NCBI GenBank assembly: GCA_028711655.1
Contig: JAQTRU010000006.1
Span: forward strand, 1 to 42,666
Source of the DNA: Patescibacteria group bacterium
GTDB lineage: Bacteria; Patescibacteriota; Patescibacteriia; Patescibacteriales; JAQTRU01
Reading direction: 5' to 3'
Length of the DNA stretch: 42,666 nt
This document shows, piece by piece, positions 1 through 42,666 of the stretch (within the stretch, counting starts at the first letter, position 1; every line of letters starts with the position of its first letter). The notes under the pieces were generated by a model that saw only the letters and a list, made by a program, of their open reading frames with translations, was not told the origin of the DNA and did no database searches. Both the position numbers and the translations under genes were made by a program.

Positions 1-1
1 C

Positions 2-853
2 ATTTACTTTATGAAGGACTTCTTCGTCGCTGATCCGGCTGTCCATAAGGGCAAGCCATTAGTGGGTATAGCCATCGGGACTGAAAAGTCCGACTTGGAA
101 CGGGCAAAGCAAGCCTTGGAAATGGGGGTGGGAATAATTGTTATTGACAGCAGCCATGGCAATTGTCCCCCGGTGATTAACCAAGCCAAGGCGGTGGTAG
201 AGATGTCCGGAGACCTAGCCGCTGTGATTGCCGGCAATGTGGCTGATATTGACGGTTATTATCGTTTGGCTCAAGTCGGAGTTCACGGAGTGAAATGCGG
301 CATCGGTCCCGGTTCAATCTGCACCACCTCGCAGGTAACCGGCGCCGGTATGCCTATGTTTACTTTAATCCGGGAACTTGATTTTATCCGCCGGAAGCTG
401 AAGAGCAAAGGAGAACATGCTCCGGTCATAATTCCCGACGGCAGCGTTGAGGGTCCGGGAGACATGGTGATTGCTTTGGCTGCTGGCGGCGACGCTTGCA
501 TGTCCGGCAAGTGGCTGGTGGCAGCCGGCGAGTCATTGTCTTGCCGGGAAAACGGCGTAGACAACGAAGGCTTCGTGAAATATTGGGGCATGGCTTCAGC
601 CAGGGCGATAAAAGCCCGAATGGCCAGAAGTCGGTATCAAGGCAAAACCGCGCCGGAAGGAGTGGAGGGCAGAGTTAAACACCGCGGACCCTTAAAAACC
701 TGGATAGGAGGAGATATAGAATTGATCCAGGGAGGGTTTGCTCATGCTGGCGCGGCTGATTTGGCCTCCCTGCACGAATTCGGCAATCGGCCGATAGCTT
801 TTGTCAGGTTTTCTTCAGCCGGGCAGGAACAAATTCGGACTCGGCTTGATTGA
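2..853 (+). CDS. guaB: IMP dehydrogenase / GMP reductase family protein (5' partial)
   Basis: The reading frame is open to the left edge, so the N-terminus is missing and the first visible Met (position 11) is probably internal. The fragment is the C-terminal part of the IMPDH/GMPR TIM barrel. The catalytic loop reads GIGPGSICTT, with the nucleophilic Cys at 320-322. A GMASARA segment, an SRY pair and a PEGVEG flap follow. The Arg-Tyr pair plus the EGVEG flap favour IMP dehydrogenase (IMP to XMP, NAD-dependent, guanine nucleotide synthesis) over GMP reductase, but the sequence is divergent (for example MSGKWLVAAGES where classical IMPDH has MLGSLLAG), so the exact reaction is less certain than the family. 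It ends in TGA and is followed closely by a terminator-like hairpin. The only other purine-pathway gene here is the PurF-like gene at 7228, and the two are not adjacent. Confidence 0.85.
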   Translation: MYFMKDFFVADPAVHKGKPLVGIAIGTEKSDLERAKQALEMGVGIIVIDSSHGNCPPVINQAKAVVEMSGDLAAVIAGNVADIDGYYRLAQVGVHGVKCGIGPGSICTTSQVTGAGMPMFTLIRELDFIRRKLKSKGEHAPVIIPDGSVEGPGDMVIALAAGGDACMSGKWLVAAGESLSCRENGVDNEGFVKYWGMASARAIKARMARSRYQGKTAPEGVEGRVKHRGPLKTWIGGDIELIQGGFAHAGAADLASLHEFGNRPIAFVRFSSAGQEQIRTRLD

Positions 854-871
854 AGAGGTAAATAATTAAAC

Positions 872-905
872 AAGGGATTGCGCTAAGGTGTAGTCCCTTT
901 TTTTC
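872..905 (+). terminator. Rho-independent terminator after the IMPDH-family gene
   Basis: AAGGGA (872-877) pairs with TCCCTT (894-899), closing a loop of about 16 nt, and a T-rich run follows at 898-905. It lies about 20 nt after the stop codon. The stem is short, so strength is uncertain. Confidence 0.6.
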
Positions 906-995
906 TTGTTAAATTAGTACCTCGGTTTGTGGGGGCTTCGACCCCGCGCTAAAGGGCTCGAACCCCTTTACGGACTTGCGAGGCAAGCCCCGCTC

Positions 996-1074
996 TTAGC
1001 ACTCCCTTGACCCGCCTTCGTCCCGAGGCTTCGGGACTACGGCGAGGCAGGCACGAGCGCTTTTGTTATATAAT
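996..1074 (+). repeat. Broken tandem copy of the hrcA operator/promoter interrupted by a palindrome
   Basis: The 16 bases at 996-1011 (TTAGCACTCCCTTGAC) are identical to 1074-1089 in the functional operator. The expected continuation resumes at 1052 (CACGAGCGCTTTTGTTATA, compared with CACGAGTGC and GTTATAAT downstream). Between them, 1012-1051 is about 40 nt of imperfect palindrome with core CCCGAGGCTTCGGG. The simplest reading is a tandem duplication of the CIRCE/promoter region, one copy of which was then split by a small hairpin element. The rest of 905-1073 is GC-rich hairpin sequence with no gene. Confidence 0.6.
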
Positions 1075-1100
1075 TAGCACTCCCTTGACACGAGTGCTAA
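1074..1100 (+). promoter_or_regulatory. CIRCE operator (HrcA binding site)
   Basis: TTAGCACTC (1074-1082), a 9-nt spacer and GAGTGCTAA (1092-1100) form the exact CIRCE consensus, TTAGCACTC-N9-GAGTGCTAA. HrcA, encoded directly downstream, is the repressor known to bind this element, so the gene is expected to be autoregulated and heat-inducible. I see no second intact CIRCE before hsp20, dnaK or dnaJ. Those genes are therefore either co-transcribed from here or controlled otherwise. Confidence 0.95.
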
Positions 1101-1112
1101 TAGTGTTATAAT
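1085..1112 (+). promoter_or_regulatory. Sigma-70-type promoter of hrcA, -35 inside CIRCE
   Basis: TTGACA (1085-1090) lies within the CIRCE spacer and TATAAT (1107-1112) follows after 16 nt. Bound HrcA would cover the -35 hexamer. The expected transcription start (about 1118-1120) coincides with the hrcA ATG at 1119, which implies a leaderless or nearly leaderless mRNA. Confidence 0.9.
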
Positions 1113-1118
1113 GAAAAT

Positions 1119-1805
1119 ATGGATGAGAGAAAATTAATAATCTTAAATACAATTATAAAAGAACATATTAAAACTGGCGCTCCGGTGGGGTCAGGCGTTT
1201 TGGTTGATAAATACCGCCTGGATATTTCTCCGGCCACGGTCCGAAATGAAATGGCAGAGCTGGAAGAAGACGATTTTATAATCCAGCCCCATACTTCGGC
1301 CGGCCGCGTCCCCACGGAAAAAGCTTATAATTTATATTTGAGCAGTTTAAAAGAAAAGCAATTGGCGGAAAAAGAAGCGGAAGTTTTAAGGAAGGTCTTA
1401 AAAGGAAATGACGAAGCCAGTTTTAAGCAGGCGGCTAAAGAGATGGCCAAAATTTCGGGCAATGCGATTTTTTGGGCTTTCCATAAAAACAATCTTTATT
1501 ATACCGGCATTTCCAATTTATTTTCCCAGCCGGAATTTTCCAACCCGAATTTGATTTATGACATCTCCGCTATTATTGACCGGATGGACGAAATTATTGA
1601 CGATATTTTTAACGAAGTGAAAGAGACGGAAATTTTACTCGGTTCGGCCAACCCTTTTGGCGATTCCTGCTCCACGATTTTTTCTAAATACAGGCGGAGC
1701 GGCAAAATCGGCCTGTTCGGAATTTTAGGCCCGATGCGGATGGATTATGAAAAGAATCTGGCCGTGGTTAAGTATGTCGCGCAACGCATAACGCATAACG
1801 CATAA
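1119..1805 (+). CDS. hrcA: Heat-inducible transcription repressor HrcA (short form)
   Basis: HrcA represses chaperone genes by binding CIRCE. The N-terminal winged helix is clear: GSGVLVDKY, SPATVRNEMAELE, then HTSAGRVPTEKAY (residues about 22-72). The C-terminal effector-domain signature GILGPMRMDY is present near residue 205. At 228 residues it is about 100 shorter than typical HrcA (about 340), so the central inserted/dimerisation part is reduced. The ATG at 1119 sits at the predicted transcription start with no room for a Shine-Dalgarno. The last few codons and the TAA (1803-1805) lie inside a heptamer repeat array, so the C-terminal tail 'ITHNA' is repeat-encoded. The gene heads the grpE-hsp20-dnaK-dnaJ region. 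Confidence 0.93.
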   Translation: MDERKLIILNTIIKEHIKTGAPVGSGVLVDKYRLDISPATVRNEMAELEEDDFIIQPHTSAGRVPTEKAYNLYLSSLKEKQLAEKEAEVLRKVLKGNDEASFKQAAKEMAKISGNAIFWAFHKNNLYYTGISNLFSQPEFSNPNLIYDISAIIDRMDEIIDDIFNEVKETEILLGSANPFGDSCSTIFSKYRRSGKIGLFGILGPMRMDYEKNLAVVKYVAQRITHNA

Positions 1806-1860
1806 CGCATAACGTGAAACGCGTATCGCCAGTCGCATATCGCGTATCACATATCGCAAA
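1784..1860 (+). repeat. Heptamer tandem array (ACGCATA family), 11 units
   Basis: Eleven consecutive 7-nt units run in perfect register: four copies of ACGCATA, then ACGTGAA, ACGCGTA, TCGCCAG, TCGCATA, TCGCGTA, TCACATA and TCGCAAA. The array contains the hrcA stop codon and fills the gap to the next gene. The same family occurs at 3324-3400 and 12181-12215. Confidence 0.9.
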
Positions 1861-1866
1861 CTTTGT

Positions 1867-2694
1867 ATGAGTGAAGAAAAAAAATATCCAAAAATTATAG
1901 CTGGCGCTTTTATTTTCAATGATAAGGACGAACTGCTCTTAACCAAAGGGACCAAATGGCATGATAAATACGTATGTCTTGGCGGAAAAATAGAAGTTGG
2001 CGAAAAAATTGAAGAAACTTTGAGGAGAGAAGCCAAAGAAGAAGCAAACTTAGAGATAGAAAATATTGAATTTATAAATTTTTTAAATGGTTATGACGTA
2101 AACGACAGTTATGCCAGTCAAGATAATCACCTTTTTTTCCTTGATTATAAAGCCAAAGCAAAAAATTCAGATGAGATTAAATTAAACGGGGAATCATCCG
2201 GTTTCAAATGGTCGCCGGTTAAAGAATGGCTGAAGATGGATAAGAAAAGATTTGCCCCTTATGTTTATGAAGTTTTGGAAAAATTAGAAAAAAAGGACGA
2301 AAATTTTGAGCATAAATATTTGTTGGCCTTGGCTGATTACCAGAATTTATTAAAGCGGACGGCGCAGGAAAAGTTGGAATTCGTAAAATACGCCAATGAG
2401 GATTTAATTCAATCCATAATTCCCGTCTACGATAATTTAAAAATTTCTTTGGCGCACGTTGACGAAACTGTGAAAAAAAACGGCTGGCTGGAAGGTATAA
2501 AGCATGTCATACGGCAGTTTAAAGATGTTTTAGAAAGTATGGGCGTGGAAGAAATAAAAACCGTGGGAGAAAAATTTGACCATAATACGATGGAAGCGAT
2601 TGAGGGCAAGGGCGAGAAAGTTATAAAAGAAGTAAGGCCGGGATATAAGTTGAGTGGAAAGGTGATAGTGGCGGCGAAGGTGATAGTTGGATGA
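1867..2694 (+). CDS. grpE: Nudix hydrolase-GrpE fusion protein
   Basis: One uninterrupted 275-residue frame carries two domains. Residues 7 to about 135 are a Nudix hydrolase, with a Nudix box from G40 to L62: G, five residues, E46, seven residues, then R54-E55-A-K-E58-E59. Only the last conserved Gly is changed (Asn61). Nudix enzymes cleave nucleoside diphosphate-X compounds, often oxidised nucleotides. Residues about 145-275 are GrpE, the DnaK nucleotide-exchange factor: YLLALADYQNLLKRT at the end of the coiled coil, then the four-helix region, then the beta-wing with FDHNTMEAIEG and RPGYKLSGKVI. The usual long N-terminal coiled coil of GrpE is largely absent, with the Nudix domain in its place. 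Position between hrcA and hsp20/dnaK supports the GrpE role. An internal in-frame ATG at 2236 could in principle give a GrpE-only product. Confidence 0.9.
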   Translation: MSEEKKYPKIIAGAFIFNDKDELLLTKGTKWHDKYVCLGGKIEVGEKIEETLRREAKEEANLEIENIEFINFLNGYDVNDSYASQDNHLFFLDYKAKAKNSDEIKLNGESSGFKWSPVKEWLKMDKKRFAPYVYEVLEKLEKKDENFEHKYLLALADYQNLLKRTAQEKLEFVKYANEDLIQSIIPVYDNLKISLAHVDETVKKNGWLEGIKHVIRQFKDVLESMGVEEIKTVGEKFDHNTMEAIEGKGEKVIKEVRPGYKLSGKVIVAAKVIVG

Positions 2695-2882
2695 AATTCT
2701 AAACACTAAATCCTAAACTCTAAACAAATCCTAAATTCAAATTACCAAATTTTTTAAACCATTGTTTTGAGTTTTGGATTTTGGTAATTGTAATTTGTTT
2801 AGGATTTAGAATTTAGAGCTTAGGATTTAACGCCTAAGATTTAGGGTTTAAGATTTAATTAATAATTTAATTTGTCATTAGG
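2695..2882. repeat. Intergenic inverted AT-rich words (CTAAATCC family)
   Basis: The spacer starts with repeated TCCTAAA/CTAAAC words and ends with the complementary AGGATTTAGAATTTAG words. AATTACCAAA near 2742 and TTTGGTAATT near 2778 form the inner arms. No gene is visible. A related spacer lies at 39121-39235. Confidence 0.6.
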
Positions 2883-3338
2883 ATGACAGCAAAAAATATG
2901 GCTTTAATCAAATGGACCCCATTCTTTCCCGAAGCTTCGGGATTTGAGGACATGGACAAGATGTTCTCGGAACTTACCCCGGCTCTTTGGGGCGGGCGGA
3001 ACGGCTTTACCCCGGCGGTTGATATTTATGAGGATAAAAATAATGTTATCGTGGAAACCCAGCTGGCGGGCGTAGATTTGGAAAACGTTAAGATTTCTAT
3101 TGAAAACGATGTGCTTTGCATCAAAGGCGAAGGCGAGAAAAAGTCCGAGGTGGAAGACAAGAATTATTACCGCAAAGAAATCAGGCGCGGCAGTTTCTAC
3201 CGAAGCGTGGCTTTGCCGGCTCATGTGGCGGGCGAAAAGGCGAGCGCCGAAGCGATTGACGGCGTTTTAAAGATTTCTATTCCGAAAGCGGTTGGCGGTA
3301 AGCCGAAGACGATTAAGATTAAAACGCGTAACGCATAA
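2883..3338 (+). CDS. Small heat-shock protein, Hsp20/alpha-crystallin family
   Basis: An ATP-independent holdase that keeps unfolding proteins soluble for DnaK/DnaJ/GrpE. The alpha-crystallin domain runs from about residue 45 (TPAVDIYEDKNNVIVET) to 145, with the LAGVDLENVKISIENDVLCIKG strands and the family's GVLKISIPK motif near the end. The tail 'KTIKIK' resembles the C-terminal I-x-I anchor. The second Met (position 2898, protein starting MALIKW) is a common Hsp20 N-terminus and may be the real start; neither has a well-spaced Shine-Dalgarno. The last codons and the TAA (3336-3338) lie in a heptamer array, just as in hrcA. Confidence 0.92.
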   Translation: MTAKNMALIKWTPFFPEASGFEDMDKMFSELTPALWGGRNGFTPAVDIYEDKNNVIVETQLAGVDLENVKISIENDVLCIKGEGEKKSEVEDKNYYRKEIRRGSFYRSVALPAHVAGEKASAEAIDGVLKISIPKAVGGKPKTIKIKTRNA

Positions 3339-3400
3339 CGTGGAACACATAACGCATAACGTGTAACGCACAACACGTAACTTGAAACGCGCAACATACT
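3324..3400 (+). repeat. Heptamer tandem array (ACGCATA family), 11 units
   Basis: Eleven 7-nt units run in register: ACGCGTA, ACGCATA, ACGTGGA, ACACATA, ACGCATA, ACGTGTA, ACGCACA, ACACGTA, ACTTGAA, ACGCGCA, ACATACT. The array supplies the last residues and stop codon of the Hsp20 gene. It has the same length (77 nt) as the array at the end of hrcA. Confidence 0.9.
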
Positions 3401-3404
3401 CTTT

Positions 3405-3436
3405 TCTGTCATTCCCGCGAAAGCGGGAATCCAGGG
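3405..3436 (+). repeat. Left arm of a 32-bp perfect inverted repeat around the HEPN gene
   Basis: This arm contains the palindrome ATTCCCGCGAAAGCGGGAAT (3411-3430) flanked by TCTGTC and CCAGGG. The whole 32 nt is the exact reverse complement of 4220-4251. The palindrome resembles the widespread ATTCCC-N8-GGGAAT (dRS3-like) repeat type. Confidence 0.85.
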
Positions 3437-3516
3437 TTAAGTGATAGAAATATGGATATAGAGAAATCTTAACAGGCGGAGTGCTTGCAATTAGGCGAAG
3501 CTCCACCATAAATAAT

Positions 3517-4218
3517 ATGGAAGAAGAAAAATATAAAATTTTGAATTCTTATTATGCTAGATTAGTAGGAATTAGAGCTGGTTTTCCTAATAGTTCAATA
3601 AGACAAGAAATAGTAACGGATTATAACAATTTAGTAGATAATATTTCAAAAACTCTGGAGATTGAAATGAATGATTTTAAAATACCTGGATCCTCATTTT
3701 ATCCTCCGCAGAGTTATCAAAATTTTGGTTCATACGATAGAGGTGTAAGTAAATTTAAAATAGAACAGCTGCTTTCATATTTGGAAATAAGTTTTGGATT
3801 AGGCGAAAAAGTTCAGGAAATAGGAAGTTTAATTAATGCAATTAAAGATCAAGATTTAAGGGATAGGTGTTTTGATTTGTTAAGTGCATCATCAAATTTT
3901 GATAGAGTTATTAATCAAGCCACCTTAATTCTGGAAGATAGAATCAGAGTAAAATCCCAGGTAAAAGATAAATTAGAAGGCGTGAAGCTAGTAAATACAG
4001 TTTTGAACCCTAATTTATCAAAAACAATACTAAAAGTTAGTAGCGATGAGGATGGACATAGAGGCATTTGTGATATTTGTAGGGGGGTAATGTCGTCATT
4101 CAGAAATTCCACACACCACCATTTATCTGATAAATTTTCTAGAGAAGATGCACTTAAATTTTGTGGTTTTATTGATATTTTATTAAATATTATTGATAAT
4201 TCGACAATTAACAAATGA
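3517..4218 (+). CDS. TIGR02391-like HEPN-domain protein
   Basis: I place the start at the ATG at 3517 (MEEEKYKIL); the upstream in-frame GTG would add repeat-like sequence. The protein is about 233 residues. The C-terminal region has FRNSTHHH, which fits the RN-x3-H active-site signature of HEPN RNases and specifically the 'FRNxxxH' block of TIGR02391 proteins found in phage-defence and abortive-infection contexts. The N-terminal half is helical and not recognised. The gene is more AT-rich than its neighbours and sits inside a perfect 32-bp inverted repeat between hsp20 and dnaK, so I infer late insertion into the chaperone cluster. No partner nucleotidyltransferase is adjacent. The family call is by motif only. 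Confidence 0.6.
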   Translation: MEEEKYKILNSYYARLVGIRAGFPNSSIRQEIVTDYNNLVDNISKTLEIEMNDFKIPGSSFYPPQSYQNFGSYDRGVSKFKIEQLLSYLEISFGLGEKVQEIGSLINAIKDQDLRDRCFDLLSASSNFDRVINQATLILEDRIRVKSQVKDKLEGVKLVNTVLNPNLSKTILKVSSDEDGHRGICDICRGVMSSFRNSTHHHLSDKFSREDALKFCGFIDILLNIIDNSTINK

Positions 4219-4219
4219 C

Positions 4220-4251
4220 CCCTGGATTCCCGCTTTCGCGGGAATGACAGA
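4220..4251 (-). repeat. Right arm of the 32-bp perfect inverted repeat
   Basis: Exact reverse complement of 3405-3436. It starts two bases after the HEPN stop codon. Confidence 0.85.
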
Positions 4252-4291
4252 GGAGACAAATTAAAATAATTAATTCGTCATTTCTTTTTTT

Positions 4292-4369
4292 TGTCATTCC
4301 GGCCTCCGAGCCGGAATCTAGGGTTCAGCGAAACCATTTCTGGATTCCCGCTTTCGCGGGAATGACGGA
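4292..4369. repeat. Second inverted pair of GTCATTCC elements before dnaK
   Basis: A variant element (GTCATTCCGG...CCGGAATCTAGGG, 4292-4323) faces an inverted standard element (CTGGATTCCCGC...GCGGGAATGAC, 4340-4366). They share the GTCATTCC/GGAAT ends with the HEPN-flanking pair. The right element ends just before the upstream candidate ATG of dnaK. Confidence 0.75.
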
Positions 4370-4393
4370 GAGATGGCAATAAGAATAAAATTT

Positions 4394-6319
4394 ATGGGAA
4401 AAATATTAGGTATTGATTTAGGCACGACCAACAGTGCCATGGCGATTATTGAAGGCGGAAAGCCGAAAATTTTAGAAAATGCGGAAGGGGCCAGAACCAC
4501 GCCGTCTACTGTGGCGATTTCCAAAAACGGCGAACGCCTAGTCGGGCAAACCGCCAAACGACAGGCCGTTACCAATCCGGAAAACACGGTTTATGCGGTG
4601 AAGCGCTTAATCGGCCGGCATTTTAACGATGAAGAAGTGCAAAGGGATGTGAAAAATGCTTCTTACAAAATCGTTCAGGCCGGGGAAGGCGTAAAGGTGA
4701 AAATGGCGGATAAAGAATATACGCCGCAGGAAGTTTCAGCCATGATTTTATCTAAATTAAAAGCCGATGCCGAAGCGAAATTGGGAGAAAAAATTACCGA
4801 GGCGATTATTACCGTGCCGGCTTATTTTAACGACTCGCAAAGGCAGGCCACCAAAGATGCCGGGAAAATCGCAGGCTTTGACGTAAAACGCATTATTAAC
4901 GAACCGACCGCGGCCGCTCTGGCTTATGGCTTTGAGAAAAAAAAGGGTGAGCAAATCGCGGTTTACGATTTGGGCGGGGGCACTTTTGATATTTCCATTT
5001 TAGACGTTTCCGAAGATACGGTGGAAGTAAAATCCACCAACGGCGATACGCACTTGGGCGGAGAAGATTTTGACCAAAGGATTATTGAATGGATAATCAG
5101 CGAATTTAAAAAAGATCAGGGAATTGACTTGGGCAAAGACCCCCTGGCTTTGCAGAGAATCAAGGAGGCGGCGGAAAAAGCCAAGATTGAATTGTCCACG
5201 ACAAATGAAACCGAAATCAACCAGCCATTTATAACGACCGGTTCGGACGGACCGAAACATTTGGTCATGAAAATGAGTCGGGCAAAGCTGGAAGACTTGG
5301 TTGGAGATTTAGTGGAAAAAACTTTAGAGCCCTGTAAAGCGGCTTTGGCAGATGCTAAATTAGAAGTAAAGGATTTAGAAGAAGTAATTTTAGTCGGCGG
5401 CATGACCCGCATGCCCATGGTTCAGAAAAAAGTTAAGGAGTTTTTCAACAAAGAGCCGCATTTGGGCGTTAATCCTGATGAAGTGGTGGCGGCAGGGGCT
5501 GCGGTTCAGGCCGGAGTCTTGCAGGGCGACGTTAAAGATGTTTTACTTTTGGATGTAACCCCCCTTACTTTAGGCATTGAGACTTTGGGCGGAGTGGCCA
5601 CGCCTTTGATTGAAAAAAACACCACGATTCCGACTTCAAAGTCCCAGATTTTTTCCACGGCGGCTGACGGACAGACCAGCGTGGAAATCCATGTCCTGCA
5701 AGGCGAACGGCCGATGGCGCAGGACAATAAAACTTTGGGCCGGTTTATTTTAGATGGCCTTCCGTCCGCGCCCCGGGGCGTGCCGCAGGTTGAAGTTTCC
5801 TTTGATATTGACGCCAATGGAATTTTGAACGTTAAAGCCACGGACAAGGCCACGGGCAAAAACCAACACATCACCATTACCGCTTCGTCAGGGCTTTCCA
5901 AGGAAGAAGTGGAGAAAATGAAAAAAGAAGCGGAACTCCATGCCGAAGAAGATAAAAAGAAAAAAGAGCAGATTGACATAAAAAATCAGGCGGACGCGGT
6001 TGTATTTTCTACGGAAAAAATGCTTAAAGAATCCGGCGACCCCAGCCATGAAGGCGGGGCAGGTAAAATAAAACCGGAAGATAAAAAAGAGCTGGAAGAA
6101 AAATTAGAAGCTTTGAAAAAAGTTAAAGATTCTGATAATTATGAAGAGATGAAGAAAAAGATGGAAGAAATGAATCAGGTGGCGCAAAAAATCGGCGCGG
6201 CCATGTATCAACAGCAAGCGCAAGCCGGACAAGGCGAGCAAAAAGGCGAGAAGGCTGGAGAAAGTAAAGAAGAAAAGAAGGGTGATGAACCGGTGGAAGG
6301 AGAGGTAGTGGATAAATAA
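4394..6319 (+). CDS. dnaK: Chaperone protein DnaK (Hsp70)
   Basis: ATP-dependent chaperone of about 641 residues, normal length. Visible motifs: phosphate-1 GIDLGTTNS at the very N-terminus, [26 protein letters not shown], phosphate-2 [12 protein letters not shown], adenosine loop GGMTRMPMV, and linker/substrate-domain start [19 protein letters not shown]. The lid is Lys/Glu-rich and ends in a [13 protein letters not shown]-type low-complexity tail and EVVDK. I chose the second Met (4394) because DnaK proteins start MGKIIGIDLG; an in-frame ATG at 4373 would add seven residues but overlaps the palindromic repeat and has a GGAG only two bases away. Partners in this window are DnaJ, Hsp20 and the Nudix-GrpE fusion. 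Confidence 0.98.
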
Positions 6320-6377
6320 AAATTAGGATTCTTGGGATTCTTAAGATTCTTAGGATAATTAGGAAGTGTATTTACTG

Positions 6378-6407
6378 GTTGCCTCTTGAAATTTAAAAAG
6401 GGGCAAC
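6378..6407 (+). other. Hairpin between dnaK and the small membrane gene
   Basis: GTTGCCTCTT (6378-6387) pairs with AAGGGGCAAC (6398-6407) with one G-T pair. There is no clear T-run, so it may be a transcript-stabilising or processing hairpin rather than a terminator. Confidence 0.5.
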
Positions 6408-6444
6408 TTGTTAAGCGCACTTTTAATAAAAGAGGAGGATAAAG

Positions 6445-6684
6445 ATGTTTTCTGATAACTCTATTGGCCGAAGTTGTTTTGCGTTTCTTTTACTCGTCGC
6501 AATTATAGGGTATTTTTATCTGCTCGCTTCTCTTTTTTGGTTATTGCCGGTTAAGTTTTTTGGATCAGGGCCGGTAATACTGTTTTATGAGATTCTTGGC
6601 GGCATTGTTGTTGCCCTTGTTCTTTTTGACCTTTTTGTTTTATGTCCAATGAGAGAAAAAGACGCCAGAGAATACGGAGGATAA
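6445..6684 (+). CDS. Small two-helix membrane protein of unknown function
   Basis: 79 residues, not recognised. Two hydrophobic segments (about residues 11-36 and 43-66) are joined by a short polar turn with VKFFGSG. The C-terminus is charged (REKDAREYGG), so both ends are probably cytoplasmic. A strong Shine-Dalgarno (GAGGAGG) stands 6-12 bases before the ATG, which is unusual here because most starts in this window lack one and supports a real, well-translated gene. A hairpin follows the stop. Confidence 0.6.
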   Translation: MFSDNSIGRSCFAFLLLVAIIGYFYLLASLFWLLPVKFFGSGPVILFYEILGGIVVALVLFDLFVLCPMREKDAREYGG

Positions 6685-6708
6685 CGGAAGCCAAAATTAA
6701 GAAACCGG

Positions 6709-6732
6709 GGGAGATAAAAATCTCCCTCTTTA
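6709..6732 (+). terminator. Hairpin terminator after the small membrane gene
   Basis: GGGAGAT (6709-6715) pairs with ATCTCCC (6720-6726) around an AAAA loop, followed by a short T-containing tail. Confidence 0.55.
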
Positions 6733-6777
6733 AACAATTTAGTATTTTATATAATTTATTTATAATTTAAAAATAAT

Positions 6778-7080
6778 ATGGAAAACCAGAGACCGAATAA
6801 TCCGCCGGCCGGGACGCAGGAAATAAAAGTGGCGGACAATATCCCCGGCGCCGAATACGCCAACGCCATGCAGATTATCCACAATAAAGACGAATTTCAG
6901 CTGGTGTTTTTTAATATTATGGGCGCTTCCGGACGGGTAACGGGAAAAATTATAACCAGCCCGGGCCATTTCAAAAGAATGATTGCGGCTATGGCGGATA
7001 ACTTGAAGAAATATGAGGAAAAATTCGGAGAAGTGGAAAAAGCCGCCGGACCGGAAAAAGAAATTGGGTTTAAAGGATAA
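6778..7080 (+). CDS. DUF3467 family protein
   Basis: A 100-residue protein with the DUF3467 pattern: GAEYANAMQIIHNKDEFQLVF, then SGRVTGKIITSPGHFKRM and an amphipathic helix with KKYEEKFGEVEK. The family is small, soluble and functionally uncharacterised; no catalytic residues are known to me. An upstream TATAAT (6750-6755) suggests its own promoter, though no good -35 is present. It lies between the chaperone genes and the PurF-like gene without obvious functional linkage. Confidence 0.7.
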   Translation: MENQRPNNPPAGTQEIKVADNIPGAEYANAMQIIHNKDEFQLVFFNIMGASGRVTGKIITSPGHFKRMIAAMADNLKKYEEKFGEVEKAAGPEKEIGFKG

Positions 7081-7227
7081 ATAATCCCCCCAGCCCCCTT
7101 TATCCGCCGCAGGAGCCACCGTAATAGCGGGACAGGCGGGACAGGCAAGGGGGCATGAAGAGATAAAATTGATAATTTGTAATTGACAATTGATATAACG
7201 TTCATTTCCAAGCGAGAGGAGGGAAGT

Positions 7228-8529
7228 ATGGCCGGAGGAATTTTCGGAGTTTCTTCCAAAAAGGAAGAAAATGTGATTAATGATTTATTTTGGCTGATGT
7301 TTTACGGCCAGCATCTTGGTCAGCGGTATTGCGGCATCAGTTATCCCAAGAGGGATAGGGATTTTTCCACTACGACGCACAAGGGCCTTGTCCGGCCGAG
7401 ATTCGGAGACGAAATTTCCGTTTTGTCCGCAAGTTTTGCCATTGGCCACACAGCCCTGAAAGAACGCCAGCCCCTGGAAGCCAATTGCTCCTGGGGAAGA
7501 TTTTCCCTAACCTTTTCCGGCAACATAGCTAACGAAGAAGAATTAAGGCATGAATTTTTGAGTTTCGGCCATAGCTTCATTACCAACCGCAGCGTTGAAA
7601 TTCTGACCAAACTCCTTGCCCAGGGGAATAACCCGTTAGACGGCATTCGGAGAGTTTTTGAAAAGGTGGAAGGCGCTTTTGCCTTGTTGATGTTGGCGGA
7701 AAACGGAATTTACGCCGCCCGATCCAAAGAGGGGCAAATACCTTTGATCTTGGGGGAAAAAGAAAACGGTTTCGCCCTGTCTTCCACTTCCACCGGTTTC
7801 GGCAATCTGGGATATTCCATTTTACGGAATTTGAAGCCGGGAGAAATAGTTTTGGCGGAGAAAGGAGAAATAAAGACTCTGTTTCAGCATGAAACAGGAA
7901 GAATTCAACTGCCCACTTTCCGCTGGATTTATGGCGATAATCCGGTTTCCTCCATAGAGGGGATTAATACGGCAGTAACCCGGGAAAAAATTGGAGCTTT
8001 ATTAGCCAAAGAATCCAAAACCAAAGCTGATTTTGTGATGGGAGTCCCGAAATCGGGAATTTTCCACGCTATTGGCTATGCCAATGAATCCGGCCTGCCC
8101 TACAACGAGGGGCTGGTGAAGTATGAATATGCCGACAGAAGTTATACCCAGCCAACGACGAAAGAGAGGGACGTTGAAGCCAGCATAAAAATTATTGTTA
8201 TTCCTGAGTTAGTAAGGGGAAAAACAATAATCGTGGTTGACGATTCCATCGTTAGGGCTACGCAAATGAAAATGAATCTCGTCGCCAAGCTGAAAAAAGC
8301 CGGAGCAAAAAAGATTCATCTGGCGATAGCCTTTCCGCCGATTACGAAGATTTGCCCCTTTGATTATTCCACCCGCCAGCCAGAAGAGTTGGCGATGCAT
8401 AAGTATGGCTCGGAAGATGGAATCAGGGATTTTCTAGGGGTTGATTCCCTGCGTTTTGCCACTCGGGAAATGGTAGCCGAGGCAATCGGCAGGCCGGCAG
8501 AGGAACTTTGTTTCCATTGCTGTTCCTAA
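7228..8529 (+). CDS. PurF-like phosphoribosyltransferase with degenerate glutaminase domain
   Basis: Homologous over its length to amidophosphoribosyltransferase (first step of purine synthesis: PRPP plus glutamine to phosphoribosylamine). The PRPP-binding motif IIVVDDSIVRATQMK is intact (D338-D339), as are VMGVPKSG and the KYEYADRSY stretch. The N-terminal Ntn-glutaminase half is degenerate. The start is fixed by an AGGAGGG Shine-Dalgarno before ATG 7228, giving MAGGIFGV where PurF has MCGIFGV, so the Cys nucleophile is absent. GHTRYST has become GHTALKE and the NGN/NGE motif reads SGN. The C-terminus keeps iron-sulfur-like cysteines (KICPF, then CFHCC at the end), but the central ligand position appears replaced. 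It could use free ammonia, use another amine, or be a regulatory paralogue. Length is 433 residues, somewhat shorter than usual. Confidence 0.8.
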   Translation: MAGGIFGVSSKKEENVINDLFWLMFYGQHLGQRYCGISYPKRDRDFSTTTHKGLVRPRFGDEISVLSASFAIGHTALKERQPLEANCSWGRFSLTFSGNIANEEELRHEFLSFGHSFITNRSVEILTKLLAQGNNPLDGIRRVFEKVEGAFALLMLAENGIYAARSKEGQIPLILGEKENGFALSSTSTGFGNLGYSILRNLKPGEIVLAEKGEIKTLFQHETGRIQLPTFRWIYGDNPVSSIEGINTAVTREKIGALLAKESKTKADFVMGVPKSGIFHAIGYANESGLPYNEGLVKYEYADRSYTQPTTKERDVEASIKIIVIPELVRGKTIIVVDDSIVRATQMKMNLVAKLKKAGAKKIHLAIAFPPITKICPFDYSTRQPEELAMHKYGSEDGIRDFLGVDSLRFATREMVAEAIGRPAEELCFHCCS

Positions 8530-8550
8530 AAGGAGATAAAAATATTCGGG

Positions 8551-8579
8551 GCCTTAACTTCGGTTAAGGCTCCCTTTCT
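8551..8579 (+). terminator. Terminator after the PurF-like gene
   Basis: GCCTTAAC (8551-8558) and GTTAAGGC (8563-8570) form a perfect 8-bp stem with a TTCG tetraloop, followed by a pyrimidine-rich TCCCTTTCT tail. Confidence 0.7.
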
Positions 8580-8603
8580 ACAAATTGTAAGTTTATATAT
8601 AAA

Positions 8604-8722
8604 ATCTCCCCCTTGCTAAGGGGGAGGTAGGAGGGGGTGGCGAGGTGAGCGATATAAAAGAGTTATTTTTGATAACAACCCCACCTCACCCTAACCCTCT
8701 CCTTAACAAGGAGAGGGGATTG
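8604..8722. repeat. CCCTCTCCTT-type palindromic repeats, left side of the DUF559 gene
   Basis: An inverted copy (CTCCCCCTTGCTAAGGGGGAG then GGAGGGGGTGGCGAGGTGAG, about 8605-8646) is followed by a forward copy (CCCCACCTCACC, then CCCTCTCC, TTAACA, GGAGAGGG, about 8680-8718). The forward form recurs at 9110-9153 and inside the giant gene at 26041-26080. Confidence 0.7.
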
Positions 8723-8731
8723 GCGAGCAAT

Positions 8732-9166
8732 ATGAAAAATATCGTTTATAATCACAAAGAGTATAAAACATTAAGAAGGAATTTAAGAAAACAAGAAGTC
8801 GGTGCGGAAAAAATTTTATGGTCAAGATTAAGGAATAGACAGCAAAAATTCAGGTTTAGGCGGCAGTATGGCATAGGCAAATATATAGTTGATTTTTATT
8901 GCCCAAAATTAAAACTCGCTCTAGAAATAGATGGAGCTACCCACTCCGAGGATGAAGAAATTAAAAATGATTTAACAAGAGAGAAATTTTTAAATAGGTT
9001 TGGGGTAAAAATTAGGAGATATACAAACAATGATGTGTATAAGAGTTTAGAAAGTGTTTTGGCTGATATTTACGAATTTTGTTCGGAGAGAGAAAGAAAA
9101 TTAAGGATAACCTCACCTCACCCCAACCCTCTCCTTAGTAAGGAGGAGGAGGGTAAAAATATATGA
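8732..9166 (+). CDS. DUF559 family (Vsr-like endonuclease fold) protein
   Basis: The likely start is the ATG at 8732 (MKNIVYNHKEYKTLRRNLRK); the upstream in-frame extension is encoded by the palindromic repeat. The core has the DUF559 pattern: AEKILWSRLRNRQQKFRFRR, then GKYIVDFYCPKLKLALEIDG with TH after it, and GVKIRRYTNNDV. DUF559 proteins share the PD-(D/E)xK/Vsr-like fold; Asp in VDFYC, Glu in LEIDG and the following His are candidate metal/catalytic residues. Activity in this family is mostly unproven. Its last codons are again repeat-encoded and its TGA overlaps the dnaJ ATG (ATGA at 9163-9166), so it is translationally coupled to dnaJ. It appears inserted between PurF-like and dnaJ. 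Confidence 0.8.
   Translation: MKNIVYNHKEYKTLRRNLRKQEVGAEKILWSRLRNRQQKFRFRRQYGIGKYIVDFYCPKLKLALEIDGATHSEDEEIKNDLTREKFLNRFGVKIRRYTNNDVYKSLESVLADIYEFCSERERKLRITSPHPNPLLSKEEEGKNI
9110..9153 (+). repeat. CCCTCTCCTT-type palindromic repeat, right side of the DUF559 gene
   Basis: A forward copy of the element left of the DUF559 gene (CCTCACCTCACC, then CCCTCTCC, TTAGTA, AGGAGGAGG). Its 3' arm, AAGGAGGAGG, lies 10-20 bases before the dnaJ ATG and acts as a ready-made Shine-Dalgarno. Confidence 0.75.
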
Positions 9167-10266
9167 GTAAAGATTATTATAACATATTAGGCGTTTCTAG
9201 AACCGCCAGCCAGGAAGAAATAAAAAAAGCTTTCCGGCAAAAAGCGCATCAGCATCATCCGGACAAGGCGGGCGGAGATGAAGCTAAGTTTAAGGAAATA
9301 AACGAAGCTTACCAGGTTCTGGGAAATTCGCAAAAGCGGTCGCAATACGATCAGTTTGGGTCGGCTTTTGAGCAGGCCCGGGGCCAGGGCGGTTTTTCCG
9401 GATTTGAAGGCTTTCGAGATTTTTCCGGTTTTACTAATGGCTTTAATGTTAATTTTGAAGACTTGGGCGATGTTTTCGGCGGACTCGGAGATATTTTCGG
9501 CTTTTCCGCCAGAGGCGGACAAGGGCGGCGGGGAGGAACAAGAGCCAGAAGAGGCAATGATATCGGAGTGGTTTTAACTATTGATTTTTTTGAAGCGGTT
9601 TTTGGCGCAGAAAAAGAAATCAGTCTGCAAAAAACCGTTAAATGCGATCGATGTCAAGGCAGCGGGGCCGAGCCGGGCGCAAAAATTGAAACCTGCAAAA
9701 CCTGCCGAGGTTCCGGGCGGGTGAGCGGGGTCCAGAGAACGATTTTCGGCCAAATGCAGGTAGAGACCGCTTGTTCCGACTGCAATGGCGAAGGCAAAAC
9801 TTTTAGTGAGAAATGTAAAAAGTGCGCAGGCAACGGGATAACCCGCGAATTAACGAATTTAAAAATAAAAATTCCGGCCGGGATTGACGAAGGCGAATCA
9901 ATCCGTTTAACTGGCCAGGGTGAAGCCGGAGGCAAAGGCGCTTCGGCCGGAGATCTATATTTAAAAATTAGGATTAAACCGGATGAGCGCTTTGAGCGCG
10001 ACGGCTATGATATTAAAGCAACGGCGGAAATAAAATTTTCTCAAGCCGTAGCCGGAGATAAAATTGAAGTGGAAACGGTTGACGGTCCGGTAAAATTAAA
10101 AATTTCCGAAGGCACGCAATCCGGCACGGTTTTCAGGCTGCGCGATCGGGGCGTAACTAAGCTTAATGGGCGCGGCAGGGGAGATCACTTGGTTAAGGTT
10201 ATTATTAAAACTCCGACTAATCTTTCGCGGAAGCAGAAAAAAGCGCTGGAGGAGTTGGGGGTTTAA
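9163..10266 (+). CDS. dnaJ: Chaperone protein DnaJ (Hsp40)
   Basis: DnaK co-chaperone, 367 residues, full type-I architecture. The J domain (residues 1-70) has the HPD triplet at 32-34. A Gly/Phe-rich linker follows (about 72-135, QGGFSGFEGF, NVNFEDLGDVFGGLGD). The zinc domain (about 161-225) carries four CxxCxGxG motifs: CDRCQGSG, CKTCRGSG, CSDCNGEG, CKKCAGNG. The C-terminal substrate-binding domain reads IPAGIDEGESIRLTGQGEAG and ends RKQKKALEELGV. The start is fixed by ATGA overlap with the preceding gene and by the Shine-Dalgarno provided by the repeat. A long perfect hairpin follows the stop. Confidence 0.98.
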   Translation: MSKDYYNILGVSRTASQEEIKKAFRQKAHQHHPDKAGGDEAKFKEINEAYQVLGNSQKRSQYDQFGSAFEQARGQGGFSGFEGFRDFSGFTNGFNVNFEDLGDVFGGLGDIFGFSARGGQGRRGGTRARRGNDIGVVLTIDFFEAVFGAEKEISLQKTVKCDRCQGSGAEPGAKIETCKTCRGSGRVSGVQRTIFGQMQVETACSDCNGEGKTFSEKCKKCAGNGITRELTNLKIKIPAGIDEGESIRLTGQGEAGGKGASAGDLYLKIRIKPDERFERDGYDIKATAEIKFSQAVAGDKIEVETVDGPVKLKISEGTQSGTVFRLRDRGVTKLNGRGRGDHLVKVIIKTPTNLSRKQKKALEELGV

Positions 10267-10322
10267 AAATGGGATTCTTAGGATTTTTAAGACTCTTGAG
10301 ATTATTAAGATAATACGATTTA

Positions 10323-10355
10323 GGGACTTAGTCGCCATTATGGCGACTAAGTCCC
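10323..10355. terminator. 15-bp perfect hairpin after dnaJ
   Basis: GGGACTTAGTCGCCA (10323-10337) and TGGCGACTAAGTCCC (10341-10355) are exact complements with a 3-nt loop. A T-rich tail follows (CCTTGTGTCTTTGCC). It closes the chaperone region. Confidence 0.75.
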
Positions 10356-10441
10356 CTTGTGTCTTTGCCTATTTTGTTTAATATTAGGTATTTTTTGTAT
10401 TTTTTAGTTGACCCCGTTAGAAATTTTATTTCTAAATCGGG

Positions 10442-10470
10442 TTGACAAGATTTTTTAGATATGATATAAT
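10442..10470 (+). promoter_or_regulatory. Consensus sigma-70 promoter
   Basis: TTGACA (10442-10447), 17 nt, TATAAT (10465-10470): perfect hexamers at ideal spacing. Expected start is about 10477, leaving a leader of about 60 nt before the next gene. Confidence 0.9.
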
Positions 10471-10538
10471 ATAATTATATAGTATTTTTAGATAATAATG
10501 GTCTTTTAAATTAATCTTTTGCCGCATGGGGGTGCGCC

Positions 10539-10850
10539 ATGGCAGAGGCTGCGACCATACGTATTCACTACGGACATTGTCCTCTTTGCATTCAACCGGT
10601 GAAATTGCTCTGGACATTAACCAATGATGAATCTTTGAAAGACCCAGACAAAGACGGCTACTGGAAGATTATTGGCCATTTCGGTTGCCGTATGAATGGC
10701 AAAAAGGGAAGGCCGAAGAAGGGCGCCAAAGAAGATTTTATGGCAGGTATTTTGACCAGAAGAGCGGCTGCCATCGTTAAAAAGAGATGGCCTCCGAAAT
10801 CATCTCCTGTAAGCCCAAAAAAGGTTACGCAACTCAGTTTGTTCTCGTGA
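10539..10850 (+). CDS. Small zinc-finger-like protein with C-terminal clamp-binding motif
   Basis: 103 residues, family not recognised. C14-P-L-C17 and H47-F-G-C50 could bind one zinc. KKGRPKKG (55-62) resembles an AT-hook core followed by a basic helix. The last residues are QLSLFS: QLSLF (98-102) matches the bacterial beta sliding-clamp-binding consensus QL[S/D]LF, usually found at protein ends. I infer a DNA-associated protein that docks on the replication clamp. The gene is monocistronic: consensus promoter upstream and strong terminator downstream. Its ATG lies in a small stem (CATGG 10525-10529 with CCATG 10537-10541), which could affect translation. Function is unknown. Confidence 0.75.
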   Translation: MAEAATIRIHYGHCPLCIQPVKLLWTLTNDESLKDPDKDGYWKIIGHFGCRMNGKKGRPKKGAKEDFMAGILTRRAAAIVKKRWPPKSSPVSPKKVTQLSLFS

Positions 10851-10863
10851 CCTTACCGCTTTC

Positions 10864-10907
10864 AATCCGCCTTAATCGAGAAATCGAAAGGGCGGATTTT
10901 TTTTGAT
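10864..10907 (+). terminator. Strong rho-independent terminator
   Basis: AATCCGCC (10864-10871) pairs with GGCGGATT (10891-10898), with a small inner stem (TCGAGAAATCGA), followed by eight T's. A TATAAT at 10924-10929 just downstream may start the htrA transcript, although its -35 is poor. Confidence 0.85.
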
Positions 10908-11046
10908 TTTTTTCTTATAATGCTATAATATAAATATAAAACCAAAATAAAAAAATAACAAAATAATAAAATAAAGAGGAGAGGGAACTAATTAAAGGCG
11001 GTATAGCTAGTTTGTTATATTATTTTATTATTTAGTTAGAAAAAAT

Positions 11047-12171
11047 ATGAAAACATCAACCACAAAAAAGCTATTAATAAGCCTTCTTTTGCTTTTAGTC
11101 TTAGGCATCGGGGTAAACCTTAATTTTAGCCTGCCCAGTTTTAATCTGGCTGGAGCGGACAATTTGCGCCTGGACGATCAGGAAGCGACGATTTTGGCCA
11201 TAAAAAAAGTTATGCCGGCCGTGGTGAGCATTATTATTTACGCCCAAGAAGAATATATTGATTATGATATTCCGACCAAAACGTCAAAAATAAAAAAGGA
11301 AAGGGCGGAAGTAGGCTCGGGAACCGGCTTTTTAATTTCCGCCGACGGTTTGATTTTAACCAACAAGCATGTGGTTAATGTCGGCGGAGACGAGGGCGAA
11401 TACAGAATAATTTTGTCGGACGGCAAAAAATATTACGCCCAGTTGATCGGCAAGGATCCGTTAAAAGATTTGGCGGTTTTAAAAATTTTTGATAAAGATT
11501 TGCCCTATGTTGAATTGGGCGACAGCGACGGCCTGCAAGTCGGGAGCACGGTTATCGCCATTGGCAATGCCCTGGGTCTCTATCAAAACAGCGTTACCAA
11601 GGGGATTGTAAGCGGATTGGGCAGAAGCATCGTGGCCAGCGACCAGACCGGCCATGCCGAAGCTTTGGATAATGTCATCCAGACCGACGCCGAAATTAAC
11701 GTCGGCAATTCCGGCGGCCCCCTAGTTGACCTGGCCGGGAAAGTCATCGGCATTAATGTGGCGATTGACCAAAGCGGCTCCTCAATCGGCTTTGCCATTC
11801 CGGTAAATGACGCCAGGCCGGTAATAAAGAGCGTCCGGGAAATCGGCCGGATTGTCCGGCCCCGGCTGGGCGTGCTTTATACAATGATAACTCCGGAATT
11901 GAAAGAAGAGATGAAATTGGCAAGAGACGCCGGCGCTCTGTTGGTTAGGGGAGAAAAGGGCGAATCGGCGATTTTGCCGGATTCGCCGGCAGCCAAAGCT
12001 GGATTGGCGGCCGGGGATATCATTTTTGAAGTGAATGCCATAAAGGTTGAGGGAAACAATACTTTGCTCTCAATCCTGCAAAAATATAAGCCCGGAGACA
12101 GAATCGGCCTGAAAGTCCAGAGAGGCGATGATATTTTTGTAAAGATTGTGGTTTTGGACGAATTTAAGTAA
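11047..12171 (+). CDS. HtrA/DegP-like serine protease with PDZ domain
   Basis: Envelope quality-control protease, 374 residues. A single N-terminal hydrophobic segment (about residues 9-33) acts as membrane anchor or uncleaved signal. The trypsin-like domain has the full triad: H108 in TNKHVV, D141 in KDLAVL, S222 in GNSGGPL. One PDZ domain (about 275-370) follows, with SPAAKAGLAAGDII. This is the usual DegP/HtrA layout with one PDZ. The upstream spacer is made of inverted AAAATAATAAAAT-type words, and a 5-unit heptamer array starts 10 bases after the stop. Stress-linked expression is plausible by family but no CIRCE is present. Confidence 0.95.
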   Translation: MKTSTTKKLLISLLLLLVLGIGVNLNFSLPSFNLAGADNLRLDDQEATILAIKKVMPAVVSIIIYAQEEYIDYDIPTKTSKIKKERAEVGSGTGFLISADGLILTNKHVVNVGGDEGEYRIILSDGKKYYAQLIGKDPLKDLAVLKIFDKDLPYVELGDSDGLQVGSTVIAIGNALGLYQNSVTKGIVSGLGRSIVASDQTGHAEALDNVIQTDAEINVGNSGGPLVDLAGKVIGINVAIDQSGSSIGFAIPVNDARPVIKSVREIGRIVRPRLGVLYTMITPELKEEMKLARDAGALLVRGEKGESAILPDSPAAKAGLAAGDIIFEVNAIKVEGNNTLLSILQKYKPGDRIGLKVQRGDDIFVKIVVLDEFK

Positions 12172-12180
12172 TTTCGCGCA

Positions 12181-12215
12181 ACGCATAACGCATAACGCAT
12201 AACGTGTAACGTGTA
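12181..12215 (+). repeat. Heptamer tandem array (ACGCATA family), 5 units
   Basis: ACGCATA three times then ACGTGTA twice, in register, starting 10 nt after the htrA stop codon. Third member of the family seen at the ends of hrcA and hsp20. Confidence 0.9.
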
Positions 12216-12257
12216 AAATCAGTTGATTAAAGTTTTATTTTATTTTAAACTAAAATC

Positions 12258-14105
12258 ATGACTTCCAAGGAGCTTCGCGACAAATATTTGGAGTTTTTTA
12301 AGGCCCGGGGACACGCCATTATCCCGAGCGCTTCTTTAATTCCGGAAAATGACCCGACGGCTTTATTTACAACGGCCGGCATGCATCCGCTCGTGCCTTA
12401 TTTAATGGGAGAAAAGCATCCGGAAGGCCGGCGTTTGGCGGATGTCCAGAAATGCGTGCGCACGGATGACATTGAGGATGTGGGCGACGCCACTCACCAT
12501 ACTTTTTTTGAAATGCTTGGCAATTGGTCTTTGGGCGATTATTTTAAAAAAGAAGCTATAAATTTAAGCTGGGAATTTTTGACTTCGCCAAAATGGTTGG
12601 GGCTGGACAAAAATAAAATAGCCGTTTCGGTTTTTGCCGGAGATGAAGACGCGGACTTTGACGAAGAATCATTTTCCATTTGGAAAAGTCTGGGGATTCC
12701 GGAAGCAAGGATTGCCAGATTGCCGAAAAAAAACAATTGGTGGGGGCCGGCCGGCCAGACCGGGCCTTGCGGACCCTGCACGGAAATGTTTTATTGGACC
12801 GGTGATCCGGCTAAGGTTCCGGACGGCTTTAACGATGATAATGTTTTGTGGGTGGAAATCTGGAATGACGTATTTATGGAATTTAACAAGAAAGCGGACG
12901 GTTCGTTTGAGCCATTAAAGCAGAAAAATGTGGATACCGGCATGGGTTTGGAGCGAACCTTGGCTGTAATTAATAATTTAGACGATAATTATAAGACGGA
13001 GTTATTTTTTAACTCTATTAATAAAATAAAAAGATTGTCGGGCAAAGAATATAAAGAAGAAGAGGCTGTCAGAGCAATCCGGATAATTGCCGACCATTTG
13101 CGGGCCGCGACTTTTATAATCGGTGATGATAAAGGGGTTTGTCCTTCCAATACCGACCAGGGCTATATTGTTCGGCGTTTGCTTAGGAGGGCCATCAGAT
13201 ACGGCAAGCAACTGGGCATAAAGGAAAAATCCTGGACAGCCGAAATTGCCAGAATCGTTATTCATGATTACGCGGGAGCCTATCCGGAATTGCGCCGGAA
13301 CGTTGATTTCATTACTGAACAATTCAAAATTGAAGAAGAGAAGTTTGGGAAGACGCTGGAAAGGGGATTAAGGATTTTAAATAATTGGTTTGGGATGCAA
13401 AAGACTGATCCTGGTGAAAATTTTAAAATAGCAGAGAAAGATTCAGGTAAAAAAATATTTGATTTATTTCAAACGTATGGTTTTCCCCTTGAGATGAGTT
13501 TAGAAGAAATTGAAAGGAGATCAAAAATGCATCCGACTGGTGAATATAAATTTAATAAAGATAAAATAATAAATGAATTTAAGAAAGAATTAGAAAAGCA
13601 TCAGGAACTTTCCCGCACCGCTAGCGCCGGGAAATTTAAGGGCGGACTGGCTGACGCTTCGGAAAAAACCAAAAAATTACATACGGCGGCCCATCTTCTT
13701 TTGGCGGCTTTGCGAAAAGTTCTGGGCGAGCATGTTATTCAGAAAGGAAGCAATATAACGGCCGAGCGTCTGCGTTTTGATTTTTCCCACAAAGAAAAAA
13801 TGACGCCGGAGCAGATTAAAGAAACGGAAAAATTAGTTAATGAAGCCATAGAGGCGGATTTGCCGGTTTGTTGCGAGGAGATGCCTTTGCCCGAAGCAAA
13901 GAAGAGGGGCGCTATGGGAGTTTTTGAATCCAAGTATGGGGAGAAAGTGAAAGTTTATAAAGTAGGCAGTGATGACGAGCAATTTTCTTATGAAATTTGC
14001 GGCGGACCGCATGTTAACCGCACGGGAGAGTTGGGGCGGTTTAGAATAATGAAAGAAGAAAGTTCAAGCGCGGGGGTAAGAAGGATAAAAGCGGTACTGG
14101 AATAA
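12258..14105 (+). CDS. alaS: Alanyl-tRNA synthetase (short form)
   Basis: Charges tRNA-Ala. Catalytic class II core: TTAGMHPLVPYLMG, QKCVRTDDIEDVG, FFEMLGNWSLGDYF, GQTGPCGPC, VDTGMGLERTLAV. The tRNA-recognition region has GYIVRRLLRRAIRYG. The editing domain has H475-x3-H479 (HTAAH) and C581-GGP-H585 metal ligands, so mischarged Ser/Gly-tRNA can still be removed. At 615 residues it lacks the C-Ala domain of usual bacterial AlaRS (about 870) and also the beta-barrel GGQ-type subdomain that normally precedes the editing histidines; HQELSRTASAGKFKGGLADA leads straight into the editing domain. Similar short forms are, as far as I know, common in CPR. Start ATG at 12258. Confidence 0.97.
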   Translation: MTSKELRDKYLEFFKARGHAIIPSASLIPENDPTALFTTAGMHPLVPYLMGEKHPEGRRLADVQKCVRTDDIEDVGDATHHTFFEMLGNWSLGDYFKKEAINLSWEFLTSPKWLGLDKNKIAVSVFAGDEDADFDEESFSIWKSLGIPEARIARLPKKNNWWGPAGQTGPCGPCTEMFYWTGDPAKVPDGFNDDNVLWVEIWNDVFMEFNKKADGSFEPLKQKNVDTGMGLERTLAVINNLDDNYKTELFFNSINKIKRLSGKEYKEEEAVRAIRIIADHLRAATFIIGDDKGVCPSNTDQGYIVRRLLRRAIRYGKQLGIKEKSWTAEIARIVIHDYAGAYPELRRNVDFITEQFKIEEEKFGKTLERGLRILNNWFGMQKTDPGENFKIAEKDSGKKIFDLFQTYGFPLEMSLEEIERRSKMHPTGEYKFNKDKIINEFKKELEKHQELSRTASAGKFKGGLADASEKTKKLHTAAHLLLAALRKVLGEHVIQKGSNITAERLRFDFSHKEKMTPEQIKETEKLVNEAIEADLPVCCEEMPLPEAKKRGAMGVFESKYGEKVKVYKVGSDDEQFSYEICGGPHVNRTGELGRFRIMKEESSSAGVRRIKAVLE

Positions 14106-14270
14106 TTTCCAATTATCAATTATCAATTTTCAATAAATTTTCAATGATTTAATTTTCAAGCAGAGGTTTAATTTAGAAATTGAAAATTGATCATTGATTG
14201 AAAATTGGAAATTGTAAAATTGAAAATTTTAAAAGGAAGAATTTAGGCAAAAGGGGAGGAAAGTTAATTG
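14106..14270. repeat. Intergenic inverted words (CAATTATCAATT family)
   Basis: The spacer after alaS begins with CAATTATCAATTATC words and ends with the complementary ATTGAAAATTGATCATTG words. No gene. The same family occurs around 28735-28790, 29150-29215 and 31330-31440. Confidence 0.6.
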
Positions 14271-14293
14271 TGCCCAGTTATCATAAATACCTC

Positions 14294-14322
14294 TTGACAA
14301 CAAATAAGTTTGCCTATATAAT
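14294..14322 (+). promoter_or_regulatory. Consensus promoter of the infA-ribosomal operon
   Basis: TTGACA (14294-14299), 17 nt, TATAAT (14317-14322). Expected start is about 14329, which leaves a leader of about 98 nt before infA. Confidence 0.9.
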
Positions 14323-14340
14323 TAGTTTACGATATTAATA

Positions 14341-14420
14341 ATGAAAAATATAAGCAAATAAGCTAAAATATTTACCAAGAATTTTGGTAAAGTTTTTTAA
14401 TCCTTTGCCAAAATTTTTTT
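14341..14420 (+). promoter_or_regulatory. Attenuator-like leader of infA with mini-ORF
   Basis: A six-codon ORF (ATG at 14341, MKNISK, stop 14359-14361) is followed by two mutually exclusive hairpins. TTTACCA (14371-14377) can pair with TGGTAAA (14385-14391), or AATTTTGGTAAAG (14380-14392) can pair with CTTTGCCAAAATT (14403-14415) to form a 13-bp stem with one G-T pair, followed at once by seven T's. The second is a textbook intrinsic terminator ending 6 nt before the infA ATG. This layout (leader peptide, antiterminator, terminator) suggests transcription attenuation of the ribosomal operon; the signal is unknown. Confidence 0.6.
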
Positions 14421-14426
14421 GTGTTA

Positions 14427-14693
14427 ATGGCTGAAAATAATTTTCAAAATCAAGGCGAGGCTAAAGGGGGGAAAACGCTAAATGCCAAGGATTTTATAGA
14501 AATGCAGGGCGAGGTGCTTGAGTTAATGCCGGACACGACTTTCAAGATTCTTTTGGAGAACGGGCATGAGATATTCGCTTACTTGTCTGGGAAAATGAGA
14601 ATGCACAAAATTCGCCTGCTTCCCGGAGACAAAGTGCGGGTGCAAATCAGCCCGTATGATTTAACCAAGGGCAGGGTGGTCTATAGATTATAA
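14427..14693 (+). CDS. infA: Translation initiation factor IF-1
   Basis: An S1/OB-fold protein that binds the 30S A site during initiation. The core [41 protein letters not shown] region matches IF-1 closely, ending [11 protein letters not shown]. The likely start is ATG 14427; an in-frame GTG at 14421 would add two residues. An N-terminal extension of about 20 residues ([13 protein letters not shown]) makes it longer than the usual 72 residues. There is no Shine-Dalgarno, only the T-run of the attenuator hairpin. It heads the rpmJ-rpsM-rpsK-rpsD-rpoA-rplQ cluster. Confidence 0.96.
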
Positions 14694-14782
14694 GAATTCA
14701 AATAGAATTGACTTTTTACGAACTTAAACCCCTCGATAATCTTTTTATGCGAATCCTGCTTACGGACTTTTACCTTCCTGCT

Positions 14783-14901
14783 ATAATGCGAATGTATGTT
14801 CTGCCTTCGGCAGCCCCGCTACGAATAGGGCACATGCGAATTATGCCGCGAATGTTAATTACGCAATGATTTATATCTGTAATTCGTAGCATTTGCATTA
14901 T
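14783..14901. ncRNA. Candidate structured RNA between infA and rpmJ
   Basis: The 383-bp gap 14694-15076 has no protein gene. It contains nested complementary arms: ATAATGCGAATG (14783-14794) with CATTTGCATTAT (14890-14901, one G-T pair), and GCTACGAAT (14818-14826) with ATTCGTAGC (14882-14890). A small CTGCCTTCGGCAG hairpin sits between the left arms. A TATAAT overlaps the left arm (14782-14787) without a good -35. Downstream (14960-15045) are GC-rich palindromes (GACCCCGCCAGCGGGCGG) and a GTTTAGAAAAAGCGGAGC hairpin. This may be a leader for rpmJ-rpsM or a mobile palindrome; no known RNA family is recognised. Confidence 0.35.
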
Positions 14902-15076
14902 GGCAACGTCCTTGAAGATAAGCAACATAGAATTCGTCACCGCCACTATTAATTTATATTGAAGCGGGACCCCGCCAGCGGGCGGTGGCATTAATGGTTC
15001 ACTCCGTTTAGAAAAAGCGGAGCTTTCTAACGGGGTTTATCTAAACTAAGTAACCAATCTAATCGTTTTGAACAAT

Positions 15077-15190
15077 ATGAAAGTCAGAGCAAGCGCAAAA
15101 AAAATCTGCAAAGACTGCAAAGTGGTCCGCCGCAAGGGTAGAGTGCGGGTGATATGCAAAAATCCCAAGCATAAACAACGTCAAGGTTAA
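15077..15190 (+). CDS. rpmJ: 50S ribosomal protein L36
   Basis: 37 residues, [17 protein letters not shown] at the start and [10 protein letters not shown] at the end. The zinc ribbon is complete: C11, C14, C27, H32, the C+ form of L36. Its position between infA and rpsM is the standard bacterial alpha-operon order. It is too short for many gene finders, but the identity is clear. Confidence 0.97.
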
Positions 15191-15202
15191 TCTAAGGTGA
15201 AG

Positions 15203-15280
15203 TATAACTAATAACCTATAACTCATAACACAATTTAAGCGCATCAGACACGAGTTATAAGTTATAGGTTATTAGTTATA
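15203..15280. repeat. Large intergenic hairpin between rpmJ and rpsM
   Basis: The 27-nt arm at 15203-15229 (TATAACTAATAACCTATAAC...) and the arm at 15254-15280 (...TTATAGGTTATTAGTTATA) are reverse complements with a single mismatch, separated by 24 nt. It is the clearest example of the inverted-word spacers in this window. Confidence 0.85.
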
Positions 15281-15301
15281 AAATTTTAGGATATAAACAT
15301 T

Positions 15302-15694
15302 ATGGCCGTAAGAATAGCCGGAGTAACAATTCCAAATGAAAAAAGGGTGGAGATTTCTTTAACCTATATTTTTGGCATTGGCCTTTCCGCTTCCCAAAAA
15401 ATATTAAAAACGGCCAATATAGATCCGAGCAGGAGAGTGAAAGATTTAACCGAAGAAGAAATAAATAAATTAAGAACTTTGATAGAAAAACAACATCGGG
15501 TAGAAGGCGATCTGAAAAGGGAAATAGCCGGCAATATCAAGCGCTTGAAAGAAATCGGCAGCTACCGGGGAATGAGGCATGTTAGGGGTTTGCCGGTGAG
15601 GGGACAGAGAACCAAAACCAATAACCGAACCGTGCGCGGCAATGTCAAGAAAACCGCCGGGTCGGGGAGAAAGCCGGCGGCGCAAAAAACGTAA
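15302..15694 (+). CDS. rpsM: 30S ribosomal protein S13
   Basis: Head protein of the 30S subunit, 130 residues. [20 protein letters not shown] at the start, [14 protein letters not shown] helix-hairpin region, [20 protein letters not shown] and a basic tail with [11 protein letters not shown]. Normal length. The start is fixed by conservation; upstream is the right arm of the large hairpin plus a weak AGGA (15288-15291). Confidence 0.97.
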
Positions 15695-15780
15695 TTACAA
15701 ATTACAAATCCATTACAAATTTTACAAATAATTAGAATAAAAAGCTATTTGCATTTTAAAGAAAATTGATAAACTGAAAT

Positions 15781-16371
15781 ATGTCGGAAGAAAAAAAACA
15801 AGAAGATAAAAAAGAAGAGAAAAAAGCGGTTGAAAAGACGGCTGATATTAAGGCTGAAGAAAAAGAAGAGAAGAAGACTGCCAAACCGCCTAAGGAAGAA
15901 AAAAATCCTTTAGCCTTAGGCGATTCAGAAGAATTGCCGGAAGATATAAAGAAAAAATTGGCGGAAAAAAAAGAGGAAAGAGCCAAGAAAAAATTCAAGA
16001 GAAAGAAAAAAACCGCCAAAACCGTAAAATCCGGACGGGCTTACATTAAGGCCACTTACAATAATACGATTGTAACCCTCACGGATTTGACGGGGAATGT
16101 TTTGGCTTGGGCCAGCGCCGGCATGGCCGGTTTTAAGGGGGCAAAAAAATCAACTCCTTATGCCGCCCAAATTATAACTAAAATTGCCGTAACGGCGGCC
16201 AGGGAAGAATTTGGTTTGGAAGAAGTAAATGTTTTTGTTAAGGGCGTGGGCACGGGCAGGGAATCGGCCGTCAGAGCCCTAAACGCCAACGGTTTAAATA
16301 TTACCGCGATTAAAGATATAACCCCGGTTCCTCATAACGGATGCCGGCCCAAAAAGCCAAGAAGAGTGTAA
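15781..16371 (+). CDS. rpsK: 30S ribosomal protein S11 with charged N-terminal extension
   Basis: The S11 core begins near residue 80 ([20 protein letters not shown]) and shows [39 protein letters not shown] and the C-terminal [15 protein letters not shown]. About 75 residues of Lys/Glu-rich low complexity precede it ([19 protein letters not shown]), making 196 residues against the usual 129. No internal ATG between the tail and the core gives an obvious shorter product. A similar K/E-rich tail ends RpoA two genes downstream. The extension is probably disordered and surface-exposed on the platform of the 30S subunit. Confidence 0.95.
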
Positions 16372-16638
16372 TTACAAATTACAAATTTTACAAATAATTG
16401 TTTAGAAGGCGGAAGAGATTATGTGGATTAGTAAATTTGTAAAAAATTTCGTAATTTGCAGAGATAGCGTTAAATTTATAAAGAGCTTTAAATCTAAAAT
16501 AAACTAACTTATATAATTATTTGTATATTTGTCCCGCCACTTATATAAAATTATTTGCCCACGGCCCCGCTTTTAGCGGAGCCTCGCCTTTGGCGGGGCG
16601 TGGCAAGGCGGTGATATAAAAATTTGTAATTTGTAACT
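16372..16638. repeat. Intergenic inverted words (TTACAAATTACAAAT family) between rpsK and rpsD
   Basis: TTACAAATTACAAATTTTAC directly follows the rpsK stop, and its complement ATTTGTAATTTGTAA ends 3 bases before the rpsD ATG. Between them lie a TTTATAAAGAGC stretch and a GC-rich palindrome (CCCCGCTTTTAGCGG, GCCTTTGGCGGGGC, about 16563-16610). No gene. The same family brackets rpsD-rpoA, rpoA-rplQ, rplQ-GxxExxY-rplM, rpsL-rpsG and rpsJ-rplC. Confidence 0.75.
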
Positions 16639-17274
16639 ATGGGAAGAAATTTAGACGCCAAATGCAAACAGTGCCGAAGATTAGGGGAGAAATTGTTTTT
16701 AAAAGGTGAACGTTGCAATTCGCCTAAGTGCGCTATGGTCAAGAGAAATTATCCGCCCGGCTTCCACGGACAAAAGGGGAAAAGGCGGCAGAGCGATTAT
16801 GGAATGCAGTTGGCGGAAAAACAAAAAGCCAAAAAGCAGTATAATCTATTGGAAAAGCAATTTAAGCTTACTTTTTTGAAGGCTAAAAGAAAATCGGGCG
16901 ATGCCGGCGAAAATTTGCTGAAATCGTTAGAGTTAAGGCTGGACAACGCGGTTTACCGGTTGGGATTTGCCAGTTCCAGGATTCAGGCCAGACAATTGGT
17001 TGGCCATGGCCATCTGCAGGTTAACGGCCGGAAAGTGGATATACCTTCTTATGAAGTTAAAGAGGGAGATATTATAAAAATAAAGGAAAGAAGCAAAAAA
17101 TATAAATTTTTCAAGGAATTGCCGGAAAAGCTAAGCCGCCAAAAAGAAAGTATCCCGAGCTGGCTTAATCTGAATATCGCCGAAATGGCCGGTAAGGTTT
17201 TGCACGAGCCCAAAGCCGGCGACATAAAAGCAAATGTGAATGCCCAGATAATTGTTGAATATTATTCAAAGTAA
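16639..17274 (+). CDS. rpsD: 30S ribosomal protein S4
   Basis: Primary 16S rRNA-binding protein, 211 residues. The N-terminal zinc motif is present (C9, C12, C26, C31: AKCKQCRR and ERCNSPKC), so this is the C+ form. Then KRNYPPGFHGQKGKRRQSDYG and the S4 RNA-binding domain (LELRLDNAVYRLGFASS, RQLVGHGHLQVNGRKVDIPS). The C-terminus reads NAQIIVEYYSK. Upstream there is no Shine-Dalgarno, only the right arm of the intergenic repeat. Confidence 0.97.
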   Translation: MGRNLDAKCKQCRRLGEKLFLKGERCNSPKCAMVKRNYPPGFHGQKGKRRQSDYGMQLAEKQKAKKQYNLLEKQFKLTFLKAKRKSGDAGENLLKSLELRLDNAVYRLGFASSRIQARQLVGHGHLQVNGRKVDIPSYEVKEGDIIKIKERSKKYKFFKELPEKLSRQKESIPSWLNLNIAEMAGKVLHEPKAGDIKANVNAQIIVEYYSK

Positions 17275-17383
17275 ACTTATCACAAAAACACTAAAACACA
17301 AAAGCACAAAGCATACTGTTGGATACGTCGTATTTACTATTTGTAAATTTGTAATAAATTTGTAATTTGTAACTATAAAAAAT

Positions 17384-18184
17384 ATGCAAAATATTGCTTT
17401 GCCTAAAAAAATAGATTTCAAAGACGGCGAAAAGCCCAATCAGGGGACCGTGGCGATAGAGCCGTGTTATCCCGGTTATGGCATGACCATAGGCAGCTGC
17501 CTAAGGCGGATTTTGCTTTCCTCCTTGCCGGGAGCGGCGGTTATCGGAGTGAAGATTAAGGGAGCGGACCATGAGTTTATGGCCCTGCCTCATATCAAGG
17601 AGGATGTTTTGCAGATTGTTTTGAATTTGAAAAAATTAAGGCTAAAAGTATTTTCCGAGGAAGAGGTCAAATTAGAATTGAGCGCCCACGGGAAGAAAGA
17701 AGTGAAAGCGGGCGATATTGCCAAGAATTCACAGGTAGAAATAAAAAATCCCGATTTAGTTTTGGCCCACATCACCGATATGGCCGGCAGCCTTAATATG
17801 GAAATTTATGCAAGCCAGGGACGCGGCTATCGGCCGGTGGAAAACATAGAAAGCGAAAATAAAGAAATCGGCTACATAGAAATGGATTCAATTTTTTCTC
17901 CGGTTTTGTCCGTAAGCATTAAAGTGGAAAATACCCGTGTCGGCAAGATGACTAATTGGGATAAATTGTTGTTGGATATTACCACCGACGGCACAATTAC
18001 TTCGCGGGAAGCGTTTGAGCAGTCCGTAGCCATATTGATACAGCAATTCAATTCACTCCTGAACAAAGAAGAGGCCGCGGCTGAAAAAGAAAAGCAGGTT
18101 GAAAAAAAAGACGAAATTAAGGCTGAAGCGGAAGAAGGAGGGGAAGAAAAGGCAAAAAAAAGAGGAAGACCGAAGAAGATTTAG
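17384..18184 (+). CDS. rpoA: RNA polymerase alpha subunit lacking the C-terminal domain
   Basis: The N-terminal assembly domain is intact: EPCYPGYGMTIGSCLRRILL, SLPGAAVIGVKIKGADHEF, HIKEDVLQIVLNLKKL, GYIEMDSIFSPVLSVSIKVE, RVGKMTNWDKLLLDITTDGT and SREAFEQSVAILIQQF, ending about residue 228. The alpha-CTD (two helix-hairpin-helix motifs, about 80 residues, which bind UP elements and activators) is missing. Instead there is a roughly 35-residue Lys/Glu tail ending EEKAKKRGRPKKI. The final KRGRPKK is a canonical AT-hook core. Total 266 residues against about 315-330. The frame closes with a proper TAG and no CTD coding sequence follows in another frame, so this is not a simple frameshift. Confidence 0.95.
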   Translation: MQNIALPKKIDFKDGEKPNQGTVAIEPCYPGYGMTIGSCLRRILLSSLPGAAVIGVKIKGADHEFMALPHIKEDVLQIVLNLKKLRLKVFSEEEVKLELSAHGKKEVKAGDIAKNSQVEIKNPDLVLAHITDMAGSLNMEIYASQGRGYRPVENIESENKEIGYIEMDSIFSPVLSVSIKVENTRVGKMTNWDKLLLDITTDGTITSREAFEQSVAILIQQFNSLLNKEEAAAEKEKQVEKKDEIKAEAEEGGEEKAKKRGRPKKI

Positions 18185-18351
18185 TTACAAATTACGAATT
18201 TATTACAAATATTACAAATTCGGGTAAATTCGTGATGATAAATTGGCTATATTTATTAAATTTCAAGGATTTTTTAGAAAATAATATTTTATTATATTAC
18301 TAATTTGCCCTTAGCGATTTGTAATATTTGTAAAGATTTGTAATTCGTAAT

Positions 18352-18702
18352 ATGCGGCATAGAAAAAAAGGAAAAATTTTAGACAGAAAAAAGGGACCGA
18401 GAGAAGCGATGCTAAAGAATTTGGCTTCCAGTATTTTAATATACGAAAAAGTAAAAACCACGCTGGCCAAAGCCAAGGCCGTGAAACCCCAGGTGGAAAA
18501 GCTTATCACGGCAGCTAAAGCCGGCGATTTGGCCGCCAGAAGAAAATTGATCAAGGGCTTGCCGCAGCCAATGGCGGTAAAGAAATCCATGGAGGTTTTG
18601 GGCGCCAGATATAAAGACAGAAAGGGCGGCTACACGCGGATTGTTAAAACAGGCAGAAGGCAGGGAGACGGGGCGGAGATGGCGCAGATAGAGTTAGTTT
18701 AG
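18352..18702 (+). CDS. rplQ: 50S ribosomal protein L17
   Basis: 116 residues, starting MRHRKKGKILDRKKGPREAM and continuing with LASSILIYEKVKTTLAKAKAV and GGYTRIVKTGRRQGDGAEMAQIEL. Normal length and position after rpoA. The ATG comes directly after the right arm of the intergenic inverted words (ATTTGTAATTCGTAAT). Confidence 0.97.
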   Translation: MRHRKKGKILDRKKGPREAMLKNLASSILIYEKVKTTLAKAKAVKPQVEKLITAAKAGDLAARRKLIKGLPQPMAVKKSMEVLGARYKDRKGGYTRIVKTGRRQGDGAEMAQIELV

Positions 18703-18752
18703 TATAGTTACAAATTACAAATCCATTGCAAATTTTACAAATAATTATAATT

Positions 18753-19148
18753 ATGCAGGGAGGGGAACAACCGGATAAAGTTATTTATAAAGAATTAAGC
18801 TATGAAATAATACGGATTTTGTTTAATGTTTATAATAACTTCGGCTATGGCTATCAGGAAAAGTATTATCAAAAAGCTATAGAAGTAGAATTTCAAAGAA
18901 TAGGAATAAAATATAAACCGCAATGTCCGTACCAGATTCGTTATAAAGGTAAGATTTTAGGAAGATATTTCATTGATTTTATTATAGATGACAAGATTGT
19001 ATTAGAAATTAAAAGAGGAAATCACTTTTGCAAAAAAGATTTTGATCAGGTTATTGGTTATTTAAAAGCTTCGAGATTAAAATTAGGCATATTAGCTATT
19101 TTTTCTCCTAATGGGCTTAAATTTAAAAGAGTTTTAAATCTAAAATAA
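18753..19148 (+). CDS. GxxExxY family protein
   Basis: The likely start is ATG 18753 (MQGGEQPDKVIYKELSYEII); an upstream in-frame ATG (18726) lies in the repeat. The family signature GYGYQEKYYQKAIEVEF is clear, followed by RYFIDFIIDDKIVLEIKRG and the QVIGYLKASRLKLGILAIF block. GxxExxY proteins are small, widespread and uncharacterised; the D...E-x-K pattern resembles a PD-(D/E)xK nuclease core. It interrupts the usual rplQ-rplM-rpsI order and is bracketed by TTACAAATTACAAAT (left) and its complement (right). I infer an inserted accessory gene. Confidence 0.85.
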   Translation: MQGGEQPDKVIYKELSYEIIRILFNVYNNFGYGYQEKYYQKAIEVEFQRIGIKYKPQCPYQIRYKGKILGRYFIDFIIDDKIVLEIKRGNHFCKKDFDQVIGYLKASRLKLGILAIFSPNGLKFKRVLNLK

Positions 19149-19200
19149 ACTAATTCATATAAATTTGTATATTTGTATAAAAATTTGTAATTTGTAATAT

Positions 19201-19557
19201 ATGGAAAGGAAATTGCATAAAATTGACGCGAGCGGAAAAGCGGTCGGGCGGCTGGCCAGCCAGATTGCGGTTTTGCTTCGGGGCAAAAACAAACCGGAGT
19301 TTGAACCGCGGCTTGACGGCGGAGATATCGTGGAGGTGGCCAATATAGATAAATTAAAATTTACGGGGAAAAAATTGGAACAAAAAAAATACTACAGGTA
19401 TTCAGGCTACCCCGGCGGATTAAAAACGGAAAAGATGGGAGAGCTCAAACGGTCCCGGCCGGACGGAGCGGCGGAAATTTTAAGGCGAGCCGTGAGGGAT
19501 ATGCTGCCGCCGGTCAGATTCCGCAAGGCGATGCTTAAGAGGTTGATTGTTAAATAA
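19201..19557 (+). CDS. rplM: 50S ribosomal protein L13
   Basis: 118 residues. HKIDASGKAVGRLASQIAVL, then KLKFTGKKLEQKKYYRYSGYPGG and PDGAAEILRRAVRDMLPP. Shorter at the N-terminus than E. coli L13 (142), where about 12 residues precede the VDATGK motif. The C-terminal helix is also short. It pairs with rpsI as usual. Confidence 0.96.
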   Translation: MERKLHKIDASGKAVGRLASQIAVLLRGKNKPEFEPRLDGGDIVEVANIDKLKFTGKKLEQKKYYRYSGYPGGLKTEKMGELKRSRPDGAAEILRRAVRDMLPPVRFRKAMLKRLIVK

Positions 19558-19693
19558 TAAAATAACAAAATAATATAAAAATAAAATAATATAAAAATTA
19601 TAAAATTTAATAACTCTTTTATCTGAACAGCTAACCCACGCATTCCTTACTGTTTTTATTATTTTATTATTTTATTTTTATATTATTTAATAT
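19558..19693. repeat. Intergenic inverted words (AATAAAATAATATAAAAA family)
   Basis: AAAATAACAAAATAATAT words follow rplM and the complementary TTTTTATTATTTTATTATT words precede rpsI. The same family occurs at 10930-11040, 20140-20160, 20335-20375, 34935-35030 and 39861-39970. No gene. Confidence 0.65.
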
Positions 19694-20134
19694 ATGGCAG
19701 AGAAAAAAACAATTAAAGAAGAAAAGAACGAAGAAATAAAGTTTAAAGGCAAATTCATAAAAGCGATCGGCCGGAGAAAAACTTCGCGGGCGCAGGTAAG
19801 ATTATATAAAGATGGACGCGGCCTTATTGTTGTTAATGGTTTAAAGATTAATCAGTATTTTAGCGAAGGAGAAGCCACGGTTGCCGTTCAACCGCTCAAA
19901 TTGACCGGCCGGTTAAAAGATTTGAATTTTTCCATCTTGGCCGCAGGCGGCGGCAAGCACTCCCAGGCCGAAGCTGTAAGGCATGGTTTGGCAAGAGTTT
20001 TAGTGGCTTTTGACAAAGAATTAAGGCCCGGCCTTAAAGCTAAAGGCTGGCTCACTAGAGATGCCCGCAAAACAGAAAGAAAAAAACCTGGTCTCAAAAA
20101 AGCCAGACGCGCGCCGCAGTGGAGCAAGCGGTAA
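19694..20134 (+). CDS. rpsI: 30S ribosomal protein S9
   Basis: 146 residues with a charged N-terminal extension of about 18 residues (MAEKKTIKEEKNEEIKFK). The core begins KAIGRRKTSRAQVRLYKDG; GGGKHSQAEAVRHGLARVLV and the C-terminal QWSKR, whose last residues reach the P-site tRNA, are conserved. It is the last gene of the cluster, followed by several hairpins. Confidence 0.97.
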   Translation: MAEKKTIKEEKNEEIKFKGKFIKAIGRRKTSRAQVRLYKDGRGLIVVNGLKINQYFSEGEATVAVQPLKLTGRLKDLNFSILAAGGGKHSQAEAVRHGLARVLVAFDKELRPGLKAKGWLTRDARKTERKKPGLKKARRAPQWSKR

Positions 20135-20163
20135 ACTTAAAAATAAAATAATAAAATAAGAAA

Positions 20164-20195
20164 AAACAGTAGTCTGAAACGGCCACTGTTTTTGT
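20164..20195 (+). terminator. Rho-independent terminator after rpsI
   Basis: AAAAACAGT pairs with ACTGTTTTT around GTCTGAAACGGCC, followed by T-rich sequence. It ends the ribosomal operon. Confidence 0.8.
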
Positions 20196-20211
20196 TTTAA
20201 ACTTTCGCTTT

Positions 20212-20240
20212 GGCAGAATCTCCCGTTAGGGGATTCTGCC
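20212..20240. terminator. Second hairpin after rpsI
   Basis: GGCAGAATC (20212-20220) and GATTCTGCC (20232-20240) are exact complements with an 11-nt loop. There is no T-run. Part of a stack of hairpins in the 20135-20968 spacer. Confidence 0.5.
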
Positions 20241-20280
20241 AGGACGGAAGTATCCGGCATAAAGACAATATAGAAATTTA

Positions 20281-20404
20281 AACAGCAGTCCTTGAAAAGA
20301 GACTGCTGTTAGGCGAAAAGTGGAGCAAGCGGTAGTTAAAATAATAAAATAATATAAAAATAAAATAATATAGAAAAGCAAGGAAATGTTTCCTTGTTTT
20401 TTGT
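20281..20404. repeat. Further hairpins and a duplicated rpsI tail
   Basis: AACAGCAGTC (20281-20290) is the exact complement of GACTGCTGTT (20301-20310). AGTGGAGCAAGCGGTA at 20319-20334 repeats the last coding bases of rpsI (20119-20134). CAAGGAAA-TG-TTTCCTTG (20379-20396) followed by T's is another terminator. A diverged copy of the AAACAGCAGTCCTT block starts near 20462. This looks like decayed tandem duplication of the operon end. Confidence 0.65.
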
Positions 20405-20968
20405 TTTAAGTTGTTGATATTTTTAAGATAATAAAAAGATAATATAAAATTTTAAACAATTTAAACAGCAATCCTTAAGAAGAAACCCCTGTTGGGAAAA
20501 ATCCCCCCTACCCCCCTTTGACGAAAGGGGGCAAAAATCCCCTGGCCGGCCTCGCAAGCGAGGGCGTTGCGGGCAGGCCTCACCCTCCGCCTCGGCGAGC
20601 CTTCGGCGAGACGGGACCTTTACCGTAAGGAGGTTCTTGTGGATAACTTTTATCTTGTACTTTTTAAATGTTATATGTTTTACTGCGAGGCCATTGCGAG
20701 TCAATATTTTTAGTCAGGAGAAAGATATTAAAGAAAAAGCGCGAGGTTTATTTTTGCCTAAAATAAGCCGATTTTTTCCAAAAAAAATTTGAATTTTTAC
20801 TATTTCCTTGGGCAGCAGCCGTTTTAGTAAAAATATTTGGAAGAAATACCGGATTTATGTTTTAAAATGTTGATAATTTGTGGTATAATTGTTAATAAGA
20901 TTAGATGATAATAGTTTGATAAGATAAGAAAATAGCCGTTATTTTTTAAACAGGTAAAAGCAATCCCC
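20405..20968. other. Repeat-rich spacer before the giant gene
   Basis: No protein gene is supported. It holds a CCCCCTTTGACGAAAGGGGG palindrome (about 20510-20531, the family found three times inside the next gene), concatenated GC-rich palindromes (about 20540-20625), and a two-part hairpin: ATTTTTACTA (20793-20802) with TAGTAAAAAT (20825-20834), extended by TTCCAAA (20776-20782) with TTTGGAA (20836-20842). A TG-extended TATAAT at 20884-20889 with a poor -35 is the likely promoter of the giant gene. Confidence 0.5.
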
Positions 20969-23900
20969 ATGCTTAATCAAAATAAAGAGGAATCCAAAAA
21001 ATTAATTCCTCTGCGCCGTTTGGCTAAAGAGGCGCCGTACAAAGTTAACTACCTTTCTCTTTTGGTACAAAGAGGAAAATTAAAGGCGGAAAAAATCGGC
21101 CGGAATTATTTTACGACGCGGGAATGGTTTGAACAGTATTTGGAAATGCACGCCCGCGACGAGAAGGTGGAAAGAGCGGAAGGGGCGCAGGCAGAGAAAT
21201 CCCCCCAACCCCCTTTAACGAAAGGGGGAGAAATCCCCCCAACCCCCTTTAACGAAAGGGGGAAAAATCCCCCCAACCCCCTTTGCCGAAAGGGGGTAAG
21301 AAAGAGAAGGGAGGAGTTGGACTTTTCAGTTTTGGAAAAAATTTCAGAAAAGGCGGGCGAGGAAGACGAATTTTTAAAAAGCTGGAGAGAAAAAATCGGA
21401 GAAGAAGAAGGTAAAAAAATAGAAAAGAAAGCGGGCGATAATTTTTTTAACCGTCTTTTCGGTTTAAGGAATTTTCCCGATTCCGCGGATAAATCAGAAA
21501 AATTGGTTTTTGGTTTTTCGCGGGCTAAGTTGGCAGCCATGCTTTTAGTTTTGCTGATGGCTGCTTTTTCTTTTTCCTATTTTGTTCCGGGCGCGGCCGC
21601 TTCTTTCACGAGCATGATAGACAAAACTTTGATCGCGCCGATTGAGGCGGCGCGAGCGGTCGCGGAATCAGCGGGCGAAGCGGCGAAAGCAGCGAGCCGG
21701 TTGGCGGCCGAGAGTTCGGTTTTTGAAAAGGCGAGCCAATACTCAAACAAGGCAAAACAAGAAATGAAAAAAGTTGCCGGGCCGGTCAAGGAAATGGCGG
21801 GCCGGCAAATAGCCGTCTTGGCCGATAAGATTGATGTTGTCCGGGAGGAGATTTACGAAAGAAAAATCCAGCCGGCTTTTTCGGGCGCTTATGAAGCCGG
21901 GCGCGGCCGCGTAGCCGGCATAAGCGAGTCCGCGGGGACTAATTTGATAATGGGAAAATTTTTAGATTCAATGAAAAAAGCGGGGCGGTCAGTATCTGAT
22001 TTTTACGCCAAAGTTGTGGATTTTATGACTCCTGATTTTCTGAATAAGTATGCCGGCCAAGAAGAAGAGAAAAAATTAGCTGAAACTTCGGGTTGGCCGA
22101 TTATTCCACTTCTGCCGGAAGAGGCGGTCGGAACGTTGGCGGAAGAAGAGAAACTTTCGGATGACTTATCGGATTTACCGCAGGGAGATTCGGGGCAGGC
22201 GGAAAAAATTGAAAAAAAAGCGGTTGCCCCAAAAACCGTTGTTGCTCCTCCCGTTTATATTACCGAAGAGGCTTCGGTTTCAGAGCCGCCGGCTCCGGCA
22301 ATTGTCCAGACTCAACCCCAGATAACGATTTTGCAGGCCTCGGCCGACGGGACGACTGATGTCGGAGGCGATTTAACAGTAAAGGGCGCGGCTGTTTTTA
22401 ACGAGAGCCTTACGGTTGACGATAATCTTACGGTCAAAGGCGTAATCTACGGAGGCAGTCCGGTAAAAATTGCCGGCGGATTAAAGGTTGGGGGCGATGC
22501 CGAATTTTCCGACAGCGTATCCATAACTTCCGCAATAAGCGCAGGCAGTTTAGAGGCCTCTTCGGCCGCTATCAGCGGCAACTTAACCGTCGGCAGTATG
22601 CTTTCCGCCAATTTTTTAAATGTGAGCGGCACTTTTTCCGCCCAGTATGCCCATTTTACCAGTTTAAGCGCCAGCAGTTTTCTTTCTGGCAACAGCGTTT
22701 CCGCGGGCGAAGGCGGCCTGTCCAGCTCCGGCGGCTTAACTGTGAGCAAAAACAGCTCGGGCGATATTGTTAATGTCGTTGACGGTTCGGCTGACGTCTT
22801 TACCATTAAAGACGGCGGCAATATCGGCATCGGCACGAATTCCCCGAGCCACAAATTAGATATCGACGGCAACTTGGGCCTGTCTGCCGGAGGGTATATT
22901 AATTGGGGGTCAACTGACGGAACTGGCGGCTATGGCCTGCGCGACAATTCCGGAACCCTGCAGTTTAAAAATTCCGGCGGAGCCTGGGGAGATATTCCTT
23001 CTGTAATTTGGAGCGTTTCCGGCGCGGACGCTTATTATACCGCCGGCAATGTCGGCATCGGCACCTCCACTCCTTATTCCAAACTCTCGGTCTGGGGCTT
23101 TGGGACAGGAACCAATCGCCTGTTTGAACTGACCAATTCCGCTTCTACCACTTTAGCCAGCTTTCTTGAAAATGGCACTGGCTATTTCTTGGGTAATATA
23201 GGTATCGGTACCACCTCACCCTACGCTAAATTATCCGTAGCCGGAAACATCGCGGTGGACGGAACAATTACGGCTTCTACTTTTACCGCCACGTCTTCAA
23301 TCTCGGCTCCGTATTTTACCGCGACCGACGCTTCGGCCACTTCCACTTTCGCCGGAGGACTGACGGTAGACACCAGCGGTTTGGTTTATGACTGGCAAAC
23401 AGGCAACGTCGGCATCGGCACAACTACTCCCGCTTATCTCTTAGACGTTGACGGAGATTTCAGAGTGGGGGTAGAGAGTAAAGCTAATACTTTTTACGTT
23501 GATACGGCTAATGAAAGAGTGGGGATTGGGACAGCTTCACCAATAGCTAAATTAACTGTAAAATCAGCAGGGTATATAAATACTGAAGGAATACGCCTTG
23601 AAGATGCGAGTGGCAATGGAATTGTTAATTTATATGAGAATACTGTAGGTTCCGGGTATATATCACTACGAAAATACGCCGTTGGCAATACAATCATTTT
23701 AAATGCAGCAGGAAATAGTTGGATTGATAATGGGGCAAATTTTGGCATAGGCACTTCTTCGCCTCAAGCGGTTTTAGAAGTTAACGGAGACTTTAGGGTA
23801 GGAGAAGGAGCTAATTTTAACGGACTTTTTGTGGATGCAACGCAGGGGAAAGTCGGTATCGGGACGGATAGTCCAGGGGCGAAGTTAGATATAATGACGA

Positions 23901-26900
23901 CCAGTGGAAATATCCAAATGCGACTTGGTAGTAGTGGGTCTGCAACAACAAATTTTGATATTGGAAGAAATGCGAATGGCTACTTAGAATTTACTGGTAA
24001 TCAAATTGGATATGCCAGTTATCGCTTTAATGCAAATGCGGCAAATCAAGGTTCGTTTGGTGCATATGACTTTCGGGATCAAGAGACAAGTAGGCTCTTT
24101 ATATCAACCGCTGGCAACATCGGCATCGGGACGACTTCGCCAGCTTATCTCTTAGATGTTAACGGTGATATGAGGGTGGGAATCGCGGGCAAAGCTAATA
24201 CTTTTTATGTTGATACGGCTAATGAGAGGGTGGGGATTGGGACTGATAGTCCAGGAGCTCTCCTTGATGTAAATGGTATTGCCAAAGTAACTAAATTATC
24301 AATAAATACATCTCAAAATCAAAATTATCTTATAGTCTCTGGAAATGCAAGCATAGGATATAATTATAGAGATGTTACAGCTCCACAAAATGGTTTAATA
24401 GTTGAAGGCAACGTCGGGATTGGAACAACAACGCCGGCTTATCTTTTAGACGTTGACGGGGATTTTAGAGTAGGGGTAGAGAGTAAAGATAATACTTTTT
24501 ACGTTGATACGGCTAATGAAAGAGTGGGTATCGGGACGGCAAGTGCGGGGGCGAAGTTGGGCATAGTAGTTTCTGGAACAGATGCTGTTCACGACAATAC
24601 AGATTTATTAACCACAGCAGATACTTCTGATGCTTTATATATTCAAAATGAGAATGCTGCTGCAAATTCAGTTGGATTGATTTTAAGAAATCGTGTAGCT
24701 GGTGCATCAACCTGGGGAATTTTTAATGAATGGCAAGATACGGATTATGGAGATTTGGTTTTTAGAGGACGCAGTGGCGGAGCAACCTCAAAAGAAGTAA
24801 TGAGGCTAGAGGCAAACTCCGGCAACGTCGGCATCGGGACGACTTCGCCGATGTCTAAACTCTCGGTGACATCCAACTCCGGGTCGCAACTTACTTTAGC
24901 TTATGATGATACCAATTACGCGAATTTTACGGTCGGGTCTGACAGCCAATTAACAATCGCTCCGGCCAATAACGCGACTACGACGATTGGGGTCGGAGAC
25001 GAAGCTTTACGAGTTGATTCTTCGGGAAATATCGGCGTAGGCACAACCACGCCTAAGTCAAAATTGTCAATTTTAGGCGGAGTGGATGTTAATCGCGGAG
25101 TAATTGTGCCGACCGGCAGTATTGATATCAGCGGTTCTTATTTAACAAACGGCGCTGATTATGCGGAATATTATTATTCTATAGATAATAATTTAGAGCC
25201 CGGAGAAGCGGTCTGCGTGGATATAGAAAGGGAAAACGCGGTTAAAAGATGCGAACGGGCGGCAGATGGCAATTTAATGGGTATAGTTTCCACCAAACCG
25301 GCGATTGTGGGTAATGGCGGACCGGGCAAAAACGGGATGGAAAAAAGTAAAGATAATCATTATGCCATTATTGGCATGCTGGGCCAGGTTCCGGCTCGGG
25401 TCACTACGGCGAACGGGCCAATCCGGCCGGGCGATTCTCTAACTTCTGCTTCTCGGCCGGGCTACGTTATGCGGGCAAGCGCCGGTGATCCGACGGTCGG
25501 GGTTGCATTAGAGGGCTTAGACACGAATGAAACGAACGACACGAATATAACGAATGAGATTGGGACGGGAGTGATTAATGTCCTGATTTCAAGAAGAAAT
25601 AAGAGTCTGACCGTGGAAGAAATAGAGGAGAAAGTAACTGAACGAATCGCTAATATGGAAATAGAGGATGAAGTTAATATATTAATTGCTAATGCCATAA
25701 ATAATTTAAATTTAGACGATGAGATCACAGAAGTCCTTGATCCGAAATTATTATTACTGGAAACCAGATTGACTGTTAAGAGCGATGATTTAGGGAGCAG
25801 AATTGTGAATATGGAAAAAACCGTGAGCGATATAATCAGTATGGTGGCGAATTTAGACGCGGTAATTAGGGCGCAGGGCTTAGGGCTTAGGGAAGAGATG
25901 AGCGTAATAACCGATAACCAAGAAACAATAGCCAAACAAATTTCAATAATCAATAGCCAATTAAACACGAATTTGACGAACCTGACGAATTTAACGAATG
26001 CATTTGCCGTGGACGAATATGGCAATATTAAATTAGGCAAGACCTCACCCCAACCCTCTCCTTCGCAAGGAGAGGGGGGGGTAGCCGTGGTGGAGATTGT
26101 TACCGCCACTACCACGGCCCAGACCGCGTTTGTGATTAATCAGTCCGGCTCCGGAGATGTGGCGGATTTCCGCGCTAATGACGTGAGTATTTTAAATATT
26201 GGCGTGAGCGGCAAAGTTTCCATTGTCGGCACTTTGGCGGTGGACGGCCGGATCATGGCTTGCTCCGGGTCATCTTGCGGTACGGCTTTAGATTTGGCGG
26301 TTGATGAAACCATGGGCGATATTGGGGTAGAAGGCAAAGTCGTGGCCGGAGCGTTTGAGGGTTATTGCGAAGAGGGTTTTGTCTGGGCGCCGGGCTCGGC
26401 GAAGTATGGGACAATGCCGGGATTCTGCGTGGCGGCTCGCATCGCTCGCCTGGCAGACACGAATGAAACGAATTTAACGAATATAACGAATGTGAATGGC
26501 CAGGTATGGAATAATATTTCGCAGGGTGAAGCAGGCCTTGCCTGCCAGAGTTTGGGCGCGGGCTACCATTTAATTTCCGAAAACGAGTGGCTTACCATGG
26601 CGGAGAATATAATAAACACAAAAGGGACGAAATTTAACGAAAAAAACGAATTAAGTGAGGCGGACGGCGTAAATGAATATGTGTTGTCTAATGATAATGT
26701 TGTATATATGAATATAGGAATCGGAGAATGGACCAATCAGACAATTACGAAAAAGGGAGCGCCGGAATTAAACACGAACGGAACGAACCTGAACGAATGG
26801 TACGAATACTTTGATGTTATAGATTTCAAAGGGTTGAATATCGCGCCGCCTTATTATTTGAATGACGCAGATAATAATATCGGGAAGATTAAGATTGGCT

Positions 26901-27016
26901 CAAATATTGATGTGTTGCGGGGTTTTGTCCGGGGAGCAGGCGGAATTTACAGCTTGGATTTGTCCAACGCGCCAACCGCGGTGAGCGAGAGTATTGGCTT
27001 TCGTTGCGCGCGCTAA
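20969..27016 (+). CDS. Giant membrane-anchored surface protein with cytoplasmic HTH and GIGT-repeat fibre
   Basis: 2015 residues. Domain order: an excisionase/MerR-like HTH (about 10-60: LIPLRRLAKEAP, YLSLLVQRGKLKAEKIGRNY, FTTREWFEQYL); a P-rich insert from three 34-nt palindromes (about 76-110); one TM helix (about 187-208, LAAMLLVLLMAAFSFSYF); an Ala-rich helical stalk (210-375); LTVKG-type beta repeats (about 460-610); thirteen units of the form GNVGIGTTSPxxKLDVxG (about 618-1372); a GADYAEYY block (about 1395); a coiled coil (about 1545-1665); and a C-terminal Cys-containing domain resembling formylglycine-enzyme/SUMF1-type folds (about 1795-2015: MPGFCV, GYHLISENEWLTMAENI, SIGFRCAR). Topology implies an N-terminal DNA-binding domain inside and a long fibre outside. 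Adhesion or sensing is inferred. GIGT repeats are typical of phage tail-fibre and CPR surface proteins. There is no Shine-Dalgarno at the ATG. Confidence 0.85.
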   Translation: MLNQNKEESKKLIPLRRLAKEAPYKVNYLSLLVQRGKLKAEKIGRNYFTTREWFEQYLEMHARDEKVERAEGAQAEKSPQPPLTKGGEIPPTPFNERGKNPPNPLCRKGVRKRREELDFSVLEKISEKAGEEDEFLKSWREKIGEEEGKKIEKKAGDNFFNRLFGLRNFPDSADKSEKLVFGFSRAKLAAMLLVLLMAAFSFSYFVPGAAASFTSMIDKTLIAPIEAARAVAESAGEAAKAASRLAAESSVFEKASQYSNKAKQEMKKVAGPVKEMAGRQIAVLADKIDVVREEIYERKIQPAFSGAYEAGRGRVAGISESAGTNLIMGKFLDSMKKAGRSVSDFYAKVVDFMTPDFLNKYAGQEEEKKLAETSGWPIIPLLPEEAVGTLAEEEKLSDDLSDLPQGDSGQAEKIEKKAVAPKTVVAPPVYITEEASVSEPPAPAIVQTQPQITILQASADGTTDVGGDLTVKGAAVFNESLTVDDNLTVKGVIYGGSPVKIAGGLKVGGDAEFSDSVSITSAISAGSLEASSAAISGNLTVGSMLSANFLNVSGTFSAQYAHFTSLSASSFLSGNSVSAGEGGLSSSGGLTVSKNSSGDIVNVVDGSADVFTIKDGGNIGIGTNSPSHKLDIDGNLGLSAGGYINWGSTDGTGGYGLRDNSGTLQFKNSGGAWGDIPSVIWSVSGADAYYTAGNVGIGTSTPYSKLSVWGFGTGTNRLFELTNSASTTLASFLENGTGYFLGNIGIGTTSPYAKLSVAGNIAVDGTITASTFTATSSISAPYFTATDASATSTFAGGLTVDTSGLVYDWQTGNVGIGTTTPAYLLDVDGDFRVGVESKANTFYVDTANERVGIGTASPIAKLTVKSAGYINTEGIRLEDASGNGIVNLYENTVGSGYISLRKYAVGNTIILNAAGNSWIDNGANFGIGTSSPQAVLEVNGDFRVGEGANFNGLFVDATQGKVGIGTDSPGAKLDIMTTSGNIQMRLGSSGSATTNFDIGRNANGYLEFTGNQIGYASYRFNANAANQGSFGAYDFRDQETSRLFISTAGNIGIGTTSPAYLLDVNGDMRVGIAGKANTFYVDTANERVGIGTDSPGALLDVNGIAKVTKLSINTSQNQNYLIVSGNASIGYNYRDVTAPQNGLIVEGNVGIGTTTPAYLLDVDGDFRVGVESKDNTFYVDTANERVGIGTASAGAKLGIVVSGTDAVHDNTDLLTTADTSDALYIQNENAAANSVGLILRNRVAGASTWGIFNEWQDTDYGDLVFRGRSGGATSKEVMRLEANSGNVGIGTTSPMSKLSVTSNSGSQLTLAYDDTNYANFTVGSDSQLTIAPANNATTTIGVGDEALRVDSSGNIGVGTTTPKSKLSILGGVDVNRGVIVPTGSIDISGSYLTNGADYAEYYYSIDNNLEPGEAVCVDIERENAVKRCERAADGNLMGIVSTKPAIVGNGGPGKNGMEKSKDNHYAIIGMLGQVPARVTTANGPIRPGDSLTSASRPGYVMRASAGDPTVGVALEGLDTNETNDTNITNEIGTGVINVLISRRNKSLTVEEIEEKVTERIANMEIEDEVNILIANAINNLNLDDEITEVLDPKLLLLETRLTVKSDDLGSRIVNMEKTVSDIISMVANLDAVIRAQGLGLREEMSVITDNQETIAKQISIINSQLNTNLTNLTNLTNAFAVDEYGNIKLGKTSPQPSPSQGEGGVAVVEIVTATTTAQTAFVINQSGSGDVADFRANDVSILNIGVSGKVSIVGTLAVDGRIMACSGSSCGTALDLAVDETMGDIGVEGKVVAGAFEGYCEEGFVWAPGSAKYGTMPGFCVAARIARLADTNETNLTNITNVNGQVWNNISQGEAGLACQSLGAGYHLISENEWLTMAENIINTKGTKFNEKNELSEADGVNEYVLSNDNVVYMNIGIGEWTNQTITKKGAPELNTNGTNLNEWYEYFDVIDFKGLNIAPPYYLNDADNNIGKIKIGSNIDVLRGFVRGAGGIYSLDLSNAPTAVSESIGFRCAR
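21196..21297. repeat. Three tandem 34-nt palindromes inside the giant gene
   Basis: Three copies of AATCCCCCCAACCCCCTTT followed by AACGAAAGGGGG, with a 34-nt period (AAAT at 21197, 21231 and 21265). Each copy is read in a different frame (SPQPPLTKGG, IPPTPFNERG, NPPNPLCRKG). Three copies total 102 nt, which keeps the gene in frame. Confidence 0.9.
23428..24540 (+). repeat. Three near-identical ~105-nt intragenic repeats
   Basis: Copies at about 23428-23532, 24133-24241 and 24434-24537 encode PAYLLDVDGDFRVGV..., KANTFYVDTANERVGIGT. They are almost identical at DNA level, and the segments between them are more AT-rich and unrelated. They are obvious substrates for recombination and length change. 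Confidence 0.8.
25523..26810 (+). repeat. Nonamer arrays (ACGAATNNN) in coding sequence
   Basis: Four clusters of 9-nt units occur in the giant gene: 25523-25558, 25967-26002, 26459-26494 and about 26774-26805. They encode Thr-Asn-x runs (TNETNDTNITN, TNLTNLTNLTN, TNETNLTNITN, TNGTNLNEW). The 9-nt period keeps the frame. A CCCTCTCCTT palindrome (26041-26080, encoding SPQPSPSQGEGG) lies between two of them. Confidence 0.85.
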
Positions 27017-27017
27017 T

Positions 27018-27057
27018 GCGGACTGGAGCGGACTGACACGGACTCATGCGGACTCCG
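27018..27057 (+). repeat. Decamer tandem array (GCGGACTNNN), 4 units
   Basis: GCGGACTGGA, GCGGACTGAC, ACGGACTCAT and GCGGACTCCG run in exact 10-nt register, starting two bases after the giant gene's TAA. Sister arrays start at the stops of prfB and rpsG. Confidence 0.9.
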
Positions 27058-27160
27058 TTTAAATCCCTGCCTATAATTGGGTTTTAGTAATCAAGAGGAA
27101 TGATTATTGGTTATAAATTAAAGGCGAAGATTGGTTATTTTTTTGAGAAGATCACCTTTT

Positions 27161-27197
27161 CTGTCATCCTCGGGCTTGACCCGAGGATCCAGGGTCA
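27161..27197 (+). repeat. GTCATCC-type palindrome left of the GIY-YIG gene
   Basis: CTGTCATCCTCGGGCTTGAC followed by CCGAGGATCCAGGGTC: a variant of the element that flanks the HEPN gene, with the same GTCAT and ATCCAGGG ends. An inverted partner lies at about 27632-27684. Confidence 0.7.
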
Positions 27198-27221
27198 AGT
27201 GGCACGAATGATAAATATAAT

Positions 27222-27617
27222 ATGAACCCCGTTAGAAATTCAGCCAAAAATTATTATAAGCAAAGAAGTTATAATATTTCTAACCTCGTTAGAAATAAAT
27301 TTCTAAGCGGGGCTAACGGGGCGAGGGAGGAGAGAAATTATTATGTCTACATTTTAGCCAGCAAAAGAAATGGTACATTATATATCGGAGTAACCAACAA
27401 TTTATTAAATAGGAGTTTCCAGCACAGAATTAAAGAAAATAAAAATAGTTTTACCGCTAAGTACAATATAAACAGATTAGTCCACTGTGAAGTTTTTTCT
27501 GGCATTGGTGCCGCTATCGCCAGAGAAAAACAACTGAAAAAATGGAATCGAAAGTGGAAAATAGAATTAATTGAAAAAGAAAATCCTGCTTGGCGGGATT
27601 TATTTGATGATTTGTAG
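27222..27617 (+). CDS. GIY-YIG domain (UvrC/URI-type) putative endonuclease
   Basis: The nuclease core is residues about 40-125: YYVYILASKRNGTLYIGVTNN (the GIY...YIG pair as YVY...YIG), then R at the QHR helix (NRSFQHRIKENKN), FTAKYNINRLVHCEVF and AIAREKQLKKWNRKWKIELI, the usual layout of the small single-domain URI family. The first 36 residues (NPVRNSAKNYY..., NLVRNKFLSG) are encoded by CCCCGTTAGAAAT-type repeats and may be untranslated, but no internal ATG in frame precedes the core, so I keep the ATG at 27222. The gene is bracketed by inverted GTCAT...CCAGGG elements. Isolated GIY-YIG proteins of this size are often mobile; the substrate is unknown. Confidence 0.85.
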   Translation: MNPVRNSAKNYYKQRSYNISNLVRNKFLSGANGAREERNYYVYILASKRNGTLYIGVTNNLLNRSFQHRIKENKNSFTAKYNINRLVHCEVFSGIGAAIAREKQLKKWNRKWKIELIEKENPAWRDLFDDL

Positions 27618-27629
27618 TTCATGCGGCTC

Positions 27630-27712
27630 ATCCCTGGATTCCCTCCCCGTTTTCACGGGGACTAAAGGCCGCGGGAATGACAAGGGGAAGAAGGCGGGAA
27701 TGACAAGGGGTC
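27630..27712 (-). repeat. GTCATTCC-type palindrome right of the GIY-YIG gene
   Basis: CCTGGATTCCCTCCCCGTTT...GCGGGAATGACAAGG, inverted relative to 27161-27197, followed by a partial duplication (GGCGGGAATGACAAGG at about 27693-27708). Confidence 0.65.
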
Positions 27713-27762
27713 CCAGTATAGTTAGAGTTAAAGTAGTTTCAATTTATATTTCTATTAAGGTT

Positions 27763-28731
27763 ATGATTAGTGTTTTAGGAAAAATTAAGGATAGGGGCAA
27801 GCTCTTTTTTAAAAAAATTAAAAAGGCGGGAAAAGCGTTAAAGAAAAAAGCGGAAAAATTATCCCGGAAGCGGATTATATTTATTATATTTTTTATTTTC
27901 TTTTTGCTGGCAGCCGGGGATTGGCTTACAAAAGGCGGGGCCGACACATTAAAAAAAGTAAAATTTACCGGAAACGATAAATTTTCCACCCGAACCTTTA
28001 TTATTCATAAAGACCAAAAAAATCTTCAACCGGCCAGTTTGGAAGAATTAATTTTGGGGCCGCTATTCAGAGAGGGAGAGAGGCAAGCGACGATCGGGGA
28101 GAGATTGGGAATAAGAGGGAAAAGCCATTCGGTTTCTCCGGAAGAAGATTTGCAGTCGGTTATAAACGAGGCCGAAGATTATGACGCCATTTATCTAAGC
28201 AGGGGGGTTTATTCAGTTAACCTATTTATCAATAAAAAATTACGTCTGGTCGGACAGGGCGAGGCAACAATTTTAAAAGCGGCCAAGGAAAAAAGCGCGG
28301 TTATCAAGGTAAGGGACGCGGGATTAGGGCTGGAAAACATTGTGCTGGCCGATTCTTACGCCGGGATTGACGCCGCCAGCGCGGAAATTATTGTTTCCGA
28401 TACCAGATTCAGAAATATTTCCGCCACCGCCATGTATGCCAAAGACAGCCAATTGGATTTTAAAAATAATGTTATTGACACTTGCGGCGAAGCCATAAAA
28501 GTTTTGCGCTCATCCGGCTCAATCAGAAATTCAGTCATAATTTCCAGCGCCAAGTCCGGAGTGAGACTTATAAAAAGCGATTTTATCATTGAATATAACA
28601 AGATTACTGATAACAAGAGCTACGGGATATATGTTGACGAGGATTCGGACGCAAAAATTCAGCATAATTATATAAAAGATAATGAGGGATATAATGTGAG
28701 GGTTCAGAAGACGAGAGATATTTATAAATAA
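27763..28731 (+). CDS. Membrane-anchored right-handed beta-helix protein
   Basis: I place the start at ATG 27763 (MISVLGKIKDRGKLFFKK), preceded by TAAGG; the longer frame back to 27571 overlaps the GIY-YIG gene and runs through a palindrome. The protein is about 322 residues. A Lys-rich cytoplasmic N-terminus leads into one TM helix (KRIIFIIFFIFFLLAAGDWL). The outside part is a parallel beta-helix (NosD/pectate-lyase-like): DLQSVINEAEDYDAIYLSRG, then repeated turns such as RLVGQGEATILKA, GLENIVLADS, ISATAMYAKDSQLDFKNNVI, SGVRLIKSDFIIEYNKI, SYGIYVDEDSDAKIQHNYI. Such folds bind or cleave polysaccharides; no catalytic residues are identifiable. It follows the giant fibre gene and may belong to the same surface layer. 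Confidence 0.8.
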   Translation: MISVLGKIKDRGKLFFKKIKKAGKALKKKAEKLSRKRIIFIIFFIFFLLAAGDWLTKGGADTLKKVKFTGNDKFSTRTFIIHKDQKNLQPASLEELILGPLFREGERQATIGERLGIRGKSHSVSPEEDLQSVINEAEDYDAIYLSRGVYSVNLFINKKLRLVGQGEATILKAAKEKSAVIKVRDAGLGLENIVLADSYAGIDAASAEIIVSDTRFRNISATAMYAKDSQLDFKNNVIDTCGEAIKVLRSSGSIRNSVIISSAKSGVRLIKSDFIIEYNKITDNKSYGIYVDEDSDAKIQHNYIKDNEGYNVRVQKTRDIYK

Positions 28732-28790
28732 TTTTCAATTTTAAATTATCAATTTTCAATGAATTTTCAAGTAGTTAATTATCAAATTTT

Positions 28791-29096
28791 ATGGCAGGAA
28801 AGTTTGATTTAGAAGAAAGAACGGCTAGATTTGCTGAAGAAATTATTGATTTCGTGAAAGAAATAAAAAAAGATGAGGTAAATTCAAGAATTATTGCTCA
28901 AGTAGTTGGTTCGGGCGGTTCCATAGGGGCTAATTATTGTGAGGCGACCGAAGGGGAAAGCAAAAAAGATTTCTTGCATAAAATTTGTATTTGTAAAAAG
29001 GAAATAAAAGAGACAAGGCATTGGTTAAGACTTTTAGCCAGAACTAATCCGGAGAAAAAAGAAAAAATTCGTTTGCTCTGGCAAGAGGCTCAATAA
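28791..29096 (+). CDS. Four-helix-bundle (23S rRNA IVS / S23-like) protein, truncated by a stop codon
   Basis: 101 residues: DLEERTARFAEEIIDFVKEI, then QVVGSGGSIGANYCEATEG, SKKDFLHKICICKKEIKETR and HWLRLLARTNPEKK. This is the four-helix-bundle family first described from 23S rRNA intervening sequences. The frame ends at TAA 29094-29096 after WQEAQ, but the same frame continues as LLLIFSKIIRTGRGVS to a second stop at 29145-29147, which is the expected C-terminal helix of the family (ELxxIFxxIIRT). A single GAA-to-TAA change would explain it, so this is probably a recent pseudogene or a slightly shortened product. It is flanked by inverted TTATCAATTTTCAAT words. A second, intact member lies at 32998. 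Confidence 0.8.
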   Translation: MAGKFDLEERTARFAEEIIDFVKEIKKDEVNSRIIAQVVGSGGSIGANYCEATEGESKKDFLHKICICKKEIKETRHWLRLLARTNPEKKEKIRLLWQEAQ

Positions 29097-29219
29097 TTGC
29101 TGTTGATTTTTTCAAAGATAATAAGGACAGGAAGAGGAGTTTCTTAATTGAAAATTTAGAAATTGATAATTTGATAATTGATTGAAAATTGATAATTGGT
29201 AATTGATAATTAGTTCGCT

Positions 29220-30065
29220 ATGTTTGAAAAATTAAAAGAAAATGTAATAAAATATACCGTGGTTATTTTGGTTATAGTATTGTCTACCAGCCAACCGGTT
29301 TGGGCCGCGCCCGGTAATTCTTCCGATTATTCCTGGGCGGAGAAATTCGGTTATATCCAGTGGGCGGACGGCGCTAATTTTGAAGGCGCTTTGGTGGCTG
29401 ATGATGGTCTTACCGGTTATCTCTGGAGCGAGAAAACCGGTTACATCAGTTTGAGCTGTTCCAACACTTCTTCCTGCGGCACGGTTGATTACGGGATTTC
29501 CAATGACGGAGACGGAAATTTGACCGGTTATGCTTGGAGCGAGAAATTGGGCTGGATAAGTTTTGACGATTCAAGCGTAAACAATTATTACCAAGTAACA
29601 ATTGATGAGAATGGTAATTTTTCCGGTTATGCCTGGAGCGAAAAGGCCGGTTATATAAATATGGATGATGCCGGTGATTTATATAAAGTAACCACGACTT
29701 GGCTGCCGATCGGGCCGCCAACCGTAGTGACGGGCGGATTTTCGGAAATGGCGACTTCCTCCATTACGGTCATTATCGGCATTTCCGACACAGGCGGAGT
29801 CAACCCGACGGTCAGAGGAGTTAAATACGGTTTGACCGAGGCTGATACCTGGGATGCGCATGAAACCGGCGATTTTTCCACCGGCACCACGACCATAGAA
29901 ATCACGGGTTTAACCAAGGGGACGGTTTATTATGTCCGGGCTTATGCCACCAATACCGAGGGCACGGGCTACGGCGCTTATATTCCGACCATAACCCATG
30001 TTGAATCTAGTCCGGTTATATTAAAGGAAGAGGTGATATTAAAGGGGCAGGTGATATTTAAGTAA
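29220..30065 (+). CDS. Secreted protein with GYAWSEKxGWI repeats and an Fn3-like domain
   Basis: 281 residues. The signal peptide is at residues about 1-30 (VVILVIVLSTSQPVWAAPG, likely cleaved after WAA). Four repeats of the type GYAWSEKLGWISFDD follow (SWAEKFGYIQW, GYLWSEKTGYISL, GYAWSEKLGWISF, GYAWSEKAGYINM), then a fibronectin-III-like region (PTVVTGGFSEMATSSITV, GLTKGTVYYVRAYATNTEG). The C-terminus is odd: VILKEEVILKGQVIFK, with a short repeated ILK/IFK word and no sorting signal. W-S-E-K repeats are common in CPR secreted proteins; function is unknown. It completes a surface-protein neighbourhood with the two previous anchored proteins. Confidence 0.75.
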   Translation: MFEKLKENVIKYTVVILVIVLSTSQPVWAAPGNSSDYSWAEKFGYIQWADGANFEGALVADDGLTGYLWSEKTGYISLSCSNTSSCGTVDYGISNDGDGNLTGYAWSEKLGWISFDDSSVNNYYQVTIDENGNFSGYAWSEKAGYINMDDAGDLYKVTTTWLPIGPPTVVTGGFSEMATSSITVIIGISDTGGVNPTVRGVKYGLTEADTWDAHETGDFSTGTTTIEITGLTKGTVYYVRAYATNTEGTGYGAYIPTITHVESSPVILKEEVILKGQVIFK

Positions 30066-30079
30066 GCGTTCGTTTGTCC

Positions 30080-30185
30080 TTCTTGGGAAGGGGGGGCAGA
30101 TAAGATGCCCTCCTTGTAAAGGAGGGGTAGGGGAGGTTAAAATTCCCGAAATTTAACCCCCTAAATCCCCCTTTACAAGGGGGAC
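30080..30185. repeat. CCCCCTTTACAAGGGGG-type palindromes before prfB
   Basis: CTCCTTGTAAAGGAGGGGTA (about 30109-30128) and the inverted TTTAACCCCC...CCCCCTTTACAAGGGGG (about 30154-30183) form a large imperfect palindrome. The right arm's AAGGGGG lies about 10 nt before the prfB ATG and can serve as its Shine-Dalgarno. Confidence 0.65.
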
Positions 30186-30190
30186 AATAT

Positions 30191-31294
30191 ATGGAAAATT
30201 TACTTAAAAAAATAAATGAATTGAGAGAAAGAACCAAGAAGGCTTGGCAGCTTTTAAGTTTAGAAAGTCAAAAGTCCAAAGCCAAAAGCCTAAAGTCCGA
30301 GATGAACAAAGTTGGATTCTGGGATAATAGGGAACGAGCGGTAGAAATAAGCCGAGAGGCGGAAGAACTGGAAAAAGAAATCGGGGGGTGGGAAGAAATT
30401 TTAAAAGAGATAACCGAATTGGAAGAATTAGTAGCGGTTGGCAACAAAGAAGAGGATTTTTCTTTGGCCGAGGAGGCGGAAGCGAGATATGAAGAGTTGT
30501 TAAAGAGATTTGAGAAAATGGAATTTCAAGTTATGTTTTCCGGAAAATATGACGAGAGCAATGCCATTCTTTCTGTTCACGCCGGCACAGGCGGAGTAGA
30601 AGCGCAAGACTGGGCGGAAATGCTGGAGCGGATGTTTCTTCGTTTTGCGGAAAAGAGGGGTTGGAAAGCCGAGATTTTAGACAGGACAGTCGGCAATGAA
30701 GCCGGCATAAAAAGCATGAGCATGCGAATTGTCGGGCGCTGGGCTTATGGGTATTTAAAAAGCGAGTCCGGCGTTCACCGCTTGGTAAGAATTTCCCCCT
30801 TTGACGCGGAAAAAATGCGGCACACTTCTTTCGCTTTGGCGGAAGTTATTCCGGAGCTGCCGGAAGCAGAAGTTATAGAAATAAAAGACGAAGATTTGCG
30901 CGTGGACGTTTATCGCTCTTCCGGTCCGGGCGGACAGAGCGTTAACACAACCGACTCGGCCGTCAGGATTACCCATCAGCCGACCGGCCTGGTTGTGGCC
31001 TGCCAGACCGAGCGCTCCCAGCACCAGAATAAAGAAACCGCTTTGAAAATTTTGAAATCAAAATTATACAAATTGCAGGAAGAGGAAAAGGGCAAAGAAG
31101 AGAAAAAATTGCGGGGCGAGGCGCAGAAAGCCGAATGGGGAAAGCAAATCCGGTCTTATGTTCTGCAGCCCTACAAGATGGTTAAAGACCACCGGACGAA
31201 TTATGAGACCTCGGATATTAACGCGGTTTTGGGCGGAGAGCTGGAGGGATTTATGGAAGCGTATTTGCGCTTGATGCGGACTAGAACGGATTGA
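30191..31294 (+). CDS. prfB: Peptide chain release factor 2
   Basis: Recognises UAA and UGA and triggers peptide release. The stop-codon tripeptide SPF (residues 202-204, RISPFDAEKMRHTSF) and the peptidyl-hydrolysis GGQ (247-249, SSGPGGQSVNTTDSAVRITH) are both present; 367 residues is normal. The frame is continuous: the programmed +1 frameshift used by many prfB genes near codon 25 is absent. UGA being a genuine stop here follows from this gene and from genes ending in TGA. The last residues (RTRTD) and the TGA lie in a decamer array. Confidence 0.97.
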   Translation: MENLLKKINELRERTKKAWQLLSLESQKSKAKSLKSEMNKVGFWDNRERAVEISREAEELEKEIGGWEEILKEITELEELVAVGNKEEDFSLAEEAEARYEELLKRFEKMEFQVMFSGKYDESNAILSVHAGTGGVEAQDWAEMLERMFLRFAEKRGWKAEILDRTVGNEAGIKSMSMRIVGRWAYGYLKSESGVHRLVRISPFDAEKMRHTSFALAEVIPELPEAEVIEIKDEDLRVDVYRSSGPGGQSVNTTDSAVRITHQPTGLVVACQTERSQHQNKETALKILKSKLYKLQEEEKGKEEKKLRGEAQKAEWGKQIRSYVLQPYKMVKDHRTNYETSDINAVLGGELEGFMEAYLRLMRTRTD

Positions 31295-31305
31295 TGCAGA
31301 CTTTA
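31276..31305 (+). repeat. Decamer tandem array (GCGGACTNNN) at the prfB stop
   Basis: GCGGACTAGA, ACGGATTGAT and GCAGACTTTA in 10-nt register; the stop TGA is at 31292-31294 within the second unit. Confidence 0.8.
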
Positions 31306-31445
31306 AATAAATTCAGAATAAATATTTCTCAAAAAAATTTTCAATTTACAATTTTCAATTTACAATCAATGCTAAATTTTCAATTTTTGAAAATTAGGTA
31401 TTGAAAATTGATTGAAAATTGGTCATTGATAATTGAAAATTAAAA

Positions 31446-32966
31446 ATGTTTTATTTTTCTAAATCTTATATATTTTTGTATTCGTGTATTTCCTCTATTC
31501 TCGGTATTGCCATCGCTTCATTCCTGCCTCTGCCCTGGTTGACACCTGACTTATGGTGGTTTGGAGCAATAATATTTTGTTTGGTAATTTTAATTTTATT
31601 TTTTAAAAATAAAAAAATAATGATAATGGCCCTGCTGGGGCTATTTTTATTTTTGGGGATTTGGCGTTATAGCTTTTCCCTGCCAGCCAACACGCCGGAT
31701 AAAATTTGGTTTTACAACGGGCAGGAGGCGGTGATAACCGGCGTGGTCTGCAATGAGCCGGATATTAGGGAGAAAAATGTGAAATATGAAATTAATGCCT
31801 TATCCGCAGAGACGCAAGATTTTGCGTCTCTACGGGAGATTTCCGGGAAAATTTTGGTCACAACGAATTTATATCCGGCTTTTAGTTATGGCGATGAATT
31901 AAAAATAAAATGCGAGCTCAAAGCGCCGGAAGAATTTAGCGGTTTCGCTTACGATCGGTATTTGGCCCGTTATAACATTTATTCGGTTTGCTACCATCCG
32001 AAGATTGAAAAAATCGGGGGAGGGAAAGGAAATTATTTTTACGGAAAAATTTTTAAATTAAAGGGCAGGCTCCGCGATGTTATTAATTATAGTTTGCCGG
32101 AACCGGAGGCCGGGTTGGCCGGAGCCATAACTCTTGGCTACAAAAAAGGCATTGGCGATTATTGGCAAGAAAAATTTTCCCAAGCCGGCTTAAGCCACAT
32201 CGTTGCCATTTCCGGATTGCACATTAGCATTTTGGCCGCTTTGGTTATGGGTTTTTCCCTGGGAATTGGTTTGCCGCGGCGGAAAGCTTTTTGGCTGGCC
32301 GGTTTATTTCTATTGGTTTATATTTTTTTAATCGGTTTGCCAGCCTCGGCGATGCGGGCCGGTTTAATGGGATTTTTAGTGCTTTGGGCCATGAATCTGG
32401 GTCGGCTCAATAAGTTAACCAATTCTTTGGTGTTAGCCGCAGCCATTTTGCTTTTAATAAATCCGAAACTCCTGCGGGATGATATTGGCTTCCAGCTTTC
32501 TTTTTTGGCGGTCTTGGGCATCGCTTATTTTTTTCCAATTTTTAGAAAATTGGCGGGAGAGAAAAGGGGAGCGGTTAAAATTTTTTTGGATATCGCGGGC
32601 ATCACTCTTTCGGCCCAAGTTTTTACTTTGCCGGTTATCGCTTTTAATTTCGGCCAGGTTTCTTTAATCGCGCCAATCAGCAATTTGCTGGTTCTCTGGG
32701 TTTTGCCATTTTTGTTGTCGGCAATTCTGACCGGCTTGGCCTTGGGCCTAATTTGGCCGAGTTTGAGTTGGCTGTTTTTCTTCCCAGCTTTTTTAGCGCT
32801 AAAATATATTATGGCAGTGGCTGATTGGCTCACTCGGTTGCCTTTGTCTTATTGGGAAATTGATTATTTGCGGTGGGGTTGGGCCGGGGCGTATTATTTG
32901 TTCGTTATTTACCTAATAATATTTGCTCGTCGTTATAATCAGAGCGCTAAGACTAATTTTAGTTAG
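31446..32966 (+). CDS. comEC: ComEC/Rec2-type DNA-uptake channel protein
   Basis: 506 residues, polytopic membrane protein. The N-terminal part (TM helices and a DUF4131-like OB region, residues about 1-200) is followed by the ComEC/Rec2 competence domain: GYKKGIGDYWQEKFSQAGLS, HIVAISGLHISILAALVMG, PASAMRAGLMGFLVLWA, NPKLLRDDIGFQLSFLAVLG. About ten hydrophobic helices are visible. The C-terminal metallo-beta-lactamase-like nuclease domain of longer ComECs is absent; the protein stops after the last helix with ARRYNQSAKTNF. ComEC moves single-stranded DNA through the inner membrane. CPR bacteria commonly carry it, and it fits nucleotide scavenging. No other competence gene is adjacent. Confidence 0.92.
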   Translation: MFYFSKSYIFLYSCISSILGIAIASFLPLPWLTPDLWWFGAIIFCLVILILFFKNKKIMIMALLGLFLFLGIWRYSFSLPANTPDKIWFYNGQEAVITGVVCNEPDIREKNVKYEINALSAETQDFASLREISGKILVTTNLYPAFSYGDELKIKCELKAPEEFSGFAYDRYLARYNIYSVCYHPKIEKIGGGKGNYFYGKIFKLKGRLRDVINYSLPEPEAGLAGAITLGYKKGIGDYWQEKFSQAGLSHIVAISGLHISILAALVMGFSLGIGLPRRKAFWLAGLFLLVYIFLIGLPASAMRAGLMGFLVLWAMNLGRLNKLTNSLVLAAAILLLINPKLLRDDIGFQLSFLAVLGIAYFFPIFRKLAGEKRGAVKIFLDIAGITLSAQVFTLPVIAFNFGQVSLIAPISNLLVLWVLPFLLSAILTGLALGLIWPSLSWLFFFPAFLALKYIMAVADWLTRLPLSYWEIDYLRWGWAGAYYLFVIYLIIFARRYNQSAKTNFS

Positions 32967-32997
32967 AAAGTTATAAAGTCCATAAAGTTGAAAGTTT

Positions 32998-33342
32998 ATG
33001 AAAATACAAAGATTTGAGGATATTATTGCCTGGCAGAAGGCCGGAAAGCTGACTTTAGAAATATATAGCATTTTTAACAGTTGTTCTGATTTTTCATTTC
33101 TTAATCAAATAAGAAGAGCAGTTATCTCCATAATGAATAATATTGCCGAAGGTTTTGAAAGAAATACCAATAAAGAATTCAGGAATTTTTTATTTATCGC
33201 CAAGGGCTCATGCGCCGAAGCAAGGTCAATGTTATATCTTGGTTATAGGCTAAATTACATTAATGAAAAACAATTTAATAAATTATCTTTCTCAGTAATA
33301 GAGATTTCAAAATTGCTGTCTGGCTTGATAAAAACTTTATAA
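32998..33342 (+). CDS. Four-helix-bundle (23S rRNA IVS / S23-like) protein
   Basis: 114 residues, intact: QRFEDIIAWQKAGKLTLEIY at the start (the family's 'W-Q-K-A' first helix), INNIAEGF-like IMNNIAEGFERNTNKEFRNF, SCAEARSMLYLGYRLNYI and a complete last helix ISKLLSGLIKTL. Proteins of this family are found inside 23S rRNA intervening sequences and as free-standing genes; the molecular role is unclear. It is bracketed by AAGTTATAAAGT words before and their complements after (ACTTTATAAACTTTATAACT), between comEC and acylphosphatase. Confidence 0.85.
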   Translation: MKIQRFEDIIAWQKAGKLTLEIYSIFNSCSDFSFLNQIRRAVISIMNNIAEGFERNTNKEFRNFLFIAKGSCAEARSMLYLGYRLNYINEKQFNKLSFSVIEISKLLSGLIKTL

Positions 33343-33373
33343 CTTTTTACTTTATAAACTTTATAACTTAGTT

Positions 33374-33643
33374 ATGAAGCATTTGAATATTAAAATTCAC
33401 GGGCAGGTGCAGGGAGTTAGTTTCCGATATTATTCCCAAGAAAAGGCTAAAGAATTGAATTTGGCCGGTTTTGCGCGCAATGAAGCGGACGGCGGAGTTT
33501 ATATTGAGGCCGAAGGCGAGGAGGAAGAATTAAAAAAATTTTTAAAGTGGTGCCAAAAAGGCCCTTCTTGGGCCAGAGTGGAAAATACGGAAGCGGAGGA
33601 GGGGAAGATTAAAAATTATAAAGAGTTTGAAATTAGATTTTAA
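33374..33643 (+). CDS. acyP: Acylphosphatase
   Basis: 89 residues, the usual size. GQVQGVSFRYYSQEKA carries the phosphate-binding loop and catalytic Arg18; the catalytic Asn36 is in GFARNEADGGVYIEAEGEEE. The C-terminus ends KEFEIRF as in the family. It hydrolyses acyl phosphates such as carbamoyl or acetyl phosphate. Confidence 0.95.
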   Translation: MKHLNIKIHGQVQGVSFRYYSQEKAKELNLAGFARNEADGGVYIEAEGEEEELKKFLKWCQKGPSWARVENTEAEEGKIKNYKEFEIRF

Positions 33644-33732
33644 CTATAAATAGTAGCGCTGGTTGCCGCTGGTCGCCAGTCTCCGCGCTGGCGACATACC
33701 TTTGAAAGTTTGCGTTATTAGGGCTGGCAAAC

Positions 33733-33774
33733 AAAAAACCACCCCGCTCTTCGCGAAGAGCGGGGTGGTTTTTT
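33733..33774. terminator. Bidirectional terminator between acyP and rpmB
   Basis: AAAAAACCACCCCGCTCTTC and its perfect complement GAAGAGCGGGGTGGTTTTTT form a 21-bp stem with almost no loop, with A- and T-runs on both sides. It serves the converging acyP (+) and rpmB (-) transcripts. Confidence 0.92.
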
Positions 33775-33784
33775 GTTTTATCGT

Positions 33785-33961
33785 CTACTTTTTATTTTTC
33801 GCCATAGTTCTTATGCAGGCGGTGCAGACTTTCATTTTTTTGCCGTCAATTCTTTTGCTTTGCAAATTTATATGCTGCCTTTTGATGGTTTTAATATTAG
33901 AGTGGGAACGGCTGGCGCCTTTGGTAGAACCGCGGCCGCAAACATCGCATTTTTTAGCCAT
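33785..33961 (-). CDS. rpmB: 50S ribosomal protein L28
   Basis: On the minus strand the sequence reads MAKKCDVCGRGSTKGASRSH, NIKTIKRQHINLQSKRIDGK and KVCTACIRTMAKNKK, 58 residues. Two CxxC pairs (C5/C8, C45/C48) make the zinc form of L28. KCDVCG...SHSNIKTKR is the family signature. It is the only gene on the minus strand in this window. A + strand frame over the same region (33663-33974) is a shadow. Confidence 0.96.
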   Translation of the reverse strand: MAKKCDVCGRGSTKGASRSHSNIKTIKRQHINLQSKRIDGKKMKVCTACIRTMAKNKK

Positions 33962-34054
33962 AAGTTTGGAATGAATAATGTAAAATGAATAATGAATAAT
34001 AAAATGCTATCATGTTTTGGAAAAAAGAGCAAGCTGTGGTAAGATATAATAATC

Positions 34055-34170
34055 AATAACCAAGAAACAATAATCAAGCAATAACCAATTACTAAATTCC
34101 AATAACCAAATTTTGATTATTGATTATTGAAGTTTGTTTGATTATTGGAGATTGGTTATTGGAATTTAAT
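34055..34170. repeat. Intergenic inverted words (AATCAATAACCAA family)
   Basis: AATAATCAATAACCAAG and CCAATTACTAAATTCCAATA words on the left, and ATTGATTATTGAAG, GGTTATTGGAATTT words on the right, form a long imperfect inverted repeat between divergent rpmB and the protease gene. A TATAAT (34045-34050) lies just upstream. No gene. Confidence 0.6.
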
Positions 34171-34175
34171 ATTTT

Positions 34176-34859
34176 ATGTTAATAATATTTCTTTCTATAT
34201 TTGCTTTAATTATTTCCGCAGTTTTTCATGAATATGCCCATGGCTGGGCAGCTTATAAGCTGGGGGATCCGACCGCCAAAGATTTGGGCAGGCTTACTTT
34301 AAACCCCCTCGCCCATTTGGATATTTTTGGTTCGGTAATTTTGCCCCTGCTTTTGGTTTTTTCCAGATCCCCCGTTTTTATAGCCTGGGCCAAACCGGTG
34401 CCCTTTAACCCTTATAACTTGAGAGACCAAAAGTATGGAGAGTTAAAAGTGGCCATAAGCGGACCGGGGATGAATTTTCTTCTGGCTATATTCTTCGGCC
34501 TCTTGGCAAGGTTTATCGCGCCGGCGCAGCTGAAGCAAGAATTGGTTATAAATTTTCTGGGAGGGAACTATGAGGCGCTATTGGGCCAGGTCCAAGGCTC
34601 TTTAATTAACAGCATTTTCGTTTTGTCGGCAATTTTTTGCTTTGTCAATTTGATTCTGATGGTCTTTAATTTGGTGCCGATCCCCCCCCTGGACGGGTCA
34701 AAGATATTGTCCGCCTTCTTGAATTATGATTTAAGAGAAAAGTTCCTTAGATTAGAACCTTATGGCATTATCATCATATTAGTCTTACTGATGATGGGAT
34801 TATTAAGTTTTGTAAGCTTAACGGTTCTTCGGTTATTTATAGCCATAATAGGCATTTAG
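34176..34859 (+). CDS. Site-2 protease family (M50) membrane metalloprotease
   Basis: 227 residues, about six TM helices. The zinc-binding HEYAH motif is at H18-E19-x-x-H22 in the first helix, followed by GWAAYKLGDPTAKDLGRLTLNP, which is typical of the short M50 'site-2 protease' family. A second motif, NLVPIPPLDGSKIL (Asp about residue 172), supplies the third zinc ligand. There is no PDZ domain. Such proteins cleave TM segments, often of anti-sigma factors; the substrate here is unknown. No partner sigma/anti-sigma pair is nearby. Confidence 0.93.
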   Translation: MLIIFLSIFALIISAVFHEYAHGWAAYKLGDPTAKDLGRLTLNPLAHLDIFGSVILPLLLVFSRSPVFIAWAKPVPFNPYNLRDQKYGELKVAISGPGMNFLLAIFFGLLARFIAPAQLKQELVINFLGGNYEALLGQVQGSLINSIFVLSAIFCFVNLILMVFNLVPIPPLDGSKILSAFLNYDLREKFLRLEPYGIIIILVLLMMGLLSFVSLTVLRLFIAIIGI

Positions 34860-34934
34860 GTGTTTTTTTCTTGTTTTTTTGTTTTTTTGAAGTTCTCTTG
34901 ACTTATTTTTGGGATTTTGCTAAATTTAAGTAGT

Positions 34935-35135
34935 AAAATAACAAGCAAAATAATAAAATAATAAAATAATATAAAAAGAAGGTTATTTTTTTGGCGTTTT
35001 TATATTTTTTATATTATTTTTTTATTTTATTTTTATCCCGCCACTTTATTATCCCGCCTACATTAAAATTTTCATAGGTGGCGGTGACGGGATCCCGCCT
35101 GCCCCGCTTCTGCGGCGGCTTAAGCGGTGATATTA
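34935..35135. repeat. Inverted words and GC-rich palindrome before rpsL
   Basis: AAATAATAAAATAATATAAA words and their complements (about 34935-35030), then a palindrome with GGCGGTGACGGGATCCCGCC (about 35079-35098) and CTTCTGCGGCGGCTTAAGCGG. No gene in 34860-35147. Confidence 0.55.
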
Positions 35136-35147
35136 TTTTAATTAGAT

Positions 35148-35567
35148 ATGCCGACAATAAATCAATTACTCCGCAAGGGGAGGAAAAAAATCGGAAAAAG
35201 AAAGAAAACCTTGGCTTTGCATACCAATCTTGACACACTGCACCGGCGAAGGAAGGAATTGCCCAAAGGATCGCCTTTTAAACAGGGGGTATGTTTAAAA
35301 GTGACAACCACCACTCCGAAAAAGCCGAATTCAGCTCTGCGCAAAATTGCCCGCGTCCGCCTTTCCAATGGCATGGAAGTAACGGCTTATATTCCCGGCG
35401 AGGGCCATAATTTGCAAGAGCACTCCATAGTTTTAATTAAGGGCGGAAAAACAAAAGATTTGCCGGGTGTTCGCTATAAGATTATCAGAGGAGTTTATGA
35501 TACGCAGGGGGTGGAAGGCAGAAAACAGTCAAGAAGTTTGTACGGGGCGAAAGGAGAAAAAAAATAA
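35148..35567 (+). CDS. rpsL: 30S ribosomal protein S12
   Basis: 139 residues. [20 protein letters not shown] at the start; the decoding-loop motif [19 protein letters not shown] and [15 protein letters not shown] are intact. The Lys residues whose change gives streptomycin resistance are in their wild-type form (TPKKPNS; LPGVRYK). First gene of the str cluster. Confidence 0.97.
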
Positions 35568-35747
35568 AGATTACAAATTACAAATCTATTACAAATTTAC
35601 AAATACTAAATAATAAGTTAAAAATAATATTCGTAATTTGTAATTATAAACAAGCTATATCTAGAATTATTATTTAATGAAAAAATAATAAATTTAATAA
35701 ATATAATTCGAATTCGTAAATTTGTAAAGAATTCGTAATTCGTAACT

Positions 35748-36215
35748 ATGCGAGGAAAACCAGCGCCAAGAAGAGATATAGATGGCGATGCCAAATATAA
35801 CGACAAAAATGTCGCCAAATTCATGAATTACATTATGGAGGGCGGCAAAAAAACCGCAGCCGAGAAAATCGTTTACGGTTGTTTTGATTTTATAAAAGAA
35901 AAAACAAAGCAAGATCCGAGGCATGTTTTTAATAAAGCCTTGAAAAGGGTTTCGCCAATAGTGGAAATTCGCGGCAAGAGAGTCGGCGGAGCCAATTATC
36001 AGGTGCCTTTCCAGGTCAGAGGCGACCGTCGTTTTGCTTTGGGTTGCCGCTGGCTGATTGAAGCGGCCAAGGCGCGCAAAGGCAAACCCATGGCGGAAAA
36101 ATTAGCGGCCGAGATTTTGGAAGCTTCCGAGGGCGAAGGCGCGGCCGTAAAGAAACGGGAGATGGTCCACAGGATGGCCGAAGCCAACAAGGCATTCGCG
36201 CATTTCTCCCGCTAG
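35748..36215 (+). CDS. rpsG: 30S ribosomal protein S7
   Basis: 155 residues. MRGKPAPRRD, VAKFMNYIMEGGKKTAAEKI, GGANYQVPFQVRGDRRFALG, EANKAFAHFSR at the end. Normal length. The upstream gap has the TTACAAATTACAAAT words and their complement right before the ATG. The TAG is followed three bases later by a decamer array. Confidence 0.97.
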   Translation: MRGKPAPRRDIDGDAKYNDKNVAKFMNYIMEGGKKTAAEKIVYGCFDFIKEKTKQDPRHVFNKALKRVSPIVEIRGKRVGGANYQVPFQVRGDRRFALGCRWLIEAAKARKGKPMAEKLAAEILEASEGEGAAVKKREMVHRMAEANKAFAHFSR

Positions 36216-36217
36216 AC

Positions 36218-36257
36218 GCGGACTCGCGCGGACTGATATGGACTTATGCGGAACTAA
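36218..36257 (+). repeat. Decamer tandem array (GCGGACTNNN) after rpsG
   Basis: GCGGACTCGC, GCGGACTGAT, ATGGACTTAT and GCGGAACTAA in 10-nt register, starting right after the rpsG stop codon. An ATT trinucleotide run (about 36264-36281) and a hairpin (TTCTACC...GGTAGAA enclosing CCCGCTAAAGCGGG) follow. Confidence 0.85.
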
Positions 36258-36343
36258 AATAGAAATTATTATTATTATTATTCTACCAGACTTCAGTCGG
36301 AGTTAAAAGCCCGCTAAAGCGGGGTAGAAAGGAAATAAAATAT

Positions 36344-36976
36344 ATGAAAAAGTTATTTATTTTTACAATTTTAATAGTAAGCTTGGTTTTAAGCGGCTGC
36401 ATCAGGCAGGTTGTTAAAGAAACTCCGGATGAATCAGGCGCCCAATTAGCCAATCCGGCTTCGCAGTATTGCCTTGAGCAGGGCGGGGAGCTGGAAATCA
36501 GGGAAAATGCCGACGGGCAGTACGGAGTCTGCAAATTTAGCGACGGCTCCGAATGCGAAGAATGGGCGTTTTTCAGAAAGGAATGCCAGCCCGGGGATAA
36601 AGGCGAGGACACCTCGGATGGTTCGCAACAGATAAATTCAGTATTAGGCAACGACAAGATCAAGGTTTTTAATATAGAAGACGGGCAAACAGTTTATAGC
36701 CCTCTTGCTGTTTTTGGAAAAGCGTCAGCTGAAAAAGACGTTTTGACGGTTGAATTGCGAAACAACAACCATGAAACCCTTGTTAAAGAAACGGTTAAAA
36801 TTTACAATTCCGGGCAAACCGGAGAAATGGGCGATTATGTAATCAATAAGTTGAATTTTGAATTTAATAATACCAAAGAAGGTTTTGTCGCGGTTTATGA
36901 AGAAGGCGCGGATGGCTCGGAATTGAATCTAGTGGAAATACCGGTGAAGTTCGACGATTCAGATATTTCAAATTAA
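36344..36976 (+). CDS. Lipoprotein with DUF333 and Gmad2-like domains
   Basis: 210 residues. A lipoprotein signal peptide with lipobox VLSGC (Cys about residue 19). The DUF333 block NPASQYCLEQGGELEIREN...GVCKFSDGSECEEWAFFR (about residues 37-80) is followed by a linker and an Ig-like Gmad2-type domain (about 105-205: VFNIEDGQTVYSPLAVFGKA, then VKIYNSGQTGEMGDYVI). It is probably anchored on the outer face of the cytoplasmic membrane. Function is unknown. It is unusual inside the str operon, between rpsG and fusA, and is preceded by its own GGAAATAAAAT leader and a structured hairpin rather than being coupled. Confidence 0.8.
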   Translation: MKKLFIFTILIVSLVLSGCIRQVVKETPDESGAQLANPASQYCLEQGGELEIRENADGQYGVCKFSDGSECEEWAFFRKECQPGDKGEDTSDGSQQINSVLGNDKIKVFNIEDGQTVYSPLAVFGKASAEKDVLTVELRNNNHETLVKETVKIYNSGQTGEMGDYVINKLNFEFNNTKEGFVAVYEEGADGSELNLVEIPVKFDDSDISN

Positions 36977-37039
36977 TAGTTTTAAAATTATAGAATTAGA
37001 AATTAATTAAAAATTACAAAATTAAAAATTTAATAACTT

Positions 37040-39118
37040 ATGCCCAGAGATTATTCTCTAGATAAAATACGAAATATCGGCATTGCCGCCCATATTGACG
37101 CCGGGAAAACCACGTTTACGGAACGGGTTCTTTTTTATACCGGCAAAAAGCATAAGATAGGAGAAACTCATGACGGCGCGGCCGACATGGACTGGATGGA
37201 CCAGGAAAAAGAAAGGGGCATAACCATTACTTCCGCGGCCACGACTTGTTTTTGGAAAGGTAATAAAATAAATATAATTGATACGCCCGGCCACGTTGAT
37301 TTTACGGTGGAAGTGGAAAGGTCTATGCGGGTTCTGGACGGGGCCGTAGCGGTTTTTGACGGTTCCCAGGGCGTAGAGCCGCAATCGGAAACAGTTTGGA
37401 GGCAGGCGGATAAATACAAAGTTCCGCGTCTCTGTTTTATCAATAAGATGGATAAAATGGGCGCGGATTTTTATATGAGTCTTGATTCCATTAAGGTAAG
37501 ATTGAATCCGAAAGCGGTGGCCATTCAACTTCCGATCGGCGCCGAAGAAAGCATCCGGGGCGTGATTGATTTAATTAGCCAGAAGGCCTATGAATTTAAG
37601 GGAGTTCACGGGGAACAAGTGGTTGAGATTCCCATTCCGGAAGAAATAAAAGCGCAGGTGGAAAAATACAGAAGTGAAATGGCGGAAAGAATTGTGGAAT
37701 GCGATGACAAAATAACGGAAAAATATTTAAACGGAGAAGAAATCAGCCAGGAAGAGCTTAAGGAAGCTTTGAGAAAAGGGGTAATCTCCAATTCTATCTA
37801 TCCGGTTATGTGCGGGAGCGCTTTAAAAAATATGGGCGTTCAATTGGTTCTTGAAGCGGTTAATGATTATTTGCCTTCCCCCTTGGATGTGCCGGAAATT
37901 AAGGGCATGGATGTGCGCGATGAAAGCAAGGAAATGCCGGTAAAGGCGGATGACAACGAATCTTTTGCCGGATTAGCCTTTAAAATAGCCACTGACCCGT
38001 TTGTGGGCCGGTTGTGTTTTGTCCGGGTTTATAGGGGAGTTTTGGAGGCCGGTTCTTATATTTTAAATTCTTCTACCGGCAGTAAGGAACGGGTGGGCCG
38101 TCTGGTAAGAATGCATGCCAATCATCGGGAGGAAATAAAGGAAGTTTATGCCGGAGACATTGCCGCTGTTATCGGATTAAAAAATACCACTACCGGCAAT
38201 ACCCTTTGCGACGAGAGCCATCCTTTGTTGCTTGAATCCATTGTTTTCCCGGAACCGGTTATAAAAATAGCGGTTGAGCCAAAAACCAAAGCTGACCAGG
38301 AAAAAATGGGGGCGGCTTTGAAGAGGTTAGCGGAAGAAGACCCGACTTTCCGGGTGGAAACCGACGAAGAAACAAACCAAACCTTGATTTCCGGCATGGG
38401 CGAGCTGCACCTTGACATTATTGTTGATCGGATGAAAAGGGAATTCAACGTTGAAGCTAACGTGGGCGCGCCCCAGGTTTCTTATCGCGAGACAATTAAG
38501 GAAACGGCCGAGGCTCAGGGCAAATATATAAAACAGTCCGGCGGACGCGGCCAATACGGCGATTGCTGGTTGCGAGTTGAACCGCAGCCGGAAGGAGTTG
38601 GATTTGAATTTGTTGATGAAGTGAAAGGAGGAGTGATTCCGAGGGAATTTATTCCGGCCATAGGCAAAGGGGTGAAAGAAGCTATGGATCAGGGAGTGGT
38701 CGCCGGTTACCCGATGGTTAACATAAAAGTTACGGTTTATGACGGTAGTTTCCACGAAGTTGATTCTTCGGAAGCGGCTTTCAAGATGGCGGGAATTTTC
38801 GCCTTCAAAGAAGCTTGCCGCAAAGCCAAACCGGTATTGCTTGAACCGATTATGAAAGTGGAAGTGGTAACGCCCGAAGAATATATGGGTAATATTGTCG
38901 GCGACCTTAATTCCAAACGCGGCCAGATTGACCAGCTTACGGAAAGAGGCACGGCTAAAGTGATTATGGCCAAAGTGCCTTTGGCGGAAATGTTCGGTTA
39001 TGCCACCACTTTGCGTTCCTCTAGCCAGGGCCGGGCCAGTTATACGATGGAATTTTTCCGCTATTCCGAAGTGCCGGGCAATATTGTTGAAACCATAACC
39101 AGCCGCAGCCAGAGATAA
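37040..39118 (+). CDS. fusA: Elongation factor G
   Basis: Ribosome-translocating GTPase, 692 residues, complete. G1 [19 protein letters not shown], switch region with [12 protein letters not shown]3 DTPGHVDF, G4 NKMD, domain II and the domain IV/V signatures ([32 protein letters not shown]). The C-terminus reads TSRSQR. Standard position after rpsG apart from the inserted lipoprotein gene. A large minus-strand frame (38327-39124) is a shadow. Confidence 0.98.
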
Positions 39119-39120
39119 TT

Positions 39121-39269
39121 CCAAATAAAGTTAAAATTAAAATTACCAGATGTTTTAAACTATTGTTTAGAGTTTTGAATTTTGAACATTTAGATTTATT
39201 CAGGATTTAGGATTTTGAAATTAGGATTTAAATAGTTGTATTGACCTTTAGCTAAAATTAGGATAAGAT
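39121..39269 (+). promoter_or_regulatory. Repeat spacer and possible promoter after fusA
   Basis: The spacer carries AATTACCAG...TTAGGATTT words like those at 2695-2882. At its end TTGACC (39241-39246), 17 nt, TAAGAT (39264-39269) could start transcription of the next gene and tuf. The -10 matches only four of six positions. Confidence 0.45.
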
Positions 39270-39308
39270 TAAGACCAGGTTAATATAAAGTAAAATAATA
39301 TTAATACC

Positions 39309-39860
39309 ATGCTTAATCAATTGCAAAAAGCCATTAATTTAGCAAAAATTACCGGCGATAAAATAATTGTGATTGACAGCGCCAAACCGGACAGCGTTTT
39401 TGTGATAATGGGGTTGGAAGAATACGAAAAATTTGTTTTGGGCCAGAACGAGTTGAGAAACTTGACAGAAGATGAACTACTTGATAGAATAAATCGTGAT
39501 ATAGCCATTTGGAAAAGTGAGAATGACGAGAGGTCCGAAGGGGATAAGGAATTTCCAAGGGGAGAGAGAAGAGGGGAAAGAAGAAAGGAAATGTCCCCAT
39601 ACTTCCGGAGGGATCTGGGGGATTTGGAGAGCGAAGACGACGAAGAAATTGATTTTGATGAGAGCGAAGAGGATATGTATTATTACGAAGAACCTTTTGG
39701 CGGGATGGAAGATGATGGGCCGGCGGAAGACGATTTTCATATTTCCGGCAAAAGTATGGAGGAGATAGATGAGGATAAAAATAAGTTCGGCAACAACTGG
39801 GAAATACCTCCTGATATAAAAAGTAGCGCGGAAGAAGTTGTAAAAGATGTTCCTTTTTAA
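39309..39860 (+). CDS. Acidic protein of unknown function with a Phd-like N-terminus
   Basis: 183 residues, not recognised beyond its N-terminus. Residues 1-48 (KIIVIDSAKPDSVFVIMGLE followed by EYEKFV) have the strand-strand-helix pattern seen in Phd/YefM-type antitoxin N-termini (...VLMSLEEYE), but the rest does not look like a toxin-binding tail. Residues about 95-165 are extremely acidic (ESEDDEEIDFDESEEDMYYY). It lies directly upstream of tuf, with a spacer of inverted words. The same small acidic gene next to tuf may be a lineage trait; I cannot confirm this here. A DNA- or basic-protein-binding role is only a guess. Confidence 0.6.
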   Translation: MLNQLQKAINLAKITGDKIIVIDSAKPDSVFVIMGLEEYEKFVLGQNELRNLTEDELLDRINRDIAIWKSENDERSEGDKEFPRGERRGERRKEMSPYFRRDLGDLESEDDEEIDFDESEEDMYYYEEPFGGMEDDGPAEDDFHISGKSMEEIDEDKNKFGNNWEIPPDIKSSAEEVVKDVPF

Positions 39861-40057
39861 ATAATAAAATAATAAAATAATAAAATAATTTTCGGCGCTT
39901 TGGATGCCTGTTGTCCTGTCAGATAAAATAGATTTTTATATTATTTTATTTTTATATTATTTTATTATTTAACTAAATAATTAACAAATGACGGCTGGTT
40001 CTCTGCTTTAGAGCGGAGAGGTAACCCCTTCCTAAGGGGGCCGCAAACAAAAAAACC
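39861..40057. repeat. Inverted words and hairpins before tuf
   Basis: AATAATAAAATAATAAAAT words follow the stop, and TTTTATATTATTTTATTTT, TATTTTATTATTTA complements precede the tuf leader. Two small hairpins follow (CTCTGCTTTAGAGCGGAG about 40001-40018, CCCCTTCCTAAGGGGG about 40025-40040) just before the ATG. No gene. Confidence 0.6.
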
Positions 40058-41245
40058 ATGGCAGATAAATTTGAACGCTCAAAACCCCATATCAACGTGG
40101 GCACTATCGGCCACGTTGATCATGGCAAGACCACTTTAACGGCGGCGATGCTTAAGATTATCGCCTCCAAGGGATTAAAGGCATCGCAAAGATCGGTTGA
40201 CCAGATTGATTCGGCTCCGGAAGAAAAGGCGCGCGGCATCACTATTGCCACCGCTCATGTTGAGTATGAATCAGAAAAGCGCCATTATGCGCACGTTGAT
40301 TGTCCGGGCCATGCCGATTACGTGAAAAATATGATTACCGGCGCCGCCCAGATGGACGGAGCGATTTTGGTTGTGGCCGCGACTGACGGGCCCATGCCCC
40401 AAACCAGAGAGCATATTCTTTTGGCTCGGCAGGTAGGAGTTCCTTATATTGTGGTATTTTTAAATAAATGCGACATGGTGGAAGACAAGGAATTGATTGA
40501 CTTAGTGGAAGAGGAAATTCGCGATTTGTTAAAAAAATATGAATTTCCGGGCGACAAGACCCCGATTATTCGCGGTTCCGCCCTGAAAGCCCTGGAAAAT
40601 CCAACCGGCCCTGACGCCGAGCCGATTGTGGATATTTTAAAAGCTTTGGACGAATATATTCCTGAGCCGACCAGAGACGTTGACCATCCGTTTTTAATGC
40701 CGATTGAAGATATTTTTTCCATTGAAGGCCGCGGCACCGTGGTTACGGGCAGAATTGAAAGGGGTGTTGTAAAATTAAACGACGAAGTGGAAATTGTCGG
40801 CCTAGGGGAAACAAGAAAAACCGTAGTTACCGGCATTGAGATGTTTAATAAGATGCTTGACCAAGGTCAGGCTGGCGATAACGCCGGAGTTTTACTTAGA
40901 GGCACAAAGAAAGACGAAGTGGAAAGAGGCCAGGTTTTGGCCAAACCGGGTTCGGTTACTCCGCACACCGAGTTTGAAGGGGCGGTGTATATTCTGACCA
41001 AAGAAGAAGGCGGCCGCCATAAGCCATTTTTTAAGGGTTATAAGCCGCAATTTTATATCAGGACAACCGATGTGACCGGCGAAGTTGAATTGCCGGAAGG
41101 AACGGAGATGGTTATGCCGGGCGATACCGTTAATCTGAAGATAAAATTAATTACTCCGGTCGCTTTGGAAGAAAAATTAAGATTTGCCATTCGGGAAGGC
41201 GGACGGACCGTAGGCGCCGGCGCGGTAACAAAAATTATAAAGTAG
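40058..41245 (+). CDS. tuf: Elongation factor Tu
   Basis: Delivers aminoacyl-tRNA to the ribosome; 395 residues, complete. G1 [15 protein letters not shown], switch [16 protein letters not shown]3 [13 protein letters not shown]4 NKCD, G5 RGSALKALE. Domains II/III are normal ([31 protein letters not shown]-terminal [15 protein letters not shown]). Single tuf in the window. Confidence 0.98.
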
Positions 41246-41254
41246 TCACTTAGT

Positions 41255-41277
41255 CCCGCTCTTTTCTGAAGAGCGGG
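41255..41277 (+). terminator. Hairpin after tuf
   Basis: CCCGCTCTT (41255-41263) pairs with AAGAGCGGG (41269-41277) around TTCTG. There is no T-run, so it may only partly terminate before rpsJ. The arm resembles that of the acyP/rpmB terminator. Confidence 0.5.
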
Positions 41278-41349
41278 GTTGTAGTGTTTATTTTAATTTA
41301 TAGAGAAGAAGGAAAAAGAAATTTGTTTTCTTCTGTCAGACAAAATTTG

Positions 41350-41721
41350 ATGTCAGAAAAAGAAAAAGCGGAGAATAAAAAATCCGATGACAAAAGCGAA
41401 GGTAATAATGATTTCAAGCAGAAAATTCGCATAAAAATAAAGGCTTTTGACCATAAGATTATAGATCAGTCCACCAAGACTATTATTGATACGGCCAAAA
41501 GAAGCGATGCGCAGATTTTCGGCCCCATTCCTTTGCCTACGGAAAAAAGGAAATATACGGTTAACCGATCGACTTTTGTCCACAAGGACGCGCGCGATCA
41601 GTATGAAATGAGAATCCACAAGAGAATGATTGATATTGTCGAGCCGACCGCCAAGACCATTGAAGATTTGACTAATTTAAGCTTGCCGGCCGGGGTTGAT
41701 GTGGAAATAAAAATGCAGTAG
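41350..41721 (+). CDS. rpsJ: 30S ribosomal protein S10
   Basis: I choose ATG 41350 ([19 protein letters not shown]); the upstream frame to 41284 runs through a hairpin. The core starts [20 protein letters not shown] and shows [39 protein letters not shown], ending GVDVEIKM. An acidic/basic N-terminal extension of about 20 residues precedes it (123 against 103 residues). It follows tuf as in many genomes and normally leads the S10 operon. Confidence 0.95.
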
Positions 41722-41827
41722 TTACAAATTACAAATTCTATACAAATATTACAAATTAGAACTAAATTTTAATAAAAACAATAATCATTTGTAAAATTTG
41801 TAATCAATTTGTAATTTGTAATCGTGC

Positions 41828-41854
41828 TTGACAGAAATTGTTTAAAGTTATAAT
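41828..41854 (+). promoter_or_regulatory. Promoter in front of the rplC leader
   Basis: TTGACA (41828-41833) with TATAAT (41849-41854) at 15 nt, or TAATAT (41851-41856) at 17 nt. It separates rpsJ from the rest of the S10 operon and starts a leader of about 240 nt. Confidence 0.7.
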
Positions 41855-41861
41855 ATAAATA

Positions 41862-42020
41862 ATACATTAAAATAATCAAGTTTGTGTAGGCAACTCTTTG
41901 CTTAAGGCGGGGAAAGTGCCTGGCAGATAGGGAAGAATTTAGAAGATTTCAGCATAAAACACACTAAAAGCGTTAAATAGCGCGTGTTTGCTGGTCTTTC
42001 TAAAAAGGACCAGTTTTTTT
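41862..42020 (+). ncRNA. Structured leader or small RNA ending in a terminator, upstream of rplC
   Basis: Between the promoter and rplC lie AGGCAACTCTTT...AAAGTGCCT (about 41887-41924), AAACAC...GTGTTT arms (about 41957-41989) and a final hairpin CTGGTC (41991-41996) with GACCAG (42008-42013) directly followed by seven T's. This would give either an attenuator for the rplC operon or a discrete RNA of about 155 nt. I recognise no known RNA family. The remaining gap 42021-42104 consists of TTACAAATTACAAAT words and their complements. Confidence 0.5.
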
Positions 42021-42104
42021 GATTACAAATTACAAATCAATTACAAATATACGAATAATAGGATTTGTGATTTGTAATTTGTATGTGATTTGTAATTTGT
42101 AATT

Positions 42105-42666
42105 ATGAAGTTTATTATAGGAAAAAAGCTAGACATGACCCAGGTTTGGCAAGGCGAAAAGGTGGTAGCGGTTACCAGAATAGAGGCTGGTCCTTGCCTG
42201 ATAGCCCAGGTCAAAAATGAAGATAAAGACGGTTATAACGCTGTCCAGCTTGGTTTTGGGAAAAGAAAAGAAAAGAATATAAAAAAGCCGCAGAAAGGGC
42301 ACCTAAAAAAATTAAAAATCAACTTAAGGTATTTGAAAGAGTTTAAAACCGATGATAAAGATTTAAAAGTCGGGGACATGATAGATGTTAGCGCTTTTTC
42401 CTCCGGCGACACCATTGATGTGATCGGAGTTTCCAAGGGGCGGGGTTTTCAGGGAGTAGTTAAACGCCATGGCTTTCATGGCCACAACAAAACTCACGGC
42501 ACAAAAGATCAGGTGAGAATGCCCGGTTCTATCGGCGCTACCGGACCAGCCCATGTTTTCAAGGGAATGAGAATGCCCGGACGCATGGGAGGGGACAGGG
42601 CGACTGTTAAAAATTTAGAGATAATTGAAGTTGATAAAGATAATAATATATTGTTAGTAAAGGGCG
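42105..42666 (+). CDS. rplC: 50S ribosomal protein L3 (3' partial)
   Basis: The frame runs off the right edge. It begins MKFIIGKKLDMTQVWQGEKV, then RIEAGPCLIAQVKNEDKDGY and the L3 signature region GVSKGRGFQGVVKRHGFHG, GSIGATGPAHVFKGMRMPGR and MGGDRATVKNLEIIEVD. 187 codons are visible, nearly the whole protein (usually about 205-210). The ATG directly follows the right arm of the TTACAAAT-type words. It is the second gene of an S10-type operon, expected to be followed by rplD, rplW and rplB outside the window. Confidence 0.97.
   Translation, partial: MKFIIGKKLDMTQVWQGEKVVAVTRIEAGPCLIAQVKNEDKDGYNAVQLGFGKRKEKNIKKPQKGHLKKLKINLRYLKEFKTDDKDLKVGDMIDVSAFSSGDTIDVIGVSKGRGFQGVVKRHGFHGHNKTHGTKDQVRMPGSIGATGPAHVFKGMRMPGRMGGDRATVKNLEIIEVDKDNNILLVKG

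Follow-up and report, generated by a model that had tools for sequence, protein, structure and literature searches.

What becomes of an RNA polymerase alpha subunit that has lost its C-terminal domain (alpha-CTD), and can a short peptide stand in for that domain? The bacterial alpha-CTD makes minor-groove contacts to AT-rich DNA. The rpoA gene in the window (the whole 42,666-nucleotide stretch analysed) encodes a protein which ends in KKRGRPKKI, recalling the AT-hook of DNA-binding proteins. A sequence-only reading of the locus had proposed that this hook reads the same UP-type targets as the missing domain, and so might substitute for it whole.

Loss of the alpha-CTD

The features concerned are as follows.

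16639..17274, plus strand: rpsD (S4), the upstream neighbour (Pfam Ribosomal_S4 and S4)
17384-18184, plus strand: RpoA ORF, 266 aa, with the C-terminal end EEKAKKRGRPKKI
17384..18061, plus strand: RpoA assembly domain (alpha-NTD), residues 1-226, complete (Pfam, AlphaFold2, PDB matches)
18062..18154, plus strand: disordered charged linker, residues 227-257 (pLDDT, composition, low identity among hook tails)
18155..18178, plus strand: AT-hook-like KKRGRPKK, residues 258-265, with a single residue after it at the C-terminus (Pfam AT_hook below cut-off, pattern search, codon identities)
18352..18702, plus strand: rplQ (L17), the downstream neighbour (Pfam Ribosomal_L17)

The gene order around rpoA, S13-S11-S4-rpoA-L17, is the usual arrangement. 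Among the neighbours, S11 (15781-16371) is extended at its N-terminus by about 84 residues ahead of its Pfam domain, in part encoded by an A-rich repeat, a PDDEXK_3 nuclease-like gene (18726-19148) lies between the L17 and L13 genes, and a 2015-residue ORF at 20969-27016 has no Pfam match at E 0.001.

RpoA matches PF01193 (RNA_pol_L, 1-74 of 74) and PF01000 (RNA_pol_A_bac, 1-119 of 119), both at full length, and a Pfam search of the protein finds no RNA_pol_A_CTD (PF03118). The NCBIfam rpoA models tell the same, with alignments stopping at 228 of 298 and 250 of 320, while TIGR02027 scores 253 bits, exceeding its cut-off of 227.8. The final 40 residues contain 13 K/R and 12 D/E. Hence the sequence-only reading was right in describing a complete assembly domain and a tail without alpha-CTD. 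An AlphaFold2 model built from 13 aligned sequences has pLDDT mostly 80-91 over the assembly domain, with dips near 60 at residues ~61-70 and 151-160, and falls below 50 over residues 231-266. The PDB matches listed for the model are RNA polymerase structures (alpha chains), and cover the assembly domain. The protein is a bacterial RNA polymerase alpha subunit in a CTD-less form, and it is still to be called RpoA because every RpoA seen in its class, which we take to be ABY1, is also without PF03118.

The point of interest is how far this loss extends. The source genome has 1,096,403 bases and is 97.6% complete, and a genome-wide search finds no PF03118 match above cut-off that could be a separately encoded alpha-CTD; the sole match, at 12 bits, is below cut-off in an unrelated 308-aa ORF. 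An rpoA match is found in 119 of 125 class genomes and is missing in the other 6, as well as in 6 of the 60 genomes of the order; none of the class rpoA rows extends past model position 242 of 298. In the phylum survey (239 genomes), the best-scoring rpoA matches listed reach model positions 267-298. The alpha-CTD is thus permanently lost across the class, and by these alignments it is probably retained in most of the sampled phylum outside it. A local truncation of rpoA, which would have undercut the whole reading, is ruled out, since near relatives have the same ending and lack the CTD too.

PF03118 does occur above cut-off in 5 of 60 order genomes, and separate CTD-like pieces are found in 12 of 125 class genomes (14 rows). 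The six PF03118 loci of the order genomes were considered as second rpoA genes and rejected, as none of the translations, inspected by eye, resembles one. Two of the encoded proteins, L112 (379 aa) and L113 (356 aa), apparently have a sigma region-4-like HTH fused to an alpha-CTD, and both come from genomes of this order, in which RpoA has lost that domain.

Loss of the alpha-CTD has precedent. Alpha without CTD is described in Hodgkinia, Tremblaya and microalgal chloroplasts in the passages of PMC8321222 that deal with it, which give the loss in Parcubacteria in one sentence. A term search of the available main text of PMC4508563, cited there beside Parcubacteria, finds neither rpoA nor RNA polymerase. 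The likeness of the Hodgkinia, Tremblaya and chloroplast proteins to ours is the lost domain; those passages mention no replacement motif, unlike the hook found here.

The basic ends of CTD-less RpoA

The motif at residues 258-265 scores below the PF02178 (AT_hook) cut-off of 17.4, at 11.2 bits in the whole protein and 14.4 bits when the 40-aa tail is searched alone, and the tail has no match among PDB sequences. An AT-hook is otherwise recognized by a GRP core with basic flanks, with a consensus ending in RGRPKK, according to the portion of PMC11354804 that defines it, and KKRGRPKK has exactly this core between basic residues. It shares these features with the HMGA-type hooks treated there, and differs in being a single hook, in a bacterium, at the extreme C-terminus.

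At the DNA level, a pattern for KRGRPKK has one match in the 1.10-Mb source genome, at the end of rpoA, with 0 for the reversed control. Across the order it matches 18 times, with 17 of the 60 genomes represented, against 3 times for the reversed control, and 17 of the 18 matches are at the rpoA end, with 1 in another gene.

The survey of C-termini covers 160 RpoA proteins, of which the order supplied 50 and the remaining class genomes 110, after exclusion of eight tails (G017, G019, G036 and G048 of the order; G301, G340, G366 and G392 of the class). Defining a hook as GRP[KR]K in the final 40 residues gives 18 of 50 in the order and 22 of 110 in the rest of the class. A basic end other than a hook is found in 83 of the 160, and neither hook nor basic patch in 37. 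The rule classes G014 (RRGRPKN) as basic, and a plain RGRP count is likewise 40, as G364 (AGRPKK) drops out. In most class members the disordered charged linker therefore bears a small basic patch at its end or close to it. For about a quarter of the tails analysed this patch is KKRGRPKK, a canonical AT-hook, and alpha in the other lineages of the class ends in a lysine-rich patch or in nothing of the kind. A second collection agrees, with RGRP ends in 22 of 65 complete relatives (66 loci, one of them cut), of which 8 have tails differing from all 160. GRP is absent from the last 40 residues of all 41 CTD-bearing RpoA proteins, and a basic or hook end is found in 123 of 160 class proteins against 3 of 41 CTD-bearing ones and 4-13% of ORFs at large.

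Could such an end be a decaying remnant, in which the tail drifted toward lysine after loss of the domain and RGRP arose by chance or by low-complexity slippage? The linker is indeed saturated, and tail types switch often, with 42 changes among four tail states on the assembly-domain tree. Shuffling the last 40 residues, however, predicts from composition a mean of 0.0115 RGRP per 160 tails, with a maximum of 1, and 40 are seen. On the same tree the hook needs 18 parsimony changes, compared to 28-40 in 200 label shuffles, so that it is inherited in groups, yet with many gains or losses. The codons point the same way. In 40 aligned hook tails, a slightly different 40 chosen by the pattern [KR]xGRP[KR]x, the motif has an amino-acid identity of 0.95, with 0.90 at codon positions 1 and 2 and 0.40 at third positions, and the 20 residues preceding it have a mean identity of 0.18. 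The invariance of G, R and P is imposed by the choice of pattern, but that of the basic neighbours is not, and third positions are free to vary. Since the motif is nearly fixed as protein while third positions approach saturation, selection is, as the codon pattern indicates, acting on the hook peptide. With shuffling, codons and tree clustering all contradicting it, a neutral remnant is very improbable, and the ending called an AT-hook from the sequence is best taken as a real, selected AT-hook-like motif despite its sub-cut-off score.

A selected peptide need not bind DNA. Its partner might instead be RNA, the ribosome or something acidic, or the tail might merely aid solubility. It agrees with this that basic ends by the same rule are no rarity, as 4-13% of the ORFs have one across four genome samples, and that lysine-rich ends outnumber hooks in the class, 83 to 40. 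Charge alone, however, needs no exact G-R-P core, and that core is invariant in the 40 hook tails alongside free synonymous sites, though the tails were selected by it. The same peptide is found elsewhere in the phylum on RecA, as described below. We regard a role of the tail apart from DNA as unlikely.

A/T signal at predicted promoters

The most direct proposal is that the AT-hook replaces the alpha-CTD as such, reading UP-like A/T tracts upstream of the -35 hexamer. There is a model for this in mycobacterial WhiB7, which, in the part of PMC3905903 consulted, has a single C-terminal AT-hook on the holoenzyme and acts at promoters. WhiB7 and RpoA are alike in having one AT-hook at a protein end on RNA polymerase holoenzyme. 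The difference is that WhiB7 is bound to sigma region 4, with a hook that recognizes an AT-rich motif beside the -35; of such a signal there is little here, as follows.

If the hook reads UP elements, an A/T tract upstream of the -35 is expected in hook genomes. Promoters were predicted upstream of ORFs in about 400 kb per genome, at 10 or more of 12 consensus positions, and the A/T excess was taken as the A/T of the 22 bp bordering the -35 hexamer on its upstream side, less that of the region 30-60 bp upstream of the hexamer. The CTD sample, consisting of G132 and two stretches of G100 and serving as the sole CTD control, has an excess of +0.115 +/- 0.022 (n = 48). The source genome has +0.042 +/- 0.022 (n = 60), about two standard errors above zero, which is not repeated in the second hook genome, G379, at -0.041 +/- 0.035 (n = 33). 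The lysine-tail genome G055 is at -0.004 +/- 0.027 (n = 55). The CTD sample, one control only, exceeds the source genome with p = 0.011 and both hook genomes together with p = 0.0008, and an earlier variant of the measure has the same pattern across samples. A-tract measures are strong in the CTD sample, and weak and mostly non-significant in the hook genomes. With both hook genomes joined, there is an A-tract excess at a lax threshold (difference 0.080, p = 0.025, n = 205), and at a strict threshold p is 0.105 (n = 93). That lax-threshold excess speaks for direct replacement, as do nine promoters from other hook loci, which run in the opposite direction to the two genomes at +0.146 +/- 0.079, a noisy value from a small pool (9 hook, 25 basic, 17 with neither, and zero from CTD loci). 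Counts of W-runs at promoters in 60 order and 78 phylum genomes were dropped as insensitive, G132 giving 21 near and 21 displaced despite its clear UP signal, and the source genome 56 near and 72 displaced.

Hence the reading function of the CTD seems to have been lost rather than taken over by the hook, and it is doubtful that the hook grips promoters in the manner of the lost domain. The proposal that the AT-hook reads the alpha-CTD's UP-type targets does not fare well against upstream A-tracts this weak, and direct replacement is, in our estimate, improbable to about the same degree as a role apart from DNA.

A second promoter argument concerned the hexamers. The full-consensus promoters noted at 10442 and 14294 are there, both 12/12 with TTGACA-17-TATAAT, but the explanation offered for them, that such hexamers follow from loss of CTD contacts, fails, as near-consensus sites are equally common with a CTD: sites scoring 11-12 of 12 number 20 in the source genome (436 kb) and, in 400 kb each, 6 in G379, 22 in G055 and 23 in the CTD sample. 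Another 12/12 promoter, at 1085, overlaps an inverted repeat (window 1060-1110) just upstream of an hrcA-like ORF at 1119-1805; the repeat resembles the CIRCE operator.

A candidate DNA tether and its history

How a selected AT-hook can be reconciled with little UP signal is the remaining question. The reading we favor, with some reserve, is that the alpha tail, disordered and HMGA-like, tethers RNA polymerase to DNA and is not an UP-element reader. The basic patch would bind nucleic acid, DNA in particular, and the two tails, one per alpha, would serve as a flexible minor-groove anchor, making RNA polymerase bind more tightly to whatever A/T-rich DNA lies nearby. Such an anchor would, unlike the alpha-CTD, not read an UP element in a set position (-40 to -60), as suggested by hook-genome promoters having little of that signal. 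The plain lysine-rich tails may then be a less specific form of the same anchor. The hook and the alpha-CTD (PF03118) are alike in being on alpha behind a flexible linker, and differ in that the hook has about 8 residues and neither a fold, a helix-hairpin-helix nor an activator surface. That it substitutes for the whole domain is an inference.

The nearest model for the tether is Myxococcus xanthus CarD, which, in the sections of PMC4374960 available, is an RNA polymerase-bound protein whose disordered end has an acidic segment and, after it, RGRP hooks. CarD and the RpoA tail share an acidic or charged disordered end, then RGRP, on an RNA polymerase-associated protein; CarD is an accessory factor on the beta subunit with four hooks, and here there is a single hook within alpha itself. 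The defining features of an HMGA-like tail, disorder, an acidic segment and then an RGRP hook, are found in RpoA, with the qualification that there is one hook and that the linker is not purely acidic but of mixed charge. The same sections of PMC4374960 have the basic domain of CarD replaceable by other basic disordered domains, in keeping with the way hooks and lysine-rich ends take each other's place among class RpoA proteins. Finding the same peptide on RecA in two genomes provides a link to DNA. The 37 of 160 class RpoA proteins with neither hook nor basic patch count against the tether, and the tail must therefore be dispensable in some lineages.

For the history of the hook, gain-loss models have log-likelihoods of -65.2 (free), -67.3 (loss only) and -69.1 (gain only), and although the free model favors a hookless class ancestor (0.98), the rate models do not decide whether a hooked ancestor was followed by losses or the hook was gained repeatedly. 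The KRGRPKK pattern is found in 8 of 239 phylum genomes, consisting of the source rpoA, the rpoA of G254 and six non-rpoA matches. G254 (L381) has a CTD-less RpoA from outside the class with the end KKKRGRPKKVKLVE. In a quick tree, which omits the long-branch rows G325, G335 and G312, its assembly domain clusters with RpoA proteins that have a CTD, in a set of five rows with SH-aLRT 99. It does so too in a careful 55-row tree, with supports 94/86 and 90/61, where the class is represented by 32 of its 160 rows, a random 16 hook and 16 other, drawn after removal of G325, G299, G318, G335 and G312. Placement of G254 within the class is not rejected by the AU test (p-AU 0.168), and the class is not one clade in these single-gene RpoA trees. 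The grouping of G254 with CTD-bearing RpoA thus makes a second origin of the hook likely though unproven, and the RpoA of G254 is possibly that second origin. Combining this with the tether gives a fuller scenario, which we offer as tentative and hold to be somewhat improbable as a whole: the same eight-residue hook would have been gained at least twice independently after CTD loss, and the pair of alphas would use it as HMGA-like minor-groove anchors, keeping a grip on DNA while UP recognition and activator docking were lost.

An AT-hook on RpoA was not found in the open-licence literature searched, judged by title and abstract. CTD-less RpoA is known, and so are transcription proteins with an HMGA-like tail; as far as our searches show the combination is described here for the first time. 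If the tether is correct, an essential enzyme has swapped a regulatory domain for an eight-residue peptide, and holding DNA can be separated from reading promoters, both being roles of the alpha-CTD. The 160 class RpoA proteins with hook, lysine-rich or bare tails are a natural experiment on that separation. Regulation through alpha contacts would also be predicted to be absent across a whole uncultured class, which bears on predicting or building promoters for it.

RecA carries the peptide at different ends in the two genomes mentioned, as a C-terminal KKKRGRPKK in L378 (G226) and as an N-terminal MPKRGRPKK in L379 (G293).

Follow-up and report, generated by a model that had tools for sequence, protein, structure and literature searches.

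An excisionase-type HTH at the cytoplasmic end of a giant Patescibacteria fibre protein and candidate operators at its own promoter

Host attachment and its regulation are largely unknown for uncultivated members of the Patescibacteria. The stretch of DNA analysed here (the window; contig JAQTRU010000006.1 of assembly GCA_028711655.1, 42,666 nucleotides) codes for a giant fibre protein that begins with a helix-turn-helix (HTH) domain, and this raises the question of what a domain of the DNA-binding type does at the inner end of a surface fibre. A first-pass annotation had proposed a sensor of host or surface contact or a nucleoid anchor. The protein is composed of the following parts:

20969–27016, plus strand: full open reading frame of the HTH-TM-fibre protein (2015 amino acids, ATG start, no internal stops)
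20996–21166, plus strand: winged HTH, HTH_17/excisionase family (residues 10–66)
21200–21298, plus strand: dispersed C-rich repeat, present as in-frame copies (PQPPLTKGG...) in the cytoplasmic linker (residues 78–110, read directly)
21530–21586, plus strand: membrane segment, N-in (residues 188–206, from hydropathy and positive-inside count)
21587–21604, plus strand: PGAAAS, possible signal peptidase I site between AAA and S (residues 207–212, from motif enrichment in the family)
21608–22168, plus strand: helical stalk with the conserved motif GRVAGISE (residues 214–400)
22769–25138, plus strand: fibre region with GIGT repeats (residues 601–1390)
25139–25543, plus strand: domain resembling Peptidase_G2 (residues 1391–1525, via homologue L061)
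25544–26038, plus strand: probable helical or coiled-coil segment (residues 1526–1690, read from the sequence)
26039–27013, plus strand: neck and Cys-containing C-terminal tip (residues 1691–2015), common to a paralogue

The open frame bears out the order of HTH, membrane helix, stalk and exactly 13 GIGT repeats in a single chain. The repeats are homologous to those of Bd2133 in the PDB, one of the mosaic adhesive trimer (MAT) fibres of Bdellovibrio (phmmer E 3.8e-6). Homologue L061 matched Peptidase_G2 (PF11962) below the cut-off (E 2.3e-4), and the corresponding region of the window fibre had no Pfam match. The C-terminal region contains six cysteines (1765, 1770, 1800, 1820, 1859 and 2013). 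Its earlier designation as SUMF1-like is unsupported because neither Pfam nor PDB searches with the tip gave any credible match and the AF2 model failed (pLDDT 36.6); a SUMF1 or C-type-lectin identity was therefore abandoned. A C-rich repeat similar to the linker copies is also present at ≈20500, upstream of the fibre ORF.

Residues 14–82 resemble phage excisionases of the family phrog_1840 (E 2e-4). Among 23 aligned homologous HTHs, 12 match HTH_17 (PF12728, best 1.6e-7) and 14 match TIGR01764 excise (best 5e-9); the window copy itself matches the latter weakly (E 0.025), and the paralogue exceeds the curated HTH_17 cut-off (36.9 vs 27 bits). An OmpR-type winged HTH (Trans_reg_C) was not found among the Pfam matches of the window protein, which is HTH_17-like instead. 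The domain is predicted by AF2 to fold as a winged HTH with helices at residues 15–21, 26–35 and 51–66 and two strands (mean pLDDT 72). Its fold neighbours are the excisionases 8c3t and 4j2n (Xis), with probabilities of at least 0.8 and weak E-values, and the MerR-like HTH of RacA (5i44) is also among the weak neighbours. Orthologues agree best in the HTH (93% and 88% identity), whose basic wing region is conserved. These family matches and the modelled fold place the domain in the HTH_17/excisionase family, as the excisionase/MerR-like reading had anticipated.

The sole strong hydrophobic stretch of the protein comprises residues 188–206 (mean KD 2.31) and is preceded by four and followed by one K/R residue; over 41 family members, 144 K/R were counted on the inner and 67 on the outer side. 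This excess on the N-terminal side indicates an N-in/C-out orientation, so that the DNA-binding-type domain would lie inside and the fibre outside, in accordance with the topology originally suggested and with the layout of transmembrane transcription regulators, in which a DNA-binding-type domain and a membrane helix occur in one chain.

The end of the membrane segment bears on the question whether the HTH and the fibre stay connected. An [AV]xA motif is found there in 25 of the 41 members, against 13.4 expected by shuffling, and the window protein, its paralogue and the orthologues in genomes G001 and G002 all carry such a motif (PGAAA, PGAGA, PNASA or PGVSA) followed by SF. Because this motif resembles a signal peptidase site (PGAAA, then SF), cleavage could separate the HTH from the mature fibre, a loss of the HTH by another route than the internal start named in the first-pass annotation. 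In that case the hydrophobic segment would act as a signal peptide whose N-region, in the cytoplasm, is very long, and signal peptidase I would cleave it after PGAAA; the fibre would depart, the stub of HTH and signal peptide would stay as an autoregulator or be degraded, and the HTH would report export events and not attached fibre. We consider this rather unlikely: a hydrophobic stretch of 18–19 residues is long for a signal peptide, and the motif is absent in several members (L056, L057, L130, L131 and L147).

The region upstream of the fibre gene features the following elements:

20638–20646, plus strand: TGTGGATAA, corresponding to the DnaA-box consensus TTATCCACA on the opposite strand, 331 bp upstream of the ATG
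20871–20876, plus strand: TGATAA box immediately upstream of the −10 element, in a block conserved in the G001 and G002 orthologues
20884–20889, plus strand: TATAAT as the putative −10 element of the promoter (its geometry is conserved across 9 genes from 9 genomes)
20906–20922, plus strand: tandem operator candidate TGATAA-N5-TGATAA (boxes 20906–20911 and 20917–20922, 11-bp period)
20963–20968, plus strand: ATCCCC right before the ATG, a recurrent start context (TCCCC followed by ATG)

The first-pass annotation had suggested testing whether the HTH binds a hairpin upstream of its own gene (20776–20842). A role at its own promoter is likely, but the hairpin is not the place: it folds modestly better than shuffled sequences (z −2.9), was not found conserved in the G001 and G002 orthologues and was therefore ruled out as operator, and the TGATAA boxes are conserved instead. 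The boxes at 20871–20922 around TATAAT are thus the candidate operator. In the clade of the window the tandem boxes, 11 bp apart, follow TATAAT, and TGATAA-N5-TGATAA occurs a single time in the 1.096-Mb genome, namely at the fibre promoter. The strict promoter-operator pattern has 9 occurrences in 98 genomes, each directly upstream of an HTH-fibre gene, and its reversed control has none in the same genomes; as the pattern was derived from the loci at which it was counted, the independent part of this result is its absence elsewhere. The boxes flank and closely follow the −10 element, a placement that would suit repression. Of 65 HTH-family genes, 27 have the element TGTGGATAA in their upstream region in this orientation, compared with 2 in the reverse orientation.

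Two proteins of this genome have HTH, membrane helix and giant fibre in this order, and the arrangement recurs, far above chance, in many genomes across the order, the class and the phylum, with HTH-bearing frames of ≈800–5900 amino acids at all three levels. Most clades other than that of the window carry the palindrome TATCSGATA at their own promoters. Upstream of 42 genes, 44 TATCSGATA sites (0.175 expected) and 12 tandem TGATAA sites (0.015 expected) were counted, in loci that are related by descent and hence do not represent independent events. The two types never occur together in one gene, and their division follows the HTH type; at the level of sequence, then, the type of candidate site goes with the type of HTH. 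TATCSGATA, defined on one family, was independently tested on the upstream regions of 44 separately sampled genes of the class and the phylum, where it was the top-ranked 9-mer (26 genes vs 0.24 expected), the exact palindrome being absent from about a third of the class genes and half of the phylum genes. Fibre loci account for 5 of 5 such sites in G004, for 9 of 13 in G048 and, in G225, a genome of one contig, for 4 of 5. Specificity was checked on 18 Fic genes, whose similar HTH is C-terminal; none of them had sites, and a later Fic locus from the phylum (L167) had a single one; with their C-terminal HTH, their soluble nature and these 18 genes without sites, Fic-HTH proteins were not accepted as family members.

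Neck (78% identity) and tip (64%) are common to both paralogues in the genome, whereas their HTHs have diverged (40%) and their candidate operators, each unique in the genome, differ; that of the second paralogue, whose HTHs are in tandem, is a third element, CCAATCAATT. The paralogue has a sub-threshold match to Peptidase_S74. Reverse transcriptase (RT) genes are present in the genome, and diversification of the tip by a diversity-generating retroelement (DGR) was considered but gained no support: in the part of the genome that was scanned, where both RT contigs end near the gene, the sole TR/VR pair lies inside L017 and serves another protein, and the fibre tip had no match.

The sites could also be bound by a separate soluble HTH of the same family, the fibre HTH having another role. 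Other classes do have small soluble members of the family that are preceded by TATCGGATA (L160, L172 and L173), but the operator type tracks the HTH of the fibre gene itself, down to the two paralogues of one genome with their differing HTHs and operators, and we regard a soluble binder as improbable. Equally doubtful, if possible, is a tethering of the fibre's own locus, in which site array and membrane-bound HTH would hold the gene at the membrane in a transertion-like or centromere-like manner, with regulation being secondary. It would suit some genomes (G035, G048), where ≈8–11 exact or near-exact sites are spread over 1–1.5 kb around the start of the gene, and RacA is one of the weak fold neighbours; most genes, however, have just 1–4 sites, located at the promoter. 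The nucleoid anchoring near the origin that had been envisaged did not hold up, for the site cluster of G225 (3.6–3.9 kb) is ≈203 kb away from dnaA (207 kb) and the window has no GC-skew switch as a sign of an origin. The proposed coupling of contact to transcription, in which the tip would bind a host or a surface and the signal would pass along the stalk and across the membrane to reach the HTH as in ToxR or CadC, is likewise unlikely. The topology is that of transmembrane one-component regulators (PMC10269533), and neck and C-terminal tip are conserved, but a signal would have to cross some 1,800 fibre residues and the candidate sites are restricted to the fibre's own gene, which points to a single-gene regulon. 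RodZ likewise consists of a cytoplasmic HTH, one membrane helix and an outer domain, yet an HTH that serves as a protein-protein interaction module and does not bind DNA is very improbable here in view of the HTH_17/excisionase family, the conserved basic wing region and the operator co-variation.

The inner HTH most likely autoregulates the fibre gene. We consider it somewhat probable, from sequence comparison, that a single-span MAT-type fibre does so through a cytoplasmic winged HTH that binds, sequence-specifically, the repeated sites at its own promoter, and this autoregulation is probably repression. Chains already made would expose their HTHs in the cell and lower, or set the level of, fibre gene expression, so that production would follow the amount of fibre that the membrane contains. 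Should the chains form trimers, as their homology to the MAT fibres of Bdellovibrio suggests, three HTHs would be adjacent at the membrane, which would fit arrays of two to four sites and might add avidity. We offer more tentatively the generalisation that a phylum-wide class of adhesive fibres act as their own transcription factors, with private operators that co-evolve with the HTH, insulate paralogues and link fibre number or host contact to expression. If true, adhesin, membrane-tethered DNA-binding protein and own operator would form a highly compact one-component system, of a kind that suits genomes of reduced size. The region 20871–20922 represents a concrete, testable DNA target, and the combination of HTH_17, membrane helix and GIGT repeats with TATCSGATA or TGATAA arrays would be a signature by which thousands of genomes could be searched for fibres that may contact hosts.

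In the accessible part of the open-access literature we found no paper on HTH-TM-fibre proteins of this group and no record of TATCGGATA as a bacterial operator; so far as these sources go, the architecture appears new, in agreement with the initial impression that no such system had been described. RacA of Bacillus is a soluble, MerR-like chromosome anchor with symmetric sites near the origin and not a surface protein; it shares a MerR-like HTH that links DNA to the cell periphery, but the sites of the fibre proteins lack proximity to an origin (G225; skew of the window). BldC, a soluble regulator of 68 residues that controls many genes via 9-bp repeats (PMC5859096), has the same HTH_17-like winged HTH, and the clade of the window shares with it direct repeats spaced by roughly one turn of the helix (TGATAA, 11-bp period) and a variable repeat number. 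In most relatives the sites are palindromic (TATCSGATA) and not direct repeats, and here the HTH is fused to a membrane helix and a fibre, with candidate sites at its own gene. ToxR and CadC (PMC10269533) likewise combine a cytoplasmic DNA-binding-type domain, one membrane helix and an outer domain in one chain; in the present family the HTH type differs, a giant fibre of adhesive type, ≈800–5000 residues long, forms the outer part, and autoregulation apparently concerns a single gene. The MAT fibres of Bdellovibrio bacteriovorus (PMC10769870; PDB 8ond, 8ol4) have the same homologous GIGT repeats and similarly variable C-terminal tips in S74-type and non-S74 forms. Their invariable N-terminal domain, which is thought to bind a surface element (PMC10769870), is absent from the window protein, whose N-terminus is instead an intracellular HTH, linker and membrane segment with candidate DNA sites of its own.

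Translation of the frame at 20969-27016 bears out the first-pass annotation, which had described a single chain leading from an HTH through one hydrophobic segment, a stalk, GIGT repeats and a helical segment to a cysteine-bearing C-terminus. The parts, and one upstream element, are:

20969-27016 (+), the fibre gene, 2015 residues
residues 10-66, N-terminal HTH
following the HTH, a charged linker into which a dispersed C-rich repeat has been copied in frame
residues 188-206, single hydrophobic segment
C-terminal of this segment, helical stalk
beyond the stalk, 13 GIGT repeats
after the repeats, a probable helical segment
C-terminal region with six cysteines
20638-20646, upstream of the gene, DnaA-box consensus TGTGGATAA

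The whole protein has no match in Pfam or NCBIfam. Its PHROGs matches are phage tail-fibre families and one excisionase family, and its PDB matches are Bdellovibrio fibre structures. These are mosaic adhesive trimer (MAT) proteins, which form fibres on the cell surface and serve in recognising prey (PMC10769870). Lys and Arg residues lie on the HTH side of the membrane segment, both in the window protein and across the whole family (144 versus 67), which indicates a cytoplasmic HTH and an outward-facing fibre. Where this segment ends on the outer side, an A-x-A motif is present in 25 of 41 members against 13.4 expected from shuffling; given this excess, cleavage of the fibre from the membrane segment by signal peptidase has to be considered seriously. 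Dispersed repeats (translated PQPPLTKGG / SPQPSPSQGEGG) lie at 21200-21298, about 26160 and, upstream of the gene, about 20500, and have been taken into the coding sequence in frame; the fibre regions of four other loci (L053, L055, L057, L058) carry intein/Hint-like insertions (CVTGDTKL ... HNFVGNGIIAHNT).

The same genome encodes a second HTH-TM-fibre protein of 3082 residues with two tandem HTHs (contig C10), which shares the membrane-proximal region; its tip is related (64%) and its HTH diverged (40%). A search with the N-terminal part recovered this architecture from further genera and families within the order, an HTH model search found it throughout the class (20 loci read), and in the rest of the phylum the model matched in long frames, of which the first ~600 residues were read. 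Named relatives are Candidatus Falkowbacteria and other Parcubacteria-group genomes. Fibre lengths are minima, as many of the genes run to contig ends. Tandem doubling of the HTH within one chain was seen in the paralogue (L011, near-identical copies), L136, L138, L140, L144 and L171; further GIGT proteins of the genome (L012 669-1934, L013 1-648 and 585-1673) showed no HTH of such type.

Related HTH domains of the family are matched by HTH_17 and excisionase models. AF2 predicts a winged HTH with moderate confidence, with excisionases, RdfS, SoxR, GlnR and RacA among the nearest folds, all at weak E-values. No other segment is as well conserved among orthologues as the HTH (93% and 88%); for linker and stalk the figure is 33-47% of aligned positions.

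Upstream regions of HTH-fibre genes contain repeated elements. In the clade of the window protein, two to four TGATAA boxes stand downstream of TATAAT, most of them spaced with a period of 11 bp. The strict pattern TATAAT-N12..17-TGATAA-N5-TGATAA, derived from the loci in which it was counted, occurs nine times among 98 genomes, always immediately upstream of an HTH-fibre gene, and its reversed version has no match in the same genomes; the only TGATAA-N5-TGATAA of the present genome lies at 20906-20922. Family f3 instead has palindromic TATCSGATA sites on either side of the promoter, 80-82 bp apart, in clusters extending up to 1.5 kb upstream that hold from 8/19 to 5/5 of a genome's copies. 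TATCSGATA, defined on one family only before the wider count, recurs upstream of 15/21 class and 11/23 phylum genes, where it is the top-ranked 9-mer of all in the 44 regions (26 genes versus 0.24 expected). For both site types the counts come from mutually related loci, and a strict pattern passes over degenerate sites. Among 42 genes the two types never share a gene and track the HTH type, TATCSGATA accompanying S[QA][ED]Y[LI]SL and TGATAA accompanying LVQR. The paralogue has CCAATCAATT repeats, unique to its locus within the genome. Eighteen Fic genes with a similar C-terminal HTH have no site upstream. Small soluble family members likewise have the site, or a variant of it, in their own promoter regions; this points to self-regulation as the ancestral state, with the joining of the domain to fibres coming later. 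In another group of small soluble HTHs (L159, L162, L166), variants of the palindrome ATCGGCTAGCCGAT lie a short way downstream of TATAAT, hinting at divergent HTH/operator pairs.

The simplest reading of these sequences is autoregulation: the HTH would bind the site arrays at the promoter of its own gene, more likely as a repressor than as an activator, since the boxes sit just after the -10 element. If the fibre is trimeric like its MAT homologues, three HTHs would stand side by side. A role of the fibre as contact sensor is possible but unsupported, because the candidate regulon is apparently the fibre gene alone.

The DnaA-box consensus lies about 100-600 bp upstream of 27/65 HTH-family genes (27 in the same orientation, 2 reversed), far more often than in the other loci compared, and possibly ties these genes to DnaA or replication. 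Here (20963-20968) and at many loci across the class, TCCCC directly precedes the start codon, with no Shine-Dalgarno sequence there.

Downstream lie a membrane-anchored beta-helix-like repeat protein and an exported WSEK-repeat protein (27571-28731, 29220-30065), which also adjoin the fibre in an orthologue-bearing genome (G002, L051). Locus L017 (G000, contig C56; 1576-1700, about 2520-2620 and 3380-4630) contains a diversity-generating retroelement made up of a reverse transcriptase and a template/variable repeat pair; the variable repeat closes an exported protein other than the fibre and shows A-specific changes. A small GIY-YIG-like gene adjoins the fibre (27222-27617) and has a close copy beside the retroelement (L017 2824-3201), suggesting a mobile unit.

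In the literature found, the HTH-TM-fibre combination, fibres of this scale and private operators are not described; a survey of transmembrane regulators lists HTH domains as common, the part consulted describing no fibre fusions (PMC10269533). The layout resembles transmembrane one-component regulators and the outer part MAT adhesins, while the direct repeats of the window clade, spaced one helical turn, recall BldC, an HTH of the same type that forms head-to-tail oligomers on direct repeats (PMC5859096).
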